From: a virus
Direction: 5' to 3' (one strand)
DNA: 49,586 nucleotides
IMG/VR virus record: IMGVR_UViG_3300005253_000020
Span: 1-49,586 of that record
Below, one piece after another: positions 1 to 49,586 of the stretch (position 1 is its first letter; each line of letters begins with the position of its first letter). The notes beneath the pieces are model-generated. The model was not told where the DNA came from. It ran no database searches and saw only the letters and a list, made by a program, of their open reading frames with translations. The position numbers were made by a program, and so were the translations under genes.

Positions 1-121
1 CAGTCAGTCCCCTATCCCAAGTATCTGCTTCGCCATTCTCTTCGCGTCCTCAAGCGGAATCGCCAACAGGGGCTTCGGCCTGACGTGTCTCTCGACCGGA
101 TGGGCCTGAAAAACGGCGGGG
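1..121. repeat. 121-bp terminal direct repeat, left copy (circular closure)
   Basis: Bases 1-121 are identical to 49466-49586. An exact overlap of this modest length at the two ends of a contig is what a de Bruijn assembler leaves when it closes a circular or circularly permuted genome. It lies inside the 3' half of the small − strand gene at 4-255 and has no feature of a biological terminus. The unique genome length is therefore 49,465 bp. Confidence 0.9.
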
Positions 122-255
122 AGAGCAACTACGTCCGTCCGCTGTGAACTTCCGGGCATAAATCCAATGGTCTTCACCTCATCCAGACCATGTACTATAC
201 TGGCCCGAAACTCGACGTTCGCTCCGTGTTTTTCCACTGCTAATTCAACTTTCAT
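4..255 (-). CDS. Small protein of unknown function, 83 aa
   Basis: Not recognised. The ORF opens with ATG behind a strong AGGAGGTG ribosome binding site and encodes a soluble 83-residue protein with no cysteine cluster or membrane segment. It lies in the small-gene run that starts the leftward block: upstream is the mini P-loop protein, with its stop overlapping this start by 11 bases, and downstream across the circle junction is the 54-residue gene, three bases away. The spacing and Shine-Dalgarno site support it as a real gene; function cannot be inferred. The 3' end of this gene is duplicated at the window end only because the contig overlaps itself. Confidence 0.8.
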   Translation of the reverse strand: MKVELAVEKHGANVEFRASIVHGLDEVKTIGFMPGSSQRTDVVALPAVFQAHPVERHVRPKPLLAIPLEDAKRMAKQILGIGD

Positions 256-586
256 CAGACACCTCCTGGGAGCTTATAGTAATTACGTCGGCACTAGCAC
301 ACAGGTCGTACCCCATTTTAGGGTAACTCTTGATGATATAATCCGCGTCATCTACAAGAATTTTTGTCCCGGTATCACGCATCGCACAAAATGCCTGTAT
401 GTGTTCGGATGTTATACCGAGGAACCTATCACCCGTCAAATGCAACCCCAGGCCTCTAGCAAGTTCAAACACCCTCTTTGCGATCTCTTCTGTTCTTACC
501 ACGCAGACGGAGTCCGACTCTAACTCCATATAGTGTAGTAACATCTGTGTTTTGCCACTATTCCTTGGCCTTTCTATTACTTTCAT
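245..586 (-). CDS. Mini P-loop NTPase, 113 aa
   Basis: The protein has a Walker A motif at residues 6-13 (RPRNSGKT) almost at its N-terminus and a hydrophobic strand ending in two acids at 75-81 (KILVDDA), which reads as Walker B. This is the minimal core of a P-loop NTPase; at 113 residues it lacks room for an accessory domain. The start is ATG with a GGAGAG ribosome site. The family cannot be named; the motif layout resembles the ATPase half of small phage helicase or terminase-type folds. It lies between the HExxH protein and an 83-residue unknown in the first part of the leftward transcript. The ATP-binding call is firm; the cellular role is unknown. Confidence 0.8.
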   Translation of the reverse strand: MKVIERPRNSGKTQMLLHYMELESDSVCVVRTEEIAKRVFELARGLGLHLTGDRFLGITSEHIQAFCAMRDTGTKILVDDADYIIKSYPKMGYDLCASADVITISSQEVSDES

Positions 587-1050
587 TTCTTCTCTCCTCT
601 GGGTGAATAGTTATGTCTGCCCTTCGCCAAGTTCTGAACCTGACGATACGCTATCAGGCGTTCGATCCTGGCCACTGCACGATTGTGTGACCGCCACAGT
701 CTCGGGTTCAGGGCAATCTTCTCCTTCTCCATCGCCAGGCCCTTCAGATATGCTTGGGCCAACGCTACGCTGTCCCGCTCCAGTACAGCCACCAGTTCAC
801 CTTTATGTGCGTGGTACTCAGCACAGTCGTCATCGACATGTAGGGGACCGAAATAGCACTTACAACGGCGTAGATAGCATTTCTGGTGTTCTCGTTCGTG
901 GAGGTACACACATTCAGCAATAAGCGGGGGTAATCCACTGGAAACGTAGATAGTATCGGTAGCTTCTTCGTAAAAGCCAGCCAGTGGTGCCGAGTTGTTT
1001 CTAAAAAGCAGCTTAATTGTGGTGCCTTTCAAGATAAATTGCGGCTTCAA
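583..1050 (-). CDS. Putative HExxH zinc-dependent peptidase-like protein, 155 aa
   Basis: The key feature is HEREH at residues 51-55, the HExxH signature of zincin metallopeptidases, following a hydrophobic helix, with Glu at 78 and 85 as possible third ligands. Four cysteines (58, 63, 65, 76) cluster just after it and could bind another metal or be structural. The C-terminal half is basic and helical. The open frame begins with TTG at 1050 and there is no ATG before residue 106, so a non-ATG start is required; no clear ribosome site precedes it. The gene overlaps the HNH gene upstream by 38 bases. Its substrate is unknown. A processing protease or a host-targeting protease are both possible. 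Confidence 0.7.
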   Translation of the reverse strand: MKPQFILKGTTIKLLFRNNSAPLAGFYEEATDTIYVSSGLPPLIAECVYLHEREHQKCYLRRCKCYFGPLHVDDDCAEYHAHKGELVAVLERDSVALAQAYLKGLAMEKEKIALNPRLWRSHNRAVARIERLIAYRQVQNLAKGRHNYSPRGEKK

Positions 1051-1450
1051 GCAGGGTTACTGTATTATCCTGAGCACAGCCGAGCATCAGGTTACACCTA
1101 TGACATAATAATTCGCGTACCGTGTCAGTTTCATGGTCGTGGTCAATAGCGAGTCTCCTGGTAACGCCATTTTTTATCTTGGCTGTTTCCGGTTTATGAC
1201 AGATAGCACAGACGCCATTCTGAACTTCTAGCATCTGATCGTACTCTTCTACAGTGATGTTATATGACCGTTCTAGCGAATATCCCCTATATGAGCCCTT
1301 ATTGGCTTCTCGATATTTTTTGTTGACGACATTTACACACTTCTTACAGGCACGCGATTTACCTGTCGGGGTATATTTATCATTACCGAATTTGTCCGAG
1401 GACAGTTCTTTCTTGCATTTATAACACCGTCTTTTATTTTTAGCCGCCAT
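1013..1450 (-). CDS. HNH endonuclease, endonuclease VII-like, 145 aa
   Basis: This is a DNA endonuclease of the phage recombination endonuclease VII type. Cys pairs at 9/12 and 35/38 form an N-terminal zinc site. The nuclease core has CAIC at 81-84, the catalytic DHDH at 103-106, and a closing CHRCN at 116-120. It resembles the second HNH protein at 43492-43941 in layout. It is the first gene of the leftward block, and its ATG lies only three bases after a promoter-like −10 box, with no Shine-Dalgarno sequence, suggesting a leaderless message. Such proteins are usually free-standing homing endonucleases; a true Holliday junction resolvase role is the alternative. Confidence 0.88.
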   Translation of the reverse strand: MAAKNKRRCYKCKKELSSDKFGNDKYTPTGKSRACKKCVNVVNKKYREANKGSYRGYSLERSYNITVEEYDQMLEVQNGVCAICHKPETAKIKNGVTRRLAIDHDHETDTVRELLCHRCNLMLGCAQDNTVTLLEAAIYLERHHN

Positions 1451-1453
1451 TCT

Positions 1454-1482
1454 ATACTATCGGTTTTGACCCCAGGATGCAA
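1454..1482 (-). promoter_or_regulatory. Leftward promoter-like element before the HNH gene
   Basis: On the − strand TTGCAT (1482-1477) is followed by 17 bases and TAGTAT (1459-1454), then AGA and the HNH start ATG. The same 35-bp frame, including TGGGGTCAAA in the spacer and TAGAATG at the end, recurs before the + strand regulator gene at 10399-10433. If it is a promoter, transcription would begin at or just inside the start codon and the message would be leaderless. Confidence 0.5.
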
Positions 1483-1523
1483 TCCATCCCTGTAGAATAT
1501 TTTATATTTTTCGGCGGGTACTT

Positions 1524-1609
1524 GGATAGGGGTCCCTGTTAACTAGCTGGCTAATAGTGATTCTAAGACGTCTAGGGGATCCAAGAGAGGGTTCCCACAG
1601 GACCCATCC
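1524..1609 (+). other. Folded GC-rich intergenic element (candidate structured RNA)
   Basis: Bases 1524-1539 pair with 1597-1609: GGAT/ATCC, GGGTCC/GGACCC and TGT/ACA, interrupted by small bulges. Directly abutting the 3' arm is a second hairpin, 1575-1582 with 1589-1596, eight pairs closed by a six-base loop. Two of its pairs are G-U only when read on the + strand, which favours a + strand RNA. It is strikingly more GC-rich than the surrounding AT-rich DNA. No upstream + promoter was found, so an operator or replication-site role is also possible. Confidence 0.45.
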
Positions 1610-1708
1610 GCTCGTCCCAAAGGGTGCCACCGGGGGGTCCGATAAGGTATGCACACACGCCTGCCTCTTAGTTAGTATGTTATCAAGCACATTTATCTGA
1701 GAATATAC

Positions 1709-1737
1709 TTGCATGTCTCTCGATCATAGTATATACT
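1709..1737 (+). promoter_or_regulatory. Rightward promoter with palindromic −10 region
   Basis: TTGCAT at 1709-1714, a 17-bp spacer and TATACT at 1732-1737 give a good sigma-70-type promoter reading into the first rightward genes. The −10 box is centred in a perfect 14-bp palindrome at 1726-1739, a possible operator. The predicted start, near 1744, is followed at once by a hairpin (GCAGCA 1745-1750, TGCTGC 1755-1760) and then AAGGAG before the first ATG at 1777. Confidence 0.65.
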
Positions 1738-1776
1738 ATACATAGCAGCAATGGTGCTGCATACAAGGAGCATAAC

Positions 1777-1941
1777 ATGCAAAATAGACAGACAGAATAT
1801 CAGCCAAACATGTATCTGTGTACGCATTGTGCCACAGTACTATCAGAAGAAACCGTGGGCGTCCACCCACCCGACGCAGAAGGCAACAAAAAACTGTATT
1901 GCACCCAGTGCAACAGTAATCAGCTTGCCCTTGTGCAATAG
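1777..1941 (+). CDS. Small zinc-ribbon protein, 54 aa
   Basis: First gene of the rightward block. It encodes 54 residues with CTHC at 15-18 and CTQC at 42-45, two CxxC knuckles spaced as in a minimal zinc ribbon. ATG at 1777 has an ideal AAGGAG six bases upstream and follows the promoter at 1709-1737 by about 40 bases. A longer frame in another phase (1751-2089) covers the same DNA but has no ribosome site. Proteins of this type often bind nucleic acid or a host polymerase partner. Being the first early gene, it is a candidate for host take-over, but that is inference. Confidence 0.75.
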   Translation: MQNRQTEYQPNMYLCTHCATVLSEETVGVHPPDAEGNKKLYCTQCNSNQLALVQ

Positions 1942-1955
1942 TGGAGGATTAAATT

Positions 1956-2036
1956 ATGTGGAAAAAAATCAGTGCCCAATTATTTCACCGAGAAATCTGG
2001 ATAGTAGCTTTTTGGGTCTATTTCGCACTTTGTTAA
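1956..2036 (+). CDS. 26-residue single-span membrane peptide
   Basis: A very short ORF with a GGAGG ribosome site seven bases before its ATG, located 14 bases after the zinc-ribbon gene. The peptide has a charged N-terminus (residues 1-13, with two Lys, a His and an Arg) and a hydrophobic C-terminal helix from about residue 14 (EIWIVAFWVYFALC), long enough to enter the membrane. The function is unknown; small phage membrane peptides can disturb host membranes or block superinfection. The good translation signal and coherent topology make it believable despite its size. Confidence 0.5.
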   Translation: MWKKISAQLFHREIWIVAFWVYFALC

Positions 2037-2263
2037 TGTCGCAAACGGGCGATAAGTTGGGCGGTTTGGTCCAGAATCAGCCTACATAACGCCAAAACGG
2101 GTAAAAACGTATATCTACTACAGGCTATAGTACTTCATAGTAGATATGCCTCACCAGAAAATTTTTGTCAAACTTTGATCCTATACTCAAGATATACGTA
2201 TATGTACTTATACATACTATATAATAATTATTCTTTACATAGAGTATAAACCTGAATAGGGTA
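2037..2263 (+). promoter_or_regulatory. AT-rich leader with inverted repeats
   Basis: This 227-bp gap holds a perfect 10-bp inverted repeat, 2111-2120 with 2138-2147, extendable to 12 pairs. Further on are a 12-bp palindrome (2192-2203) and an adjacent TATGTA/TACATA repeat (2201-2216). The DNA just upstream of 2264 is very AT-rich with several TATA-like hexamers. A weak promoter, TTGATC (2175-2180) with TATATG (2199-2204), can be drawn but is not convincing. The inverted repeats look like protein binding sites or transcript hairpins. A 17-codon frame at 2036-2089 is probably not a gene. Confidence 0.45.
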
Positions 2264-2515
2264 ATGACAGAGAATACCATAATGGGAATGTATGTTTTAA
2301 CACAATTAGGCTGGATAGAAACAAATGCCCAACGAATACCAGGATACCTAGGGTATGGAATAACAAAAGCCGGTAGAGTATACAGCGAATTTGGGATACA
2401 TGGTAAATATGGTCGCAGACTGCATTATTGTCGCGGGGTGGTCAAGTTGCACAAAAACGGCAGGCTGGAACAACATTCGACCTCGGAACTGGTAATTAGG
2501 ACATTTGGAGTCTGA
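2264..2515 (+). CDS. NUMOD4-like motif protein, 83 aa
   Basis: The protein carries a single IPGYLGYGITKAGRVYS-type motif at residues 23-39, the pattern of the NUMOD4 DNA-binding module found attached to HNH homing endonucleases. No nuclease domain follows: the protein stops shortly after the C-terminal segment that in its neighbour (2520-2831) leads into the rest of the domain. The two genes are paralogues aligning from LTQ.GWI onward. The start at 2264 has only a weak AGGG site; the internal ATGs at 2282 and 2288 match the neighbour's start better. Likely a remnant or stand-alone DNA-binding derivative of a homing endonuclease. Confidence 0.6.
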   Translation: MTENTIMGMYVLTQLGWIETNAQRIPGYLGYGITKAGRVYSEFGIHGKYGRRLHYCRGVVKLHKNGRLEQHSTSELVIRTFGV

Positions 2516-2519
2516 TAAC

Positions 2520-2831
2520 ATGAAAGATCATATTCTGACACAATCGGGCTGGATAAAAGCGGTGGGCACAAAACCCATACCAGGGTATCCTGGTTATTGG
2601 ATCACCAAAGACAGTAGGGTATACAACAAATACGGACGGCTGCTAGGACATCATCACCGCGGACACGTTACGCTCTGTATAGCTGGTATGCCAGAAGTCC
2701 GACTCATCGCCCGTCTAATACTTGAAACATTCATAGGTCCATGTCCTGCCGGTCATTGCCTGGGATTCAAACATAGTGAAGGCCAGTATAGTTTTGAAGA
2801 TATAGAATGGGCAAGGCGATATGGAAAATAA
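2520..2831 (+). CDS. NUMOD4/HNH-like protein with degenerate nuclease part, 103 aa
   Basis: A paralogue of the preceding gene. It has the NUMOD4-type motif (IPGYPGYWITKDSRVYN, near residues 20-36) and then the C-terminal stretch normally seen in these endonucleases: a helix ending in ETFIGPCP, followed by a His-containing segment and FEDIEWA. In active family members this last part carries the HNH histidines and asparagines in the form H.DGD..N....NL; here the Asn residues are missing, so catalysis is doubtful. ATG at 2520 has GGAG nine bases upstream and lies five bases after the previous stop. Probably a decayed or regulatory descendant of a homing endonuclease. Confidence 0.65.
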   Translation: MKDHILTQSGWIKAVGTKPIPGYPGYWITKDSRVYNKYGRLLGHHHRGHVTLCIAGMPEVRLIARLILETFIGPCPAGHCLGFKHSEGQYSFEDIEWARRYGK

Positions 2832-2841
2832 TTCTCAGATT

Positions 2842-2874
2842 TAATTTGCATATCATCTGATTATGTCGTATGCT
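2842..2874 (+). promoter_or_regulatory. TTGCAT motif copy, weak promoter candidate
   Basis: The 13-mer TAATTTGCATATC at 2842-2854 recurs exactly at 3587-3599. TTGCAT (2846-2851), a 17-bp spacer and TATGCT (2869-2874) fit the promoter pattern seen elsewhere in this genome. The −10 box lies inside the next small ORF, just after its ATG at 2863, so either the ORF start or the promoter reading is wrong here. Confidence 0.35.
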
Positions 2875-3003
2875 TTATATGACAGCATACAGGATACTAA
2901 CGATAAAACGTGCAAGGCCGGACACTGTGAGTATGCCGATTGGTACTATTCCAGAGAGCAAAAGCACTGTCCGGCTTTACGGGTTTTACTATTGGAGGAT
3001 TGA
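2863..3003 (+). CDS. Small Cys/His protein, 46 aa
   Basis: A 46-codon frame ending in a TGA that sits within the ribosome site region of the following gene. It contains CKAGHC at 17-22 and a further HC near residue 36, a spacing suited to metal binding. No good Shine-Dalgarno site precedes its ATG, and a promoter-like −10 hexamer overlaps its first codons. The codon choice and position in a tight gene run support it; the missing translation signal argues against it. Function unknown. Confidence 0.4.
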   Translation: MSYALYDSIQDTNDKTCKAGHCEYADWYYSREQKHCPALRVLLLED

Positions 3004-3005
3004 CA

Positions 3006-3155
3006 ATGATAGAGTTTCATGTTATAGTACAGGTCAAACGGATAGACGGCGATACTGGTTGGAAAGAAACAGCCATACCAAAACATTGTCCGGCGGTATT
3101 CGAGACATTGGAAGAAGCCGAAATATATTGTGATAATCTTATGGTGGGGGGTTGA
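3006..3155 (+). CDS. Small protein of unknown function, 49 aa
   Basis: ATG at 3006 follows a strong GGAGG and lies three bases after the previous stop. The 49-residue product starts with an alternating hydrophobic β-like stretch (MIEFHVIVQV) and ends with an acidic helix, a compact α/β mini-protein. A longer frame starting upstream at 2940 and one in another phase at 2870 overlap it, but neither has a translation signal. Function unknown; the gene is part of the tightly packed early cluster. Confidence 0.6.
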   Translation: MIEFHVIVQVKRIDGDTGWKETAIPKHCPAVFETLEEAEIYCDNLMVGG

Positions 3156-3157
3156 CG

Positions 3158-3436
3158 ATGTTTGACCACATGGACACAATAGCCGAACAACGTGGTATCG
3201 CCGAGAATCAATACCGACAGAGTTTTAGTCATACTATTGATTTCGGCAAACGCAAGAAATCCAAGTTTATGCTGCTGGCTGGTAATGTAAAACCAGAACA
3301 TGCGATATGCAAAAATGCTCCAGCACCGAAACGCAGACGGAGTACTCGACAGAAATGTTTCATACCCGGTTGTCAAAATATGAGTCTACGCGGTATGGAA
3401 GTCGCCGCACGTATGGATTTATTAAGGAAAAAATAA
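3158..3436 (+). CDS. Basic protein of unknown function, 92 aa
   Basis: ATG at 3158 is preceded by a run of Gs (GGTGGGGGG) that can serve as ribosome site. The 92-residue product is strongly basic in the middle and C-terminal part (clusters KRKKSK and KRRR) with two cysteines, suggesting nucleic acid or phosphoprotein contact. It is three bases from the preceding stop and its own TAA overlaps the next ATG (TAATG). Not recognised as any family. Confidence 0.6.
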   Translation: MFDHMDTIAEQRGIAENQYRQSFSHTIDFGKRKKSKFMLLAGNVKPEHAICKNAPAPKRRRSTRQKCFIPGCQNMSLRGMEVAARMDLLRKK

Positions 3437-3582
3437 TGGAATATAGATATAAGAAAATGATAAAATATTGGCAACTGAAATGCTGGATATGTGGGCACAG
3501 ATACGAAGTTAAAGATCATTCCGGTGATAAGGCCATAGAACGTTGTCCTAAATGTGGTCGTGGAACAATTGGGGTAAACTGA
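3436..3582 (+). CDS. Zinc-ribbon protein, 48 aa
   Basis: The 48-residue product has CWIC at 18-21 and CPKC at 37-40, a textbook pair of zinc knuckles 15 residues apart, preceded by a basic, aromatic N-terminus. It starts by TAATG overlap with the previous gene, implying coupled translation. Such single zinc ribbons in phages often tune host RNA polymerase or bind DNA, but nothing here identifies the partner. Confidence 0.7.
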   Translation: MEYRYKKMIKYWQLKCWICGHRYEVKDHSGDKAIERCPKCGRGTIGVN

Positions 3583-3586
3583 GGCA

Positions 3587-3618
3587 TAATTTGCATATCC
3601 GAAATTGTAGAGTATATT
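3587..3618 (+). promoter_or_regulatory. Rightward promoter candidate
   Basis: After the stop of the zinc-ribbon gene comes TTGCAT (3591-3596), a 16-bp spacer and TATATT (3613-3618). The upstream 13 bases are identical to 2842-2854. A start near 3625 would give a short leader with GGGTGG before the ATG at 3634. Confidence 0.5.
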
Positions 3619-3633
3619 TTAATGGGTGGCATT

Positions 3634-3756
3634 ATGAAAAGAATCAGAAAGATACGCAGGGAGAAAAATCACTATGAGATATGTGAGACCGACAGATTCA
3701 GATTGTATATAGTGATTGGAAATTATCTGATAATCTTATGGGGACTGAAAAAATGA
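3634..3756 (+). CDS. Small membrane protein, 40 aa
   Basis: ATG at 3634 follows GGGTGG by four bases and lies just downstream of a promoter candidate. The first 28 residues are highly charged and basic (KRIRKIRREK), and the last 15 form a hydrophobic helix (LYIVIGNYLIILWGL), so the peptide is a tail-anchored or N-in single-span membrane protein. Its TGA overlaps the next ATG. Function unknown; the topology resembles small phage inhibitors or holin-like peptides, but nothing more specific can be said. Confidence 0.5.
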   Translation: MKRIRKIRREKNHYEICETDRFRLYIVIGNYLIILWGLKK

Positions 3757-4148
3757 ACGTCAAGAATATAATCGGCATAAAAACGAATGATTATATCGCT
3801 ATGCTGCATGACGGCAAACTAGAACCGAAACAGAGTAAACAGGAGAACAAAATTATGAGCACAGAAAAAACAGTAATAAGAACTATTGATGGTAAGAAAG
3901 TAAACCTCACACCAACCGAGAATTTCATCGACCGGGCAGCGTATCGGCTACTAATGCTCAAAACCCAATTCGACCAATTGGGTAAACAAGTCGGCCCACA
4001 ATACGAAAAGACCGATGAGATGATAGCCACCATCGAGACTGTGATTCTTGAAATGGCTGAAAATGTGATAGCCGCACTGAAACAGCCGACAACTACTAAA
4101 GCAAAAGCAGCAGTAAACCCATTCAAGAAACTTCTTAAAAACTGCTAA
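3753..4148 (+). CDS. Unknown protein, 131 aa, possible second start
   Basis: The frame starts by ATGA overlap at 3753 and encodes 131 residues. A second in-frame ATG at 3855 has a much better site (AGGAG nine bases upstream) and would give 97 residues. The N-terminal 34 residues are therefore either a distinct leader or an alternative form. The shared part has a β-like start, a long amphipathic helical region and a basic, Ala/Lys-rich C-terminus ending FKKLLKNC. No family recognised. It is the last gene before the folded element at 4151-4289. Confidence 0.65.
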   Translation: MNVKNIIGIKTNDYIAMLHDGKLEPKQSKQENKIMSTEKTVIRTIDGKKVNLTPTENFIDRAAYRLLMLKTQFDQLGKQVGPQYEKTDEMIATIETVILEMAENVIAALKQPTTTKAKAAVNPFKKLLKNC

Positions 4149-4150
4149 TG

Positions 4151-4289
4151 TGTATTGTCGGATTGTGCTGGTGGTGATATGGTAATCTGATGGGGACAAG
4201 CTGGTGCCGATAGTTGGGTTCGATTCCTGTAAAATACGAACTATCGTCCATTGCAGACCGACTGCCCACCAACACAGTCCGACGATGTG
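4151..4289 (+). ncRNA. Strongly folded intergenic element, candidate RNA or RNase III site
   Basis: Bases 4157-4174 pair with 4266-4283 in an 18-bp stem with one G-U and one mismatch; adding G-U pairs extends it to 4151/4289, 24 pairs. Inside are a perfect 8-bp hairpin stem (4208-4215 with 4239-4246) and a GCAG/CTGC hairpin (4254-4257 with 4262-4265). The wobble pairs form only in the + sense. No good coding frame explains it. It lies between two genes of one operon, so it could be a processed small RNA, an RNase III cleavage site, or a regulatory leader of the 4330 gene. Confidence 0.6.
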
Positions 4290-4329
4290 TGTTAACATAA
4301 ATCAGAAACGAGTATTGAGGGTAAAAGTT

Positions 4330-4698
4330 ATGAATGCTATAGAGAAAAAGTATGCAGTAAGTAGGATAGAAGATTTAGCGTCAACAGTCAGAAACAGTAT
4401 CAATAACCGGAGTAGGGTAGAGCCATTGAACAAAAAACAGATGATAAAACTATTACAGACAGGCAAAGTCAATGCCAAGAAAAATTCAGACATATCATAC
4501 TACGGGACATGTATATATAGTCTGTTTGACTGGACGCCATTCTTGTTTATACCGGAATTGTCTGACAAACAGGCCAACATTAAAAAAGCCAAGCTCGCTG
4601 CCGACGTACAGGAAACTAAAGATGCTATAATGCTTGGCGACAATAATATAGCACTTGAGTTCATAAACAAATTTGCTGGACGCTGTAAAAAACTTTAA
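4330..4698 (+). CDS. Unknown protein, 122 aa
   Basis: The open frame reaches back to 4204, but that part lies in the folded element; ATG at 4330 with the preceding GAGGG is the sensible start. The product is 122 residues, basic in the first half, with an aromatic centre (YYGTCIYSLFDW.PFLF, near residues 57-74) and a helical C-terminus. No motif identified. It is bracketed by two folded non-coding elements (4151-4289 and 4711-4789), an arrangement that suggests its message is processed separately from its neighbours. Confidence 0.65.
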   Translation: MNAIEKKYAVSRIEDLASTVRNSINNRSRVEPLNKKQMIKLLQTGKVNAKKNSDISYYGTCIYSLFDWTPFLFIPELSDKQANIKKAKLAADVQETKDAIMLGDNNIALEFINKFAGRCKKL

Positions 4699-4710
4699 TC
4701 CTCCGTACCA

Positions 4711-4789
4711 CTGCATCGTGTAAGCTGCTATCAAGATAGATAATTGATGCTAGTACAAACGGCGTTTTGTGAACACGAGCACGATGCAG
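4711..4789 (+). ncRNA. Second folded intergenic element, 79 nt
   Basis: A perfect 10-bp stem (CTGCATCGTG at 4711-4720 with CACGATGCAG at 4780-4789) closes a 59-base interior with two smaller helices: ATCAA/TTGAT extended by GC pairs, and ACAAA/TTTGT with a six-base loop. The 5' arm can alternatively pair with ACACGA at 4775-4780, so two exclusive folds are possible. It occupies the gap between the genes at 4330 and 4833. It is not a tRNA: no anticodon or T arm can be drawn. Confidence 0.5.
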
Positions 4790-4832
4790 ATTTATTGAGA
4801 ATTAACAGAAATAAATACTGGAGATTAGAACT

Positions 4833-5153
4833 ATGAATAATATAGACAAAGACAAAACAGTTATTACACGATGTCCGATAGAAGGTTGCAACGAGATCAT
4901 GGGTAGAAACAATGACGGTGACTTAGTATGTACAACGTGTGAACACGTTGTTGAAATAGGAACCCATACCCATGAGCCAGTAGTGACGCTGCAAGATTCG
5001 CTTGAGATGATGACATCGGATGAAATCGAGAACGCTATCCGTGATGCGGCAAACGGAATTATGGCGGCAGGATATGATCCTGAATTGGTTAGGGTATACA
5101 CCGATCAGATCGTGATATGTGTCACAGAACAGAAATACAGGGAGATGATATGA
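4833..5153 (+). CDS. Zinc-ribbon protein, 106 aa
   Basis: ATG at 4833 follows CTGGAG by nine bases. Residues 14-36 hold C14, C19 and a CxxC at 33-36 (CTTC), a zinc ribbon of the kind found at the N-terminus of transcription-related proteins. The remainder is acidic and helical, ending in a segment that overlaps the start of the radical SAM gene by four bases (ATGA). Coupled translation with that enzyme suggests, but does not prove, a functional link. Confidence 0.7.
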   Translation: MNNIDKDKTVITRCPIEGCNEIMGRNNDGDLVCTTCEHVVEIGTHTHEPVVTLQDSLEMMTSDEIENAIRDAANGIMAAGYDPELVRVYTDQIVICVTEQKYREMI

Positions 5154-6307
5154 GCACACTACTAATCCAATTTAACAGTGATCTGCTAACACAAGACGAA
5201 GATCCAACAGCGAAGAAATACTATGACATGTTGTACGATGGTCGTCGTCCTGGCTACCAGAGATTCGGGCCGACGTGGGAGATTCCACAATGGATAGCCG
5301 AGATGTCCTACGTAGAATCAGACGCAGATGTGTACTTTGCCAATCATGTACATGATGCACTCCGACAGGCCGAGGGATATACCCGCGTGGCGTTCTCAGC
5401 ACTCGACTGTAACTGGAAACTGATACAGAGATTCGCACGGTCGTTTCAGGGTTTGGTTTATGTCGGTGGTTATGTAAACCCAGGCGTATGTAGCTCGCTG
5501 AACGGTAATATTTTGTGGTGCTGTAGCATCAGGGACTACTGTGAACAACGGGAACTTGAGTATAAATCCGGCGTAGACTATCGGTACTTCGCCGGGGCCA
5601 AGACGATAGCACGACTAACACTGTCTACAGGATGTAGGCATATGTGTAAATTCTGTATTGTGCCGAGACATATACGGGAACGTGACTGGCAAGATATATA
5701 TCAGCAAGCCGATGAGATATGTAGATTAAATAGCCCACTGGTCTATATCAACGATAAGACATTCGGGCAGGCTGGGAACTGGTGGCGATTACCGTGCCTG
5801 TTCAAGTATATTGTTCAATATGCGGAAACCACATTCAATGGTTTTATAATCCAGACGACAGCGAGCCAGTTCCTGAAGCTGAATGATGATTTCTTACTGA
5901 AATCTGGTATCAGATATGTAGAACTCGGCGTCGAATCATATAACGATGAGATACTGAGCGATATGCGGAAACCCGCGAATATAGCATCTATTGACGTGGC
6001 TATAGAGAAATTGAGGCGTCTGAGGATTAAGCTGATCCCGAATATCATAGTCGGTCTACCGGGTGAGAGCTACGCCACATACGCCAATACGATACGCTGG
6101 TGTTACAACAACCGGGACGTGATCTCACATATCAACGTCTACAATCTGGCACTGTACGATGACGCCGAGTTGTCAAGAGAGATTGAGCACATCGATGCTG
6201 ACCTGGATGAGAATAGCACGGGCAAGAGTTACTATAAAGATCAGACCGTACACGAGTGGGCAGCATCAGCGTTCTACTCGTTCGGTATGGCTGCATTACG
6301 GAGATAG
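5150..6307 (+). CDS. Radical SAM enzyme, 385 aa
   Basis: The CxxxCxxC iron-sulfur motif is at residues 162-169 (CRHMCKFC), preceded by a typical β strand (ARLTLSTG), and followed by the barrel elements expected of the family, including VELGVES and a late glycine-rich strand (IIVGLPGES). The 150-residue N-terminal part has a GLVYVGGYVNPG segment like that in B12-binding or methylthiotransferase relatives, though a cobalamin-binding His is not clear. ATG at 5150 with GGAGATG is chosen over the longer frame from 5117. The substrate is unknown: base or tRNA modification, or a cofactor step, are possible. The chemistry (4Fe-4S, S-adenosylmethionine) is inferred from the family. Confidence 0.9.
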   Translation: MSTLLIQFNSDLLTQDEDPTAKKYYDMLYDGRRPGYQRFGPTWEIPQWIAEMSYVESDADVYFANHVHDALRQAEGYTRVAFSALDCNWKLIQRFARSFQGLVYVGGYVNPGVCSSLNGNILWCCSIRDYCEQRELEYKSGVDYRYFAGAKTIARLTLSTGCRHMCKFCIVPRHIRERDWQDIYQQADEICRLNSPLVYINDKTFGQAGNWWRLPCLFKYIVQYAETTFNGFIIQTTASQFLKLNDDFLLKSGIRYVELGVESYNDEILSDMRKPANIASIDVAIEKLRRLRIKLIPNIIVGLPGESYATYANTIRWCYNNRDVISHINVYNLALYDDAELSREIEHIDADLDENSTGKSYYKDQTVHEWAASAFYSFGMAALRR

Positions 6308-6310
6308 AAT

Positions 6311-6820
6311 ATGATACCTAAATTAGTACAAAAAGTCTGGAAGGTTATTCAGGACATAAGCATAGAACATCACAAAGAGATGTACTCTATGCTTGGGGTG
6401 AAACTTTCACCGAAAGATTATGACCCTGAGTCCTGGTATGGTGGCATGTCTCATCCACACACGGGAAAATGCTTGCCAAAGAAATATCAGCTTAAAGCTA
6501 CAATAGCCCGGTTACTTATGGGAATAGCGACCGAACGACCTGTGGGTAAAGAAAAATCTGACACTTACCTTTGGATAGTCTGGCCGGAAGGGGACGGCGT
6601 GCCAATATACCAACACAGTGTGCATGGTGTTAATTGGCTTTCCAACAAACCTGTTGATTATCACGATGGGACTTTTGGTATGGTGCCTAAGTGCCGATTG
6701 AAACCATCTAAAGGCAAGTTATTATCGTCTGGTCAATACGGTTTGGGCGTCCCTTATACGATAGCCTGTAGCCTATGGACTAAAAATGTAGTAGACACAT
6801 TACCTGAATTGGAGAACTAA
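6311..6820 (+). CDS. Unknown protein, 169 aa
   Basis: It starts three bases after the radical SAM stop, with GAGAT upstream. The soluble 169-residue product has a helical N-terminus, a His-rich segment (MSHPHTGK) near residues 47-54, and a β-rich second half with many Gly and Trp residues. No catalytic signature is evident. The immediate spacing to the radical SAM gene makes it a candidate partner or substrate protein. Confidence 0.7.
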   Translation: MIPKLVQKVWKVIQDISIEHHKEMYSMLGVKLSPKDYDPESWYGGMSHPHTGKCLPKKYQLKATIARLLMGIATERPVGKEKSDTYLWIVWPEGDGVPIYQHSVHGVNWLSNKPVDYHDGTFGMVPKCRLKPSKGKLLSSGQYGLGVPYTIACSLWTKNVVDTLPELEN

Positions 6821-6823
6821 AAT

Positions 6824-7105
6824 ATGCTGATTAGAATAATCACAGAACGTAAAAATGTACGCTGGATCTGTGAACTGGTAGGTGAGTTCTTCCCGAACTT
6901 CACAGTCTACCGGGCTGTCGGGTATTGGCGGGGCAAATATGAGAAATCACTCGTGATCGAAATCGACACGATGAATGAGACGCCATTGTTGCTCGACGCT
7001 AATATCAGGATGGTCTGTCGTAAGATCTGCGGTTACAATAAACAACAGTCAGTGCTCGTGCAGAAAATTGAATCGAAGAGTGAACTATTAAAGGGGAATT
7101 GCTGA
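6824..7105 (+). CDS. Unknown protein, 93 aa
   Basis: ATG at 6824 follows GGAGAAC and lies three bases after the previous stop. The product has an α/β character: β strand (LIRIITE), helix, then an aromatic segment (TVYRAVGYWRGKYEKSLVIEI), a second strand and a C-terminal helix ending near KSELL. The layout recalls small phage proteins of ferredoxin-like fold but no family is certain. Its TGA overlaps the next ATG. It belongs to the same coupled run as the radical SAM gene. Confidence 0.65.
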   Translation: MLIRIITERKNVRWICELVGEFFPNFTVYRAVGYWRGKYEKSLVIEIDTMNETPLLLDANIRMVCRKICGYNKQQSVLVQKIESKSELLKGNC

Positions 7106-7455
7106 TGGATAAGAACTGGTCTGCACAAAATACTAAAGGTATCCTGGCGAGCGTAAAACGTGTTCTCGCTTCTGGAGATTGCACAAAACTCACCAAGGAT
7201 GCGTATATACACATTACCCTGCACATGGGGTTCATCGCCCATTATAGCAGAGCTGGTTTTTGCGATGTCTATAAGGACACCGAGAAATTACGACACAGAC
7301 TACTCACTTCAGAGATGTCTGATAGCCCAATGACGAATGATTATGACGCTGATAGATATATGCGAAATCCTTGGTTCCAGCGAGAATATGGAACTGAGTA
7401 TTGTCAATCGGTGGTAGATTGTAATCAGGGAATAGTTCAATTAGCCAGAAACTAG
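7105..7455 (+). CDS. Unknown protein, 116 aa
   Basis: The ATG at 7105 overlaps the previous stop and follows AAGGGGA; TTG and CTG codons just upstream extend the frame but are less likely starts. The 116-residue protein is soluble, mixed helical, with three scattered cysteines and no recognisable motif. It precedes the HNH homing endonuclease by seven bases. Confidence 0.6.
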   Translation: MDKNWSAQNTKGILASVKRVLASGDCTKLTKDAYIHITLHMGFIAHYSRAGFCDVYKDTEKLRHRLLTSEMSDSPMTNDYDADRYMRNPWFQREYGTEYCQSVVDCNQGIVQLARN

Positions 7456-7462
7456 GTGATCC

Positions 7463-7810
7463 ATGATCGAAATCCCGCTATCAAATCGTGATTTCCCGGC
7501 ACTCGTGTCAGACTGTGATGCCGATCTAGTATCGCGATATACGTGGTACGCCAAGAAATCCCGGCATGGCTGGTATGTCTGTACGACGATACGTATCGGT
7601 AAACGCCGTGATAATAAACGGCTGACTGTCAGATTACATCGGTTAATTATGCAGTGCCCTGATGACATGACTGTCGATCACTTAAATTATAATCACTGGG
7701 ACAACACCCGCGAGAACCTGGAGGTGGTAACGGGTCTTGAGAATAATCGGCGACAGCATCTGTATAACCAAGAAGATATGATGAAACGTATTCACGGAGA
7801 ACCAGAATGA
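7463..7810 (+). CDS. HNH homing endonuclease, 115 aa
   Basis: The core is LHRLIM (55-60) followed by VDHLNYNHWDNTRENLEVVT (residues 72-91): the first His of the HNH motif, the metal-coordinating Asp-His pair, the central Asn and the NLE tail of the HNH_3 family. The N-terminal 50 residues match the small β domain (W.....G.YV..) common in phage HNH endonucleases. Such genes are mobile and insert between ordinary phage genes. It overlaps the next gene by four bases (ATGA), so it has settled into the operon. It cuts DNA at an unknown site. Confidence 0.9.
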   Translation: MIEIPLSNRDFPALVSDCDADLVSRYTWYAKKSRHGWYVCTTIRIGKRRDNKRLTVRLHRLIMQCPDDMTVDHLNYNHWDNTRENLEVVTGLENNRRQHLYNQEDMMKRIHGEPE

Positions 7811-8001
7811 AAGCGATAATACATTACCTGCTATTGGAGTGTAAGAAATACCGTAACGAGATTTATCCGTTACGTAATAAGGTTGACAACGACGAGGGCA
7901 CTTGCTCGTATGATGAGGCTTATACTGAATGGCTTGAATCGGTACATGCCACAATAGAACAACATTTTGAGGACGCAGGATTGCTGGAGGAAATAGAATG
8001 A
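7807..8001 (+). CDS. Small acidic helical protein, 64 aa
   Basis: Coupled to the HNH gene by ATGA overlap. The 64-residue product is almost entirely helical, with an N-terminal amphipathic helix and an acidic C-terminus ending LLEEIE. No signature motif. Probably a small adaptor or regulator; unknown function. Confidence 0.6.
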   Translation: MKAIIHYLLLECKKYRNEIYPLRNKVDNDEGTCSYDEAYTEWLESVHATIEQHFEDAGLLEEIE

Positions 8002-8252
8002 GAATCTCAGAGACATATGTAAAGATTAAGGTCAGAATCAAGGAGTTCTTCGGCGACGAGATCAGCACGGGACTGACTATCACCAAGCCGGAGAAACGCA
8101 GGCCGAAACATCGGGCCGGTGAGCACTGCATCACGATTAAAGAGAACAAGGGTAGCGTGCTCATCAAGTGCTGGAAGTGTGGCAAGGAACTGTGGGTTCG
8201 TAAAAGCTCACCGTGTCACGATAAGGGGCTCTGTGGAAATTGTGTTTATTGA
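7998..8252 (+). CDS. Basic zinc-ribbon protein, 84 aa
   Basis: ATG at 7998 with GGAGG upstream, overlapping the preceding stop. The product has CWKC at 58-61 and a second half-site (C73, CGNC at 79-82), with a basic N-terminal 40 residues (KPEKRRPKHR). The basic arm plus zinc ribbon suggests DNA or RNA contact. It is one of at least ten small Cys-pair proteins in the rightward block. Confidence 0.7.
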   Translation: MRISETYVKIKVRIKEFFGDEISTGLTITKPEKRRPKHRAGEHCITIKENKGSVLIKCWKCGKELWVRKSSPCHDKGLCGNCVY

Positions 8253-8264
8253 GGAGGTGGAGTG

Positions 8265-8495
8265 ATGTGGAATCCATTCAAAAAGAAAAAGTCCCATGTA
8301 TGGCAACCTGTCTTTAATGGGAGGACATCGGACGAACAAAGGGTGGCTGAGAGTCTAATTAATGAGCAGAAGTGCCCAGACTGTGAGAGCAAGAAATTCT
8401 ATGAGGGACCGAGTGGGGGTGCGTCTACTAACTTTCAATGTGCTGATTGCAAGAGTGAATTTAATATATCACCATTTACAGCGGAAAGGATATAA
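8265..8495 (+). CDS. Zinc-ribbon protein, 76 aa
   Basis: A strong GAGGAGGTGG precedes the ATG at 8265; the GTG at 8262 lies too near it. The sequence has CPDC (near 37-40) and CADC (near 60-63), the classic spacing of a zinc ribbon, with a basic N-terminus (FKKKKS). The central GPSGGAS loop fits the turn of the ribbon. It resembles the N-terminal part of transcription-elongation-type ribbons but the target is unknown. Confidence 0.7.
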   Translation: MWNPFKKKKSHVWQPVFNGRTSDEQRVAESLINEQKCPDCESKKFYEGPSGGASTNFQCADCKSEFNISPFTAERI

Positions 8496-8496
8496 C

Positions 8497-9024
8497 ATGA
8501 GCAGAAACTGGTACCAACAAGCAAAGGTCGAGATCAAGTTCCAGTTCGGTGATGACTGGGAACTGTTTGTTGATCTACTCGCGGCAACATCACCACGCAA
8601 GCATGTCAGAGCTAATTGGAACCTGGCTCGGCGAGTCTATGACAAATATAAGACTGATAGCTTTGCGTTCTGTGCTGAACTGCCTGGCGTGTTACCGACA
8701 CATCGGCCCAACATCTTCAGAGCATTAAATGGTGAACCACTATCAGGTCGTAAGGTCAGAGCGTTCGCTGCGAATCTGAAGGGGGATCTCAGCCAGGTCT
8801 GCGTTGATGTATGGATGCTGCGGTATTTCAACTTCGATGATAGGCCGACAGAGCGAACATACCAAGCCGTGGTAGCCGCCGTAAAAGAAGCTGCAAGAAT
8901 AGTAGGCTGGGAACCCGCCGAGATGCAGGCGTCTTTGTGGTGCCAGTCGTTACGTAACGCGGGCCGCGAGCCGAAGAGTTTTCTTGGTGCGGCATACGCA
9001 GATAGACAGATGTTAATGTTTTAG
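8497..9024 (+). CDS. Possible HhH-GPD (endonuclease III-like) phage protein, 175 aa
   Basis: The open frame extends upstream to 8362, but ATG at 8497 with GGAAAGGA is the natural start, one base after the previous gene's stop. The sequence has the ordered elements of the HhH-GPD fold: an LLAATSPR helix (27-34), a helix-turn segment ending LSGRKVRAFAANL (near 82-94), and VCVDVWMLRYF (near 101-111), where Asp would be the conserved catalytic acid following the hairpin. A typical 4Fe-4S cluster is absent. Related phage proteins are usually unannotated. Base excision, or binding without catalysis, are both possible. Confidence 0.55.
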   Translation: MSRNWYQQAKVEIKFQFGDDWELFVDLLAATSPRKHVRANWNLARRVYDKYKTDSFAFCAELPGVLPTHRPNIFRALNGEPLSGRKVRAFAANLKGDLSQVCVDVWMLRYFNFDDRPTERTYQAVVAAVKEAARIVGWEPAEMQASLWCQSLRNAGREPKSFLGAAYADRQMLMF

Positions 9025-9035
9025 GAGGTAAAAAG

Positions 9036-9326
9036 ATGCAAAAAAGAGGTCAACTAACGGATAGAATCAGGATGAAGTCAAAAGAACTACTTGGATATGA
9101 GATTGGGGTGACGGAGTTACGGTTAATGCCTTATATCCAATATACGATGACTAATAAACAAAGGATTGACCCGAGACATTGCTCCCAAGACGATAGGGAT
9201 ATCCTGCAAAAATGGAGGGAAGCGGGACATATTGAAGGCGGGGCCGGTGGACTTCGAATCACGGAGAATTTTTGGAATATTATCTGTGAGATAATCCGCT
9301 TGGGGTATGTTGATTTAGATGAGTGA
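9036..9326 (+). CDS. Unknown protein, 96 aa
   Basis: A strong AGGAGGTAAAAAG site precedes this ATG. The 96-residue basic-then-acidic protein looks like a winged-helix type small domain: helix (LTDRIRMKSKELL), strand-like middle, and a helix (QDDRDILQKWREAGHI) followed by a glycine-rich turn (EGGAGGLRI), a combination reminiscent of a helix-turn-helix with wing. No family is assigned. It could regulate early transcription. Confidence 0.6.
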   Translation: MQKRGQLTDRIRMKSKELLGYEIGVTELRLMPYIQYTMTNKQRIDPRHCSQDDRDILQKWREAGHIEGGAGGLRITENFWNIICEIIRLGYVDLDE

Positions 9327-9337
9327 GGGGAAAATAG

Positions 9338-9685
9338 ATGCCAAATAGATATCAAGTACTAAATGAAGAGACGTACGAGGTCCTTCAGCTTGACTGTACG
9401 GACAAGCGTGACGTACTCGTGGAGCTACTGCGGCGGCTCGGGCTCAAGCTAGTCAAGACCGCTGACAACGCGGCCGGTGAGTGCTCTGTGTGTATGGGAA
9501 CGTTTCGAGAAGATCTGCCGCACTACGCTAAGGGCATGTGTAAGTACTGCTACCAGGTGGGCAGGCACCGTAAACGTGCCGATCTGGAAACTATGGTTGA
9601 TAAGTGCCGGACCTGCGAGTATGGGCTTCGGCGAGACTGTCAATTGACACGAATCGGAATTTGCGTAAGGGAAGAACCGGCATGA
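9338..9685 (+). CDS. Zinc-binding protein with two Cys clusters, 115 aa
   Basis: Two groups of cysteines are visible: CSVC near 49-52 with CKYC near 68-71, and CRTC near 90-93 with further Cys near 100 and 108. This pattern suggests two zinc sites. The N-terminal 40 residues form an α/β segment with no metal ligands. GAGGGGAAAATAG precedes the ATG. Its TGA overlaps a possible 27-codon ORF (9682-9765). Likely a nucleic-acid or protein-binding regulator. Confidence 0.65.
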   Translation: MPNRYQVLNEETYEVLQLDCTDKRDVLVELLRRLGLKLVKTADNAAGECSVCMGTFREDLPHYAKGMCKYCYQVGRHRKRADLETMVDKCRTCEYGLRRDCQLTRIGICVREEPA

Positions 9686-9765
9686 AACCAATATTGCAAT
9701 ATCCTAATTATCTCGTATCTTCAACGGGTTTGGAGTTTCTTCTGCGACCATACGTGATATTGTAA
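9682..9765 (+). CDS. Possible 27-residue leader peptide
   Basis: An ATGA-coupled 27-codon frame that ends just where the next promoter's −35 box lies. It has no clear ribosome site of its own beyond GGAAG and no homologue evident. It also overlaps a TTGCAA...TATCTT promoter-like pattern (9694-9721). I list it with low confidence as an alternative to plain intergenic DNA. Confidence 0.2.
   Translation: MKPILQYPNYLVSSTGLEFLLRPYVIL
9694..9721 (+). promoter_or_regulatory. Weak promoter-like motif
   Basis: TTGCAA at 9694-9699, a 16-bp spacer and TATCTT at 9716-9721 fit the pattern seen at 3591. The spacer begins TATCC, close to the ATCC start of the spacer at 3597. It lies in the gap before the 9825 gene, 60 bp upstream of a better candidate. 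Confidence 0.3.
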
Positions 9766-9788
9766 AGCGTAGGATGTGGAAGTATATT
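9760..9788 (+). promoter_or_regulatory. Promoter before the 9825 gene
   Basis: TTGTAA (9760-9765), a 17-bp spacer and TATATT (9783-9788) give a plausible promoter; a start near 9795 leaves a 30-base leader that contains AAGGAG before the ATG at 9825. The gap from 9686 to 9824 is the largest between genes in this part of the rightward block, which supports internal initiation here. Confidence 0.5.
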
Positions 9789-9824
9789 TAACCAAGAAGA
9801 GTGTATGTATTAAGGAGCAGAAAG

Positions 9825-10223
9825 ATGAAACAGTTTGAAGTAAAAGAATGTCACGATATTATACACAATTGGTATATCGACAGAGGGACAGAAGACTATA
9901 TGCACAGAGATGGTGAGATCGTCCACGGTGCAGTAGAGTATTGGCCCACCCGAGAACAGGCCCAGGCCGTGCTGGATAAGTTCCAACCTCCGCATGTGTG
10001 GGAGCATGGGGATGTGTTCAGATGGATTGAACCTATCGGGGATGGGTCTGTGATGGTATACCTGATAATAGACGCAGGACCGGTCGTATATACTTTGGTG
10101 TCAGAGCCGGAAGATCATGTCGATTATCACCCTGCCGTAGCATGTCCTGAGCCAGTCAAATTGTTGGAGAACGCTACGTTCCTCTTCAATATCAGGGAGA
10201 AATTTAATGCCAATAAAAGTTAA
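9825..10223 (+). CDS. Unknown protein, 132 aa
   Basis: ATG at 9825 with AAGGAG nine bases upstream is preferred over the GTG at 9801 that opens the frame. The product is acidic, with a helix near residues 45-56 (PTREQAQAVLDK) of the type seen in phage DUF proteins, followed by a β-rich part. No catalytic motif. It overlaps the next gene by 17 bases. Confidence 0.65.
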   Translation: MKQFEVKECHDIIHNWYIDRGTEDYMHRDGEIVHGAVEYWPTREQAQAVLDKFQPPHVWEHGDVFRWIEPIGDGSVMVYLIIDAGPVVYTLVSEPEDHVDYHPAVACPEPVKLLENATFLFNIREKFNANKS

Positions 10224-10392
10224 ATACAACAGCGACGAAGCGAAGCACATCGCTCGTCTGGCCGACACATTGGCTGATAAGCTGATCGCCGGGGAGTCTC
10301 TCAGGCTGGCATTACCGATAGCCCGACTAGTCTATGAGAAGGTGACCGCATCGTACAAACATATCGAGAAAAAACACGGTGAAGTCGTATAA
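10207..10392 (+). CDS. Small basic helical protein, 61 aa
   Basis: Starts inside the previous gene after GGGAGAAATTTA. The 61-residue product is almost entirely helical and basic at both ends, without cysteine or membrane segments. It resembles a small dimeric helix-bundle protein. Unknown function; possible DNA-binding or assembly partner. Confidence 0.55.
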   Translation: MPIKVKYNSDEAKHIARLADTLADKLIAGESLRLALPIARLVYEKVTASYKHIEKKHGEVV

Positions 10393-10398
10393 TCTGAG

Positions 10399-10433
10399 TT
10401 GCAAAATGGGGTCAAATGGAGTATATTAGAATG
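10399..10433 (+). promoter_or_regulatory. Promoter-like element sharing a 35-bp signature with the leftward promoter
   Basis: TTGCAA (10399-10404), a 17-bp spacer containing TGGGGTCAAA (10407-10416), and TATATT (10422-10427) are followed by AGA and ATG at 10431. The − strand element before the HNH gene (1482-1448) has the same spacing, the same TGGGGTCAAA at the same place, and the same TAGAATG ending. The geometry puts the start codon three bases after the −10 box in both cases. Confidence 0.55.
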
Positions 10434-10847
10434 AGCGAAAAAATCAAAACAACAATGACCGAATTTCAGATAATTGTTTTCAGGCTTAGACACCACGAAC
10501 ACTTCGGGAGGTCAACTGAGGAAGCTGCTGCCATCTTGGAGACATCACCTAGTTCTATCCGCAATGCTCTGTCCGCAGTGCGTCGAACGTCCCCACAACT
10601 ATTCCCGATTTTAAGTCGGAAAGACTGGACGATCTGGCGATGGTGGACAGAGCATAAGCGGACGATGAAGCAGATAGTTAAGATCATGGATCTGTCATAT
10701 AAGACCGTACAGACCAAACTGCTCAGGACACGCAAGAAATTGGGCCTTACAGGAGTAGACCGCGAGCACGAGCATCCGCACCTTCGATACGAAGACATCG
10801 AGCATAATATTGGTAACCCCGACTGGGGTATAAAACAAATTTTCTAA
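10431..10847 (+). CDS. Helix-turn-helix transcription regulator, sigma region 4-like, 138 aa
   Basis: Two helix-turn-helix segments are visible: STEEAAAILETSPSSIRNAL (near 28-47) and TMKQIVKIMDLSYKTVQTKL (near 78-97), each with the pattern of sigma-70 region 4 or LuxR-type proteins. The second is followed by a basic tail. The product likely binds promoter DNA and may switch early to later transcription. The ATG at 10431 has GGAG nine bases upstream; an ATG at 10416 is an alternative. The gene's 5' end carries the 35-bp signature shared with the leftward promoter, making it a plausible self- or cross-regulated regulator. Confidence 0.75.
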   Translation: MSEKIKTTMTEFQIIVFRLRHHEHFGRSTEEAAAILETSPSSIRNALSAVRRTSPQLFPILSRKDWTIWRWWTEHKRTMKQIVKIMDLSYKTVQTKLLRTRKKLGLTGVDREHEHPHLRYEDIEHNIGNPDWGIKQIF

Positions 10848-10851
10848 CGGG

Positions 10852-10909
10852 GTCAGTGCCACCATCAGGCTATTGAAGTCATATATAAAGAAATGGGATA
10901 GGCACTGGC
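10852..10909 (+). promoter_or_regulatory. Hairpin in the leader of the MazG-like gene
   Basis: CAGTGCC (10854-10860) pairs with GGCACTG (10901-10907), extendable to nine pairs with a G-U, and CCAT/ATGG (10862-10865 with 10893-10896) continues it inward. It fills most of the 88-base gap before ATG 10936, ending 13 bases before the ribosome site. It may control transcription read-through or translation of that gene. Confidence 0.35.
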
Positions 10910-10935
10910 TCTTAACTTTTACTGGAGGTGGAAAA

Positions 10936-11343
10936 ATGAGATGTAGTAAATGTAATCTAATAGAACCCATCTGCACGTTCGGGCCTGGGGATACAGGTCG
11001 GTATGGCCACCCCAAGTTCTATGAGATGCTCGAAGCAATGGCTGAACTACACAGTAGAAAGAATCACGACTATGCAGGCACCTCTGACCCCCTCAAGAAC
11101 CTTCGGGCCTGTGAACGCCTTGAAATCAAACCGTTCATAGGTGTAATGGTCCGGCTACAAGACAAGTGGTCCCGGCTCGAAGAGTTTATCAAGAGTGGTA
11201 AGCTGATGGTCAAAGGTGAATCGGTCAAGGACACGCTGATGGACAACGCCGTGTACTCAATCCTGGCGATCATATTGTATGAGGAGCAGGAGGAAGCAGA
11301 TCCCGATGACACATTGGGAGACGCCCAATGCGAACAGCCCTAA
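10936..11343 (+). CDS. MazG/Nmad1 (DUF1599)-like protein, 135 aa
   Basis: After a short N-terminal CSKC zinc-type pair (4-7), the protein matches the DUF1599 or Nmad1 pattern: a helix with the KNHDYAG sequence near 47-53, then a helix with RLQDKWSRLEE (near 73-83), then KDTLMDNAVYSILAI (near 101-115). The acidic and Asn residues of these helices form the metal-binding site of MazG-like NTP pyrophosphatases. ATG at 10936 follows a good GGAGGTGG; the frame extends further upstream but without signal. It likely hydrolyses or handles modified nucleotides. It overlaps a small membrane ORF downstream. Confidence 0.75.
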   Translation: MRCSKCNLIEPICTFGPGDTGRYGHPKFYEMLEAMAELHSRKNHDYAGTSDPLKNLRACERLEIKPFIGVMVRLQDKWSRLEEFIKSGKLMVKGESVKDTLMDNAVYSILAIILYEEQEEADPDDTLGDAQCEQP

Positions 11344-11465
11344 TGTGGACTATGGTGTTGTCATTTTTCGGGCTGGGCATCTGTGATCTGCGGGCCGGGG
11401 AATGGCGAATGGGTATAGTCTCGCTGCTGCTAGGTGTGGTGCAGTTAATTATTTTCTGGAGGTAA
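11328..11465 (+). CDS. Two-span membrane mini-protein, 45 aa
   Basis: The frame has ATG at 11328 with GGGAG upstream and ends in TAA two bases before the next ATG. It encodes two hydrophobic spans, residues 4-19 (ALMWTMVLSFFGLGIC) and 28-44 (MGIVSLLLGVVQLIIFW), separated by a short charged loop (DLRAGEWR). Such 45-residue two-span proteins are the size of small holins or antiholins, and no holin is otherwise placed with certainty. Its location amid nucleotide-metabolism genes makes a superinfection or membrane-anchoring role equally possible. Confidence 0.6.
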   Translation: MRTALMWTMVLSFFGLGICDLRAGEWRMGIVSLLLGVVQLIIFWR

Positions 11466-11467
11466 CA

Positions 11468-12055
11468 ATGGACGACAGACGTGTCATATTAACGTACACG
11501 GGGAAGGTTTTTGATTTCTGGGAGCCGACGCCAGAGATGTTTTGTATTGAGGACATCGCACATGCTTTGGCCATGCAGAACAGATTTAATGGCCATACGG
11601 TCCAACCTTATTCAGTTGCCGAACATTGTGTACGGATGTCCTATGTAGAAGACAGGTTACCTGGTGATCCGTTGACCAATTTGTTACACGAAGTAGCCGA
11701 GGCTTACGTGGGTGATATAGCTTCCCCTCAGAAACAATATTTAACCTGGGAAGTGCCGAGTTCAGGATGTGTATCAACGGTTACATTTCGGGATCAAGAA
11801 TCTATGATCGTGGAAGTAATTTTCAAAGCTCTAGATGTCTCCCTTTTGCCTACTGATGGCACCAAGAAAGCGGACCGCATCATGCTGGCAACAGAAATTC
11901 GTGACCTGATGTTTTCAACTACATTGTTCAATGAGTACTTAGTCGGAGTTGAACCGTTGGAGGAAAAAATCTATCCATGGGAGTGGTTCCGAGCGGAACA
12001 GGAATTTTTAATTAGGTTTAAGGAATTGATAAATGGCGACACCGAAGTTAAGTAA
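11468..12055 (+). CDS. HD-family deoxynucleotidase (YfdR-like), HE variant, 195 aa
   Basis: The protein belongs to the YfdR-type HD phosphohydrolases: YSVAEH at 48-53, LLHEVAEAYVGD at 72-83, then a helical domain. The canonical HD pair at 74-75 reads His-Glu instead of His-Asp. Family members dephosphorylate deoxynucleoside 5'-phosphates, and phage versions (DatZ-like) remove dATP in phages with diaminopurine DNA. With HE at the core the enzyme may be altered or still active with another metal. ATG at 11468 with GGAGG is chosen over the longer frame from 11402. Its 3' end overlaps the phosphoesterase gene by 23 bases. Confidence 0.8.
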   Translation: MDDRRVILTYTGKVFDFWEPTPEMFCIEDIAHALAMQNRFNGHTVQPYSVAEHCVRMSYVEDRLPGDPLTNLLHEVAEAYVGDIASPQKQYLTWEVPSSGCVSTVTFRDQESMIVEVIFKALDVSLLPTDGTKKADRIMLATEIRDLMFSTTLFNEYLVGVEPLEEKIYPWEWFRAEQEFLIRFKELINGDTEVK

Positions 12056-13187
12056 ACGGAAAGAAGCCGAGATCATGGCGGATCTTGAGTGTGGCATGAG
12101 TCATGCTGTGATAGCAAAAAAACGTAAGGTCGCCACCGGCACAGTCAGTAACATAAAACGTGGGCTCATCACTAAAGATGTTGAACTCCTGCGGGCGAAT
12201 GTGCGGGCGGGTGAAGCGACACGAAATTATAAAGATGCTATCAAAGAGATTGACCGGCTTAACCGTGAACTGGGTATATTTACATTAACGACAGATTATG
12301 CCCGGCACTTCAAGCCAGTCAAGATTAGACCCAAATCACGCAAGAAGGGTCAGGCAGTAGCCATGCTCTCTATAACCGATTGGCACCTTGAAGAAGAGGT
12401 CACACCAGAGTCGGTTAATGGTCTCAATAAATTCAATCTTGAGATTGCACATGAGCGGGCAGTTAGACTCTGGCAAAGCACCTGTTCTGTCATTGAGATG
12501 TGTCGAAAGAACAGCGAGATTGATACACTGGTAGCAATGATCCTGGGTGATATGATTAATGGTTGGATTCACGAGGAATATTTGGTGACCAACCTGCTCA
12601 CGCCTCCCGAGGCATTTCTCCGGGTATTCGATGAATTGGTCATTGGACTGACCTTCTTGACCAAGGAGTCTGGATGTTCGCAGATCATAGTACCCTGTGC
12701 CGTGGGCAATCACGGCAGGATCACTAAGAAGAAGTATGTGAGCAAGGCAGTTGGGACCAGTTGGGACTGGCTACTCTATAATATGCTGGCCCGATGGTTT
12801 GAGGCTAAAGGCGAGACCAAGATACAATTCACATTGCCCCACGGGGATGAAACTTACATCGACGTATATGGCAAGGTCATTAGAGTCGCCCATGGGGATA
12901 ACATTAGATACCAAGGTGGTATCGGCGGGGTCCACATCCCATTGCGTAAGGCCATCGACCGCTGGAACACAGGTATCCAGGCTGACTACAACTACTTCGG
13001 TCATTGGCACAGTGATCTAACCGGCGAAGATTATCGTTTGGGCGGGTCCCTGGTCGGCTGGAACCCGTTTGGCATTCGGATCAAAGCTCAGTACAGGCCC
13101 CCGAGTCAGGCGTTCGAGTTACAGCACCCACAGTATGGTGCCACGGCCAGATTCCCACTGATCCTAGACAAAGACATGAGGAGATAA
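12033..13187 (+). CDS. Metallophosphoesterase with N-terminal helix-turn-helix, 384 aa
   Basis: The first 45 residues form a helix-turn-helix (MSHAVIAKKRKVATGTVSNI). The rest is a calcineurin-type metallophosphoesterase: TDWH at 115-118, GDMINGW at 172-178, GNHGR at 225-229, HGD near 287 and GHWH near 323. These residues bind two metals and hydrolyse phosphate esters. Proteins with this architecture are frequent beside phage replication genes; a nuclease or nucleotide phosphatase role is likely. ATG at 12033 follows AAGGAATTGATAA. The motif order is complete, so the enzyme should be active. Confidence 0.85.
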   Translation: MATPKLSKRKEAEIMADLECGMSHAVIAKKRKVATGTVSNIKRGLITKDVELLRANVRAGEATRNYKDAIKEIDRLNRELGIFTLTTDYARHFKPVKIRPKSRKKGQAVAMLSITDWHLEEEVTPESVNGLNKFNLEIAHERAVRLWQSTCSVIEMCRKNSEIDTLVAMILGDMINGWIHEEYLVTNLLTPPEAFLRVFDELVIGLTFLTKESGCSQIIVPCAVGNHGRITKKKYVSKAVGTSWDWLLYNMLARWFEAKGETKIQFTLPHGDETYIDVYGKVIRVAHGDNIRYQGGIGGVHIPLRKAIDRWNTGIQADYNYFGHWHSDLTGEDYRLGGSLVGWNPFGIRIKAQYRPPSQAFELQHPQYGATARFPLILDKDMRR

Positions 13188-13191
13188 ACAA

Positions 13192-13719
13192 ATGAATTTG
13201 CCAACACCAAAAGAAGCAGAGAATACCATGGCACTGAAGAAACTCAGGGTCAAGATTCTTACAGTATTTAGGACACTGGTGGATCCGGAGTTCACGGCAC
13301 CGTTGGGGAAGCCCCAATATAAATCATCGGTCTACCAGTTCGGTGACCTGCTGACGCTGCCTGATCCCGACACAGGGCGGCTCTCGTATTGGACCGGCAC
13401 CGACCGGGCGGTGAAGCCGAAGAAGGTTGACTGCGTCCTGGCTATCGTATCGTGCGTAGTCGCGGGTTACTGGCATCTGGTCAATGGCGAAGAGGCCGTT
13501 ACGCCTGTCATAGAGAAGCGGCTCGATCAGCTTGATTATATCGTGGAGCATTGGGATGAGCTTAAAGTAATTGGGAATATTCGGGAACAGTACTACCTCG
13601 CCGGCATACCAGAATTGGAGGAAACGACCCCGGATCTAACTGAGGTCGAACTAGAAGCGTTAGACGATCTAACAGGGGAGGAACTGGAAGATGAGCAGGT
13701 CAAGACAGAGCAGGTATGA
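13192..13719 (+). CDS. Unknown acidic protein, 175 aa
   Basis: ATG at 13192 follows AGGAGATAAACAA. The product is soluble with a mixed α/β core and a long acidic C-terminal tail from about residue 140 (many Glu and Asp), which could act as DNA mimic or as an interaction tail. No motif recognised. It stands between the phosphoesterase and the polymerase genes, suggesting a replication accessory role. Confidence 0.65.
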   Translation: MNLPTPKEAENTMALKKLRVKILTVFRTLVDPEFTAPLGKPQYKSSVYQFGDLLTLPDPDTGRLSYWTGTDRAVKPKKVDCVLAIVSCVVAGYWHLVNGEEAVTPVIEKRLDQLDYIVEHWDELKVIGNIREQYYLAGIPELEETTPDLTEVELEALDDLTGEELEDEQVKTEQV

Positions 13720-13792
13720 ACGGAAAAAACAGAGACGGAAACTGATTAAGGGTTTAACAGTTTCGGTGTGGGGCAGGAAGGGATCGAAATGA
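13691..13792 (+). CDS. Very basic 33-residue peptide
   Basis: A 33-codon frame starting inside the previous gene's 3' end (GGAACTGGAAG before the ATG) and ending in ATGA overlap with the next start. The product is extremely basic (KKQRRK and other Arg/Lys runs). It could be a real small peptide or a coincidence of overlapping signals. Confidence 0.35.
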   Translation: MSRSRQSRYERKKQRRKLIKGLTVSVWGRKGSK

Positions 13793-14001
13793 AAAAGCAC
13801 GGTTGGGTAATAGAGGATACTGATACCGGTAAATTCGTAGGCAAAGATTTGATGGGGAATCACCCCGTTAAAAGAGCCAAAGTCTTCGGTACCCGTAAAT
13901 TAGTACGGGAATCTGATAACGTATTATTACATATCGACGTCATCCGCAAGGTTGAGCTTGACAAAAACGGTGTGGCTGTTAAGGTGATTCCAGGAAGATG
14001 A
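13789..14001 (+). CDS. Unknown small protein, 70 aa
   Basis: ATG at 13789 follows GGAAGGGAT; the frame opens upstream at 13768 without signal. The product has a β-rich N-terminus and a basic middle, 70 residues, with no motif. Its TGA overlaps the polymerase start by four bases, so translation of the polymerase is coupled to it. Confidence 0.6.
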   Translation: MKKHGWVIEDTDTGKFVGKDLMGNHPVKRAKVFGTRKLVRESDNVLLHIDVIRKVELDKNGVAVKVIPGR

Positions 14002-16070
14002 CCCCAAAAGAAATTTTACAATCTATTGGCTGGCCAGGTGACATACTCGTACTTGACTTCGAGTCATACTATGACAAGGACTACTCCCTAAGCAAGCTGT
14101 CCATAGTCGAGTACGTTTCATCCCTCCTCTTTGAACTCACGGGCCTGGGGATACAGGTCGATAAGGTTGACAGGGTCTTTATACGCGGCCCCCAGGTCCC
14201 GTGGGCGATTAAACGGCTTCAGAAGAAATTCGGTGAGGCTCTTCAGAACGTGACAGTCGTGGCGAAGAATACGAAGTTCGACATACTAATCCTGGCCGAG
14301 AAGTTCAGGATCTACCCCCCGCATGTGGTCGATGTCGAGGACTTGTCGCGGTACTACGATTCACGGATGAAGCAAAGTCTGAAGAGCCTCGCCAAGCATT
14401 TTAAGCTGCCACCGAAGGGCGATACCAGCCAGTTCAAGGGCCAGCACTGTGCCGACATCGACTGGGACGCAATGAAAAAGTATTGCCTTCAGGACGTAGA
14501 GGACGAAGCATTGCTGCTTGACATCCTGCTGCCGATGATCGATAATCCAGAGGTTGAGTTGCCACTGATGCAGCATACCCTGAACCTGTACCTGAAGCCA
14601 ACGTTCAGATTGGACTTCAATTTGGCTGGGGATATAGTCAACGGTATGCAGCATGAGCTTATGGGGGATCTGAAGCGAGTACGTTGGATCGTTGATGAGT
14701 ACGGTACGAAGAAGAAATCAACAATTGAAGACCTCCTCCGGGCCAGAAAGCTCTTCCCTCAGATCCTAGCCGATATCTTGCCGAAGGGTGAGAAGGTACC
14801 GATGAAGTTGAGTCCCAAGCCGTATAAGAAAACAGGCAAGCATGAACTGATCCCGGCTCTGGCTAAAGAAGACGAACAATTCCAGTTGTTACTCGTTCAC
14901 TCCGATGAACGGGTACGTGATCTCTGTACAGCCAAGGCTGCGATATCAAGCTGGTCGTCACACATCCTGAAGGTTCAGAGCATGATAGTTCAGACACGTT
15001 GTTCAGGTAACAGGGTTCGTATCCCCGTCAAATATTATGGTGCCCATACCGGGCGATGGTCGGGCACCCAGAAGTGGAACCCATTAAATCTCGGGGCCAA
15101 AGGTAACCGCAAGACGGGTGAGAAGCACCACCCACTGATCTGCAAGGTGCGTAACATCCTGCTGGCTCCCCCAGGGTACATGCTGGTTATCCCCGACTCA
15201 CGCCAGATCGAGGCACGGGAACTGCCGTGGATCTCGGGGCAGGATGATCTTGTAGAGGACTTCAGGACAGGTGGTGATCCGTACTCCATACTTGCTACGA
15301 AAGTCTTTGGTGAACCCGTTTGGAATCCAACTGAAAAAGAACTGTTGACCCCAGAAGGAAAAGTTATGGATCTGCGGCGTGGCTTTGGGAAAGATGCCAT
15401 ACTCGGGTGCGGATTTGGAATGGGGACAAATACATTCTTCCAAAACTGTCGTAAGAATAAGGCACTCCGCCCTATGTTTGATTCAGGAGAGTACGACTGG
15501 GACTTCATCGATAAACTTATCAAGACTTATCGTAAGACATACTCTCAGATCCCTAAGTTCTGGAAGGTGGTAGAGAAGAGCTTCCGCTGGGTGACAAAAT
15601 ACCCGAGAGAAGTGGTGACCTATTGTATTCCGGATGATAGTATCTGTCTTCACAAGGGCATGGAAAAGCAAAAACCGATCATCAAGAACGCGATCCTCAC
15701 CTTCTGGAAAGAAGGATCGACAACGATCATCCAACTGCCTTCAGGCCGGCGTCTGTTCTATCGTCATGCAACAGTAAACAAAGATAATCAGATCAAATAC
15801 GTACATGGCCGCCTATGGGGTGGGTCGATAACAGAGAACATCATCCAAGCGATATGCAGAGACCTTCTAGGTGGGTGGTTACTGGAGTGTGAACGAAATA
15901 ATATTCCTATTATACATCATACATACGATGAACTTGTCGGGTGTGTGCCTGAAGAACAGGCTGATGAGAAACTGGAACAGATGATCGATATCATGCGGGT
16001 TGGCCCTGACTGGAGTAATGGGCTTCCCCTAGACGCAGAAGGGTGTATAACGCCATGTTTCAAAAAGTAG
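13998..16070 (+). CDS. Family A DNA polymerase with 3'-5' exonuclease, 690 aa
   Basis: Exonuclease motifs: D20 and E22 (LDFES), N91-F94-D95 (NTKFD) and Y162-D166 (YCLQD). Polymerase motif A is PDSRQIEAREL near residue 400, motif B is in the GKDAILGCGFGMG region near 464-476, and motif C is TYDELVG with Asp644 and Glu645. The His of the usual HDE in motif C is a Tyr (643). Length fits a T7-type proofreading polymerase. It synthesises phage DNA with the primase-helicase and SSB encoded downstream. No 5'-3' exonuclease domain is present. Confidence 0.93.
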   Translation: MTPKEILQSIGWPGDILVLDFESYYDKDYSLSKLSIVEYVSSLLFELTGLGIQVDKVDRVFIRGPQVPWAIKRLQKKFGEALQNVTVVAKNTKFDILILAEKFRIYPPHVVDVEDLSRYYDSRMKQSLKSLAKHFKLPPKGDTSQFKGQHCADIDWDAMKKYCLQDVEDEALLLDILLPMIDNPEVELPLMQHTLNLYLKPTFRLDFNLAGDIVNGMQHELMGDLKRVRWIVDEYGTKKKSTIEDLLRARKLFPQILADILPKGEKVPMKLSPKPYKKTGKHELIPALAKEDEQFQLLLVHSDERVRDLCTAKAAISSWSSHILKVQSMIVQTRCSGNRVRIPVKYYGAHTGRWSGTQKWNPLNLGAKGNRKTGEKHHPLICKVRNILLAPPGYMLVIPDSRQIEARELPWISGQDDLVEDFRTGGDPYSILATKVFGEPVWNPTEKELLTPEGKVMDLRRGFGKDAILGCGFGMGTNTFFQNCRKNKALRPMFDSGEYDWDFIDKLIKTYRKTYSQIPKFWKVVEKSFRWVTKYPREVVTYCIPDDSICLHKGMEKQKPIIKNAILTFWKEGSTTIIQLPSGRRLFYRHATVNKDNQIKYVHGRLWGGSITENIIQAICRDLLGGWLLECERNNIPIIHHTYDELVGCVPEEQADEKLEQMIDIMRVGPDWSNGLPLDAEGCITPCFKK

Positions 16071-16107
16071 GAGTTTCAAGAAAGCTATACCGAGAGGATC
16101 AAATAGC

Positions 16108-16578
16108 ATGAACCGTAGGCAATTTTTCAGACGAGTATCAGCCACCTGTGCTGCGGCTGTCGTAGCCCCTGTTGTGATGGCGGAGATTAAGAAGGTGAAA
16201 CCATCAATGCCAGGACATCTAGTTCAGTTTGGTCGTGGAAACAGGAGTAAAATGATATATATCCATGACGAATTTTCAAGACTGGACCCAAAGAAATTCA
16301 AGGGGTGGAAAAACTATGCCGCGGTCTATGACCCATCGCTAGCAACAGCTCCCGCGTTGATGAAGGTTAAAACAGTACCAGACAGGTCAGTGATGTGGGG
16401 CAGGGCTAATTGGGATTGGGAACCAGGTCATTATGTTGTTTTTAATTGTGAACTTCCCCATCGAAATATTACTGGGTTTTATCATACTATCAGTGCAGTT
16501 TGTGTCAAGGCCGTAGAACCCATCAAGAAGGGCCAAGCCCTCATCTGGAACCCTGATGGTACCGTGAGGGGAGCATGA
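16108..16578 (+). CDS. Tat-signal exported protein, 156 aa
   Basis: Residues 1-25 are a twin-arginine signal: NRRQFFRR at 2-9 matches the Tat consensus (S/T)RRxFLK, followed by a hydrophobic stretch (ATCAAAVVAPVV) and an AxA-like cleavage site (VMA). The mature part of about 130 residues is β-rich with many Trp and Tyr and no catalytic motif. ATG at 16108 follows GAGAGG nine bases upstream. An exported folded protein in the replication operon of a phage is unusual; superinfection exclusion, periplasmic binding or lysis control are possibilities. Confidence 0.7.
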   Translation: MNRRQFFRRVSATCAAAVVAPVVMAEIKKVKPSMPGHLVQFGRGNRSKMIYIHDEFSRLDPKKFKGWKNYAAVYDPSLATAPALMKVKTVPDRSVMWGRANWDWEPGHYVVFNCELPHRNITGFYHTISAVCVKAVEPIKKGQALIWNPDGTVRGA

Positions 16579-17027
16579 AACGACGAACTAAAGCCCAGAA
16601 AATAGGAGACTGTTTCGATGCGTTTAAGTGTATCCGAGAGGGAAAGAAAGTGAAACGATCAGGTGCCAAAGATGGCAGCATCGCTACTCACCCCATCGTG
16701 CCGGTGCCTGAACTATCTGAGCGTGACGTTAAGACCGAATGTCTGAAGTGGTTGAAACAACGTGGCATATTCTGTAATAGTCATGGCTGCGGATTTCATC
16801 AGAATGAGGTTGGCGAATATCACATGTATGGCATCAAGAATTCAGGTGACATCCACGGCTATTTACGTAACGGAGTGGGGTTCGAGATCGAATGCAAGAA
16901 GGGTAAGGGTGGGCGACACTCGGCTGGTCAGCAGAAGCGGATGAAACGGGTACGAAAAACTAACGGGGTCTACTTCGTGATTCACGGAGTTCCTGAGCTT
17001 GAATTTTACATGGGAGATCTGATATGA
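16575..17027 (+). CDS. VRR-NUC nuclease, 150 aa
   Basis: It carries the PD-(D/E)XK core of the VRR-NUC family: a helix (KTECLKWLKQRGI), then GDIHGY at 91-96 with catalytic Asp92, FEIECKKG at 103-110 with Glu106 and Lys108, and a closing helix with Gln and Arg. Stand-alone VRR-NUC proteins in phages act as structure-specific nucleases on branched DNA. It overlaps the Tat protein gene and the next zinc protein by ATGA, so it belongs to the recombination operon with Cas4-like and Sak4-like genes. Confidence 0.88.
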   Translation: MKRRTKAQKIGDCFDAFKCIREGKKVKRSGAKDGSIATHPIVPVPELSERDVKTECLKWLKQRGIFCNSHGCGFHQNEVGEYHMYGIKNSGDIHGYLRNGVGFEIECKKGKGGRHSAGQQKRMKRVRKTNGVYFVIHGVPELEFYMGDLI

Positions 17028-17326
17028 TGTTTTGGAAGAGAAAGATACAAAAAGAAATAGATGATAATTTTCTTGCGATCCATGCACTCGAAAGAAAAAT
17101 CAAGCAGTTTGAGTGTGATCATACGTTCAGGTTCAGGAATTGGGATGAACGCGAAGTTGTACTTATATCATATCCTGGTCGTTTCGGTAGAGTATTTTAT
17201 AAATGCCCCGAGTGTGGAAAGATAAAGAGAAAATATTGGAAATACCTTACCAAGAAAGAGCAACAAGCACTCAGGATTTTGGACCTTGTGCCAGAAGATT
17301 GGGCAATTAAGGGGGACAATAAATGA
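17024..17326 (+). CDS. Zinc-ribbon, coiled-coil protein, 100 aa
   Basis: The first 35 residues form a heptad-like helix (IDDNFLAIHALERKIKQFE), then a CDH (31-33) and CPEC near 61-64 that pair as a zinc ribbon, then a basic helix. It starts at ATGATG after GGGAGATC and couples to the Cas4-like gene downstream by ATGA. It could be an accessory subunit of the nuclease or a single-strand-binding helper. Confidence 0.6.
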   Translation: MMFWKRKIQKEIDDNFLAIHALERKIKQFECDHTFRFRNWDEREVVLISYPGRFGRVFYKCPECGKIKRKYWKYLTKKEQQALRILDLVPEDWAIKGDNK

Positions 17327-18546
17327 AAAAGAGAAAATTGTATCTTTCCGCTTCTTCTATTGCTGCATTTAAGAGCTGTCCCATGAGGTTCAATGGAGCG
17401 TATGTCCTGGGCATCAGGCAGGAGGAAGACACCGAAGCTCTGCGGATGGGGTCTAACTGGCATCGTATCCTGGAGGTAACTTCGATGAAGCCCGGTGATG
17501 TATGCCCAGTCTGTGCCAAGACCCAGACGAACTCGGAGTGTACGATCTGTCGGGGTACCGACACTGTGTCCGAGAAGATCATGGACGCTGTGGCCAGGGA
17601 ACTTAACGCGATCTACGACAAGGACTACGCTGATCCCGAGAAGATGGAGATCGAACAGATAAAATTGCTCTACTCTCTGGTCGGCTATCGGTGGTACTAT
17701 CAGAACCAGTTAGAGGTAGTTATCACCAGAGAACAGAAGTTTGATCTATCACTCATCAATCCAGAGTCAGGCCGGGGTCTACCTAACGTTATACTGGTCG
17801 GTAAGATCGATAAGCTAGTTAATCTTAATGGCAGGATCGCAGTCAAGGAACACAAGTCAACAGGTAGTTCGGTCGATCCTGATTCCTCATATTGGGGCCA
17901 TCTGAACCTAGATACTCAGACGACCCTATACCTGTACGCTGCACGCCGGCTCCAGGCTGACGGCTTGTTGGCTGGCTGGGGTATCAACGCTGAAGATCCG
18001 CCGATCAACACGATTATATACGATGTATGGCATAAGCCGACGATCAAGCCGAAGAAGTTGACCCAGGCTGAAAGTAAGGGATTTCTACAAGATGGGATAT
18101 ACTGCAATTCAAGGTTTGATGTAATAATTGATTATGCAGACGGGGAAAATCCGCTGATGATGGGGATAACTGTCAATGGCCACCGGGCTGAGATTAAACC
18201 AGGAGTCAAGGCAGGGACGTTCCAGATACACGAGACCCCAGAGATGTATGGTGCCCGGCTGCTCCAGGACATCACCGAACGACCTGAGTTCTACTTCAGG
18301 TGCGTAGAGATGACCCGGACCCAGCAGGAGATGGAAGCGTTCGAGCACGAACTTCTGAGTATCTACCGAAACATGCAATCGATGATCCGCACTGGATACT
18401 TTTATCGGAATGAGCATCAGTGTGAGGCCACGTTCAAGTGTGATTACATCGGACAGTGCTATAACGGTATTGAGTTATCAGTGGATAACGTGCCAGAAGG
18501 TATGAAATGTATTTTTGATAAGGAGAAAACAAATGACAGTCATTAA
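17323..18546 (+). CDS. Cas4/RecB-like PD-(D/E)XK nuclease, 407 aa
   Basis: The protein fits the PDDEXK_1/Cas4 family: C19 in SSIAAFKSCPMRF, a small CxxC pair insertion around residues 60-80, GKIDKL with D163, KEHKS with E176 and K178, and a C-terminal cysteine group (C367, C373, C379) which with C19 can hold a 4Fe-4S cluster. Catalysis would degrade single-strand ends for recombination. It resembles phage exonucleases acting with Sak4-type ATPases, the next-but-one gene. The length is near 400 as usual. ATG follows GGGGGACAATAA. Confidence 0.85.
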   Translation: MKKRKLYLSASSIAAFKSCPMRFNGAYVLGIRQEEDTEALRMGSNWHRILEVTSMKPGDVCPVCAKTQTNSECTICRGTDTVSEKIMDAVARELNAIYDKDYADPEKMEIEQIKLLYSLVGYRWYYQNQLEVVITREQKFDLSLINPESGRGLPNVILVGKIDKLVNLNGRIAVKEHKSTGSSVDPDSSYWGHLNLDTQTTLYLYAARRLQADGLLAGWGINAEDPPINTIIYDVWHKPTIKPKKLTQAESKGFLQDGIYCNSRFDVIIDYADGENPLMMGITVNGHRAEIKPGVKAGTFQIHETPEMYGARLLQDITERPEFYFRCVEMTRTQQEMEAFEHELLSIYRNMQSMIRTGYFYRNEHQCEATFKCDYIGQCYNGIELSVDNVPEGMKCIFDKEKTNDSH

Positions 18547-18790
18547 CGTGTATTTGCAAGATGGGAGGACGTTCCACTATGAGGTGGGTAATCCGACAAA
18601 AGCAAGAGAGCACGCACACCGTATCGTCAATTATGGGTGGAGAAATAATGAAGAGGGCATCGAATGTTATTATCCCGTGCATCAGGTGTTGAAGGTTACC
18701 TTTGACATGCCTAATAAGGACACTTTGGCAGGAAAATATCATGCCAAACCCAGGACACTATGCAATTTTGACAAGGAAAAACTCCAATGA
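18533..18790 (+). CDS. Unknown protein, 85 aa
   Basis: ATG at 18533 follows AAGGAGAAAACAA and overlaps the end of the nuclease gene. The product begins with a β strand (MTVINVYLQ) and has a compact α/β look of 85 residues; its end overlaps the Sak4 start by ATGA. No motif. Its position between two recombination genes hints at an accessory role. Confidence 0.6.
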   Translation: MTVINVYLQDGRTFHYEVGNPTKAREHAHRIVNYGWRNNEEGIECYYPVHQVLKVTFDMPNKDTLAGKYHAKPRTLCNFDKEKLQ

Positions 18791-19686
18791 AATCACCAGT
18801 AAGGAAACCACCGGCACCACCGGCGAGAAAACCCCCGGTGTCAGCGACCACCAAGGCAGCGGCGGCACCCAGTAAGCAGTTCCAGGTGGAGACCTGGGAC
18901 ACAGAAAAGGAAGGCCAACGGATCATACTCTACGCTGATTCGGGTATGGGGAAGACGACGATCTGTGCTCTACTGCCCAATCCTAAGTTCGTTAACTTTA
19001 ACGGGGGTAGTGACAAGATCCTGCATCCGGTAACCGGCAAGCGGTTGCAATATATCCCCGGCGTCGAGACCTTCGGTGACGTGCGAGTAGTATGCCATCA
19101 GCCCGGTCTTTTTAAGCCCGGTGACAGTTTTGTACTTGATACAACCACTAAATTTGAGGACACGGGCTTAGATTGGACCCTGGAGAATATACCGCACGAA
19201 AAAGGCAAGAGCATCTCTATCAGACGTATCGAAGACTACGGTTGGGGTAAAGGATACCGTCACCTGTATGACACTATGCGGCTCCCACTTGCAGATTTTG
19301 ATGTTTTGATACAAAGGGGCGTCAATGTGGTCCTTTCGTGTCAGATACAACAGATCGAGATCAATAACGCCAGTGGTCAGAACTACCTCTGTGATGTACC
19401 CAAACTCCAACAGGCCCACGGTAAGAATGATAATGTGCCTGCTGTGTGGGCTCTATATAACGAGTGGGCTGACCACACCTTCAAAATTGATTATAATGGC
19501 GTGCAGGTAGGGGAGGGTAAAGCGGCTAGTACCGGCGAGCGTATCATACGAGTACACGGTAAGCCGGATTTCAAGGCGAAAAGTCGCTCGATCCCGAGCA
19601 AGTATCCGGTCGTGTCGTTTGAGCACGAGGCCGATGACTCGATCTGGCGTATGTTGTTCGATGAGGCTTGGAAGGAGATAGAGTGA
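18787..19686 (+). CDS. Sak4-like recombination ATPase (RecA fold), 299 aa
   Basis: After a Pro/Ala-rich basic N-terminus (residues 1-35), the ATPase core begins: Walker A ADSGMGKTT at 50-58, a strand with Asp (VLDTTTKFED), a second strand (VNVVLSCQ) with a sensor Gln. This is the phage Sak4 or AAA_24 family, single-strand annealing or recombinase-like proteins of about 220-300 residues. It works with the SSB-like protein encoded next and the upstream Cas4-like nuclease. Walker A is perfect. Overlaps both neighbours by ATGA or TGATG. Confidence 0.88.
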   Translation: MKSPVRKPPAPPARKPPVSATTKAAAAPSKQFQVETWDTEKEGQRIILYADSGMGKTTICALLPNPKFVNFNGGSDKILHPVTGKRLQYIPGVETFGDVRVVCHQPGLFKPGDSFVLDTTTKFEDTGLDWTLENIPHEKGKSISIRRIEDYGWGKGYRHLYDTMRLPLADFDVLIQRGVNVVLSCQIQQIEINNASGQNYLCDVPKLQQAHGKNDNVPAVWALYNEWADHTFKIDYNGVQVGEGKAASTGERIIRVHGKPDFKAKSRSIPSKYPVVSFEHEADDSIWRMLFDEAWKEIE

Positions 19687-19847
19687 TGAATCTAAAAGTT
19701 ATAAATAAAACACTAAAGGAGGCAAACAGAAAGCTTAGAGCAGAGCGTGACGAATACAAAGATGCATTTGCAGATCTTAATTTTTATGTGTGTTCGTTAA
19801 AAACTGAAATCAAAAAATTACAGGAGAAAAATCATGGCAAGAGTTGA
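19686..19847 (+). CDS. Coiled-coil mini-protein, 53 aa
   Basis: A small frame between Sak4 and SSB genes, starting by TGATG overlap and running into the SSB start. The product is helical and basic, with heptads of Leu and charged residues over most of its length. Translation is coupled; a weak own signal precedes it. It might link Sak4 with SSB or be a real small regulator; below usual size limits but well positioned. Confidence 0.55.
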   Translation: MNLKVINKTLKEANRKLRAERDEYKDAFADLNFYVCSLKTEIKKLQEKNHGKS

Positions 19848-20781
19848 CAGAACAGGAACATTCAGGTTCACCAAGGTCCTCGAAGCAGGTATAAGTACGA
19901 CAGGCAAGAAAGAAGATGGTACACTCCGTCCCTGGTTCAACGTTCGGCTGGCTCTCAGTGAGTTCTACGATGAGACAGAAGGCGAGTGGGTCCCGTGGGA
20001 AGAGTATGAGCAAGAGATCACAGCACGGTCATGTCTCTTTGGGATGGATAAGAAGAAGAAACAGCTTGGTCCGCTGTTCACTCACCAGCAGGTAATGGAT
20101 GTATTCGGCTGGGATGGTAAGTCCTTTCAAGCATTGGCGACCAATGATTATACTGGGGTCAAGGGTCAGGTTATCATTGCGGACAACGATCCTGAGTACG
20201 CCGACAAAAATCCGTACCAGACAAATGGTTTCCGTAAATTTGATTCCGATCCGGGTAGCCGGCTCCGTAAACTTGAAGGTGACGATCTAAAGAAGCTCGA
20301 TGCCCAATTCGCATCGGTGCTTCAGACATCAGGTTCGGCACCTGTAGCTGTGTCCGCACCTGCTAAACCCAAGATACCGCCTAAGACTGTAGCTGAAGCC
20401 GCCGCTGCGACTGTGACCGAACCGAAACCTGAAACCGCTGCCGAAAAGAAAGTCAAGATTAACGCGAAGGCCAAGAAGCTCAAAGCCGTAAAAGCTGCTG
20501 CCGCTGCCGAAAACAAGAAACCAGGACCTCCGGCACGTACTCCCGCACCACCCACTACGCCACCCACCGATGACGCGAAGACCGAGGGCATCAGCAAACA
20601 GGACGCCTGGGAGATCTGCGTCGAGTTAAAATCGAAGTACTGTACTGATGAACAACTTAGTGACGCTTGGAACGCCGCCTACGATCAGGTCACTGGTGGT
20701 ATCCCCGATGACGGTGATGTCATGCCCGAACAGTGGAGGGATATCAAAGATGCCACCCTTGATGAAGTGGGGGTACTCTAA
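19834..20781 (+). CDS. Single-stranded DNA-binding-like protein, 315 aa
   Basis: ATG at 19834 follows CAGGAGAAAAATC. The first 165 residues form a β-rich OB-like domain (GTFRFTKVLEAG..., VPWEEYEQEITARSCLF, VKGQVII) like phage SSB or DUF669-type proteins. From about 165 to 250 it becomes an Ala/Lys/Pro-rich linker, then a C-terminal acidic helical domain. The linker plus acidic tail is typical of SSB-type tails that recruit replication partners. It is co-transcribed with the primase-helicase and the recombinase. Confidence 0.75.
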   Translation: MARVDRTGTFRFTKVLEAGISTTGKKEDGTLRPWFNVRLALSEFYDETEGEWVPWEEYEQEITARSCLFGMDKKKKQLGPLFTHQQVMDVFGWDGKSFQALATNDYTGVKGQVIIADNDPEYADKNPYQTNGFRKFDSDPGSRLRKLEGDDLKKLDAQFASVLQTSGSAPVAVSAPAKPKIPPKTVAEAAAATVTEPKPETAAEKKVKINAKAKKLKAVKAAAAAENKKPGPPARTPAPPTTPPTDDAKTEGISKQDAWEICVELKSKYCTDEQLSDAWNAAYDQVTGGIPDDGDVMPEQWRDIKDATLDEVGVL

Positions 20782-20999
20782 TGGATGACACAATCGGCGG
20801 AGCGGAACCCGTAATTAGTACTTACGAGATCAGCGTTCAGTGTAGGAACTGTAGGCATGTACCATTGACAGACGCAGGAGACGCCCTTCACCAGAAAAAT
20901 AAGAAATTTCCCATCCCGAAGGGTAACACTATAAAGAAGTTCCTCCAAGAAATGATGTGTGAAAATTGTGATTGCACGGGTTATATGGGACTGCTCTGA
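20781..20999 (+). CDS. Zinc-ribbon protein, 72 aa
   Basis: CRNC (near 21-24) and CENC (near 60-63) define a small ribbon in this 72-residue protein. It overlaps the SSB gene by its start (TAATG) and the primase by its stop (TGATG), so all three are coupled. Probably a small helper of replication or transcription. Confidence 0.65.
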   Translation: MDDTIGGAEPVISTYEISVQCRNCRHVPLTDAGDALHQKNKKFPIPKGNTIKKFLQEMMCENCDCTGYMGLL

Positions 21000-23263
21000 T
21001 GAACTTTGCGGAACTGTTTGAAACATTCCAGCAAAACATGATGCCCGAGTTCTGGGGGGTACTGGTCGAGGACCTTGGAGTCACGGTCAAGTCCCTTCAG
21101 ATACTCGGCGTCGGATTCTATCCAGGAAAACAGGTCTGGGTGTTCGCCGAACGAAACGCTGACGGCGAGATCATCGGCTTAACATACCGGACCAGAGATG
21201 GCAAGAAGTTCATGGCCGAAGGGTCTAAACGAGGGTTGACCTATGTCTACAATGAAAACTATGGTGAGAAAAGGTATGAAGCTGGGCGATGTCACTGGGT
21301 ACAAATATACCGAACAGGGCGAGACTGTCCGATATGTGGGAGATCCGACTGGTGCCGAGTTTCCTCTGACTATGAAGACTCACGGGGTCCATCTGCTGTG
21401 GCATGTAATCGAATATCAGAGGGCAGTACTGGGCGGGTCCCCCCTGATGCTCATCTCTATATACTCGATGCAGAACGACAGCATGGAGCTAATGGATCAG
21501 TACTTTCCGAATCAAAACTACCCTTCGTCATCGTGGAAGGTTCATCTGATGTACTTGCGGCTATGGACCTGGGCTACGTGGCAATTGGCCGGCCTTCTGC
21601 TAAAGGGGGCATGGACCTCCTTAAAGAGATGCCTCTCGCGAGAGCGGAAATCTGGATCATAGGTGAGAATGATGCTGGTGTCGGCAAGGAAGGCATGGAG
21701 AAAACTTTTATCAATTTGAAGAAACTGAGCAAGAACATCAGGTACGTGCTGCCCCCGAAGGGGATCAAGGACCTACGACAGTGGGCCAAGTCTGGTCTGA
21801 CACAGCAGGTCCTGACCGAGTACATGGAACGTAAGGGCCGATCAAGGCCAAGTGACATGCTGTCGAGTAATGTGCCGGAGGATATTGCCGATCAGTTTAT
21901 GAAGGATTACTACACTGATGAAAACGGTACTCAGCTACTCCGTCTTTACTACGATCAGTGGATAGCCTGGAGTGAAGGTATCTATGCCAAGGTCGAGAAG
22001 AATATGCTCCGTGGCCGACTGTACGAGTTCTTGCGGGGCAAACGGGTGGAAGCACAGACTAAAGAGGGTAAGAAAATTGTACGCTATGCTGCCAATAGGA
22101 ACAAGGTCAGTGACATTATCGACGCCCTTAACCGCCAGTGCCCATATTATCAGGACCCGCCTACGTGGATATCTGAACAGGGGATACAGGACGTGTCCAA
22201 ACTGATCGCCTTCAAGAATGGCATCCTGGATGTAGACCGATTCTGTGAGGGTGATACCAACTTGCTTCCTCTGACCCCTGATCTGTTCACTTTCGCCACG
22301 TTCCCGTATGATTATGATCCCGCCGCATGGTCTCAAATGTGGATGGATTATCTCGCTGAAGCGTTCAACGAAGATGAGGATAGTATCCGTTTGTTGGCAC
22401 AGTGGTACGGCTACTGTTGCGTACCCGATCCCAGTATGGAAAAATTGATGATCTTCCTAGGACCCCGACGAGCGGGGAAGGGAATAGTCATCGACGCGAT
22501 GACGGCTATGCTTGGCAAGAGCCAGTGTATGGCTACCAGTTATCAGCAGATGGCTGAGAAGTTCGGGATGAAACCTCTCGTCGGTAAGTTGGCGGCGATC
22601 CTGGGCGAGTCCAAACAACCGAAGGAACGAACCGTTAATCAGGCCCTTGAAATTCTGCTCCGGATCGTAGGCGGGGACTTGGTCCCGGTACGCCCGATGC
22701 GGCAGGAAGCCTATGACACCAAGCTGGTGTGTCGGTTCACGATAGGCTGTAACGAATTGCCGATGTTCACGGATCACTCACAGGCACTGATGGGTCGAAC
22801 TAATATCCTGAAGTTCCCGAACTCCTACGCCGGCCAAGAAGACTATGGACTAAAACGAAGGATCACCGATGAGGCGAGACAGGGGCGGCTGATAAACTTC
22901 GCTCTGTGGGGTCTGAAGGACCTTCACCTGTCAGGAAGATTTATAGTGCCTGGTGCGTCATCGGAAGAGTTTGCACAGTTCAGGGACCTTACGGCCCCGA
23001 TGCAGTCGTTCCTTGATGAGTGTTGTATCATCAGCTCGACGAGCACTGAGCCCCGCGACCGGATGTGGACAGCATGGCGTGGTTGGTGCGATGAGAACGG
23101 GCGTAACCCAGGGCCGAAGCCGCAGTTCAAGTGTTGGGTCCGGCAGTTCGAGCCTACCGTGGAACTGACTAAAGAGGTCGTAGACGGAAACCGTGAGTAC
23201 ACGTTCGTAGGTATCAGGCTACAGCCGTGGACGTTGTCACATTTTTTAGGGGCTCCTGAATGA
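20999..23263 (+). CDS. Primase-helicase (toprim + SF3 helicase), 754 aa
   Basis: The natural start is ATG at 20999 (TGATG) rather than 20972. The N-terminal part has a zinc site (C110, C113, C119) and a toprim-type catalytic strand (VIVEGSSDVLAAMD, near 176-189) with IIGENDAG later. The C-terminal part is an SF3 or P4-type helicase: Walker A GPRRAGKG at 488-495, Walker B-like AAILGE, and GCNELP sensor. It primes and unwinds DNA for the family A polymerase. Both halves look intact. Confidence 0.9.
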   Translation: MNFAELFETFQQNMMPEFWGVLVEDLGVTVKSLQILGVGFYPGKQVWVFAERNADGEIIGLTYRTRDGKKFMAEGSKRGLTYVYNENYGEKRYEAGRCHWVQIYRTGRDCPICGRSDWCRVSSDYEDSRGPSAVACNRISEGSTGRVPPDAHLYILDAERQHGANGSVLSESKLPFVIVEGSSDVLAAMDLGYVAIGRPSAKGGMDLLKEMPLARAEIWIIGENDAGVGKEGMEKTFINLKKLSKNIRYVLPPKGIKDLRQWAKSGLTQQVLTEYMERKGRSRPSDMLSSNVPEDIADQFMKDYYTDENGTQLLRLYYDQWIAWSEGIYAKVEKNMLRGRLYEFLRGKRVEAQTKEGKKIVRYAANRNKVSDIIDALNRQCPYYQDPPTWISEQGIQDVSKLIAFKNGILDVDRFCEGDTNLLPLTPDLFTFATFPYDYDPAAWSQMWMDYLAEAFNEDEDSIRLLAQWYGYCCVPDPSMEKLMIFLGPRRAGKGIVIDAMTAMLGKSQCMATSYQQMAEKFGMKPLVGKLAAILGESKQPKERTVNQALEILLRIVGGDLVPVRPMRQEAYDTKLVCRFTIGCNELPMFTDHSQALMGRTNILKFPNSYAGQEDYGLKRRITDEARQGRLINFALWGLKDLHLSGRFIVPGASSEEFAQFRDLTAPMQSFLDECCIISSTSTEPRDRMWTAWRGWCDENGRNPGPKPQFKCWVRQFEPTVELTKEVVDGNREYTFVGIRLQPWTLSHFLGAPE

Positions 23264-23487
23264 GAAAGGTCTTTAAGAACAACATAGTATTACTGCGGGG
23301 GCAAAGAAGGGCTCCAAAGATTCATTTGTATTGTAACTCCTTCTGTTTGCCCCCTTATATAGGTTTCAAACTTGGCAAGACCATACATGCACTAACTTTC
23401 TTCACCGAGGAAGAGGCTGACGCCATGCTTAAAGATACCGACAAGTTTATGGCTGCGGTTAACGACCTTTTAGGAGCACCGGAATGA
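23260..23487 (+). CDS. Unknown protein, 75 aa
   Basis: ATGA-coupled to the primase-helicase. The product is 75 residues: basic N-terminus, a Cys pair (C25, C29), hydrophobic centre, then an acidic helix (FTEEEADAMLKD). Its TGA overlaps the next ATG. No family recognised. Confidence 0.6.
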   Translation: MRKVFKNNIVLLRGQRRAPKIHLYCNSFCLPPYIGFKLGKTIHALTFFTEEEADAMLKDTDKFMAAVNDLLGAPE

Positions 23488-23657
23488 AAGTGTGTAAGAA
23501 GCATTGGAATGAAGAAGTAAAACCATACATTTACAATTCCATGGCGGACAGAGAGGCATTTGAAGCCGGTTGACGAGCCGCCTTGGAGTGGTTTTACACC
23601 AAACTGGGTTACAGTGAAGAACACGAAAAACTGAAAGACTTACTGGAGGAAAACTGA
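23484..23657 (+). pseudogene. Small ORF interrupted by in-frame TGA, 57 codons
   Basis: From ATG 23484 (AGGAG upstream) the frame runs 29 codons to TGA at 23571, then continues 27 sense codons to a TGA at 23655-23657 that overlaps the next ATG. Across the internal TGA the sequence reads EAFEAG-stop-RAALEWF, where Trp would restore a typical helix. The next base is C, a leaky context for UGA. Either a recent nonsense change from TGG, an assembly variant, or low-level read-through. Coupling of the second stop to the next gene argues the full frame was the original gene. Confidence 0.65.
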
Positions 23658-24142
23658 TGGACATGAAGAATTTACTACTGGCAGTAATCTGTATCGTATG
23701 TCTCGCAAGTATGTCATGCGGTGGCGGTTTTATAGACCGCCTTACGCCCTGCGAAGTCACTGAACAATCAATGGAATATACTGATCGGGACTTCCCGCCG
23801 CTGGGTATGATGACCCTGTACGAAGCGAAACAGATTCAGGAGCGGATCAAGATCAAGCATCGCGTCTCGCAGATCAGTCTGAAACGTCTAGCCCAGGACG
23901 ATAAGCTCGGACATGACGACGCTATCGGGTTTATCAACGACAACATCAAGGATGCCGAGCATTTCCAGGACGTGGTGGTCGGCAGTGCAGGAAACCCGAT
24001 GAGCCTGATGGGTCTGCTCGGCACGTCCGGTCTGGGTCTGATGGCCGGTCGGATGCTGAAACGTAAGGGTGATCTGGCCCCGGTTGAGGTCGATGAGGTC
24101 GTGGCGAAGGCGAAGATATCAGTTATGAAAGAAGGTGTGTAA
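23657..24142 (+). CDS. Putative lipoprotein, 161 aa
   Basis: The N-terminus is a signal peptide (KNLLLAVICIVCLASMS) ending at Cys21, a non-canonical lipobox followed by GGG. The middle is helical and charged; a glycine-rich hydrophobic segment (near 117-135, SLMGLLGTSGLGLMAG) could insert in membrane. Phages often encode lipoproteins as outer-membrane spanins or superinfection blockers; no partner inner-membrane spanin is obvious. TGATG start coupling with the interrupted ORF upstream. The next gene overlaps by one base. Confidence 0.65.
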   Translation: MDMKNLLLAVICIVCLASMSCGGGFIDRLTPCEVTEQSMEYTDRDFPPLGMMTLYEAKQIQERIKIKHRVSQISLKRLAQDDKLGHDDAIGFINDNIKDAEHFQDVVVGSAGNPMSLMGLLGTSGLGLMAGRMLKRKGDLAPVEVDEVVAKAKISVMKEGV

Positions 24143-24381
24143 TGAAAGAGCAATTTATAGCAGACAAACAAGCCGTTTATAATCTCCAGAATTTGCGGTG
24201 GGTACGGAAGTCTAATTGTCGTTACGGTGGCAAGACAACATTTGACCTTCAGCTATGCTATAATGTCAAGATGGACGGCATAATGACAGTTGAATATGCG
24301 ACAGAAGAAACCAGGGATGAGATCTACGACCGGATAGTTGAAAGGCTAATCCACGATGATTCACTTCCGAAACAAGACTGA
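24142..24381 (+). CDS. Unknown protein, 79 aa
   Basis: TAATG-coupled to the lipoprotein. The 79-residue product has a β-rich middle (TFDLQLCYNVKMDGIMTVEY) and an acidic helix (ETRDEIYDRIVERL). It overlaps the next gene by 26 bases. No motif recognised. Confidence 0.6.
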   Translation: MKEQFIADKQAVYNLQNLRWVRKSNCRYGGKTTFDLQLCYNVKMDGIMTVEYATEETRDEIYDRIVERLIHDDSLPKQD

Positions 24382-24787
24382 TATCGTAGACTGGTTGGAG
24401 AAGAACTGTCCCCGGAGGGCCATAGTACGGGCTCTCCGGGAGGGACAGGTAGAACTTCTGGGTGGATTTACTGACATCCCCCCGGCACACCTAGATGGTT
24501 GGATTATCAGGGTAACTTCAGTACGTAATAAGACTTGGAACGTAGTTATTACAGCAGGTCGAGAACTCCAAATCAGGATTTTGTACAGCGTGCCGTGGCA
24601 TAGCTATGTTGGTGACGAAATGGTACTTACTCACATAGTCACAGGTGATGATCCAGAGCGGTACAAGGTATTCAAGCATGAAGCGAAAAAAAGAATGGCT
24701 AACAATTCCAGAAGCACTCATGTATCTTCTAAGCCTCGGAGCAGCGACCAACAAGCTACGGCTCAGGGCATGGGTGAAGAAGGGTAG
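24356..24787 (+). CDS. Unknown protein, 143 aa, overlapping a second gene
   Basis: The product begins in the end of the previous gene. The first 120 residues look like a folded domain (helix WLEKNCPRRAIVRALREG, then β strands GGWIIRV-type with VITAGRELQIRI), and the last 36 residues are Ser/Lys/Gln-rich and low in structure. The 110 bases at its end are shared with the helix-turn-helix gene in another frame, so its C-terminus may be the by-product of that overlap. Confidence 0.6.
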   Translation: MIHFRNKTDIVDWLEKNCPRRAIVRALREGQVELLGGFTDIPPAHLDGWIIRVTSVRNKTWNVVITAGRELQIRILYSVPWHSYVGDEMVLTHIVTGDDPERYKVFKHEAKKRMANNSRSTHVSSKPRSSDQQATAQGMGEEG

Positions 24788-24905
24788 GGTATCCAAGTCA
24801 GGCAGACAGGTCTACCTCCACGCACGGAGGGCAGGAGGTGACCCATCGTACCTGATGTTCAGGCCCGATTGGATCGATAAATTCTTAGAGGAGGTGAACG
24901 CATGA
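24678..24905 (+). CDS. Excisionase-type helix-turn-helix protein, 75 aa
   Basis: ATG at 24678 gives a 75-residue protein with the Xis or MerR-like pattern: WLTIPEALMYLL, then NKLRLRAWVKKGRVSKSG, then a basic wing and an acidic end (DKFLEEV). Such proteins bind DNA as excisionases or terminase-like adaptors. It overlaps the preceding gene by 110 bases in a different phase, with only a weak ribosome site. A stronger fit of domain shape than of translation signal. Confidence 0.65.
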   Translation: MKRKKEWLTIPEALMYLLSLGAATNKLRLRAWVKKGRVSKSGRQVYLHARRAGGDPSYLMFRPDWIDKFLEEVNA

Positions 24906-25021
24906 AAGCCGAACTTAAAATGTCACTATGGCAGCGTATCAAATTAGCCAGTATCATGTGGTGGGCTATGGTGATGACAGGCGAACTGGAGTGTTACGAT
25001 GACCACGAGGATAAGCCATGA
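24902..25021 (+). CDS. Small protein with hydrophobic stretch, 39 aa
   Basis: A short frame with a perfect GAGGAGGTG site, overlapping the previous stop and the next start by ATGA. The product has a basic helix start and a central hydrophobic, Met/Trp-rich segment (IMWWAMVMTG) followed by an acidic tail. The segment is short for a transmembrane span. Unknown function; strong translation signals make it real. Confidence 0.6.
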   Translation: MKAELKMSLWQRIKLASIMWWAMVMTGELECYDDHEDKP

Positions 25022-25299
25022 TTCATCCAATAGTACAACGAGAAGTCGGCGTAATTCTCTGGATAGAGGGTGACGTATACGAGTGCCTGAAGAAGAAACC
25101 CAGGCCGATCCTCTGGGTCCGTAAGGGGATCTACGGGATCATCCCGGTCGAGGTCATCAGGAACGAATTTCAGATCCGGGCAGACCGAGAGAAACTAGAT
25201 CCTGAATGCTGGCACCTGCCCCTTGGATTTAAGTGGGCCGAAGCCCAAGAGATACCACAATCAACAGGCACATCTATGGAGAAATATGATGGACAGTGA
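25018..25299 (+). CDS. Unknown protein, 93 aa
   Basis: ATGA-coupled. The product is a β-rich 93-residue soluble protein with basic loops (KKKPRPILWVRKG) near residues 25-37. No domain recognised. It precedes the last rightward gene, whose start overlaps its end. Confidence 0.6.
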   Translation: MIHPIVQREVGVILWIEGDVYECLKKKPRPILWVRKGIYGIIPVEVIRNEFQIRADREKLDPECWHLPLGFKWAEAQEIPQSTGTSMEKYDGQ

Positions 25300-25486
25300 A
25301 GATATAATCCGAAAAGCATTACCCATTCTTAAAAATTATGCCACTCTAAAGCAGGGTTATTGGCCTGTTCCAGAACATACTGACGCCTCACAACTTTATG
25401 AGGAGGCCGTTAAATTTATCAATGAGCTACCCGACCCACCAGATCAAAGCAAAACCGCCGATGACCGTCAGAACAGCCGCGAGTAG
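25289..25486 (+). CDS. Last rightward gene, small acidic protein, 65 aa
   Basis: ATG at 25289 has GGAG seven bases upstream; a longer frame from 25223 lacks signal. The product is helical, acidic and Pro-rich at its C-terminus (ELPDPPDQ). Its 3' end overlaps the 3' end of the leftward membrane-protein gene by 60 bases on the opposite strand. There is no intergenic terminator between the two blocks. Confidence 0.6.
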   Translation: MDSEDIIRKALPILKNYATLKQGYWPVPEHTDASQLYEEAVKFINELPDPPDQSKTADDRQNSRE

Positions 25487-25627
25487 GATCTTGTAGACCT
25501 GCCACCTGCGGTCATCCTGTTTCTCGTGATGAGATAAATGATTGGTGAGGAGCTTCTTGATCCCGCGAGTTTCTCCGATGTTGAAGATAATCAGATCTCG
25601 ATCAGTCATATCCTTTAACTGCTTCAT
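25427..25627 (-). CDS. Small membrane protein, holin or XhlA-like candidate, 66 aa
   Basis: The product has a charged helical N-terminus and one transmembrane span at residues 47-65 (ILLAAVLTVIGGFALIWWV), with the layout of XhlA-like haemolysin or holin-accessory proteins: helix, basic stretch (HHEKQDDRRWQ), span at the end. It is the last gene of the leftward block, coupled by ATGA to the ejection protein gene upstream. Its position at the very end of the late transcript suits a lysis function, but no endolysin accompanies it. Confidence 0.6.
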   Translation of the reverse strand: MKQLKDMTDRDLIIFNIGETRGIKKLLTNHLSHHEKQDDRRWQVYKILLAAVLTVIGGFALIWWVG

Positions 25628-28600
25628 CGTCGTCTTCTCACTGGTGGTCTATTGATCGTCCGATGCCGGCCTGTCGGTGCCTTCGGCTTGTTCTTCTTTA
25701 TCATGTACTCACTGTAGACTATTCGTTTGATGTCCTCGGTCTCACCCTGAGCTAGATCAATGATACCACCTGTGGTTGTTATAAGCTGCTGCGGAATCTT
25801 ACCAGTGAAAGCACCATAAGTACCTACCCCGTGCTCAATTGTCTTCTGGATATCCCCCCGTTTAGCCGAGGTAACGGTGCGAGCACCTTCTTCAAATCCC
25901 TTGAATGGTATTGCCGATATCGCGGACTCCAGTGGGTCCCAGTCTCCGGTGGCTGCATTATAAATAAATCGTCCAAAGAATACGTGTGGTCCCATCATGT
26001 GTGATGCGATATCTTTAAGGACTTCTTCTGGTGATTCAGGTAACCGACCCCTGGTTATCATCCCCAAGAGGACTGCCGGTATTATCTGCCCAGTCATAAA
26101 TCTTTGTGTTGCTTGTAACTTGGTTATTTTACCAGCCCTAAGTTTACCGTAAATGTCATGTCTTAGCATGTTCCAATTCTTGTTCGGCTGATTCATAAAC
26201 TGGGTCATCATTTTCTCAAAGGCATTACCCCTGAAAAATCCTGGAAGGTCTTCAACGTTACCCATAGGCTGTGTAGAGGTCACCAGGTCATCAGCGACCT
26301 GGATGGCAACTTTCTCATTCCCATCAAGGTCTATCATTGCCTGTTCATAGGCGGACAGCCATACCGCTGTAGTCGTGGCCTTATCATTATATGCTATGTG
26401 GGCCATTGATATCCTGGACATCCGCTTGCCTTGAAAATATTTGCGAACGTCACTCCTATCCCATTTCCGAATGAGATCACGGTTCCAGTCACGGCTCTTC
26501 ATCATCTTAGACTTCTTGCTGGCCTCCGCGTAATCCTTCTTGAGATTACCCAGAGCACCCATATCGCCATAGCGGGCCATCCGCTTCATAATAGACCAGG
26601 CAATGTCAGGGCGAACGGTCATGGCGTTTATGCCTGATATAAGTTGTTTGGGGGCTACGGTCAAAGACTTGAAACCAAGTACAAACTGGACGGCGTTATA
26701 CCGCAGGTTCTTGGCTATGTTTCCGAAGTATCCGTTATCAACGTCCGCCGATCCACGGGTGGAATCCTCTAGCCATCGCCGCATCACCTTATACCCCTCA
26801 CCGCGAGTGGCGTTATTCAATGCCTTCTTGAACTTAGGGTTATCCATTGACCTGCCCACTTTAGCGGCTACTGGACCGACCTCGATGAACCGTTCTACCG
26901 CGTCTATCATCTGTGGCAATACCGTGGCCATATCAATTCGGGCTCTGGCTTTAGTGCCTGTACGTTCCTTGGTCGCCTTTTCACCGGGAGTTCTTATCTG
27001 TTTCCTGCCTATGTTGCGGGCGAGTTCTTCTATCGCTGGATGCTGGGAGATCTCATCCTGATCCTCGGTGAGAAGCATCATGTAGAAGTCTTCTTTTGTG
27101 ATGTCTTCAATGCCCATACGTTCGGCAGCAGCGAAGAACCTCGGGCTCATGGTATCTATATAGGTCTGGATCTCCTGTACGATGGCCATCTCTTCATCAG
27201 ATATCTCGACCGACTTGATGACCTGATTCACGGCCTGGGCGTTGTCAATCTCCTCATCCTCAAACCAGGGCTCAACACGCTTGCGGCCCTTTTCATTCTG
27301 TGCCAACACATACATGCCAATTCTTTCCGTGTCAGTCAACGGGAACCCAGCTACGACATCGTTACGTTCATTGAATATCATCTTCCCGAAATCAATACCG
27401 AGGTCCTCGAAGGTCTTAACGAATCCTGACATTATCTTCTTACTGTTATCACGGGCTCTTGCATTGGAATTCTTTATGGGGTGGTACACGAACCGCTTGA
27501 TTGGACCACTCTCCATATACTGGTCTAACCGCTCGGTGAGTTTCAGCATCATATCTTCATTTAGCCCGTAATAGGTACCCCATCGCTTGGCTTCCGTCAA
27601 GAGTTTACCCACCTTACCCATCCTCCGCCGTTCGCCTTCAGTTGGCTGGATCCTGGGTAGGGTTTCCAACTGATCCACGATCATTGTGGCCGGGGTGATG
27701 CGTTTGCCTTCAGGCGTGACCAGGCCGGGCACCAGCGGCTTTTTAGACGTGGCGTCATCCAACAGGGCTTCTACATTCGCTCTCTGCTTCTTTAAGAAGG
27801 TTAGTTCCCTCCGCTCCTTGGCCGACCGGTCATCCTTATTCTTCAGTTCCCGGAAGCGGCCTTCAGCGTACTGAAGCGTGGCATCAGTCTCCTCGTTCAT
27901 CATGCCGTACTGCTGGCCGATGGCCTGATCGGAGGTGACGGGTTCAGTCGTGGCTACGATTTCGGCAGGGACCTCGACAGGAGCAGCAGGTTTATCCCCA
28001 TTAACCCGGCCAGCCTCGGTTAATACAGCACCAGCACCACCCAGGAACGGAGCAGCAACAGCACCGCCGAGAGCAGCTTCGCCGAGCCGTTCACCGATGG
28101 CCCACCAGTCCGGGGACCCATCAGTCTTCACCGGGTACTCTCCACGGAATGCAGCGGGTACGCCGAGTGATACGCCCTCCTGTGTAAACTCCTCGATGGA
28201 CTCCTCGATGGATAGACGCAGGGCATCAGGTCCGAAGTTCTTGAAGCCTTCCTTACCGGCGATGAACAGGCCCTTTGTCTTGGCCAGCTTGATAAATGCT
28301 TTGAGCGAATGTTTCCCGCTCTTGGCAAATTTCAAGATCCTGCCGACCTGAATAGCCTCGATGACGGCGTTGATTGAGCCTACTACCACACGCTCTGTTT
28401 GGGCCTGCTGCTCCGTAGCACCGCTGGCGATGGCCTCATCATAGGCGTTATCCCCCTCAACTACGAAGCCCACAGTAGCGGCCCCTACAGGACCGGCAAC
28501 GATGCCACCCACCATCGCGTTGCCCATATAGGGTATGGCCTCGGATACCACGCGGGTCGTCCAGGCCAGGGGGCCAGAGTATTTACGTCCAAATTTCCTC

Positions 28601-28980
28601 TGGGCTGATATGATCTTTCGCTTGGCCTCACGGATCGGTTCGGTTCGTTCTCGGATTTCTTCCGGTGTGCGAGTAAACTGACTGGGTGCCCACGGCGTAC
28701 CTACCTTACGCACGTCCTCAGCGGGCAAATTCAGCATAGCGTCCAGCGTGCCCACTACACCCTTGGCCACGCCAAGTTCAGCACTGACCACACCGCGTTT
28801 AGCGATACCAGGTACATCACGTAGCCTGGCTTTAGGCTTATCAGGTTCCCACATACCAGTAGCACCGGCACCACGGAATCTACCACCTTCCTCCGGGACC
28901 TCCTGCTCACGGCGTTCAAGTTCCTTAGTCGCTGCACGCCGGCGAAGTTCTGTTGTCGCCTGTTCGGATGTAATCGGCAT
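25624..28980 (-). CDS. Large internal (ejection) protein, polyvalent-domain-like, 1118 aa
   Basis: The longest gene in the window. An N-terminal helix-rich part is followed by two Gly/Ala-rich hydrophobic stretches (MVGGIVAGPVGAATVGFVVEG and VVGSINAVIEAI) able to enter membranes, then long helical charged regions, and a C-terminal part with FFRGNAFEKMMTQFMNQPNKNW, similar to the LPD38-type segment in phage polyvalent proteins. It ends in a basic Arg-rich tail. Such proteins are packaged in the head of podoviruses and ejected with DNA. Position after the nozzle and two smaller internal proteins supports that. Confidence 0.75.
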   Translation of the reverse strand: MPITSEQATTELRRRAATKELERREQEVPEEGGRFRGAGATGMWEPDKPKARLRDVPGIAKRGVVSAELGVAKGVVGTLDAMLNLPAEDVRKVGTPWAPSQFTRTPEEIRERTEPIREAKRKIISAQRKFGRKYSGPLAWTTRVVSEAIPYMGNAMVGGIVAGPVGAATVGFVVEGDNAYDEAIASGATEQQAQTERVVVGSINAVIEAIQVGRILKFAKSGKHSLKAFIKLAKTKGLFIAGKEGFKNFGPDALRLSIEESIEEFTQEGVSLGVPAAFRGEYPVKTDGSPDWWAIGERLGEAALGGAVAAPFLGGAGAVLTEAGRVNGDKPAAPVEVPAEIVATTEPVTSDQAIGQQYGMMNEETDATLQYAEGRFRELKNKDDRSAKERRELTFLKKQRANVEALLDDATSKKPLVPGLVTPEGKRITPATMIVDQLETLPRIQPTEGERRRMGKVGKLLTEAKRWGTYYGLNEDMMLKLTERLDQYMESGPIKRFVYHPIKNSNARARDNSKKIMSGFVKTFEDLGIDFGKMIFNERNDVVAGFPLTDTERIGMYVLAQNEKGRKRVEPWFEDEEIDNAQAVNQVIKSVEISDEEMAIVQEIQTYIDTMSPRFFAAAERMGIEDITKEDFYMMLLTEDQDEISQHPAIEELARNIGRKQIRTPGEKATKERTGTKARARIDMATVLPQMIDAVERFIEVGPVAAKVGRSMDNPKFKKALNNATRGEGYKVMRRWLEDSTRGSADVDNGYFGNIAKNLRYNAVQFVLGFKSLTVAPKQLISGINAMTVRPDIAWSIMKRMARYGDMGALGNLKKDYAEASKKSKMMKSRDWNRDLIRKWDRSDVRKYFQGKRMSRISMAHIAYNDKATTTAVWLSAYEQAMIDLDGNEKVAIQVADDLVTSTQPMGNVEDLPGFFRGNAFEKMMTQFMNQPNKNWNMLRHDIYGKLRAGKITKLQATQRFMTGQIIPAVLLGMITRGRLPESPEEVLKDIASHMMGPHVFFGRFIYNAATGDWDPLESAISAIPFKGFEEGARTVTSAKRGDIQKTIEHGVGTYGAFTGKIPQQLITTTGGIIDLAQGETEDIKRIVYSEYMIKKNKPKAPTGRHRTINRPPVRRRR

Positions 28981-29903
28981 TATCTACCCCCGGCTATCTG
29001 TCGCAGTTCTTCTTCACTCATCTTGGAGAAGTCATCAGACTCCTGCGGCCCAGCCTGTTTCTGTTCCATGTAATCAGCGACCTGATCTCCTAGCGGGCCA
29101 CCAGCCATGCGGCCAGACCTGACAGCAGTCGAGCGTAACCGGTTCGTGAAGTCGGGACCCTTAAGGATCACGTCCTGCTGTTGCTTAATTTGCTCTTTGG
29201 TGCGGATAATATCACGATATTGTTTAACCTCTTCGGGACGAGCTTTACGCCACGCACCCTGGACCGGTCTGCCCTTATCATCGTATGAAACCATCGTTGG
29301 GTCTTTGATCTCAAGCTCTTCCATCGCTTGCTTCTCATCGAACCACCACGATCCTTGTTTGCTGGATCTCCACCAACTGGGTATCCGTCCTGCTGGGTGA
29401 ACACGGAATTGTTTCTCATCAGATTCGATACGGCCACGCAGGACATCAAGGGTGCCATATTCACGGATGGGGTCTACCTGAGTAGGTGCCTTGGGTTCTC
29501 GGATCATCCGATCAGCTTCAGGTCCACCGACCATCCTGAACTTGGCCCGTGACACGGCATCAGGAGTGACGCCACCGATCCTACCGAACTGATCCATCTC
29601 CGCGATACCAGCGGTCTGTGTCTCAGTAGCCTGGGTCAACTTCATAACCTTCTGATCGGCGTTAGCGTATAATCGTTTGATAGATTCGTTGATCCTGGTG
29701 TTATCCAGTCCCTGAGCTTTGCCGTGCTTTATGATCTGTCCACGATTATAATTGACCTTGTCCTGGAGTTGCTTTTTGCTCAGTGCCAATCTGCCCTGTA
29801 CTATGCCACTTGGGGTACCTGGTTCCGCAGGGGCTAATGCCGGCAGGGATCTGGTGACACCCGGTCTTCGTAATCCACCACCACTTAGTAGTGTCCTAGC
29901 CAT
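28980..29903 (-). CDS. Probable internal virion protein, 307 aa
   Basis: It begins after a GGGGGG-type site, ATG at 29903. The product is helical and charged throughout with a Pro/Ala-rich beginning and many Gln/Arg/Glu residues, a composition common to ejection proteins. No enzyme motif. It overlaps its neighbour by TAATG on the 3' side. Role inferred from position between nozzle and large ejection protein. Confidence 0.6.
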   Translation of the reverse strand: MARTLLSGGGLRRPGVTRSLPALAPAEPGTPSGIVQGRLALSKKQLQDKVNYNRGQIIKHGKAQGLDNTRINESIKRLYANADQKVMKLTQATETQTAGIAEMDQFGRIGGVTPDAVSRAKFRMVGGPEADRMIREPKAPTQVDPIREYGTLDVLRGRIESDEKQFRVHPAGRIPSWWRSSKQGSWWFDEKQAMEELEIKDPTMVSYDDKGRPVQGAWRKARPEEVKQYRDIIRTKEQIKQQQDVILKGPDFTNRLRSTAVRSGRMAGGPLGDQVADYMEQKQAGPQESDDFSKMSEEELRQIAGGR

Positions 29904-29914
29904 GATAGCCCCCC

Positions 29915-30547
29915 TTAAACAGTTTCATACTCAGCAAGAAGTGCCTGGGAACCGCCAGTTTTAGCTGGACCTGCTGTGGCCCCTTGGCGGAAGAATGATC
30001 CAGAGGGCAACAGGCTCCGTATGTACGGATTAGAGTTACGAGCACCAGCCATACCACCCCCGCCTCCACCTCCACCACCAGTGAATCTGGGCATGCGGGA
30101 CTGAGCACTCTCAAACCCAGATTGTTCCATGCCGGCGAGTGATGCGTACAGACGTGATAGATTACCTGCCCTGGCCTCCTCGACCCCAGCTAGTGTCGGC
30201 ATACCAACTTCTTCATCGAACTTCTTACCGAGTCCAGCGGCCATTGTGGTACCCGCTAGACCAGAACCGACTAAGCTCTGCATCCCGGAGGCCATCGATT
30301 TTGTCCTACTTCGGGCCAGTTTTGCTTCGACGCCTTTATCGAAGCTGCCACCGGGCTGATATTGGGCTATGGCTTTTGAAAATGCCTGACCCGCCGCAGG
30401 AGTAATAGATGATCCACCGGTACGGCCCGGAGCCGGTCCTGACGGCATGAACCGATAAGTAATATTTCTACCACGTCCAGAAGGTATAATTCTTCCTGCT
30501 CCGCCATGACGTTGTGCTTCCGCTAATGCCGCACTATAACCTGCCAT
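29915..30547 (-). CDS. Gly/Ala-rich internal virion protein, 210 aa
   Basis: The product is small, helical and Gly/Ser/Ala-rich, with a nine-Gly tract near residues 155-163 dividing a 150-residue helical part from a 45-residue end. Its N-terminus has Arg-rich turns. Proteins of this build sit between nozzle and ejection proteins in podoviruses. It starts by TAATG overlap with the nozzle gene. Confidence 0.55.
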   Translation of the reverse strand: MAGYSAALAEAQRHGGAGRIIPSGRGRNITYRFMPSGPAPGRTGGSSITPAAGQAFSKAIAQYQPGGSFDKGVEAKLARSRTKSMASGMQSLVGSGLAGTTMAAGLGKKFDEEVGMPTLAGVEEARAGNLSRLYASLAGMEQSGFESAQSRMPRFTGGGGGGGGGMAGARNSNPYIRSLLPSGSFFRQGATAGPAKTGGSQALLAEYETV

Positions 30548-32172
30548 TACTTCACCCGTCCTCTCTGCTGCGTCTTGACGAGCAGCCTATCAAAACTCAT
30601 TGTTTCAGCCGCCGTCGTATTTTCCAGTCTGATCGAAGTATATACACCCCTAATCTTTTGTTTCTTGGTTCGGCCTCTCGGCCTTGCCGGAGTCTGTAAC
30701 GTGCCAGATACCTTAGGACTTGTATTCGCCGCAGCCTTCTCAGCAGCTTTAGCGGAGGATCTACCCATAAATACTTTGTACCCTATGTCATCAGAGTCAT
30801 CTTCAGTACTCCCGGTATCACCGCCGGCTGTGTACCCAGCTATCGAATGAATTATTCCTTCCTTGTTTTCTTTTGCCAGTTTTAACGGCCCGAGTGTAAC
30901 ATAACTACTGATGGCCTGATCTGAGGCCCCTATATCATCGTCCTTATCAGCCTCATCAAACTTCCTAATGTACCCGTCCTTGCAACCAATCAACAGATCC
31001 CGCAACGTTGTATCATTGGCGGCATAGTAGAACGAAGAATATGCTCCGCACTCATCAGGATATGATTCGGGGTAGAAACCACGGGTCACTTCGGGCAGGC
31101 TGTAAAAATAATTAGAATTTGATCCGTCACTCAGTTTGGTAATACAGATGACCAGGCCGAACCTTTTTCGGTCATAGGCTATTGTAATTCTGTGCGTAGT
31201 CGGATCAGCAGCCTCGTCGCCTATCAGCCCTGGGAGGCTTATATTCGTCAGGTTCTCAACAGTATTAAGCCCGCGTGAAATTTTATATACGCCGCCAGTT
31301 CCCCAGAAGTATAGGTTCTCGTCCTCATCAAGTGTCCAACTATTGGCCCCGAAAATCCCCACCGTATCATCCAATTCGCTAAGTGTTCCCCCATCTGCTG
31401 GATCACCAGCAAATACCCACATGCTGGTAGCACACCCCAGTATCAGATAATCTTTGCCACGCGGTATCAAAGCACGAACGACATCACCAGTTTTTCCAGG
31501 AACATTTGGGTCTTCACCACCAGCTACTGGTGATTGTACGTCATTGGCGACGTATGCAAAATCGGTATGGTCCGCTTGCCGGCTCATATACCATTGCTGG
31601 GGGTCGTCCGGGTTCCCTGACAGTACAGCACGCCCTCGCCAAGAGCAACCGATATACGCTGTAGCAGGGAGTGAACCGGAAGCACTGTCGGGATAAACGA
31701 CGTAATCATACCAATGTGGAGTAGTACTAGCCTCGGCTACGGCTGATGGGACCCTCGTTGTGGGGTCCATGCTCCCACCAGACAGCGTGTGCCCAGTAGT
31801 AGTGGTGAACGTACCATTAGTTGTCTTGCCATAAATTATAGTTTTGGCCGCGTTAACAAAATCGACAACCATTGTCGCCCCGGATGTTAACTGGGTGACT
31901 ATAGCTCCGCGGGTCGGTGCTGTGGTTAACGCCGTGACCGTCAACTTGGTGTTGACAAAATCAGCAATCTTTAGCTTGGTACCATTAACCACGATCACCT
32001 TCTGATAGTACTCAAAGATGTTCAAGTTGTCAGTGGTATCAATGTCACCATTGGCTGCCGCCAGTTCTACCATCGTTCCTGCTGCCACGTTAATATCCTC
32101 GTACCAAAATTCATTATTGGCTACGGCGGCTAACCTCTGCAATGTATTATACTCTGCCAATGTTACCGCCAT
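30547..32172 (-). CDS. Tail nozzle protein, β-propeller-like, 541 aa
   Basis: The sequence is β-rich throughout with repeated Trp and Tyr strand patterns, including WRGRAVLSGNPDDPQQWYMS and LLIGCKDGYIRKF, as in podovirus nozzle or stabilisation proteins (P22 gp10, T7 gp12 type). The C-terminus has SIRLENTTAAETMSFDRLLV, common to the family. Residues 11-27 (LQRLAAVANNEFWYEDI) repeat the end of the preceding gene product, which together with the small upstream gene suggests that the original N-terminus of the nozzle gene has been displaced. Start TAATG-coupled. Confidence 0.75.
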   Translation of the reverse strand: MAVTLAEYNTLQRLAAVANNEFWYEDINVAAGTMVELAAANGDIDTTDNLNIFEYYQKVIVVNGTKLKIADFVNTKLTVTALTTAPTRGAIVTQLTSGATMVVDFVNAAKTIIYGKTTNGTFTTTTGHTLSGGSMDPTTRVPSAVAEASTTPHWYDYVVYPDSASGSLPATAYIGCSWRGRAVLSGNPDDPQQWYMSRQADHTDFAYVANDVQSPVAGGEDPNVPGKTGDVVRALIPRGKDYLILGCATSMWVFAGDPADGGTLSELDDTVGIFGANSWTLDEDENLYFWGTGGVYKISRGLNTVENLTNISLPGLIGDEAADPTTHRITIAYDRKRFGLVICITKLSDGSNSNYFYSLPEVTRGFYPESYPDECGAYSSFYYAANDTTLRDLLIGCKDGYIRKFDEADKDDDIGASDQAISSYVTLGPLKLAKENKEGIIHSIAGYTAGGDTGSTEDDSDDIGYKVFMGRSSAKAAEKAAANTSPKVSGTLQTPARPRGRTKKQKIRGVYTSIRLENTTAAETMSFDRLLVKTQQRGRVK

Positions 32173-33146
32173 TATGGAATGTCCTCAATCCAAAATTTAT
32201 TGTTAGCCACAGCAATCAATTTACGTATGGTTACAATATTATTCTCACCACTGGCGTCACCAGTTGGAGTGCCTTCCCCATTTGGGCCACCACTACCGGC
32301 TAGTGTTATACCAGTTGGCAGCGGTGGGTCGAATACCAGAATAGTAAACAGCCAGGTATCACCAGTAGTTGTACCCGCACTGTTATTAGAATCGATCCGC
32401 CATTCATAAACAGTGTTATATAACAGCGTATCAGTTATAACCCATGATATTCCTGCTTGCCCGGATACCCTGAGCGTAGTACTCCCTTGAACGCCAAAAT
32501 AGACATCAAAGTCATCAGTGCCGCCACCATCCGCCCAACCTGTGGTAAGCTGGTTCTTTATGATGCTTACAGCGTCATCAGCAGGTACTGGAGTTGTGGC
32601 CTTGGCCGGGACCGCAGATGTAGCGGTCCCATAAATTTCTATTATATACCTTCGCCCGCCGGATAAAGTTGACCAGCCAAACCAACCTGCTCCGTTCCCT
32701 GCGGAGAAGGCATTTGTCCCGGAAAAACTTCCGCCCTGTGCCGATGTATTAGTTCTCCACTGTAGAGTATTTGTTCCGCTAACAGACCATATTGCATCGG
32801 GTTCAATAGTAACCCCAAATTTGGCCCCCGCAGAAACGGCAACTGCGGAATCGAATGTTATTTGGTGGTCCTCTCCGCCAGCAGCAATTGTAACACCGGA
32901 AACATCATATACTTTTGAACCCAAAGTATCTGTAGGATAAGTAGTCGCGTCTGTTATTTTAACTAAAGCATCCACAATGGTTCCTACTCTTTGCAGACGC
33001 ACAATTACATGGGTGATGGACCAGTTAAATTCAACAGGCACTGTTAGCACTACCCCCGTTCTTTGCCTTGTATCTATACTAGAATACCAAAAAACAGGTG
33101 AGTGGTTAGTTGATGAAACTGGATTGTAATAAGCCAATAAAGCCAT
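32172..33146 (-). CDS. Adhesin-like β-sandwich and fibronectin III protein inserted in nozzle locus, 324 aa
   Basis: ATG at 33146 is one base beyond the previous stop. The N-terminal 180 residues are a β-sandwich (DSAVAVSAGAKFGVTI, GGRRYIIEIYGTA); residues 185-270 form a fibronectin III-like domain (VPADDAVSI, DFDVYFGVQG, YEWRIDSNNSAG). The last 17 residues (RKLIAVANNKFWIEDIP) repeat the start of the nozzle protein. The gene looks like a receptor-binding or decoration module inserted between nozzle fragments. TAATG coupling to the next gene. Confidence 0.7.
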   Translation of the reverse strand: MALLAYYNPVSSTNHSPVFWYSSIDTRQRTGVVLTVPVEFNWSITHVIVRLQRVGTIVDALVKITDATTYPTDTLGSKVYDVSGVTIAAGGEDHQITFDSAVAVSAGAKFGVTIEPDAIWSVSGTNTLQWRTNTSAQGGSFSGTNAFSAGNGAGWFGWSTLSGGRRYIIEIYGTATSAVPAKATTPVPADDAVSIIKNQLTTGWADGGGTDDFDVYFGVQGSTTLRVSGQAGISWVITDTLLYNTVYEWRIDSNNSAGTTTGDTWLFTILVFDPPLPTGITLAGSGGPNGEGTPTGDASGENNIVTIRKLIAVANNKFWIEDIP

Positions 33147-33147
33147 A

Positions 33148-33369
33148 TTACACCACGCTCGAAACAGAACACAGGGCAACAACAGGCTGTTCGGCGGCAC
33201 CCACCTGAACACCAGCACCCCACTTGTCCAGACCAGGACGTTGCCCGCCCACGATCTTGTCGTCCCAGTACGGACGAACGTTGTTCATGTCCCGCGACGT
33301 ACCGGCTGACTGCTTGCTTGTGGGGAATCCATTGTGTTTGCCGTTGGTTGGGAACGTCAGTTTAGCCAT
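33148..33369 (-). CDS. Nozzle N-terminal fragment-like protein, 73 aa
   Basis: The 73-residue sequence contains SRDMNNVRPYW followed by GGQRPGLDKWG, a pattern that occurs at the N-terminus of full-length phage nozzle proteins. The ORF stops right after this N-terminal motif (VVALCSVSSVV). It starts by TAATG overlap with the basic protein gene. It reads as the original N-terminus of the nozzle gene, now a separate polypeptide; whether it folds with the nozzle body is unknown. Confidence 0.65.
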   Translation of the reverse strand: MAKLTFPTNGKHNGFPTSKQSAGTSRDMNNVRPYWDDKIVGGQRPGLDKWGAGVQVGAAEQPVVALCSVSSVV

Positions 33370-33653
33370 TAGTATCCCATCTTCTTAGATTTCTTTTCAC
33401 TGACCCCAGCCTTAGCAAGTTTGTACCCGGTCGAACTACGTCGTTTAGCTAATTTTTTCTGGACCTTTTTCTTCAGCATCTTAACCCATGACTCTTTAGC
33501 CATGTGCGGATACTTTTTTGCCAACCGCTTATCAATCTTGGCTTGCTGGTGACCTGTTGGCTCGACTATCTTAGGCATGGTGGCCTCCTTCATACTTTTA
33601 CCTACTGATTGATCTTTATCAAATACACGCCGTTGCCTTGCTGTTAAGCCCAT
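33369..33653 (-). CDS. Basic virion protein, 94 aa
   Basis: The product is extremely Lys/Arg-rich (residues 40-90 have stretches like KKKVQKKLAKRR) and begins MGLTARQRRVFD. A DNA-condensing or head-internal protein is likely by composition. Strong AAGGAG site before the ATG. The gap upstream (33654-33735) holds a short hairpin at 33717-33732. Coupled to the nozzle fragment gene by TAATG. Confidence 0.6.
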   Translation of the reverse strand: MGLTARQRRVFDKDQSVGKSMKEATMPKIVEPTGHQQAKIDKRLAKKYPHMAKESWVKMLKKKVQKKLAKRRSSTGYKLAKAGVSEKKSKKMGY

Positions 33654-33735
33654 ATTATAACTCCTTAAAATGGGGCGGGCCTTTTGGTCACTTTCCCTGG
33701 AGTGCCCTCCCCCGCAGGCATCCGCCTACGTCAGT

Positions 33736-34206
33736 TTAATTAAAATCGTGAACACGGTACGAGACCTTAATCTTCATCGGGCTGTTGCCGGTTGCAGGAA
33801 TCCCTATAGCAACCAACTCTATTCCATCATTAACATCCGTTACAACCCCGGCGACCGTAGACAATACTTGCATAACTGTATAGGCATCTGCTGTTTTATG
33901 CAAGAAATTAGTAGCGGTTACTGCACCGCTTAGGGCCGTATTTCCTGTTATTGTCTGGACAGTCAAACTCGTATTGGTATCATAGGTCGTACTGTTGTAA
34001 TCAAGAAACAATACAGCCGATACAAATTCAATAACTTTACCTGGTCCGGGTGCGGGTACGAGTTCTTTAGGTGCAGAGACTAAAAGTTTAATCTCTGCGG
34101 ACGAGATCTCTATCTCACGCTCGAAAACTCTACCAGCTTTTACTCCGTCACCATCTGCAACCTGCTCGGCTATATGATAAGCCATGTTCGATCTACGTGC
34201 GGGCAT
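33736..34206 (-). CDS. Structural protein of unknown type, 156 aa
   Basis: ATG at 34206 follows AAGGAGACAATGAA. The product is β-rich, with a basic start, then alternating strands (VIEFVSAVLFLDYNST, LTVQTITGNTALS, VIQVLSTVAG-like, IKVSYRVHDF). The pattern suits a small capsid-associated, adaptor or fibre-type β-sandwich protein. It lies after the head-tail adaptor. Family not identified. Confidence 0.6.
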   Translation of the reverse strand: MPARRSNMAYHIAEQVADGDGVKAGRVFEREIEISSAEIKLLVSAPKELVPAPGPGKVIEFVSAVLFLDYNSTTYDTNTSLTVQTITGNTALSGAVTATNFLHKTADAYTVMQVLSTVAGVVTDVNDGIELVAIGIPATGNSPMKIKVSYRVHDFN

Positions 34207-34218
34207 TTCATTGTCTCC

Positions 34219-35532
34219 TTAAACAGAATTTGTATTTGTCACGTCCCTGAATATACGCTCATGGACATAGTCAACTTGCCAATTCATGGACCCAAGCGTT
34301 CTTGGCGTCCCCCTGCCGTCGATAGTATATGCCTTCGGCAGAGCCTTACCTACGTACTTCTCAGTGAATCCCTTGTTTATCTCTTCGTCCTCCTCTTCGA
34401 TCTTGTACTTAACAGCCGCCCATATAGCTTCATCGAATCTGAAACCCGCAGGGTGGCGATTGTTTGCTGGCTCAACGGAATAAATAGAGGTAGCATCAGG
34501 ATCAGTACCGCCAGCAGTACCATCTGCTTTAAGCCAATCGGCGACAATGAAAGTACCAGATGATCCAGTGTAGTCTGTGGCAATTGCATTACTCCCCTTT
34601 CCAGTTCCGGCGATCACTGTGATCCGCCATGTGTTGAAGTAGTCGTCACCCTCGGCCCGTGAGCTATCCACGAGCGTCGTGGCACCACCACCAGAGGCGG
34701 TCCCGGCTTCCAGATCCAGCTTATCGAAGTACAGCGTGTAGAGAAATTCCAGCACGTCATCGGCGATGGGCTGCGGGTCCAGTATCAGTTCCCATCTACG
34801 ACTGCCTGACGTATTAGACAGCGTGGAGCCCGCAGGTTCTAATGGACGGTACGCGGCCAGTCGGGGGTATCCCGAGATCACATTGACCGCACGTCTACGC
34901 CGGATCATCGCCTCATCGACCCAACCGATTATCGCCGAGTGATTCGTGTCTGCCTCGTACTCGATCTTACTGTTGACTTCGCCGCCGAAATCCTCGGGTA
35001 GCATGTACCGCGAGATGTCACCGCCTACGGTTTCGTATTTGGTGATGGCAAATGTGTCTCCCACCGCTGGAGTAGTTCCTCCAGTGTTTCCATATTGGTC
35101 AAGCCATCCGGCGACCGTGATAACGCCTCCAGACGTTGTATAGTCAGTGATCTGTGCATAGCTTCCGATACCCGTTCCGGTGAGAATGAAGATCCACCAG
35201 GTATTGAGGTCGTCGTCTGAGGCATAAGAGGTCTCCAGCGTAGCATCAGTTAGTGACGTAGCGTCGGCGGCATCAGCAGTTCCAGTAACCCTGGTCGTGT
35301 CGATGTTGACCCGCATCAGCCTCCGCATCCACCGCCAGCCCTTACGAGGGGCATCAGCTATGAACATCTTGATGGCATCGTTGACCTCCTCCTTACAAAT
35401 CTGAAGGCTGTATTCATCGTCTGCCGGTACCAGTGCTTTGCCTGTACCGCCGGCGAAATAAGCTATGCCCTGCTCGTTCGCAGCCTTGGCTACCAGATCA
35501 CTGTATGAATACGCTGATGTTGGCTCGCTCAA
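34219..35532 (-). CDS. Head-tail adaptor or tail tubular A-like protein with duplicated β-domain, 437 aa
   Basis: The start is TTG at 35532, overlapping the previous stop (TTGA) after GGAGACTTAGG. N- and C-terminal thirds are helical (residues 11-60, 365-395), as in T7 gp11-type adaptors. Two insertions of about 70 residues (93-164 and 285-354) share DD..NTW.I, GTG.GS.A..TDYT, VA.WL and GGT.P, marking an internal duplication of a small β-domain. Position between capsid and nozzle genes agrees with an adaptor role. Confidence 0.65.
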   Translation of the reverse strand: MSEPTSAYSYSDLVAKAANEQGIAYFAGGTGKALVPADDEYSLQICKEEVNDAIKMFIADAPRKGWRWMRRLMRVNIDTTRVTGTADAADATSLTDATLETSYASDDDLNTWWIFILTGTGIGSYAQITDYTTSGGVITVAGWLDQYGNTGGTTPAVGDTFAITKYETVGGDISRYMLPEDFGGEVNSKIEYEADTNHSAIIGWVDEAMIRRRRAVNVISGYPRLAAYRPLEPAGSTLSNTSGSRRWELILDPQPIADDVLEFLYTLYFDKLDLEAGTASGGGATTLVDSSRAEGDDYFNTWRITVIAGTGKGSNAIATDYTGSSGTFIVADWLKADGTAGGTDPDATSIYSVEPANNRHPAGFRFDEAIWAAVKYKIEEEDEEINKGFTEKYVGKALPKAYTIDGRGTPRTLGSMNWQVDYVHERIFRDVTNTNSV

Positions 35533-35870
35533 CCTAAGTCTCCTTCTAAGAGTATCACTACCTGACCGGCTATCAAAACGGTAAATCCAGTCAAGACTCT
35601 ATTCTTGATAAGTGTTACTTCTTCGGACTCAAGAGTAACCTCGTCATTGTCGTTGATCCTCTGGGCCAGCTTGAATAACTTCAGTTTCTCAGTACCGGGT
35701 GTCGGGTTCTTGGGGTCCTCAGCGAGCAGTGCGTTAACCAGGATCTCCCTGACTTTTAATTCTTCTTGAATAACTTCTGCATGTCCGTCAGCATCCTTCG
35801 GACCTTGCTTGGGCTGGATCAATACATTACCATCCATGTCTACTAAACTTTTTGTCGTGTCGATCTTCAT
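35529..35870 (-). CDS. Small structural protein, 113 aa
   Basis: The longer frame begins at 35972, but ATG at 35870 after AGGAGAAAAGAA is the right start. The product has a β-strand N-terminus (KIDTTKSLVDMDGNVLI), a helical centre (VREILVNALLAED) and β-rich C-terminus (GFTVLIAGQVVILLEG). It resembles small head-completion proteins. It follows the terminator-like hairpin after the decoration gene. Its stop overlaps the TTG start of the adaptor. Confidence 0.6.
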   Translation of the reverse strand: MKIDTTKSLVDMDGNVLIQPKQGPKDADGHAEVIQEELKVREILVNALLAEDPKNPTPGTEKLKLFKLAQRINDNDEVTLESEEVTLIKNRVLTGFTVLIAGQVVILLEGDLG

Positions 35871-35908
35871 TTCTTTTCTCCTGAGTGAAACTTTTAATAA
35901 AGGCCCGA

Positions 35909-35933
35909 CCCCCTCTTCACCCAGAAGAGGAGG
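35909..35933 (-). terminator. Terminator-like hairpin after the capsid and decoration genes
   Basis: On the − strand a 10-bp stem (35933-35924 with 35918-35909, one G-U) with a five-base loop is followed by TCGGGCCTTTATTAAAAG. The tail is only partly T-rich, so it may attenuate rather than stop transcription. It separates the highly expressed capsid and decoration genes from the adaptor genes. Confidence 0.45.
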
Positions 35934-35953
35934 CCAGGCAACGAACTCAATTG

Positions 35954-37090
35954 TTACGAAGCCGCTGTCCAATAGTGCAAGTAATAGGTGGTACCGGCAA
36001 TGTAGATGGGAATAGAACCACCAGAGGCGTCACCGGCTTGAACAGTGGCAACATCACCACAATCTCCGGCATTTCTGATAGCTACTAAACCATCCCAATT
36101 GTATGTACCCGCGTGAATGTAGATCGCGTAAGCATTAGCCGGAGCAGCAACTGACTCATCAACATAATACTCAAGCGAAATACCGGCGACACTTCCACCC
36201 GACAAAGTAGGTGCAGTAGATGTTACCTCAGTCTCTACTGTACCGTAGAAAGCCGAGTTCCAATGCCCACTCGTAACAGCGATGGTAGCGGCATCCTTGA
36301 AATGCAGATTAGCTGTCACGACATGCACAACGCTACTTACCAATGCAGCATTGACATACGTTCTGAACTTCCACATACCCCACATCGCATTTCCGAGGCC
36401 GGCAATCTCGCCCACGTAATACAATGCCCTAGCACGACCCGTACCATCGAAGCGATAGTTTCTCTGATCGAGCACAACGTTATTCGATGTGATCTCATCG
36501 TCAACAATCAGTGAGTTCGAGGCACTATCACCGGCACCCTTTATGGCATTGTACTCAAATTTTTTGAACTCCATCCAGACTAAACCATCGACGCTGGAGC
36601 GATCAACAGTCTCTCTGGCCACACCAACGGCCCTACCGGGGTAGTCGATGTCGGCTTGACCGTCACGGATACCCATAATGGTTCTGTCGAGCGTGCAATT
36701 CTGAGCACAGAAAACTGGAACTACTGAACCCTCTATGGGTTCCCAGATTTCGATGGTGTCGCCATCGGCTCCACCTAGCGGCCCGAGCGACTTGACTATA
36801 CCGGCAAACGCATGGAGGTTAGCAGTGAGCGGTTCCTCGACTAGAGTAAACCGTGCGTTATACGTCTGAGCGCCCTCAGCAAAAGTCGTGGCATTTTCAC
36901 CACCGAAGTCACTACTAAGACGATTAGTCGTCTCTTCTTTTATGTTGGATGTGGCGTCACTATTGTAGCAAACAGGCTGGCCGACCTTGAGAACCGTAGC
37001 GGCGGTAACAGGTCGCCATACGACTTTCTTCATCAAGGCCGCAGTGTCTGCCGTAGCGATAGACCACATTGCCAATTGTCCAGTACTCAT
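35954..37090 (-). CDS. Decoration-like structural protein, 378 aa
   Basis: ATG at 37090 follows AAAGGAGAATTTAAC. The N-terminal 180 residues resemble head decoration or DUF2190-like proteins (AATVLKVGQPVCYNSD; DGDTIEIWEP; GRAVGVARETVD), the rest is a repeat-like β-structure with many Gly, Ser and Thr (SVVHVVTANLHFKDAAT, GISLEYYVDES). It follows the capsid gene. Probably binds the capsid exterior. It could instead be a second capsid-type subunit; sequence alone does not decide. Confidence 0.6.
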   Translation of the reverse strand: MSTGQLAMWSIATADTAALMKKVVWRPVTAATVLKVGQPVCYNSDATSNIKEETTNRLSSDFGGENATTFAEGAQTYNARFTLVEEPLTANLHAFAGIVKSLGPLGGADGDTIEIWEPIEGSVVPVFCAQNCTLDRTIMGIRDGQADIDYPGRAVGVARETVDRSSVDGLVWMEFKKFEYNAIKGAGDSASNSLIVDDEITSNNVVLDQRNYRFDGTGRARALYYVGEIAGLGNAMWGMWKFRTYVNAALVSSVVHVVTANLHFKDAATIAVTSGHWNSAFYGTVETEVTSTAPTLSGGSVAGISLEYYVDESVAAPANAYAIYIHAGTYNWDGLVAIRNAGDCGDVATVQAGDASGGSIPIYIAGTTYYLHYWTAAS

Positions 37091-37123
37091 GTTAAATTCT
37101 CCTTTACTAAATTATCGGTTGGC

Positions 37124-38227
37124 CTACGAGGTAATGGGCCTATGTATGACAAATCCAGCAGTTCTACGGTTCGTACACAGGTTATTGTGCGAGCCATCAA
37201 GGAAGATGGTGAACGTAGTATGCTGCCCACGATCTGTCATCGGCTCGGACTCTTCCATCCAGTAGCCATCCTGCACATAGGGAACGAACTTCTCGAAGTC
37301 AACACAATAGAACGGCTTAGTCTCAGTACTCTGGACCGGCTCAGTGATGCCATCAAGCTGCGAGATATAGAGCACGGGCAGACGATTGATGAAAACCAGA
37401 CCGCCTTCGTCCATGCGAATGTTACCGAGCACGTCCTTGCCCCTGTGGTTATCATCCTTGGCGTCAGCCAGTTCCTGAAGCAGTACGGCGTTATCAGCAT
37501 CAGTATAGACACGTTTCTTCCCACCACGCACCTGCGAAGGGTCGTTGATAAAGTTCGGCACCTTGAAGTTAGTCTTCAGGACGGCAGTACGGAACGTTCG
37601 CAGAAAGCTGTTATCAATCTTGGTGTATGTAGCCGCATAGTTCTTCCACTTCGGCTGGGCGTTTCCGTCCAGGCCGGCGACGACAGTACTCGTAGTGCCG
37701 TTCTCAAACCGGACGGTCTGGCCGTTAAAGCCAGCCGTAGTCGCATCGTCGTCCAGGTAGTTCAAGTAGTACGGAACGCCATAAGGATTAAGATCATCAG
37801 TGGCCGAATCGGGGGCCTTCCAGAAGCGATCCTCGATCAGATCAGCCAAACTCCAGAGACCGTCAATACGCCTGGTTTCCAAGAGGCGAATAAAACCCTT
37901 GGCTGAGTTCTTATTGCGGAGAATCTCCAACTTATCCCACGAATAGTTCGTGCCAATCTGCGTCCAGGGAACATCGATCTCATACATAACATCGCCGACT
38001 GCCGGCTCGTCAGTATCGAAGAGTCTCCGGTACCTGGCATTGCCAGTCGGGTTCAACATCAACTTACGTTTGATCGAAGTTCCACCGTCAATCTCCATAC
38101 GGTCCTGCTGATAGATCCGGCAGGCTTCGTAGTTCTGGTTCGTCCAGGTCACTTCAAAGTACTGCTTCGGCAGATGAGGCAGAGTCGTCTCAATGAGATC
38201 AACCAAATCTGAATTTTTAACACCCAT
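37124..38227 (-). CDS. Major capsid protein, 367 aa
   Basis: ATG at 38227 follows AAAGGTAACACACA. Its length and its place after a scaffold and before a decoration protein are those of the HK97-fold capsid subunit. Visible elements include the N-terminal helix (SDLVDLIETTLPHLP), a basic loop region (GTSIKRKLML), a helix with ETRRIDGLWSLADLIEDRFW, and a C-terminal β-rich part ending in HRPITS. No catalytic residues are expected. It should be the most abundant virion protein. Confidence 0.75.
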   Translation of the reverse strand: MGVKNSDLVDLIETTLPHLPKQYFEVTWTNQNYEACRIYQQDRMEIDGGTSIKRKLMLNPTGNARYRRLFDTDEPAVGDVMYEIDVPWTQIGTNYSWDKLEILRNKNSAKGFIRLLETRRIDGLWSLADLIEDRFWKAPDSATDDLNPYGVPYYLNYLDDDATTAGFNGQTVRFENGTTSTVVAGLDGNAQPKWKNYAATYTKIDNSFLRTFRTAVLKTNFKVPNFINDPSQVRGGKKRVYTDADNAVLLQELADAKDDNHRGKDVLGNIRMDEGGLVFINRLPVLYISQLDGITEPVQSTETKPFYCVDFEKFVPYVQDGYWMEESEPMTDRGQHTTFTIFLDGSHNNLCTNRRTAGFVIHRPITS

Positions 38228-38245
38228 TGTGTGTTACCTTTCTGT

Positions 38246-39382
38246 TTATCCAAAAACTTTTGCTAGTTTCTCATCAACTGATTCGATGAGTTCTTCACGA
38301 GTTCTCGGTTTCTGATCCCCACCGCCAACATCGGAAATCTGATTACCAGATCGCTTACTGTCAGAGGGTCGGATCGTCATGCTTTTCTTACGCTTGGTCG
38401 CCGTGGCTTTTATGCTGTCGCGTATAGCCTGTTCACGGATCGGCTCTGATGTGGTCAGGTGTGCTTTATCCATAGCTGTAACTGCATCCATGCCCGAGCC
38501 CGCGATTATATAATCAGCGTACTCCAACACCTTCCACCTGTTGGCCTGCTGTCCACTGCTGAGATCATCCCAGTTCTGGCCCAGTTTCAAGGTACCATAG
38601 AACTCGTTGAACGGCTTCAATCTATCTGAACTGAAGAAATTCTCGATCTCAAGTTCCACGTTGGGGTCGGGTCCCGCAGGTGCTGCTGGAACAATCGGAG
38701 CAACAGGTACTACCGGTATAGCTTTCTCAGGCTGCACCAAATCGGCCAGAGCTTCAATAGACTCGTTCTGAGCCCTGAGTATCGCCGCCGTATTGTCGTC
38801 AAGGTCGTAATCCTTGATCATCCTGTCTACGTCTACACCCTTGAATCCTGGCTTCTCAACCGGCACCACGGGTACAGCCGGGACTTCAGCAGCTCTATGC
38901 TCTGCTTCAAGCTTCGCTTTGCCTATCGCAGCCCACTCGCTCGATGTCTTGTTAACATCGATCAGCAGATTCTGGAACAGAGAATTAGCCGCTTCGGGAT
39001 CAGTCTCGAAGTATTTCTGGGCATCTTCCTCTTTCCAGCCGCGATGAATAGCCGCTCTCAGAAAAGCATCCGAGAGTTCTACGTCATCCTCCTTGTCGCC
39101 ATCCTTGTCACCAGTTTTGTTAGCCGGGGTAGGTTCAGCGGATTCTGCCGATTCCTTTGGTTCCGTAGGTTCACCTGGTTCTACTGGTTCACCTGGTTCC
39201 TCTGGTTCTTTCGGGGTAGGCTCCGCTGGTTCTGCCGGTTCACTCTTCCTGGTTCCGTCTGTGATGTCGCGGAGATTAGCGAGTCTGGCTTCTACACTAC
39301 CTACCAGTTCCTCGTTTTCAATCGCCGGAACATCCAGTTCTTTCAACGTTCCTTCGTATTCGCTTGTATTACCTTCCAACAT
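38246..39382 (-). CDS. Scaffolding protein, 378 aa
   Basis: The product is acidic and elongated: a Pro/Glu-rich repeat (EPAEPAEPTP-type units at about 44-80), helices, a Val/Pro linker (EVPAVPVVPVEKPG), a second Pro/Ala linker (VVPVAPIVPAAPAGP), and a C-terminal helical part with a basic end (RKKSMT, residues 340-350). This matches phage scaffold proteins that bind the capsid subunit through a basic C-terminal helix. Gene order portal, scaffold, capsid agrees. Confidence 0.75.
   Translation of the reverse strand: MLEGNTSEYEGTLKELDVPAIENEELVGSVEARLANLRDITDGTRKSEPAEPAEPTPKEPEEPGEPVEPGEPTEPKESAESAEPTPANKTGDKDGDKEDDVELSDAFLRAAIHRGWKEEDAQKYFETDPEAANSLFQNLLIDVNKTSSEWAAIGKAKLEAEHRAAEVPAVPVVPVEKPGFKGVDVDRMIKDYDLDDNTAAILRAQNESIEALADLVQPEKAIPVVPVAPIVPAAPAGPDPNVELEIENFFSSDRLKPFNEFYGTLKLGQNWDDLSSGQQANRWKVLEYADYIIAGSGMDAVTAMDKAHLTTSEPIREQAIRDSIKATATKRKKSMTIRPSDSKRSGNQISDVGGGDQKPRTREELIESVDEKLAKVFG
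39133..39246 (-). repeat. Pro/Glu-coding short tandem repeat in scaffold gene
   Basis: The + strand shows GGTTC(A/T/C) recurring about every 9-12 bases, coding on the − strand for Glu-Pro-type units in the scaffold. Copies differ by point changes, and such repeats can expand or contract. Confidence 0.5.
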
Positions 39383-39401
39383 AATTCTTCCTTTCAGTCT
39401 G

Positions 39402-39415
39402 CCTCGTCGCCGAGG
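39402..39415 (-). other. Small GNRA hairpin between scaffold and zinc-ribbon genes
   Basis: CCTCG and CGAGG close a GCGA tetraloop on the − strand in the 42-base gap between the zinc-ribbon gene and the scaffold gene. No T-run follows. It could protect mRNA ends or modulate scaffold translation. Confidence 0.35.
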
Positions 39416-39424
39416 GGTAGGTGA

Positions 39425-39787
39425 TTAGAAAATCTTTACTTTTTTACGTTTCTTCTGGGGGACCTTCTCAAAATTACACTTCTTCAGATACGCCTCATGG
39501 TCGGAAAAATTATCGAACACCGGCTGGCCTTCTTTGGTCACCTCGATATTCGGGAACATCTTCCGGTGTTCCGGGATCTGCTCCGGTAGTATCGCCAAGC
39601 TGTCACTCACTATAGGCTTACTGTAGCTCCTCCTTCCAGCCCCAACCAAGACGTTTTCTGCTTTGAAATCATGGTCCATGATACTATCGCATTCACCACA
39701 CACCATATCTGATGGGTGGTCACATATCGATCTGATTACTTCTTTTCTTTCACCACATTCTGGACAGAGATAACAATAGCGTGACAT
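39425..39787 (-). CDS. FmdB-like zinc-ribbon virion-gene protein, 120 aa
   Basis: CYLCPEC at 5-11 and CGEC near 30-33 give the FmdB-type zinc ribbon seen in many podovirus morphogenesis operons, followed by a basic C-terminus (KKRKKVK). Proteins like this are usually found between portal and capsid genes; the role is probably regulatory or assembly-related. TAATG-coupled to the portal gene. Confidence 0.7.
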   Translation of the reverse strand: MSRYCYLCPECGERKEVIRSICDHPSDMVCGECDSIMDHDFKAENVLVGAGRRSYSKPIVSDSLAILPEQIPEHRKMFPNIEVTKEGQPVFDNFSDHEAYLKKCNFEKVPQKKRKKVKIF

Positions 39788-41562
39788 TAGTAAGCTCCTT
39801 GTATTGCAGCCTGGGCATCAGCGGGGATGCCAGTCTGGAAACTCTGATTTCGTTCTCGTGCCGGCGTCGAAGGCTTCTTCGGACTCCCGGTCGGCTGAGA
39901 AGTAGGTCCCGCCGTTGCCTTGCCCGCTGGCTGTGGCCCCATCGCCATACGCATCTGCATCCTCTGGAAGAACGCCGGATCGTGGAACCAGTCCTGCACA
40001 TCCTCCAGGATACCAAGTTCATCAGCTATATCTGTAGCCGCCTGAATTAAGTTAAACGGGAAACCGATCATCATAGCCTGAGTCGCCGTGGCACACAAGC
40101 CGGGCAGTACATTCGTACCAAACTCAGCAATCCGTTTAGCCCGGACAGCAGGATCAAGCCTCGACATCGACCGCTGCTTCAGGTTGAACGTATACTCCAG
40201 CCAGTCACCGCGTCTCTGTTCCGGGGTCAGTCGCACCTGGATATGTTCACCACCTGGCTGTCTACGGCTGAAAGGCAGATCGATCAACGGATCGGTATGC
40301 AGATACCAGGCCCGCTTACCCTCGGTCTCAGCAGCCGCTGTGTAAACCATACCCCGCAGGTCCTCGACGTTCACACCCTGATTCGCTTGGAGGATACTCT
40401 GCCCCGTAGCTGTCGCGGCCCCAACGGACTCACCGGACAACTGATCCGGGTTCCCAGCCATGTAGTTGTACCACTCGCGGAGGGACCTGACTGCCGCCTC
40501 ATTCGAGGGGTTCTGTCCACCAAAACTCATCATCTTTACGGAGTCGGGATTGCCGAATACCATATCACCATCTTCAGCGGTTCTGATGTCTTCCGCCTCA
40601 TCTGCTCCACCAGGATCAACAACACCTACGTCCTTCTGACGTAACATCTGATCGACTTCTTTCTTCATCATCTGCCCGGCTACGATGTGCAGATCATACC
40701 AGATACCAGCGGGAGCCACCGGATACGGATTGCCGGGCACTGGTTGTGTCAGGGCCAGCTTCGTATAGGGTCCGCCCTTTGGCCCGTAGAACTCGCGTGC
40801 GGCCAGGAAATCATCCATTATGATCTGCTCAGGATCAGCAATGGTAATCAATGCCTCAGCACCTGGCACGTATAGCTCAACCATATCCACCATATCCTGG
40901 AGTTCATCCATCTCGCGGGTGGATACGTTCTGCTGGGATATCTTCTCGACCTTTCTGCCGGCGTCCGGGTGCCTGGATCGAGGGAGTTTCATCACAAGGT
41001 CATGGTCGAACTCATCGTCGTCCAGTAGAATCTGTCGCGGTATGCGGTTTCGATCCCCCTCGAACGCAGACTTTCGCCAGTCCCTACAGGTAGGATCGAT
41101 CACATGATCGTCAAGATCGATATTATCAGTGTAAACCATACCCTCATCGATCAATGTGTCGCCGAACCGAAGCATCTTGCCACCCGATGCCAGGCCGGTC
41201 TTCAGTACCGCATAGCCGAAATGTGCGTCGGTTATCGCATACCGGAGGATCTCCTTGAAGTCAATTTGTTCATCCAGCCAGTCCAGACTCCACCCGAGGA
41301 GCTCGGCGTACTGCTTGTACTCAACGATCTCGGTACTGGGTTGGTTCACCGGATTCTTCATCACCAGAGTTGGCACGAACGCAGCGATGGTTCGGAATAG
41401 GAGGTTGATCGGCTCGTCGCCTACCAGCCCGAATTTCTTCGTGTAGTAGTGTCCGACGTAGGCTTTGATGAACATGGCCCGAGCCCGGCGATAGTGGCGG
41501 GCACGTCTGAAGCCCTGTTTGACGACGTTACCTAATTTACGTGGATCTAGTATATCTGGCAT
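39787..41562 (-). CDS. Portal protein, 591 aa
   Basis: ATG at 41562 follows GGAGATAGGGGTAAGA. The sequence has the shape of a phage portal: N-terminal helix-rich wing (residues 1-180), a stem-like region, GNPDQLSGESVGAATATGQSIL (near 383-404), typical of the portal crown-stem transition, and a Pro/Ala/Thr/Gly-rich C-terminus. It forms the dodecamer through which DNA enters and leaves the head. Position right after TerL is standard. Confidence 0.85.
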   Translation of the reverse strand: MPDILDPRKLGNVVKQGFRRARHYRRARAMFIKAYVGHYYTKKFGLVGDEPINLLFRTIAAFVPTLVMKNPVNQPSTEIVEYKQYAELLGWSLDWLDEQIDFKEILRYAITDAHFGYAVLKTGLASGGKMLRFGDTLIDEGMVYTDNIDLDDHVIDPTCRDWRKSAFEGDRNRIPRQILLDDDEFDHDLVMKLPRSRHPDAGRKVEKISQQNVSTREMDELQDMVDMVELYVPGAEALITIADPEQIIMDDFLAAREFYGPKGGPYTKLALTQPVPGNPYPVAPAGIWYDLHIVAGQMMKKEVDQMLRQKDVGVVDPGGADEAEDIRTAEDGDMVFGNPDSVKMMSFGGQNPSNEAAVRSLREWYNYMAGNPDQLSGESVGAATATGQSILQANQGVNVEDLRGMVYTAAAETEGKRAWYLHTDPLIDLPFSRRQPGGEHIQVRLTPEQRRGDWLEYTFNLKQRSMSRLDPAVRAKRIAEFGTNVLPGLCATATQAMMIGFPFNLIQAATDIADELGILEDVQDWFHDPAFFQRMQMRMAMGPQPAGKATAGPTSQPTGSPKKPSTPARERNQSFQTGIPADAQAAIQGAY

Positions 41563-41570
41563 TCTTACCC

Positions 41571-43499
41571 CTATCTCCTGAAGTCAAATCGTTTCTTGCC
41601 GCGTCCGACACCATGCTTCTCTTTCTGTATCTTCCGCCGATACGCCGCCGATCTCATCGTCTGCGGTCCTTCCTGTGCGGTCAGCTTCCCGGCCCTGGCG
41701 TCTTTGTCCTCGACGGTCAAAGCATCAGCGATCACCACGTCACCATGTGTCTTCCGGGCCGACTGGTTCTCCTCGACCATGCAGGCCGGTCCTATCCCGC
41801 CGGACGGATAATTGATATACATCTTGGCTTCTTCCAGGCCCCAGATCGAGTGGTTGAAATAATTGCCGTGGGCTAACGCCCTATCATAATTAGCCAATAA
41901 CAAAGCCTTCGAGTTCGTATTGGCGTGCCAGCCAAACTTCTTCGACTTCTTATCACGCACATCACCCGCTCGCACGTTACGGTAATAATACGGGTAGCAA
42001 TACTTCTTGACCAATATCTCGCCAAAGTCCCAACCACATAAATTCATTTCCCACTTCATGTGCGGAAGTTTACGCCGTCCGCCGACCCACAAGGCAAGAG
42101 CAGCCGCTACTCGTACCAGTTCATAAGGAGGAGTATTGGCGTCCCGCCACTCAGCTATTTTCTCTTTCGTCTGCTTGCATTTAATAGAAACAACAGAATT
42201 GGAAGCTCCCTGGCCTTTCGATATATCAATCCCAAAAATGTAGTCTTTGGTTTGATCTGGACGACCTGATACGAGATTGGTCCATATTCGGAGAGGTCCA
42301 TCCTTCCGTCGTCTTGCCATACACTTGGTAACATCTTTACGTCTGAGTATGTTCTTGATCTTGTCATCAGAGATACCCTTCTTCCAGTTAATATCCCACC
42401 GTGATTTCGGCTCTCGCCCGAACAGTGCGATGTGCTTATCAATGTTCTCGATGGTGAAAAACATACTGCCAGCTTCAACATCGATGGCGTCGATCTCGCG
42501 GGCCATCTCCTTCGGCGACCTGACCAGACACTCGGCATCATACCAAGGAGAGCGGATCTTCCAGGCTTTAGTCACCGGATCTTGTTTCAGATATCGTCCC
42601 TTGCCCTTATCCGGATGATCCCACCACATCAGCGGGAACACCTTAATCATCCCGGACTTCTTCCACTTCGAGTACTCAGTACCAGGGCCAGCTCCGGTCG
42701 AGTTCACGATTCGCACCAAACTGGCGTCTCGCGTAGCTGACCGCATCAAAGCACCCTTTTCTACCTTAGCGAACTCATCAAGCAGAGAGACAATACGTCT
42801 GTCACCAGATGCCGCATGTTGTGTGGTAGACTCACCATCGATACAAGCACCATTAAGTGCGTTTTTCATGTGCATCTTAGTCCGGTACTTCTGATTATAC
42901 CCACAATCAGGCGGCGTCATCCAGGCTGGCAACCAGATATTAATGTAATCATGCCGCTGGAATAGGGCCTTCATATTACCCGGTTTATCAACGTAATCTT
43001 CAGTCCTGGACAATTCCAGCATCTGGGCATTTTCCCGGTATAGCCAGAGCCAATGAATGAAATTAATACAGACCCAACTAGCTCCCATATCACGGCTCTT
43101 GTCAAATAATATGTCTATGGCCTTCAGGAACTCTTCATTGCTACACTCACCAAGACATCTAATTAGTTCCGTGAACGCCCTATCCTGGACCTCCCATGTA
43201 ATGAACGGAACGTCAGCATCCGTGGAGATTATCCGCTGCCCGTCTTTCACATCCATCTGATGAAAGGTCCAGGAAAAGGCGTTCACCCACAAAAGCAGTG
43301 ACTCCTTACACGCTGCCATGATATCAGCCTGAAAACCTTCATCCTTCTCCGCCGCACGGAGGATCTTCTCTCGATAGGCGAGGTTAGCCATCTCTCCCTT
43401 GGGAACCTTCCACCCAGTCTTCGGACAGGTCCACACCTCCACTTCTTTAGGAAATGGAGTAGGTAATTCTGGTTTTAGCTGGTCTAAATTGTTAATCAT
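41571..43499 (-). CDS. Terminase large subunit, 642 aa
   Basis: ATPase motifs: KSRDMGAS at 134-141 (the deviant Walker A of terminases), SLLDEF at 238-243 (Walker B and catalytic Glu), and SATRDASLVRIVNST as coupling motif. Nuclease domain: IFGIDISKGQ near 416-425 with catalytic Asp, and HGDVVIADAL near 592-601 with another. It packages DNA into the prohead through the portal. The gene overlaps the HNH endonuclease upstream by eight bases. All motifs intact. Confidence 0.9.
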   Translation of the reverse strand: MINNLDQLKPELPTPFPKEVEVWTCPKTGWKVPKGEMANLAYREKILRAAEKDEGFQADIMAACKESLLLWVNAFSWTFHQMDVKDGQRIISTDADVPFITWEVQDRAFTELIRCLGECSNEEFLKAIDILFDKSRDMGASWVCINFIHWLWLYRENAQMLELSRTEDYVDKPGNMKALFQRHDYINIWLPAWMTPPDCGYNQKYRTKMHMKNALNGACIDGESTTQHAASGDRRIVSLLDEFAKVEKGALMRSATRDASLVRIVNSTGAGPGTEYSKWKKSGMIKVFPLMWWDHPDKGKGRYLKQDPVTKAWKIRSPWYDAECLVRSPKEMAREIDAIDVEAGSMFFTIENIDKHIALFGREPKSRWDINWKKGISDDKIKNILRRKDVTKCMARRRKDGPLRIWTNLVSGRPDQTKDYIFGIDISKGQGASNSVVSIKCKQTKEKIAEWRDANTPPYELVRVAAALALWVGGRRKLPHMKWEMNLCGWDFGEILVKKYCYPYYYRNVRAGDVRDKKSKKFGWHANTNSKALLLANYDRALAHGNYFNHSIWGLEEAKMYINYPSGGIGPACMVEENQSARKTHGDVVIADALTVEDKDARAGKLTAQEGPQTMRSAAYRRKIQKEKHGVGRGKKRFDFRR

Positions 43500-43941
43500 C
43501 GTGTTTCAACAAATATTTTGTAGCCCTGTTAAGGAATGCTGAATCATCCAACCCTACTAAAAGTGTGTTACACCTACTGCACAGCAAACCCCTGACTTTC
43601 CCTGTCGTATGATTGTGGTCTACATTGGCCTTCAGATACTTCAGTGATTTATCACAAATAGCACATAAACCACCCTGCTCACCAAACATGTTATTATACT
43701 GATCGACAGTAAGACTGTACTTATCCCTCAATTGCCGCTTTAATATCTTTCCGGTCTCATACTGCTTTCTGTACTCTTCTTTCCTTGATGCCCTACCTGC
43801 TGGAGTTTTACGCCACCTATTAATGCGTATACGCTGACACTCCTTGCACTCAGATCCAAGGCCGTCGTATTTACGCTTGTTCGGCCAAAAATAAGTAACT
43901 GCCAATACATGCTTACAGGTTGGACATCGCTTAGTTATCAT
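43492..43941 (-). CDS. HNH endonuclease VII-like, inserted between terminase genes, 149 aa
   Basis: Cys pairs at 6/9 and 33/36 form an N-terminal zinc site. The core is CAIC (93-96), VDHNHTTG (107-114) and LLCSRCNTLL (119-128), the endonuclease VII-type HNH. Layout and length match the 145-residue HNH gene at 1013-1450, so the two are related. Terminase gene junctions are favoured sites for homing endonucleases. ATGA coupling to the small terminase gene and overlap with the large terminase gene. Confidence 0.88.
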   Translation of the reverse strand: MITKRCPTCKHVLAVTYFWPNKRKYDGLGSECKECQRIRINRWRKTPAGRASRKEEYRKQYETGKILKRQLRDKYSLTVDQYNNMFGEQGGLCAICDKSLKYLKANVDHNHTTGKVRGLLCSRCNTLLVGLDDSAFLNRATKYLLKHDD

Positions 43942-44318
43942 TCAGCAAGTCGATTCGCTCTCCTCATACTCTGCTCTGCGATCTTATCCGCGACCTTGGC
44001 TTTCTTGTCACCGTCCTTGACCACCGGGGCAACCTTACCCTCAAGGCGTTCCCAGATCATACTGATGAACGCTTTATCCGAGCCATGGTTAATCTCTACC
44101 ATTGTGCCGTCATCCTTAACGTGCTTCTCAGTGTAACCAGTGGCTTTATCCCAGCACAACCGGGCCAGGAACTGCACCTTCGAGACCAGTTCGCCCTTAC
44201 TATCGGGCATGTCGTGGGCCTCGCCACCGATGTCACGCAGGCAATCAGTCAGAAGCCTTCCGGCCTTGATCTTGACTCCTTGCGGGGTCAAATTTCTTTC
44301 GGGTGGTTTACTTTTCAT
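43938..44318 (-). CDS. Terminase small subunit candidate, 126 aa
   Basis: ATG at 44318 has a good AGGAGG. The product is helical, with a helix-rich start (GVKIKAGRLLTDCLRDIGG) that could bind DNA, then a second helical region (AFISMIWERLEG) and a basic Lys-rich end (KKAKVADK). Its position upstream of TerL, separated only by a homing endonuclease, suggests the small terminase that recognises pac or cos. The evidence is position and size; no motif is unique. Confidence 0.6.
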   Translation of the reverse strand: MKSKPPERNLTPQGVKIKAGRLLTDCLRDIGGEAHDMPDSKGELVSKVQFLARLCWDKATGYTEKHVKDDGTMVEINHGSDKAFISMIWERLEGKVAPVVKDGDKKAKVADKIAEQSMRRANRLAE

Positions 44319-44343
44319 AATACCTCCTATCCCTTAATTTCTC

Positions 44344-47103
44344 CTACGTGCCATACGTCCACCATCCCTTGACTGTTATCGCTATAATATCAAAAGGTGT
44401 ATTTTTAGTTTTGTATTCCACAACCCTGTTTGAATCGCAGGCCACAACAGCGTCCAAAACTGCTGGTATGTTTGCGACAATAGTGGTTATTCTTCCTACA
44501 TTGATGGCGTTAGTATTTCCATTTTTCCTCAATTCCAACTCAGCATCCACTATCCCATCTTGTACGATAAGCCTAAGCAGAACAGCTACGGCCCCAGCAG
44601 GGACTATAGAACTAAGGTCTAAATCGTAAAAAGTTCCATCCTGAGTAAGGTCGGTCTCTCTGTAATCGTGGACTGATGGATCACCCCGATCAACAAAATG
44701 ATTACCCAGACGTATATCTGTATCTGCGTCATCAGTAAAGTAGGCTTCATTGGGGGTAGCGGTGTTAATCCAAAACTGCCCCTTGCCCGCAATAACGGCT
44801 TCAGCTTCAGCTTGCTCGGTCAAAAAGAGGACACCACCGTTCGTTAAGTCTTGGCCGTTCCAATCAAACGCCGCTGATGCTTGGCCAGAGAGATCACTGA
44901 GGGTTTCTGCGAAACTACGTCCTTCTAATCCCGCTGCCGTGAACTTGGCAAAATCATTGTCGGCAGCGTCGGCATCATCCACCTCAAGAAGATTGTTATC
45001 TGCGATGCCTATCGTCTGCTCTGCCAATACATCAGTACCAATTACATGGCCTATAATACTACCATTAACTGTTAAATCCCCTGCTATGACTGTGTTTCCA
45101 AGGCTATTAACAGAAAAAATATTATCATTTTGAACCGTATCCGCTGCATTCCAAATACCAAAGTAACCTGATGCACCAAGAACAACATCCACGTCAGAAG
45201 CAGTCCCTTTTAATCTTATTGCGTTAACAGTATCAGGGTTCTGCTCAGATACTAAGTCTCCAAATCCCAGAGATAAATCCCCACTAAGGGTCATTCCTAC
45301 AAAAGTCGGCGATGCCACAATAAGAACGGATTGATCTATGAAGGAGTGATCGCTTCCGTCGTTACTGACGTGTGTAAATGCAGCATCCCACTCGGTATTC
45401 GTCACGGCTGTATTGATGTCACCCGTGTCGATGTTGACGTTGGTAAGAATCTGGCTCCCCATATTCCAAGCACCAGCCAATGCTCTACTGCCGTCAACAA
45501 GAAGATAATTCGATTCAGTGTATTCTGACGCCGCCCCTGCACCATCGAAGCCTGCAAGGGTGGAAACGGTCCCTGTATGGCCCGCAGAAGTCCAAGCTAA
45601 GGCTGCTAAATTATTATGTGCTGTCACCCCGCTACCTGTAAAGGGAGTTCCAAATGCAGTTTCAACCTTCTCAGCAATATTTTCTGATTTTTTGAAGATG
45701 AATTTAGACGCAATAACACTGGCAGAACTTAATCTGTTTGGGATTGACGACGCGGGTTGTTCCTCATCTTCCGCTTGCCCCTCTGTAACATATTGAGCCC
45801 TGCCGTATAATAGTACTATATGCCCATCTGGTTCAATGTACCACCACAAAACCGCCCATCTATTGTTTGTCATTACAGTCAGCGTGCCTGCATTGTCATA
45901 CTGAGTGTTTGGCCAAGCAGAAACACCAGTGGCCTCTACTCCTCCAGCCGAGTATGTGTCGAAGGTGTCTGCACCTGAAGTATCAAACGCTGGAATTGGA
46001 TAACTTGTTCTGCCCCACTCTAATTGACCCGCAGTTATAGTCACGTATCTATTTGCATCACCGGACTGCCCAAAGATCAAACCGCCCTTTCGCCTGTTCC
46101 TTACCACGTCGTCAACGTGACGGATATACCGCCCCATTTGACCTATAGATTCCTCAAGTCTAACTCCCAAGTTGAATGTGTGCGAGATTACACCGCCCTC
46201 GTCGGTGACGACTCCAAGCATAATATTATCAGCAGCTTCTATAAATTCATCGGTGCTGAGATTGATCGTCCCAGAATCGTTTACGAATACGTATTGGGTG
46301 GTATTGTCAGCAATTGCTAAACCAGTAGTTCCAGCAAACTTGAATGAAACCAGGGGTGCATTATCGTCGTTGGTTGTGCGGATAAAGCCCTCACCTGCGG
46401 ACACATCCAATGTCCCAGAACCGCCATCGCTCAACACCCCGCCCGTGAAGTAGCCCGACGATCCTGTATTATCGAAATACTCTTGAACTTGGTCTACCGT
46501 GGGGGAGCCTATGCCGAGGGCTATGGGTACGTCCGCTGCATTAACTTGACCAGCCCCAGAACCCCAATCAATGTGTGTGTCGTTTATACCATTCGCATTG
46601 ATGTCAAGCGTGACAGTACCGTCGCCATCGTCGGCGACAGAAACGGGGGTGGTCCCAGCTATCCAGGAAGTGAGATCAGAAACAGAGGACAAAACTTTTG
46701 ATCCATCAGAAGCCATCAGCCGAGATGCTGTAAGATCAGTAATCGTTTCTCCGGCCACAGTGAAATTAGATGCTCCGGTGTGTATATCTTGGGGAGTGGA
46801 TAATGTAATCGACCCAGCACCGTTGGTCACGGTAACTTGATTGGCTGTACCGGTCAGAGCCGCCAGTACTGGAGTCGCTCCCGTAGAGCCTATTGGAAGC
46901 TGGCCGTTCGAGGCCGCACCTAACGATGTGAGGACCCCGCCCGAAGCGGCGTAGATCAATGAATCAGTTGTGAGTCCTGTAAGGGCGATATCCCCGAACG
47001 TAGGAATAGACGTTGGTCCCAGATCCCGCTTAATCCTGGCAAAATTATGACGAACTTTGTCCCAGGCACCATCTTCTACATTAGATAGCTGTCCATTGCT
47101 CAC
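44344..47103 (-). CDS. Tail-fibre-like or appendage protein, 919 aa
   Basis: The start is GTG at 47103 with GGAGT upstream. A short N-terminal adaptor (residues 1-35) is followed by long, repetitive β-rich sequence with Gly, Thr, Ser and Asp patterns (GTANQVTVTNGAGSITLS and similar at several places), typical of phage fibres. The C-terminal 130 residues form a compact β-domain with VKGWW near the end. Similar segments (e.g. TGTVSTLAGFDG, VNGSIIGHVIGT) mark the shaft. Likely receptor-binding. Being placed before the terminase genes is a little unusual. Confidence 0.75.
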   Translation of the reverse strand: MSNGQLSNVEDGAWDKVRHNFARIKRDLGPTSIPTFGDIALTGLTTDSLIYAASGGVLTSLGAASNGQLPIGSTGATPVLAALTGTANQVTVTNGAGSITLSTPQDIHTGASNFTVAGETITDLTASRLMASDGSKVLSSVSDLTSWIAGTTPVSVADDGDGTVTLDINANGINDTHIDWGSGAGQVNAADVPIALGIGSPTVDQVQEYFDNTGSSGYFTGGVLSDGGSGTLDVSAGEGFIRTTNDDNAPLVSFKFAGTTGLAIADNTTQYVFVNDSGTINLSTDEFIEAADNIMLGVVTDEGGVISHTFNLGVRLEESIGQMGRYIRHVDDVVRNRRKGGLIFGQSGDANRYVTITAGQLEWGRTSYPIPAFDTSGADTFDTYSAGGVEATGVSAWPNTQYDNAGTLTVMTNNRWAVLWWYIEPDGHIVLLYGRAQYVTEGQAEDEEQPASSIPNRLSSASVIASKFIFKKSENIAEKVETAFGTPFTGSGVTAHNNLAALAWTSAGHTGTVSTLAGFDGAGAASEYTESNYLLVDGSRALAGAWNMGSQILTNVNIDTGDINTAVTNTEWDAAFTHVSNDGSDHSFIDQSVLIVASPTFVGMTLSGDLSLGFGDLVSEQNPDTVNAIRLKGTASDVDVVLGASGYFGIWNAADTVQNDNIFSVNSLGNTVIAGDLTVNGSIIGHVIGTDVLAEQTIGIADNNLLEVDDADAADNDFAKFTAAGLEGRSFAETLSDLSGQASAAFDWNGQDLTNGGVLFLTEQAEAEAVIAGKGQFWINTATPNEAYFTDDADTDIRLGNHFVDRGDPSVHDYRETDLTQDGTFYDLDLSSIVPAGAVAVLLRLIVQDGIVDAELELRKNGNTNAINVGRITTIVANIPAVLDAVVACDSNRVVEYKTKNTPFDIIAITVKGWWTYGT

Positions 47104-47115
47104 TACTTGTACTCC

Positions 47116-47463
47116 TTACTCCGCCAACTTCCTTACATACGCATTCTTGGTACTCTCGGTGCCCTCGAAGTACAGCGTAGTCTTGTCGATGGGCATCCTG
47201 AACTGCTGGGTATGACCAGCAGGAAATACCCACTCGATATTCGCAGCGGTTGATGTCACCCCAGTAGCCGATGCCAGAATAGCAGTCCCGGCAGTCCCTA
47301 CTAACGTGATAGCATACATCTGCCCACCCACCAGAGTCTGGGTCTTGTCATCACCCGCCGTACCGGTGGCAAGCGTTATTCCGCTCGCGGCCACCGGATT
47401 TACACTGTCGAGTGGTGCTACCCGATTGCCTGAGTTGTCACTAAGATATACTTCCTGTCCCAT
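47116..47463 (-). CDS. Small β-rich structural protein, 115 aa
   Basis: ATG at 47463 after GGAAGGATGTAAT. The product is β-rich (VYLSDNSGNRVAPLD, MYAITLVGTAGTAILAS, FRMPIDKTTLYFEG), similar to small phage decoration or tail-tip proteins. It sits between an Ig-like protein and the fibre. No enzyme motif. The function is probably structural. Confidence 0.6.
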   Translation of the reverse strand: MGQEVYLSDNSGNRVAPLDSVNPVAASGITLATGTAGDDKTQTLVGGQMYAITLVGTAGTAILASATGVTSTAANIEWVFPAGHTQQFRMPIDKTTLYFEGTESTKNAYVRKLAE

Positions 47464-47487
47464 ATTACATCCTTCCCAAATGTCTGA

Positions 47488-47844
47488 CTAGCCCAAGAGA
47501 GGGCGGCTTGTTATACCCTCAACTGTAGACTTAACACTGTCCACAGCACCACCGATAGAGTCGATGTTATGTAATACAACATCAAACTGTTTGACCATCT
47601 TACCAGACGCGGTTGCACTGTCAATCAGCACTTTCCACACTCCAACAACATCGGGGGTGAACACGCCGTAATACCGCCCGGTTGACCCTACCTCGGTCAT
47701 AATGACATCCGGGAATATAGGTATGTCCTTGGCCCCGGTTTCGTCGTATATCTCCATAACGACATCGGTCAAACCCGTTGTAGACCCCTTTGCCTGATAC
47801 GTCACCTCAATCACTTCGCCTACTTTGTACGTGCCTTGTCCCAT
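47488..47844 (-). CDS. Ig-like small structural protein, 118 aa
   Basis: ATG at 47844 with AGGAGG. The product has the strand pattern of an Ig or BACON-like fold: VGEVIEVTYQAKG, VVMEIYDETG, GRYYGVFTPDVVGVWKVLID, then a helical tail (IGGAVDSVKSTVEGI). Similar proteins with a GxY..tfTP...G.w core are common in phage tail or fibre loci. Likely a virion component. Confidence 0.6.
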   Translation of the reverse strand: MGQGTYKVGEVIEVTYQAKGSTTGLTDVVMEIYDETGAKDIPIFPDVIMTEVGSTGRYYGVFTPDVVGVWKVLIDSATASGKMVKQFDVVLHNIDSIGGAVDSVKSTVEGITSRPLLG

Positions 47845-47853
47845 CTCATCCTC

Positions 47854-48072
47854 CTACTCTTGCTTCTCTAGTTTATCTATCGACAGAATCTTTAAGACAT
47901 ACTGCCGGTCGTTGTGAACAGCGTTCGTCTCGTTGTTCGTGATCTGGGTTAACTGCACATGGCCCTCGAACTCAAACTCGGCGTCTATGTCAACACCGGT
48001 AAACATAGGTTCAGTGACGTGCTCTTGGTTATCCTTTCGCATTATGACTTGTTCGACATACCATTCAACCAT
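47854..48072 (-). CDS. Unknown protein, 72 aa
   Basis: TAATG-coupled to the preceding gene, with GGTGGA. The product is β-rich and acidic (AEFEFEGHVQLTQI). It may be a small head or tail component or a regulator. No motif. Confidence 0.55.
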   Translation of the reverse strand: MVEWYVEQVIMRKDNQEHVTEPMFTGVDIDAEFEFEGHVQLTQITNNETNAVHNDRQYVLKILSIDKLEKQE

Positions 48073-48299
48073 TATTCCACCGCCACTCTGTAATATACTC
48101 GCATCCCTTCCGCGTGCAATCTATATAACTCACGAAGTTGCAACGCGACCCAGAAAAGCCTTGCTGCGATACGCGGATAGTTTACCATCAGCCATTCCGC
48201 TTTAGGAAAATACATCGAATCACAGGCCCACGGATAGGCATCAAACCATACGTTGGGATCGTGCTGTACACACCACCATATATGTTGCTCACTCTTCAT
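48072..48299 (-). CDS. Unknown protein, Trp-rich, 75 aa
   Basis: ATG at 48299 follows the previous stop (TAAGATG). The product is aromatic-rich (five Trp and many Tyr in 75 residues), with two cysteines, and a helical C-terminus. No family recognised. Confidence 0.55.
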   Translation of the reverse strand: MKSEQHIWWCVQHDPNVWFDAYPWACDSMYFPKAEWLMVNYPRIAARLFWVALQLRELYRLHAEGMRVYYRVAVE

Positions 48300-48508
48300 C
48301 TTACCGCCTCATCGATTTTCTTCTTCCATTCAACCGCCATCAACTGACGGGTCCTGAACTCCTGCTTCTTCTTTATCACCACACCCAGGTCTTTCTTGAA
48401 ACTCTTGGGGTTAGTCAGGACCATCACCTGCTTGATAAACTCCTCACGGGGCATGTCCTGCTGGCCCGGCTCCATCGAATCATAAAGAATCGTGGCATCA
48501 ATTCCCAT
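48296..48508 (-). CDS. Unknown basic protein, 70 aa
   Basis: ATG at 48508 after AAAGGTACAAAA. The product has a β-acidic start and a basic helix (VVIKKKQEFRTRQLMAVEWKKK). It resembles small phage proteins such as tail-assembly helpers. The helix pattern suits protein binding. Confidence 0.55.
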   Translation of the reverse strand: MGIDATILYDSMEPGQQDMPREEFIKQVMVLTNPKSFKKDLGVVIKKKQEFRTRQLMAVEWKKKIDEAVR

Positions 48509-48535
48509 TTTTGTACCTTTCCAGGTATAGTGCCA

Positions 48536-48658
48536 TTACGCGTACCTCCGTACTGTCTCCAACAGATCTTGCAAGTCCGCCATACGCGGTGGCGGGTCAA
48601 TACACACATGCAACCCGGTACACTCCTCTATCTCTGCTATGGCTTCTTGATCTGTCAT
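48536..48658 (-). CDS. Small acidic protein, 40 aa
   Basis: A short frame with ATG at 48658 overlapping the previous stop (TGATG). The product is acidic and helical with two cysteines and a PPPR turn. It fills the gap between two 70-residue genes, and coupling supports it despite its size. Confidence 0.55.
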   Translation of the reverse strand: MTDQEAIAEIEECTGLHVCIDPPPRMADLQDLLETVRRYA

Positions 48659-48870
48659 CACGCCACCCCCACAACACAATTCGTCGGCCAGACCACCTGG
48701 ATGGTCGGTTTGAACTTCACGAGTAGAGGATAACCTACAAAAGATTTACCCATGCTCTCGATTATATCAAAGGGCTTATCAACATCTATCCCGCCCTTAG
48801 TTATCGCCCACACAAAATCAGCAGTTGTGTGCCGCTTGTCGATCTCAATCGTTATTATATCATTGTTCAT
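48658..48870 (-). CDS. Unknown protein, 70 aa
   Basis: ATG at 48870 after GGGGACTGAG. The product is a small α/β protein: strand (DIITIEIDK), helix (TADFVWAITKGG), then strands (PLLVKFKPTIQVVWP). No motif. It overlaps the 40-residue gene by one base. Confidence 0.6.
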   Translation of the reverse strand: MNNDIITIEIDKRHTTADFVWAITKGGIDVDKPFDIIESMGKSFVGYPLLVKFKPTIQVVWPTNCVVGVA

Positions 48871-48881
48871 CTCAGTCCCCT

Positions 48882-49301
48882 TCAGCTTAGTAGCATGTGA
48901 TACTTAATCGGCTTGCCCCCGAATTCCATCGACGCTGCCGACTGTGACCCCTCGCCGCCCTGGTTAAGCAGCGTCACGTAATCGGTCTCGCTGACCCAGT
49001 ATTCACCACCCTCGACCAGCACGGCCTGGACACCGAGGATCTCCTGCTTGATGCCGGTCTTGATCTTCAACATATCCAGAGAATGTTGGGCAAGATCGAT
49101 CAGATGACCCAGATGCTCCTTGACCCGGGCATCAATTACACCCGTTGAGGCCCCATGTTCCTCTACGAAAAACCCATACTGAATACGCCCAATGATCTCG
49201 ATAACATCTGGTACCTCGACTGGCATCGATTTATGCTGTGTATTCAGTCGCAGATCCAGGTACTGCTCGTTCAGATATTCCTGAATCTCGTTAATGTCCA
49301 T
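48882..49301 (-). CDS. Unknown protein, 139 aa
   Basis: ATG at 49301 has a strong AGGAG. The product has helical N-terminal and central parts (DINEIQEYLNEQYLDLRL; VKEHLGHLIDLAQHSLDML) and a β-rich C-terminal part with Gly-Ser turns. It may be an assembly chaperone or small structural protein. Its start overlaps the 54-residue gene by one base. Confidence 0.65.
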   Translation of the reverse strand: MDINEIQEYLNEQYLDLRLNTQHKSMPVEVPDVIEIIGRIQYGFFVEEHGASTGVIDARVKEHLGHLIDLAQHSLDMLKIKTGIKQEILGVQAVLVEGGEYWVSETDYVTLLNQGGEGSQSAASMEFGGKPIKYHMLLS

Positions 49302-49465
49302 CAGTCTTTCTCCTGAGCAAGGGCTCGATCAATATGTTCCCTGATAAGAATCGCGTTTCTTTTCTTTCTCTTGGTCTCGACTTCTGAATCTTCCAGAAGA
49401 ACCATCTGTCCCCATACAAATATCGAATCATTCCCATGATATGCCATCTGGTACGCTATACTCAT
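49301..49465 (-). CDS. Small protein, 54 aa
   Basis: Seen only when both ends of the circle are considered: the ATG at 49465 abuts the closure point (three bases after the stop of the gene at 4-255). The 54-residue product is a short helix-strand protein with basic centre (VETKRKKRNAILIREH) and acidic end. Coupled to the next gene by TGATG. No family recognised. Confidence 0.65.
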   Translation of the reverse strand: MSIAYQMAYHGNDSIFVWGQMVLLEDSEVETKRKKRNAILIREHIDRALAQEKD

Positions 49466-49586
49466 CAGTCAGTCCCCTATCCCAAGTATCTGCTTCGCCA
49501 TTCTCTTCGCGTCCTCAAGCGGAATCGCCAACAGGGGCTTCGGCCTGACGTGTCTCTCGACCGGATGGGCCTGAAAAACGGCGGGG
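49466..49586. repeat. 121-bp terminal direct repeat, right copy
   Basis: Exact second copy of bases 1-121. It carries the 3' portion of the 83-residue − strand gene, whose complete copy is at 4-255. Joining 49465 to 1 restores normal gene spacing: the stop of the 83-residue gene is followed, after three bases, by the ATG of the 54-residue gene. Confidence 0.9.

Follow-up and report, generated by a model that had tools for sequence, protein, structure and literature searches.

A long stem between two early genes of an uncultured phage and its possible role in mRNA processing

The intercistronic gap and its phage setting

The window analysed here comprises an entire virus record (49,586 bases). 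It has a 121-base direct repeat at both ends and thus looks complete. The element lies in a dense run of + strand genes, within a non-coding gap of 181 bases (4149-4329) between genes 3855-4148 and 4330-4698. Genes of this operon mostly abut or overlap, and three of the few big gaps (4149-4329, 4699-4832 and 10848-10935) hold strong stems. The neighbouring genes are co-directional. The operon setting proposed in the preliminary description holds, while a single transcript shared by the flanking genes is something that we infer. The features at the locus are as follows.

3855..4148, + strand: upstream gene (likely start 3855), encoding an orphan protein of 97 aa
4143..4174, + strand: 5' arm of the terminal stem, from stem score and pairing; contains the stop codon (4146-4148)
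4175..4265, + strand: interior of 91 bases, whose folding does not exceed that of shuffled sequence (z +0.49)
4217..4227, + strand: T-arm-like string GGTTCGATTCC, without a surrounding tRNA fold
4266..4297, + strand: 3' arm of the terminal stem, from stem score and pairing; 32 bases to the next start codon
4330..4698, + strand: downstream gene, encoding an orphan protein of 122 aa; its ribosome-binding site, GAGGG, lies outside the stem

Nine related phage records (G001 to G009) were found via the DNA polymerase; three of them, G003, G004 and G006, are 47-48.5 kb long. Many proteins are common to the relatives from the polymerase onwards, while the early region, in which the element is located, is almost unshared. 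Neighbouring proteins led to no relatives save one distant homologue of gene 6824, on a contig that ends before the region. The early operon also encodes a radical SAM protein (5150-6307; Pfam PF04055, E 1.2e-13) with no close relatives in phage records. In the early region of G004 (L087 5660-7920) many small genes have almost the same leader (CCTTAACATAGTTGGAGG or similar), and a whole promoter-leader block, TTGACAAGCCATATCGAATATGGTATAATAAAGAGAATGATTTAGGAG, is common to two of these genes.

The terminal stem and its statistical weight

The arms 4151-4174 and 4266-4289 form 18 Watson-Crick and 5 G·U pairs (23 in total) with one C·A mismatch at 4168/4272, and they close an interior of exactly 91 bases, the size given in the preliminary description. 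That description reported an 18-bp stem with one mismatch, extendable to 24 pairs. The stem is real, with 23 pairs and the C·A in the 24-base arms, and it is longer still: in the extended arms of 32 bases (4143-4174 and 4266-4297) 30 of the 32 positions are paired, 23 by Watson-Crick and 7 by G·U pairs, and the other two are C·A. Pair probability is at least 0.95 across 4154-4174/4266-4286 (20 pairs) except at its one mismatch, and further G·U pairs lengthen the stem beyond it. This core alone spans the about two helical turns of dsRNA that characterise RNase III sites, which bears out the earlier remark that the stem has a length typical of RNase III substrates. The upstream stop codon, TAA, lies inside the 5' arm, and the 3' arm ends (4297) 32 bases before the start codon of gene 4330-4698.

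The RNA fold of the element has an energy of -54 to -55 kcal/mol; compared with dinucleotide shuffles, its z is -3.0 to -3.3. With a gapless stem score of 56.6 it holds the top + strand stem of the window; the best score in shuffles of the early region (n = 200) was at most 46.4, and within its own gap the stem has a z of 10.0, matched by 0 of 200 shuffles. The interior alone did not fold beyond shuffled sequence on either strand (z +0.49 on + and -0.61 on -), and the further hairpins proposed there earlier have no weight as evidence. The terminal stem is thus real and is the only part of the element that stands out from chance.

Could the stem nevertheless have no function, being a product of chance or an inverted duplication that has decayed within the hypervariable early region? 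When shuffles were made of the whole window (n = 100), the best stem score averaged 40.9 (sd 4.1) and the largest, 61.2, exceeded that of the stem. Read as a palindrome, the 32-base arms differ at nine positions, all by transitions, a pattern that an inverted duplication could acquire as it ages, and the flanking genes are orphans. A stronger stem also exists in the terminase gene (43171-43286) and is not kept in relatives, which indicates that conserved function is not required for a striking stem to arise. This explanation is opposed by the weight of the stem within its own gap, by the repetition of a layout that abuts the stop codon and by covariation at another hairpin of the operon (element 3, see below). 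We consider it unlikely, but among the rival explanations it is the one that we take most seriously. The terminase-gene stem, on the - strand and inside gene 41571-43499, has the highest score of the whole window (66.8) and a local fold of about -71 kcal/mol; the homologous stretch in five relatives is without a comparable fold.

Folding energy alone leaves the strand unsettled. The minus strand of the element also folds (z -5.19), as does its single-stranded DNA (z -3.51), which is expected of any inverted repeat. The best - strand stem is weaker than that on the + strand (40.8 versus 56.6), since on the + strand most of the positions that are not Watson-Crick form G·U pairs. The split of these positions into 7 G·U and 2 C·A (one-sided 0.09) is only suggestive of strand-specific selection. 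A hairpin acting at the DNA level, in replication, in recombination or as a cassette for gene shuffling where modules of the hypervariable early region meet, would agree with the single-stranded DNA fold and with an early region that is almost unshared among relatives, unlike the genes from the polymerase onward. Nevertheless, Watson-Crick pairs account for only 23 of the 32 arm positions, 7 of the other 9 form G·U pairs on the coding strand, and an origin-like dyad region lies elsewhere, making a DNA-level role highly improbable. The dyad region (1942-2347) is non-coding, has large dyad symmetry and lies near the cumulative GC-skew minimum. Dyad-rich non-coding counterparts were seen in G003 (27308-27866), G004 (44967-45385, corresponding to L087 4967-5385) and G006 (47187-47687). 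Together with that of the window these stretches span 400-560 bases, and they are candidates for a replication origin or a regulatory centre.

Searches for homologues and known RNA classes

The preliminary description saw in the element a possible new phage RNA family. The founder of such a family would be a separate non-coding RNA of 130-160 nt that is structured or acts in trans. The long terminal stem, which RNase III could release, and the 181-nt non-coding gap would fit such an RNA, as would the outcome with Rfam 15, in which no family reached its gathering threshold and nothing credible appeared even at E<=10. However, neither a structured interior nor a conserved core, as expected of a new RNA family, was found (interior z as above), and no homologue of the element was detected in any collection searched. 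There was none in phage records (searched as DNA) or in the nine related phage records, with very near records possibly outside these collections, and none in two interior-motif scans of IMG/VR viral contigs; the one of these scans that used the motif CGATTCCTGTAAAATACGA gave 0 matches. The flanking proteins (97 and 122 aa), as a route to homologues, yielded nothing, a Pseudomonadota MAG that holds a related phage gave only chance-level matches, and where the stem region had short blastn matches, in L007-L009, there was no comparable hairpin. As no homologue was found, neither a family nor covariation can be demonstrated for the element itself. Furthermore, the + strand has no promoter-like call from 3772 to 5291 and no terminator-like call from 2984 to 6650, which argues against an independent RNA gene. 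The proposal of a new family was therefore not upheld, and we regard a discrete RNA of this kind as quite unlikely.

The T-arm-like string GGTTCGATTCC is present in the interior, as reported, and could point to a degenerate tRNA or tRNA-like element: ATGGTAATCTG lies upstream of it, and the same pair occurs at near-same spacing in a tRNA-like stretch (L096 11085-11131). The hint of a tRNA fails, however. ARAGORN called no tRNA or tmRNA, and the Rfam tRNA model (RF00005) gave no match at E<=10 while being positive in all 14 control genomes. The T-stem implied around the string is poor (two G·C, two G·U and one T-T), there is no anticodon arm, and the long stem would compete with such a fold. 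A tRNA origin is thus barely credible. The collection scan for ATGGTAATCTG followed by GGTTCGATTCC returned one tRNA-like stretch, on a phage contig that is unrelated and carries a cluster of tRNAs; this stretch (L096 11075-11146) ends in CCA, lies within the cluster and was uncalled by ARAGORN.

Two other identities were rejected. The usual intrinsic terminator has no counterpart here, as the stem has no U-run on its 3' side (the sequence after the core stem is GTGTGTTAACATAAATC) and received no terminator-like call. The missing U-run and the position of the ribosome-binding site of gene 4330-4698 outside the stem argue against a terminator or a simple lock on that site. A retron was considered for the long closing stem, and inspection of the neighbouring genes revealed no reverse transcriptase.

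Stop-codon-anchored stems elsewhere in the operon and in relatives

The features in and beside two other big gaps of the operon are as follows.

4711..4789, + strand: element 2, in gap 4699-4832; stem CTGCATCGTG/CACGATGCAG; fold z -2.65, stem z 5.7
4833..5153, + strand: gene after element 2, cysteine-rich, with weak zinc-ribbon-like similarity below Pfam cut-offs
10849..10912, + strand: element 3, in gap 10848-10935, after the helix-turn-helix gene 10431-10847; fold z -3.11, stem z 4.3

A look-alike was found in the relative G004 (gap 47778-47914), where a 13-pair stem encloses 59 bases (stem z 9.1, fold z -5.78). These structures have a common layout: a stop codon lies at the beginning of the stem or no more than ~13 bases from it, and ~20-45 bases separate the end of the stem from the following start codon; in elements 2 and 3 and one G004 gap the stem also ends ahead of the next ribosome-binding site. 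The stems of elements 2 and 3 are short (10-12 pairs), and no common core or repeated sequence was found between the element and either of them. A search for homologues of the G004 look-alike returned G004 itself only, and the gene at 4833 had no detectable relationship to the G004 gene that follows the look-alike. When 95 co-directional gaps from seven genomes were compared, 15 held a sense-strand stem at p<=0.02, with ~2 expected and 11 on the antisense strand. The tendency to intercistronic stems is real, but it is mixed with terminators and other stems.

The same gaps bear on whether the element is a cis-regulatory leader, riboswitch-like or exerting translational control, of gene 4330-4698. 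The element does lie in the 5' region of this gene, and both element 2 and the G004 look-alike lie ~37-43 bases upstream of cysteine-rich genes. On the other hand, the ribosome-binding site is free of the stem, no Rfam riboswitch matched, and elements 2 and 3 have no core in common with the element. A leader is therefore very doubtful.

In the window, G001, G003, G004 and G006 alike, the stop codon of the orthologous helix-turn-helix gene is immediately followed by element 3 or its counterpart, with a terminal stem of ~8-12 pairs in all five. A small alignment made by hand from the only three alignable phages (the window, G004 and G001) covers 8 stem columns, and every one of their 24 cells pairs; five columns vary, and three change on both sides. 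Judged from this alignment, the covariation suggests that at least one hairpin of the operon is kept under selection as RNA. Several of the counterparts are followed by U-rich sequence, and element 3 may thus be terminator-like, of another kind than the element reported here. The loci concerned are window 10845-10935, L085 788-893, L002 5176-5272, L004 7705-7798 and L010 5964-6050; two of them were scanned with Rfam and gave no match at E<=10. Some counterparts have a CACC...GGAT core in common, and the helix-turn-helix gene before the hairpin is sigma-70 region 4-like.

A possible role in processing of the early mRNA

Starting from the observed stem, its position and its statistical weight, we tentatively favour, with a little less than even confidence, the reading of the element as an intercistronic hairpin that acts in cis on the early-operon mRNA and would set segmental processing or stability of the message, probably via RNase III. 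In favour of a cis hairpin, the + strand RNA pairs at 30 of 32 positions, since 7 of the 9 non-Watson-Crick positions are G·U, and the layout recurs in other gaps of the operon and in G004; the folding of the minus strand, the lack of covariation for want of a homologue, the shorter stems of elements 2 and 3, and an interior larger than that of the T7 R1.1 site, count against it. If, as we infer, the two genes are transcribed as a single message, the stem of ~21-23 positions (two turns of dsRNA) would separate the messages of 3855-4148 and 4330-4698. Host RNase III, a double-strand RNase, might cut within the stem; alternatively, the uncut stem might block 3' exonucleases. Either cutting or blocking would give the upstream and downstream mRNA segments different lifetimes. 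Since the stop codon lies in the base of the stem, a ribosome that finishes translation there would presumably open the stem, which could tie processing to translation of the upstream gene. A further version, that such fast-evolving, stop-codon-anchored intercistronic structures of the phage clade are set free as separate RNAs, each functional in its own right, the element being the largest, appears to us improbable.

The cis hairpin can be compared with known systems. In T4-type phages, intergenic stem-loops and promoters form cassettes. The element resembles these in that stem-loops lie between genes of a hypervariable early region, and differs from them in that no promoter-like site was called within it and no sequence is repeated between elements. 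Like intrinsic terminators and attenuators of phage operons, it is an intergenic stem after a stop codon, and several of the element 3 counterparts are followed by U-rich sequence; unlike them, the element is without a U-run or a terminator-like call and has a 91-base interior in place of a short loop. It is also similar to the RNase III sites of the T7 early region, being an intercistronic hairpin between co-directional genes of a phage early operon with a stem long enough for a double-strand RNase. The T7 R1.1 site, located between genes 1.0 and 1.1, is a 60-nt hairpin that contains an asymmetric internal loop (PMC6121014); in contrast, the element, as a putative site of this kind, has a longer, regular stem that closes 91 bases.

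Overall, the stem is real and statistically strong and its likely role is an ordinary one; this is one step short of a claim of function. With a real fold, an ordinary likely role and no relatives found, its own value is modest. If the reading as a cis hairpin is right, T7-like cutting of early mRNA by intercistronic hairpins would extend to an uncultured phage group, and the covarying element 3 provides a concrete, searchable RNA signal for this group.
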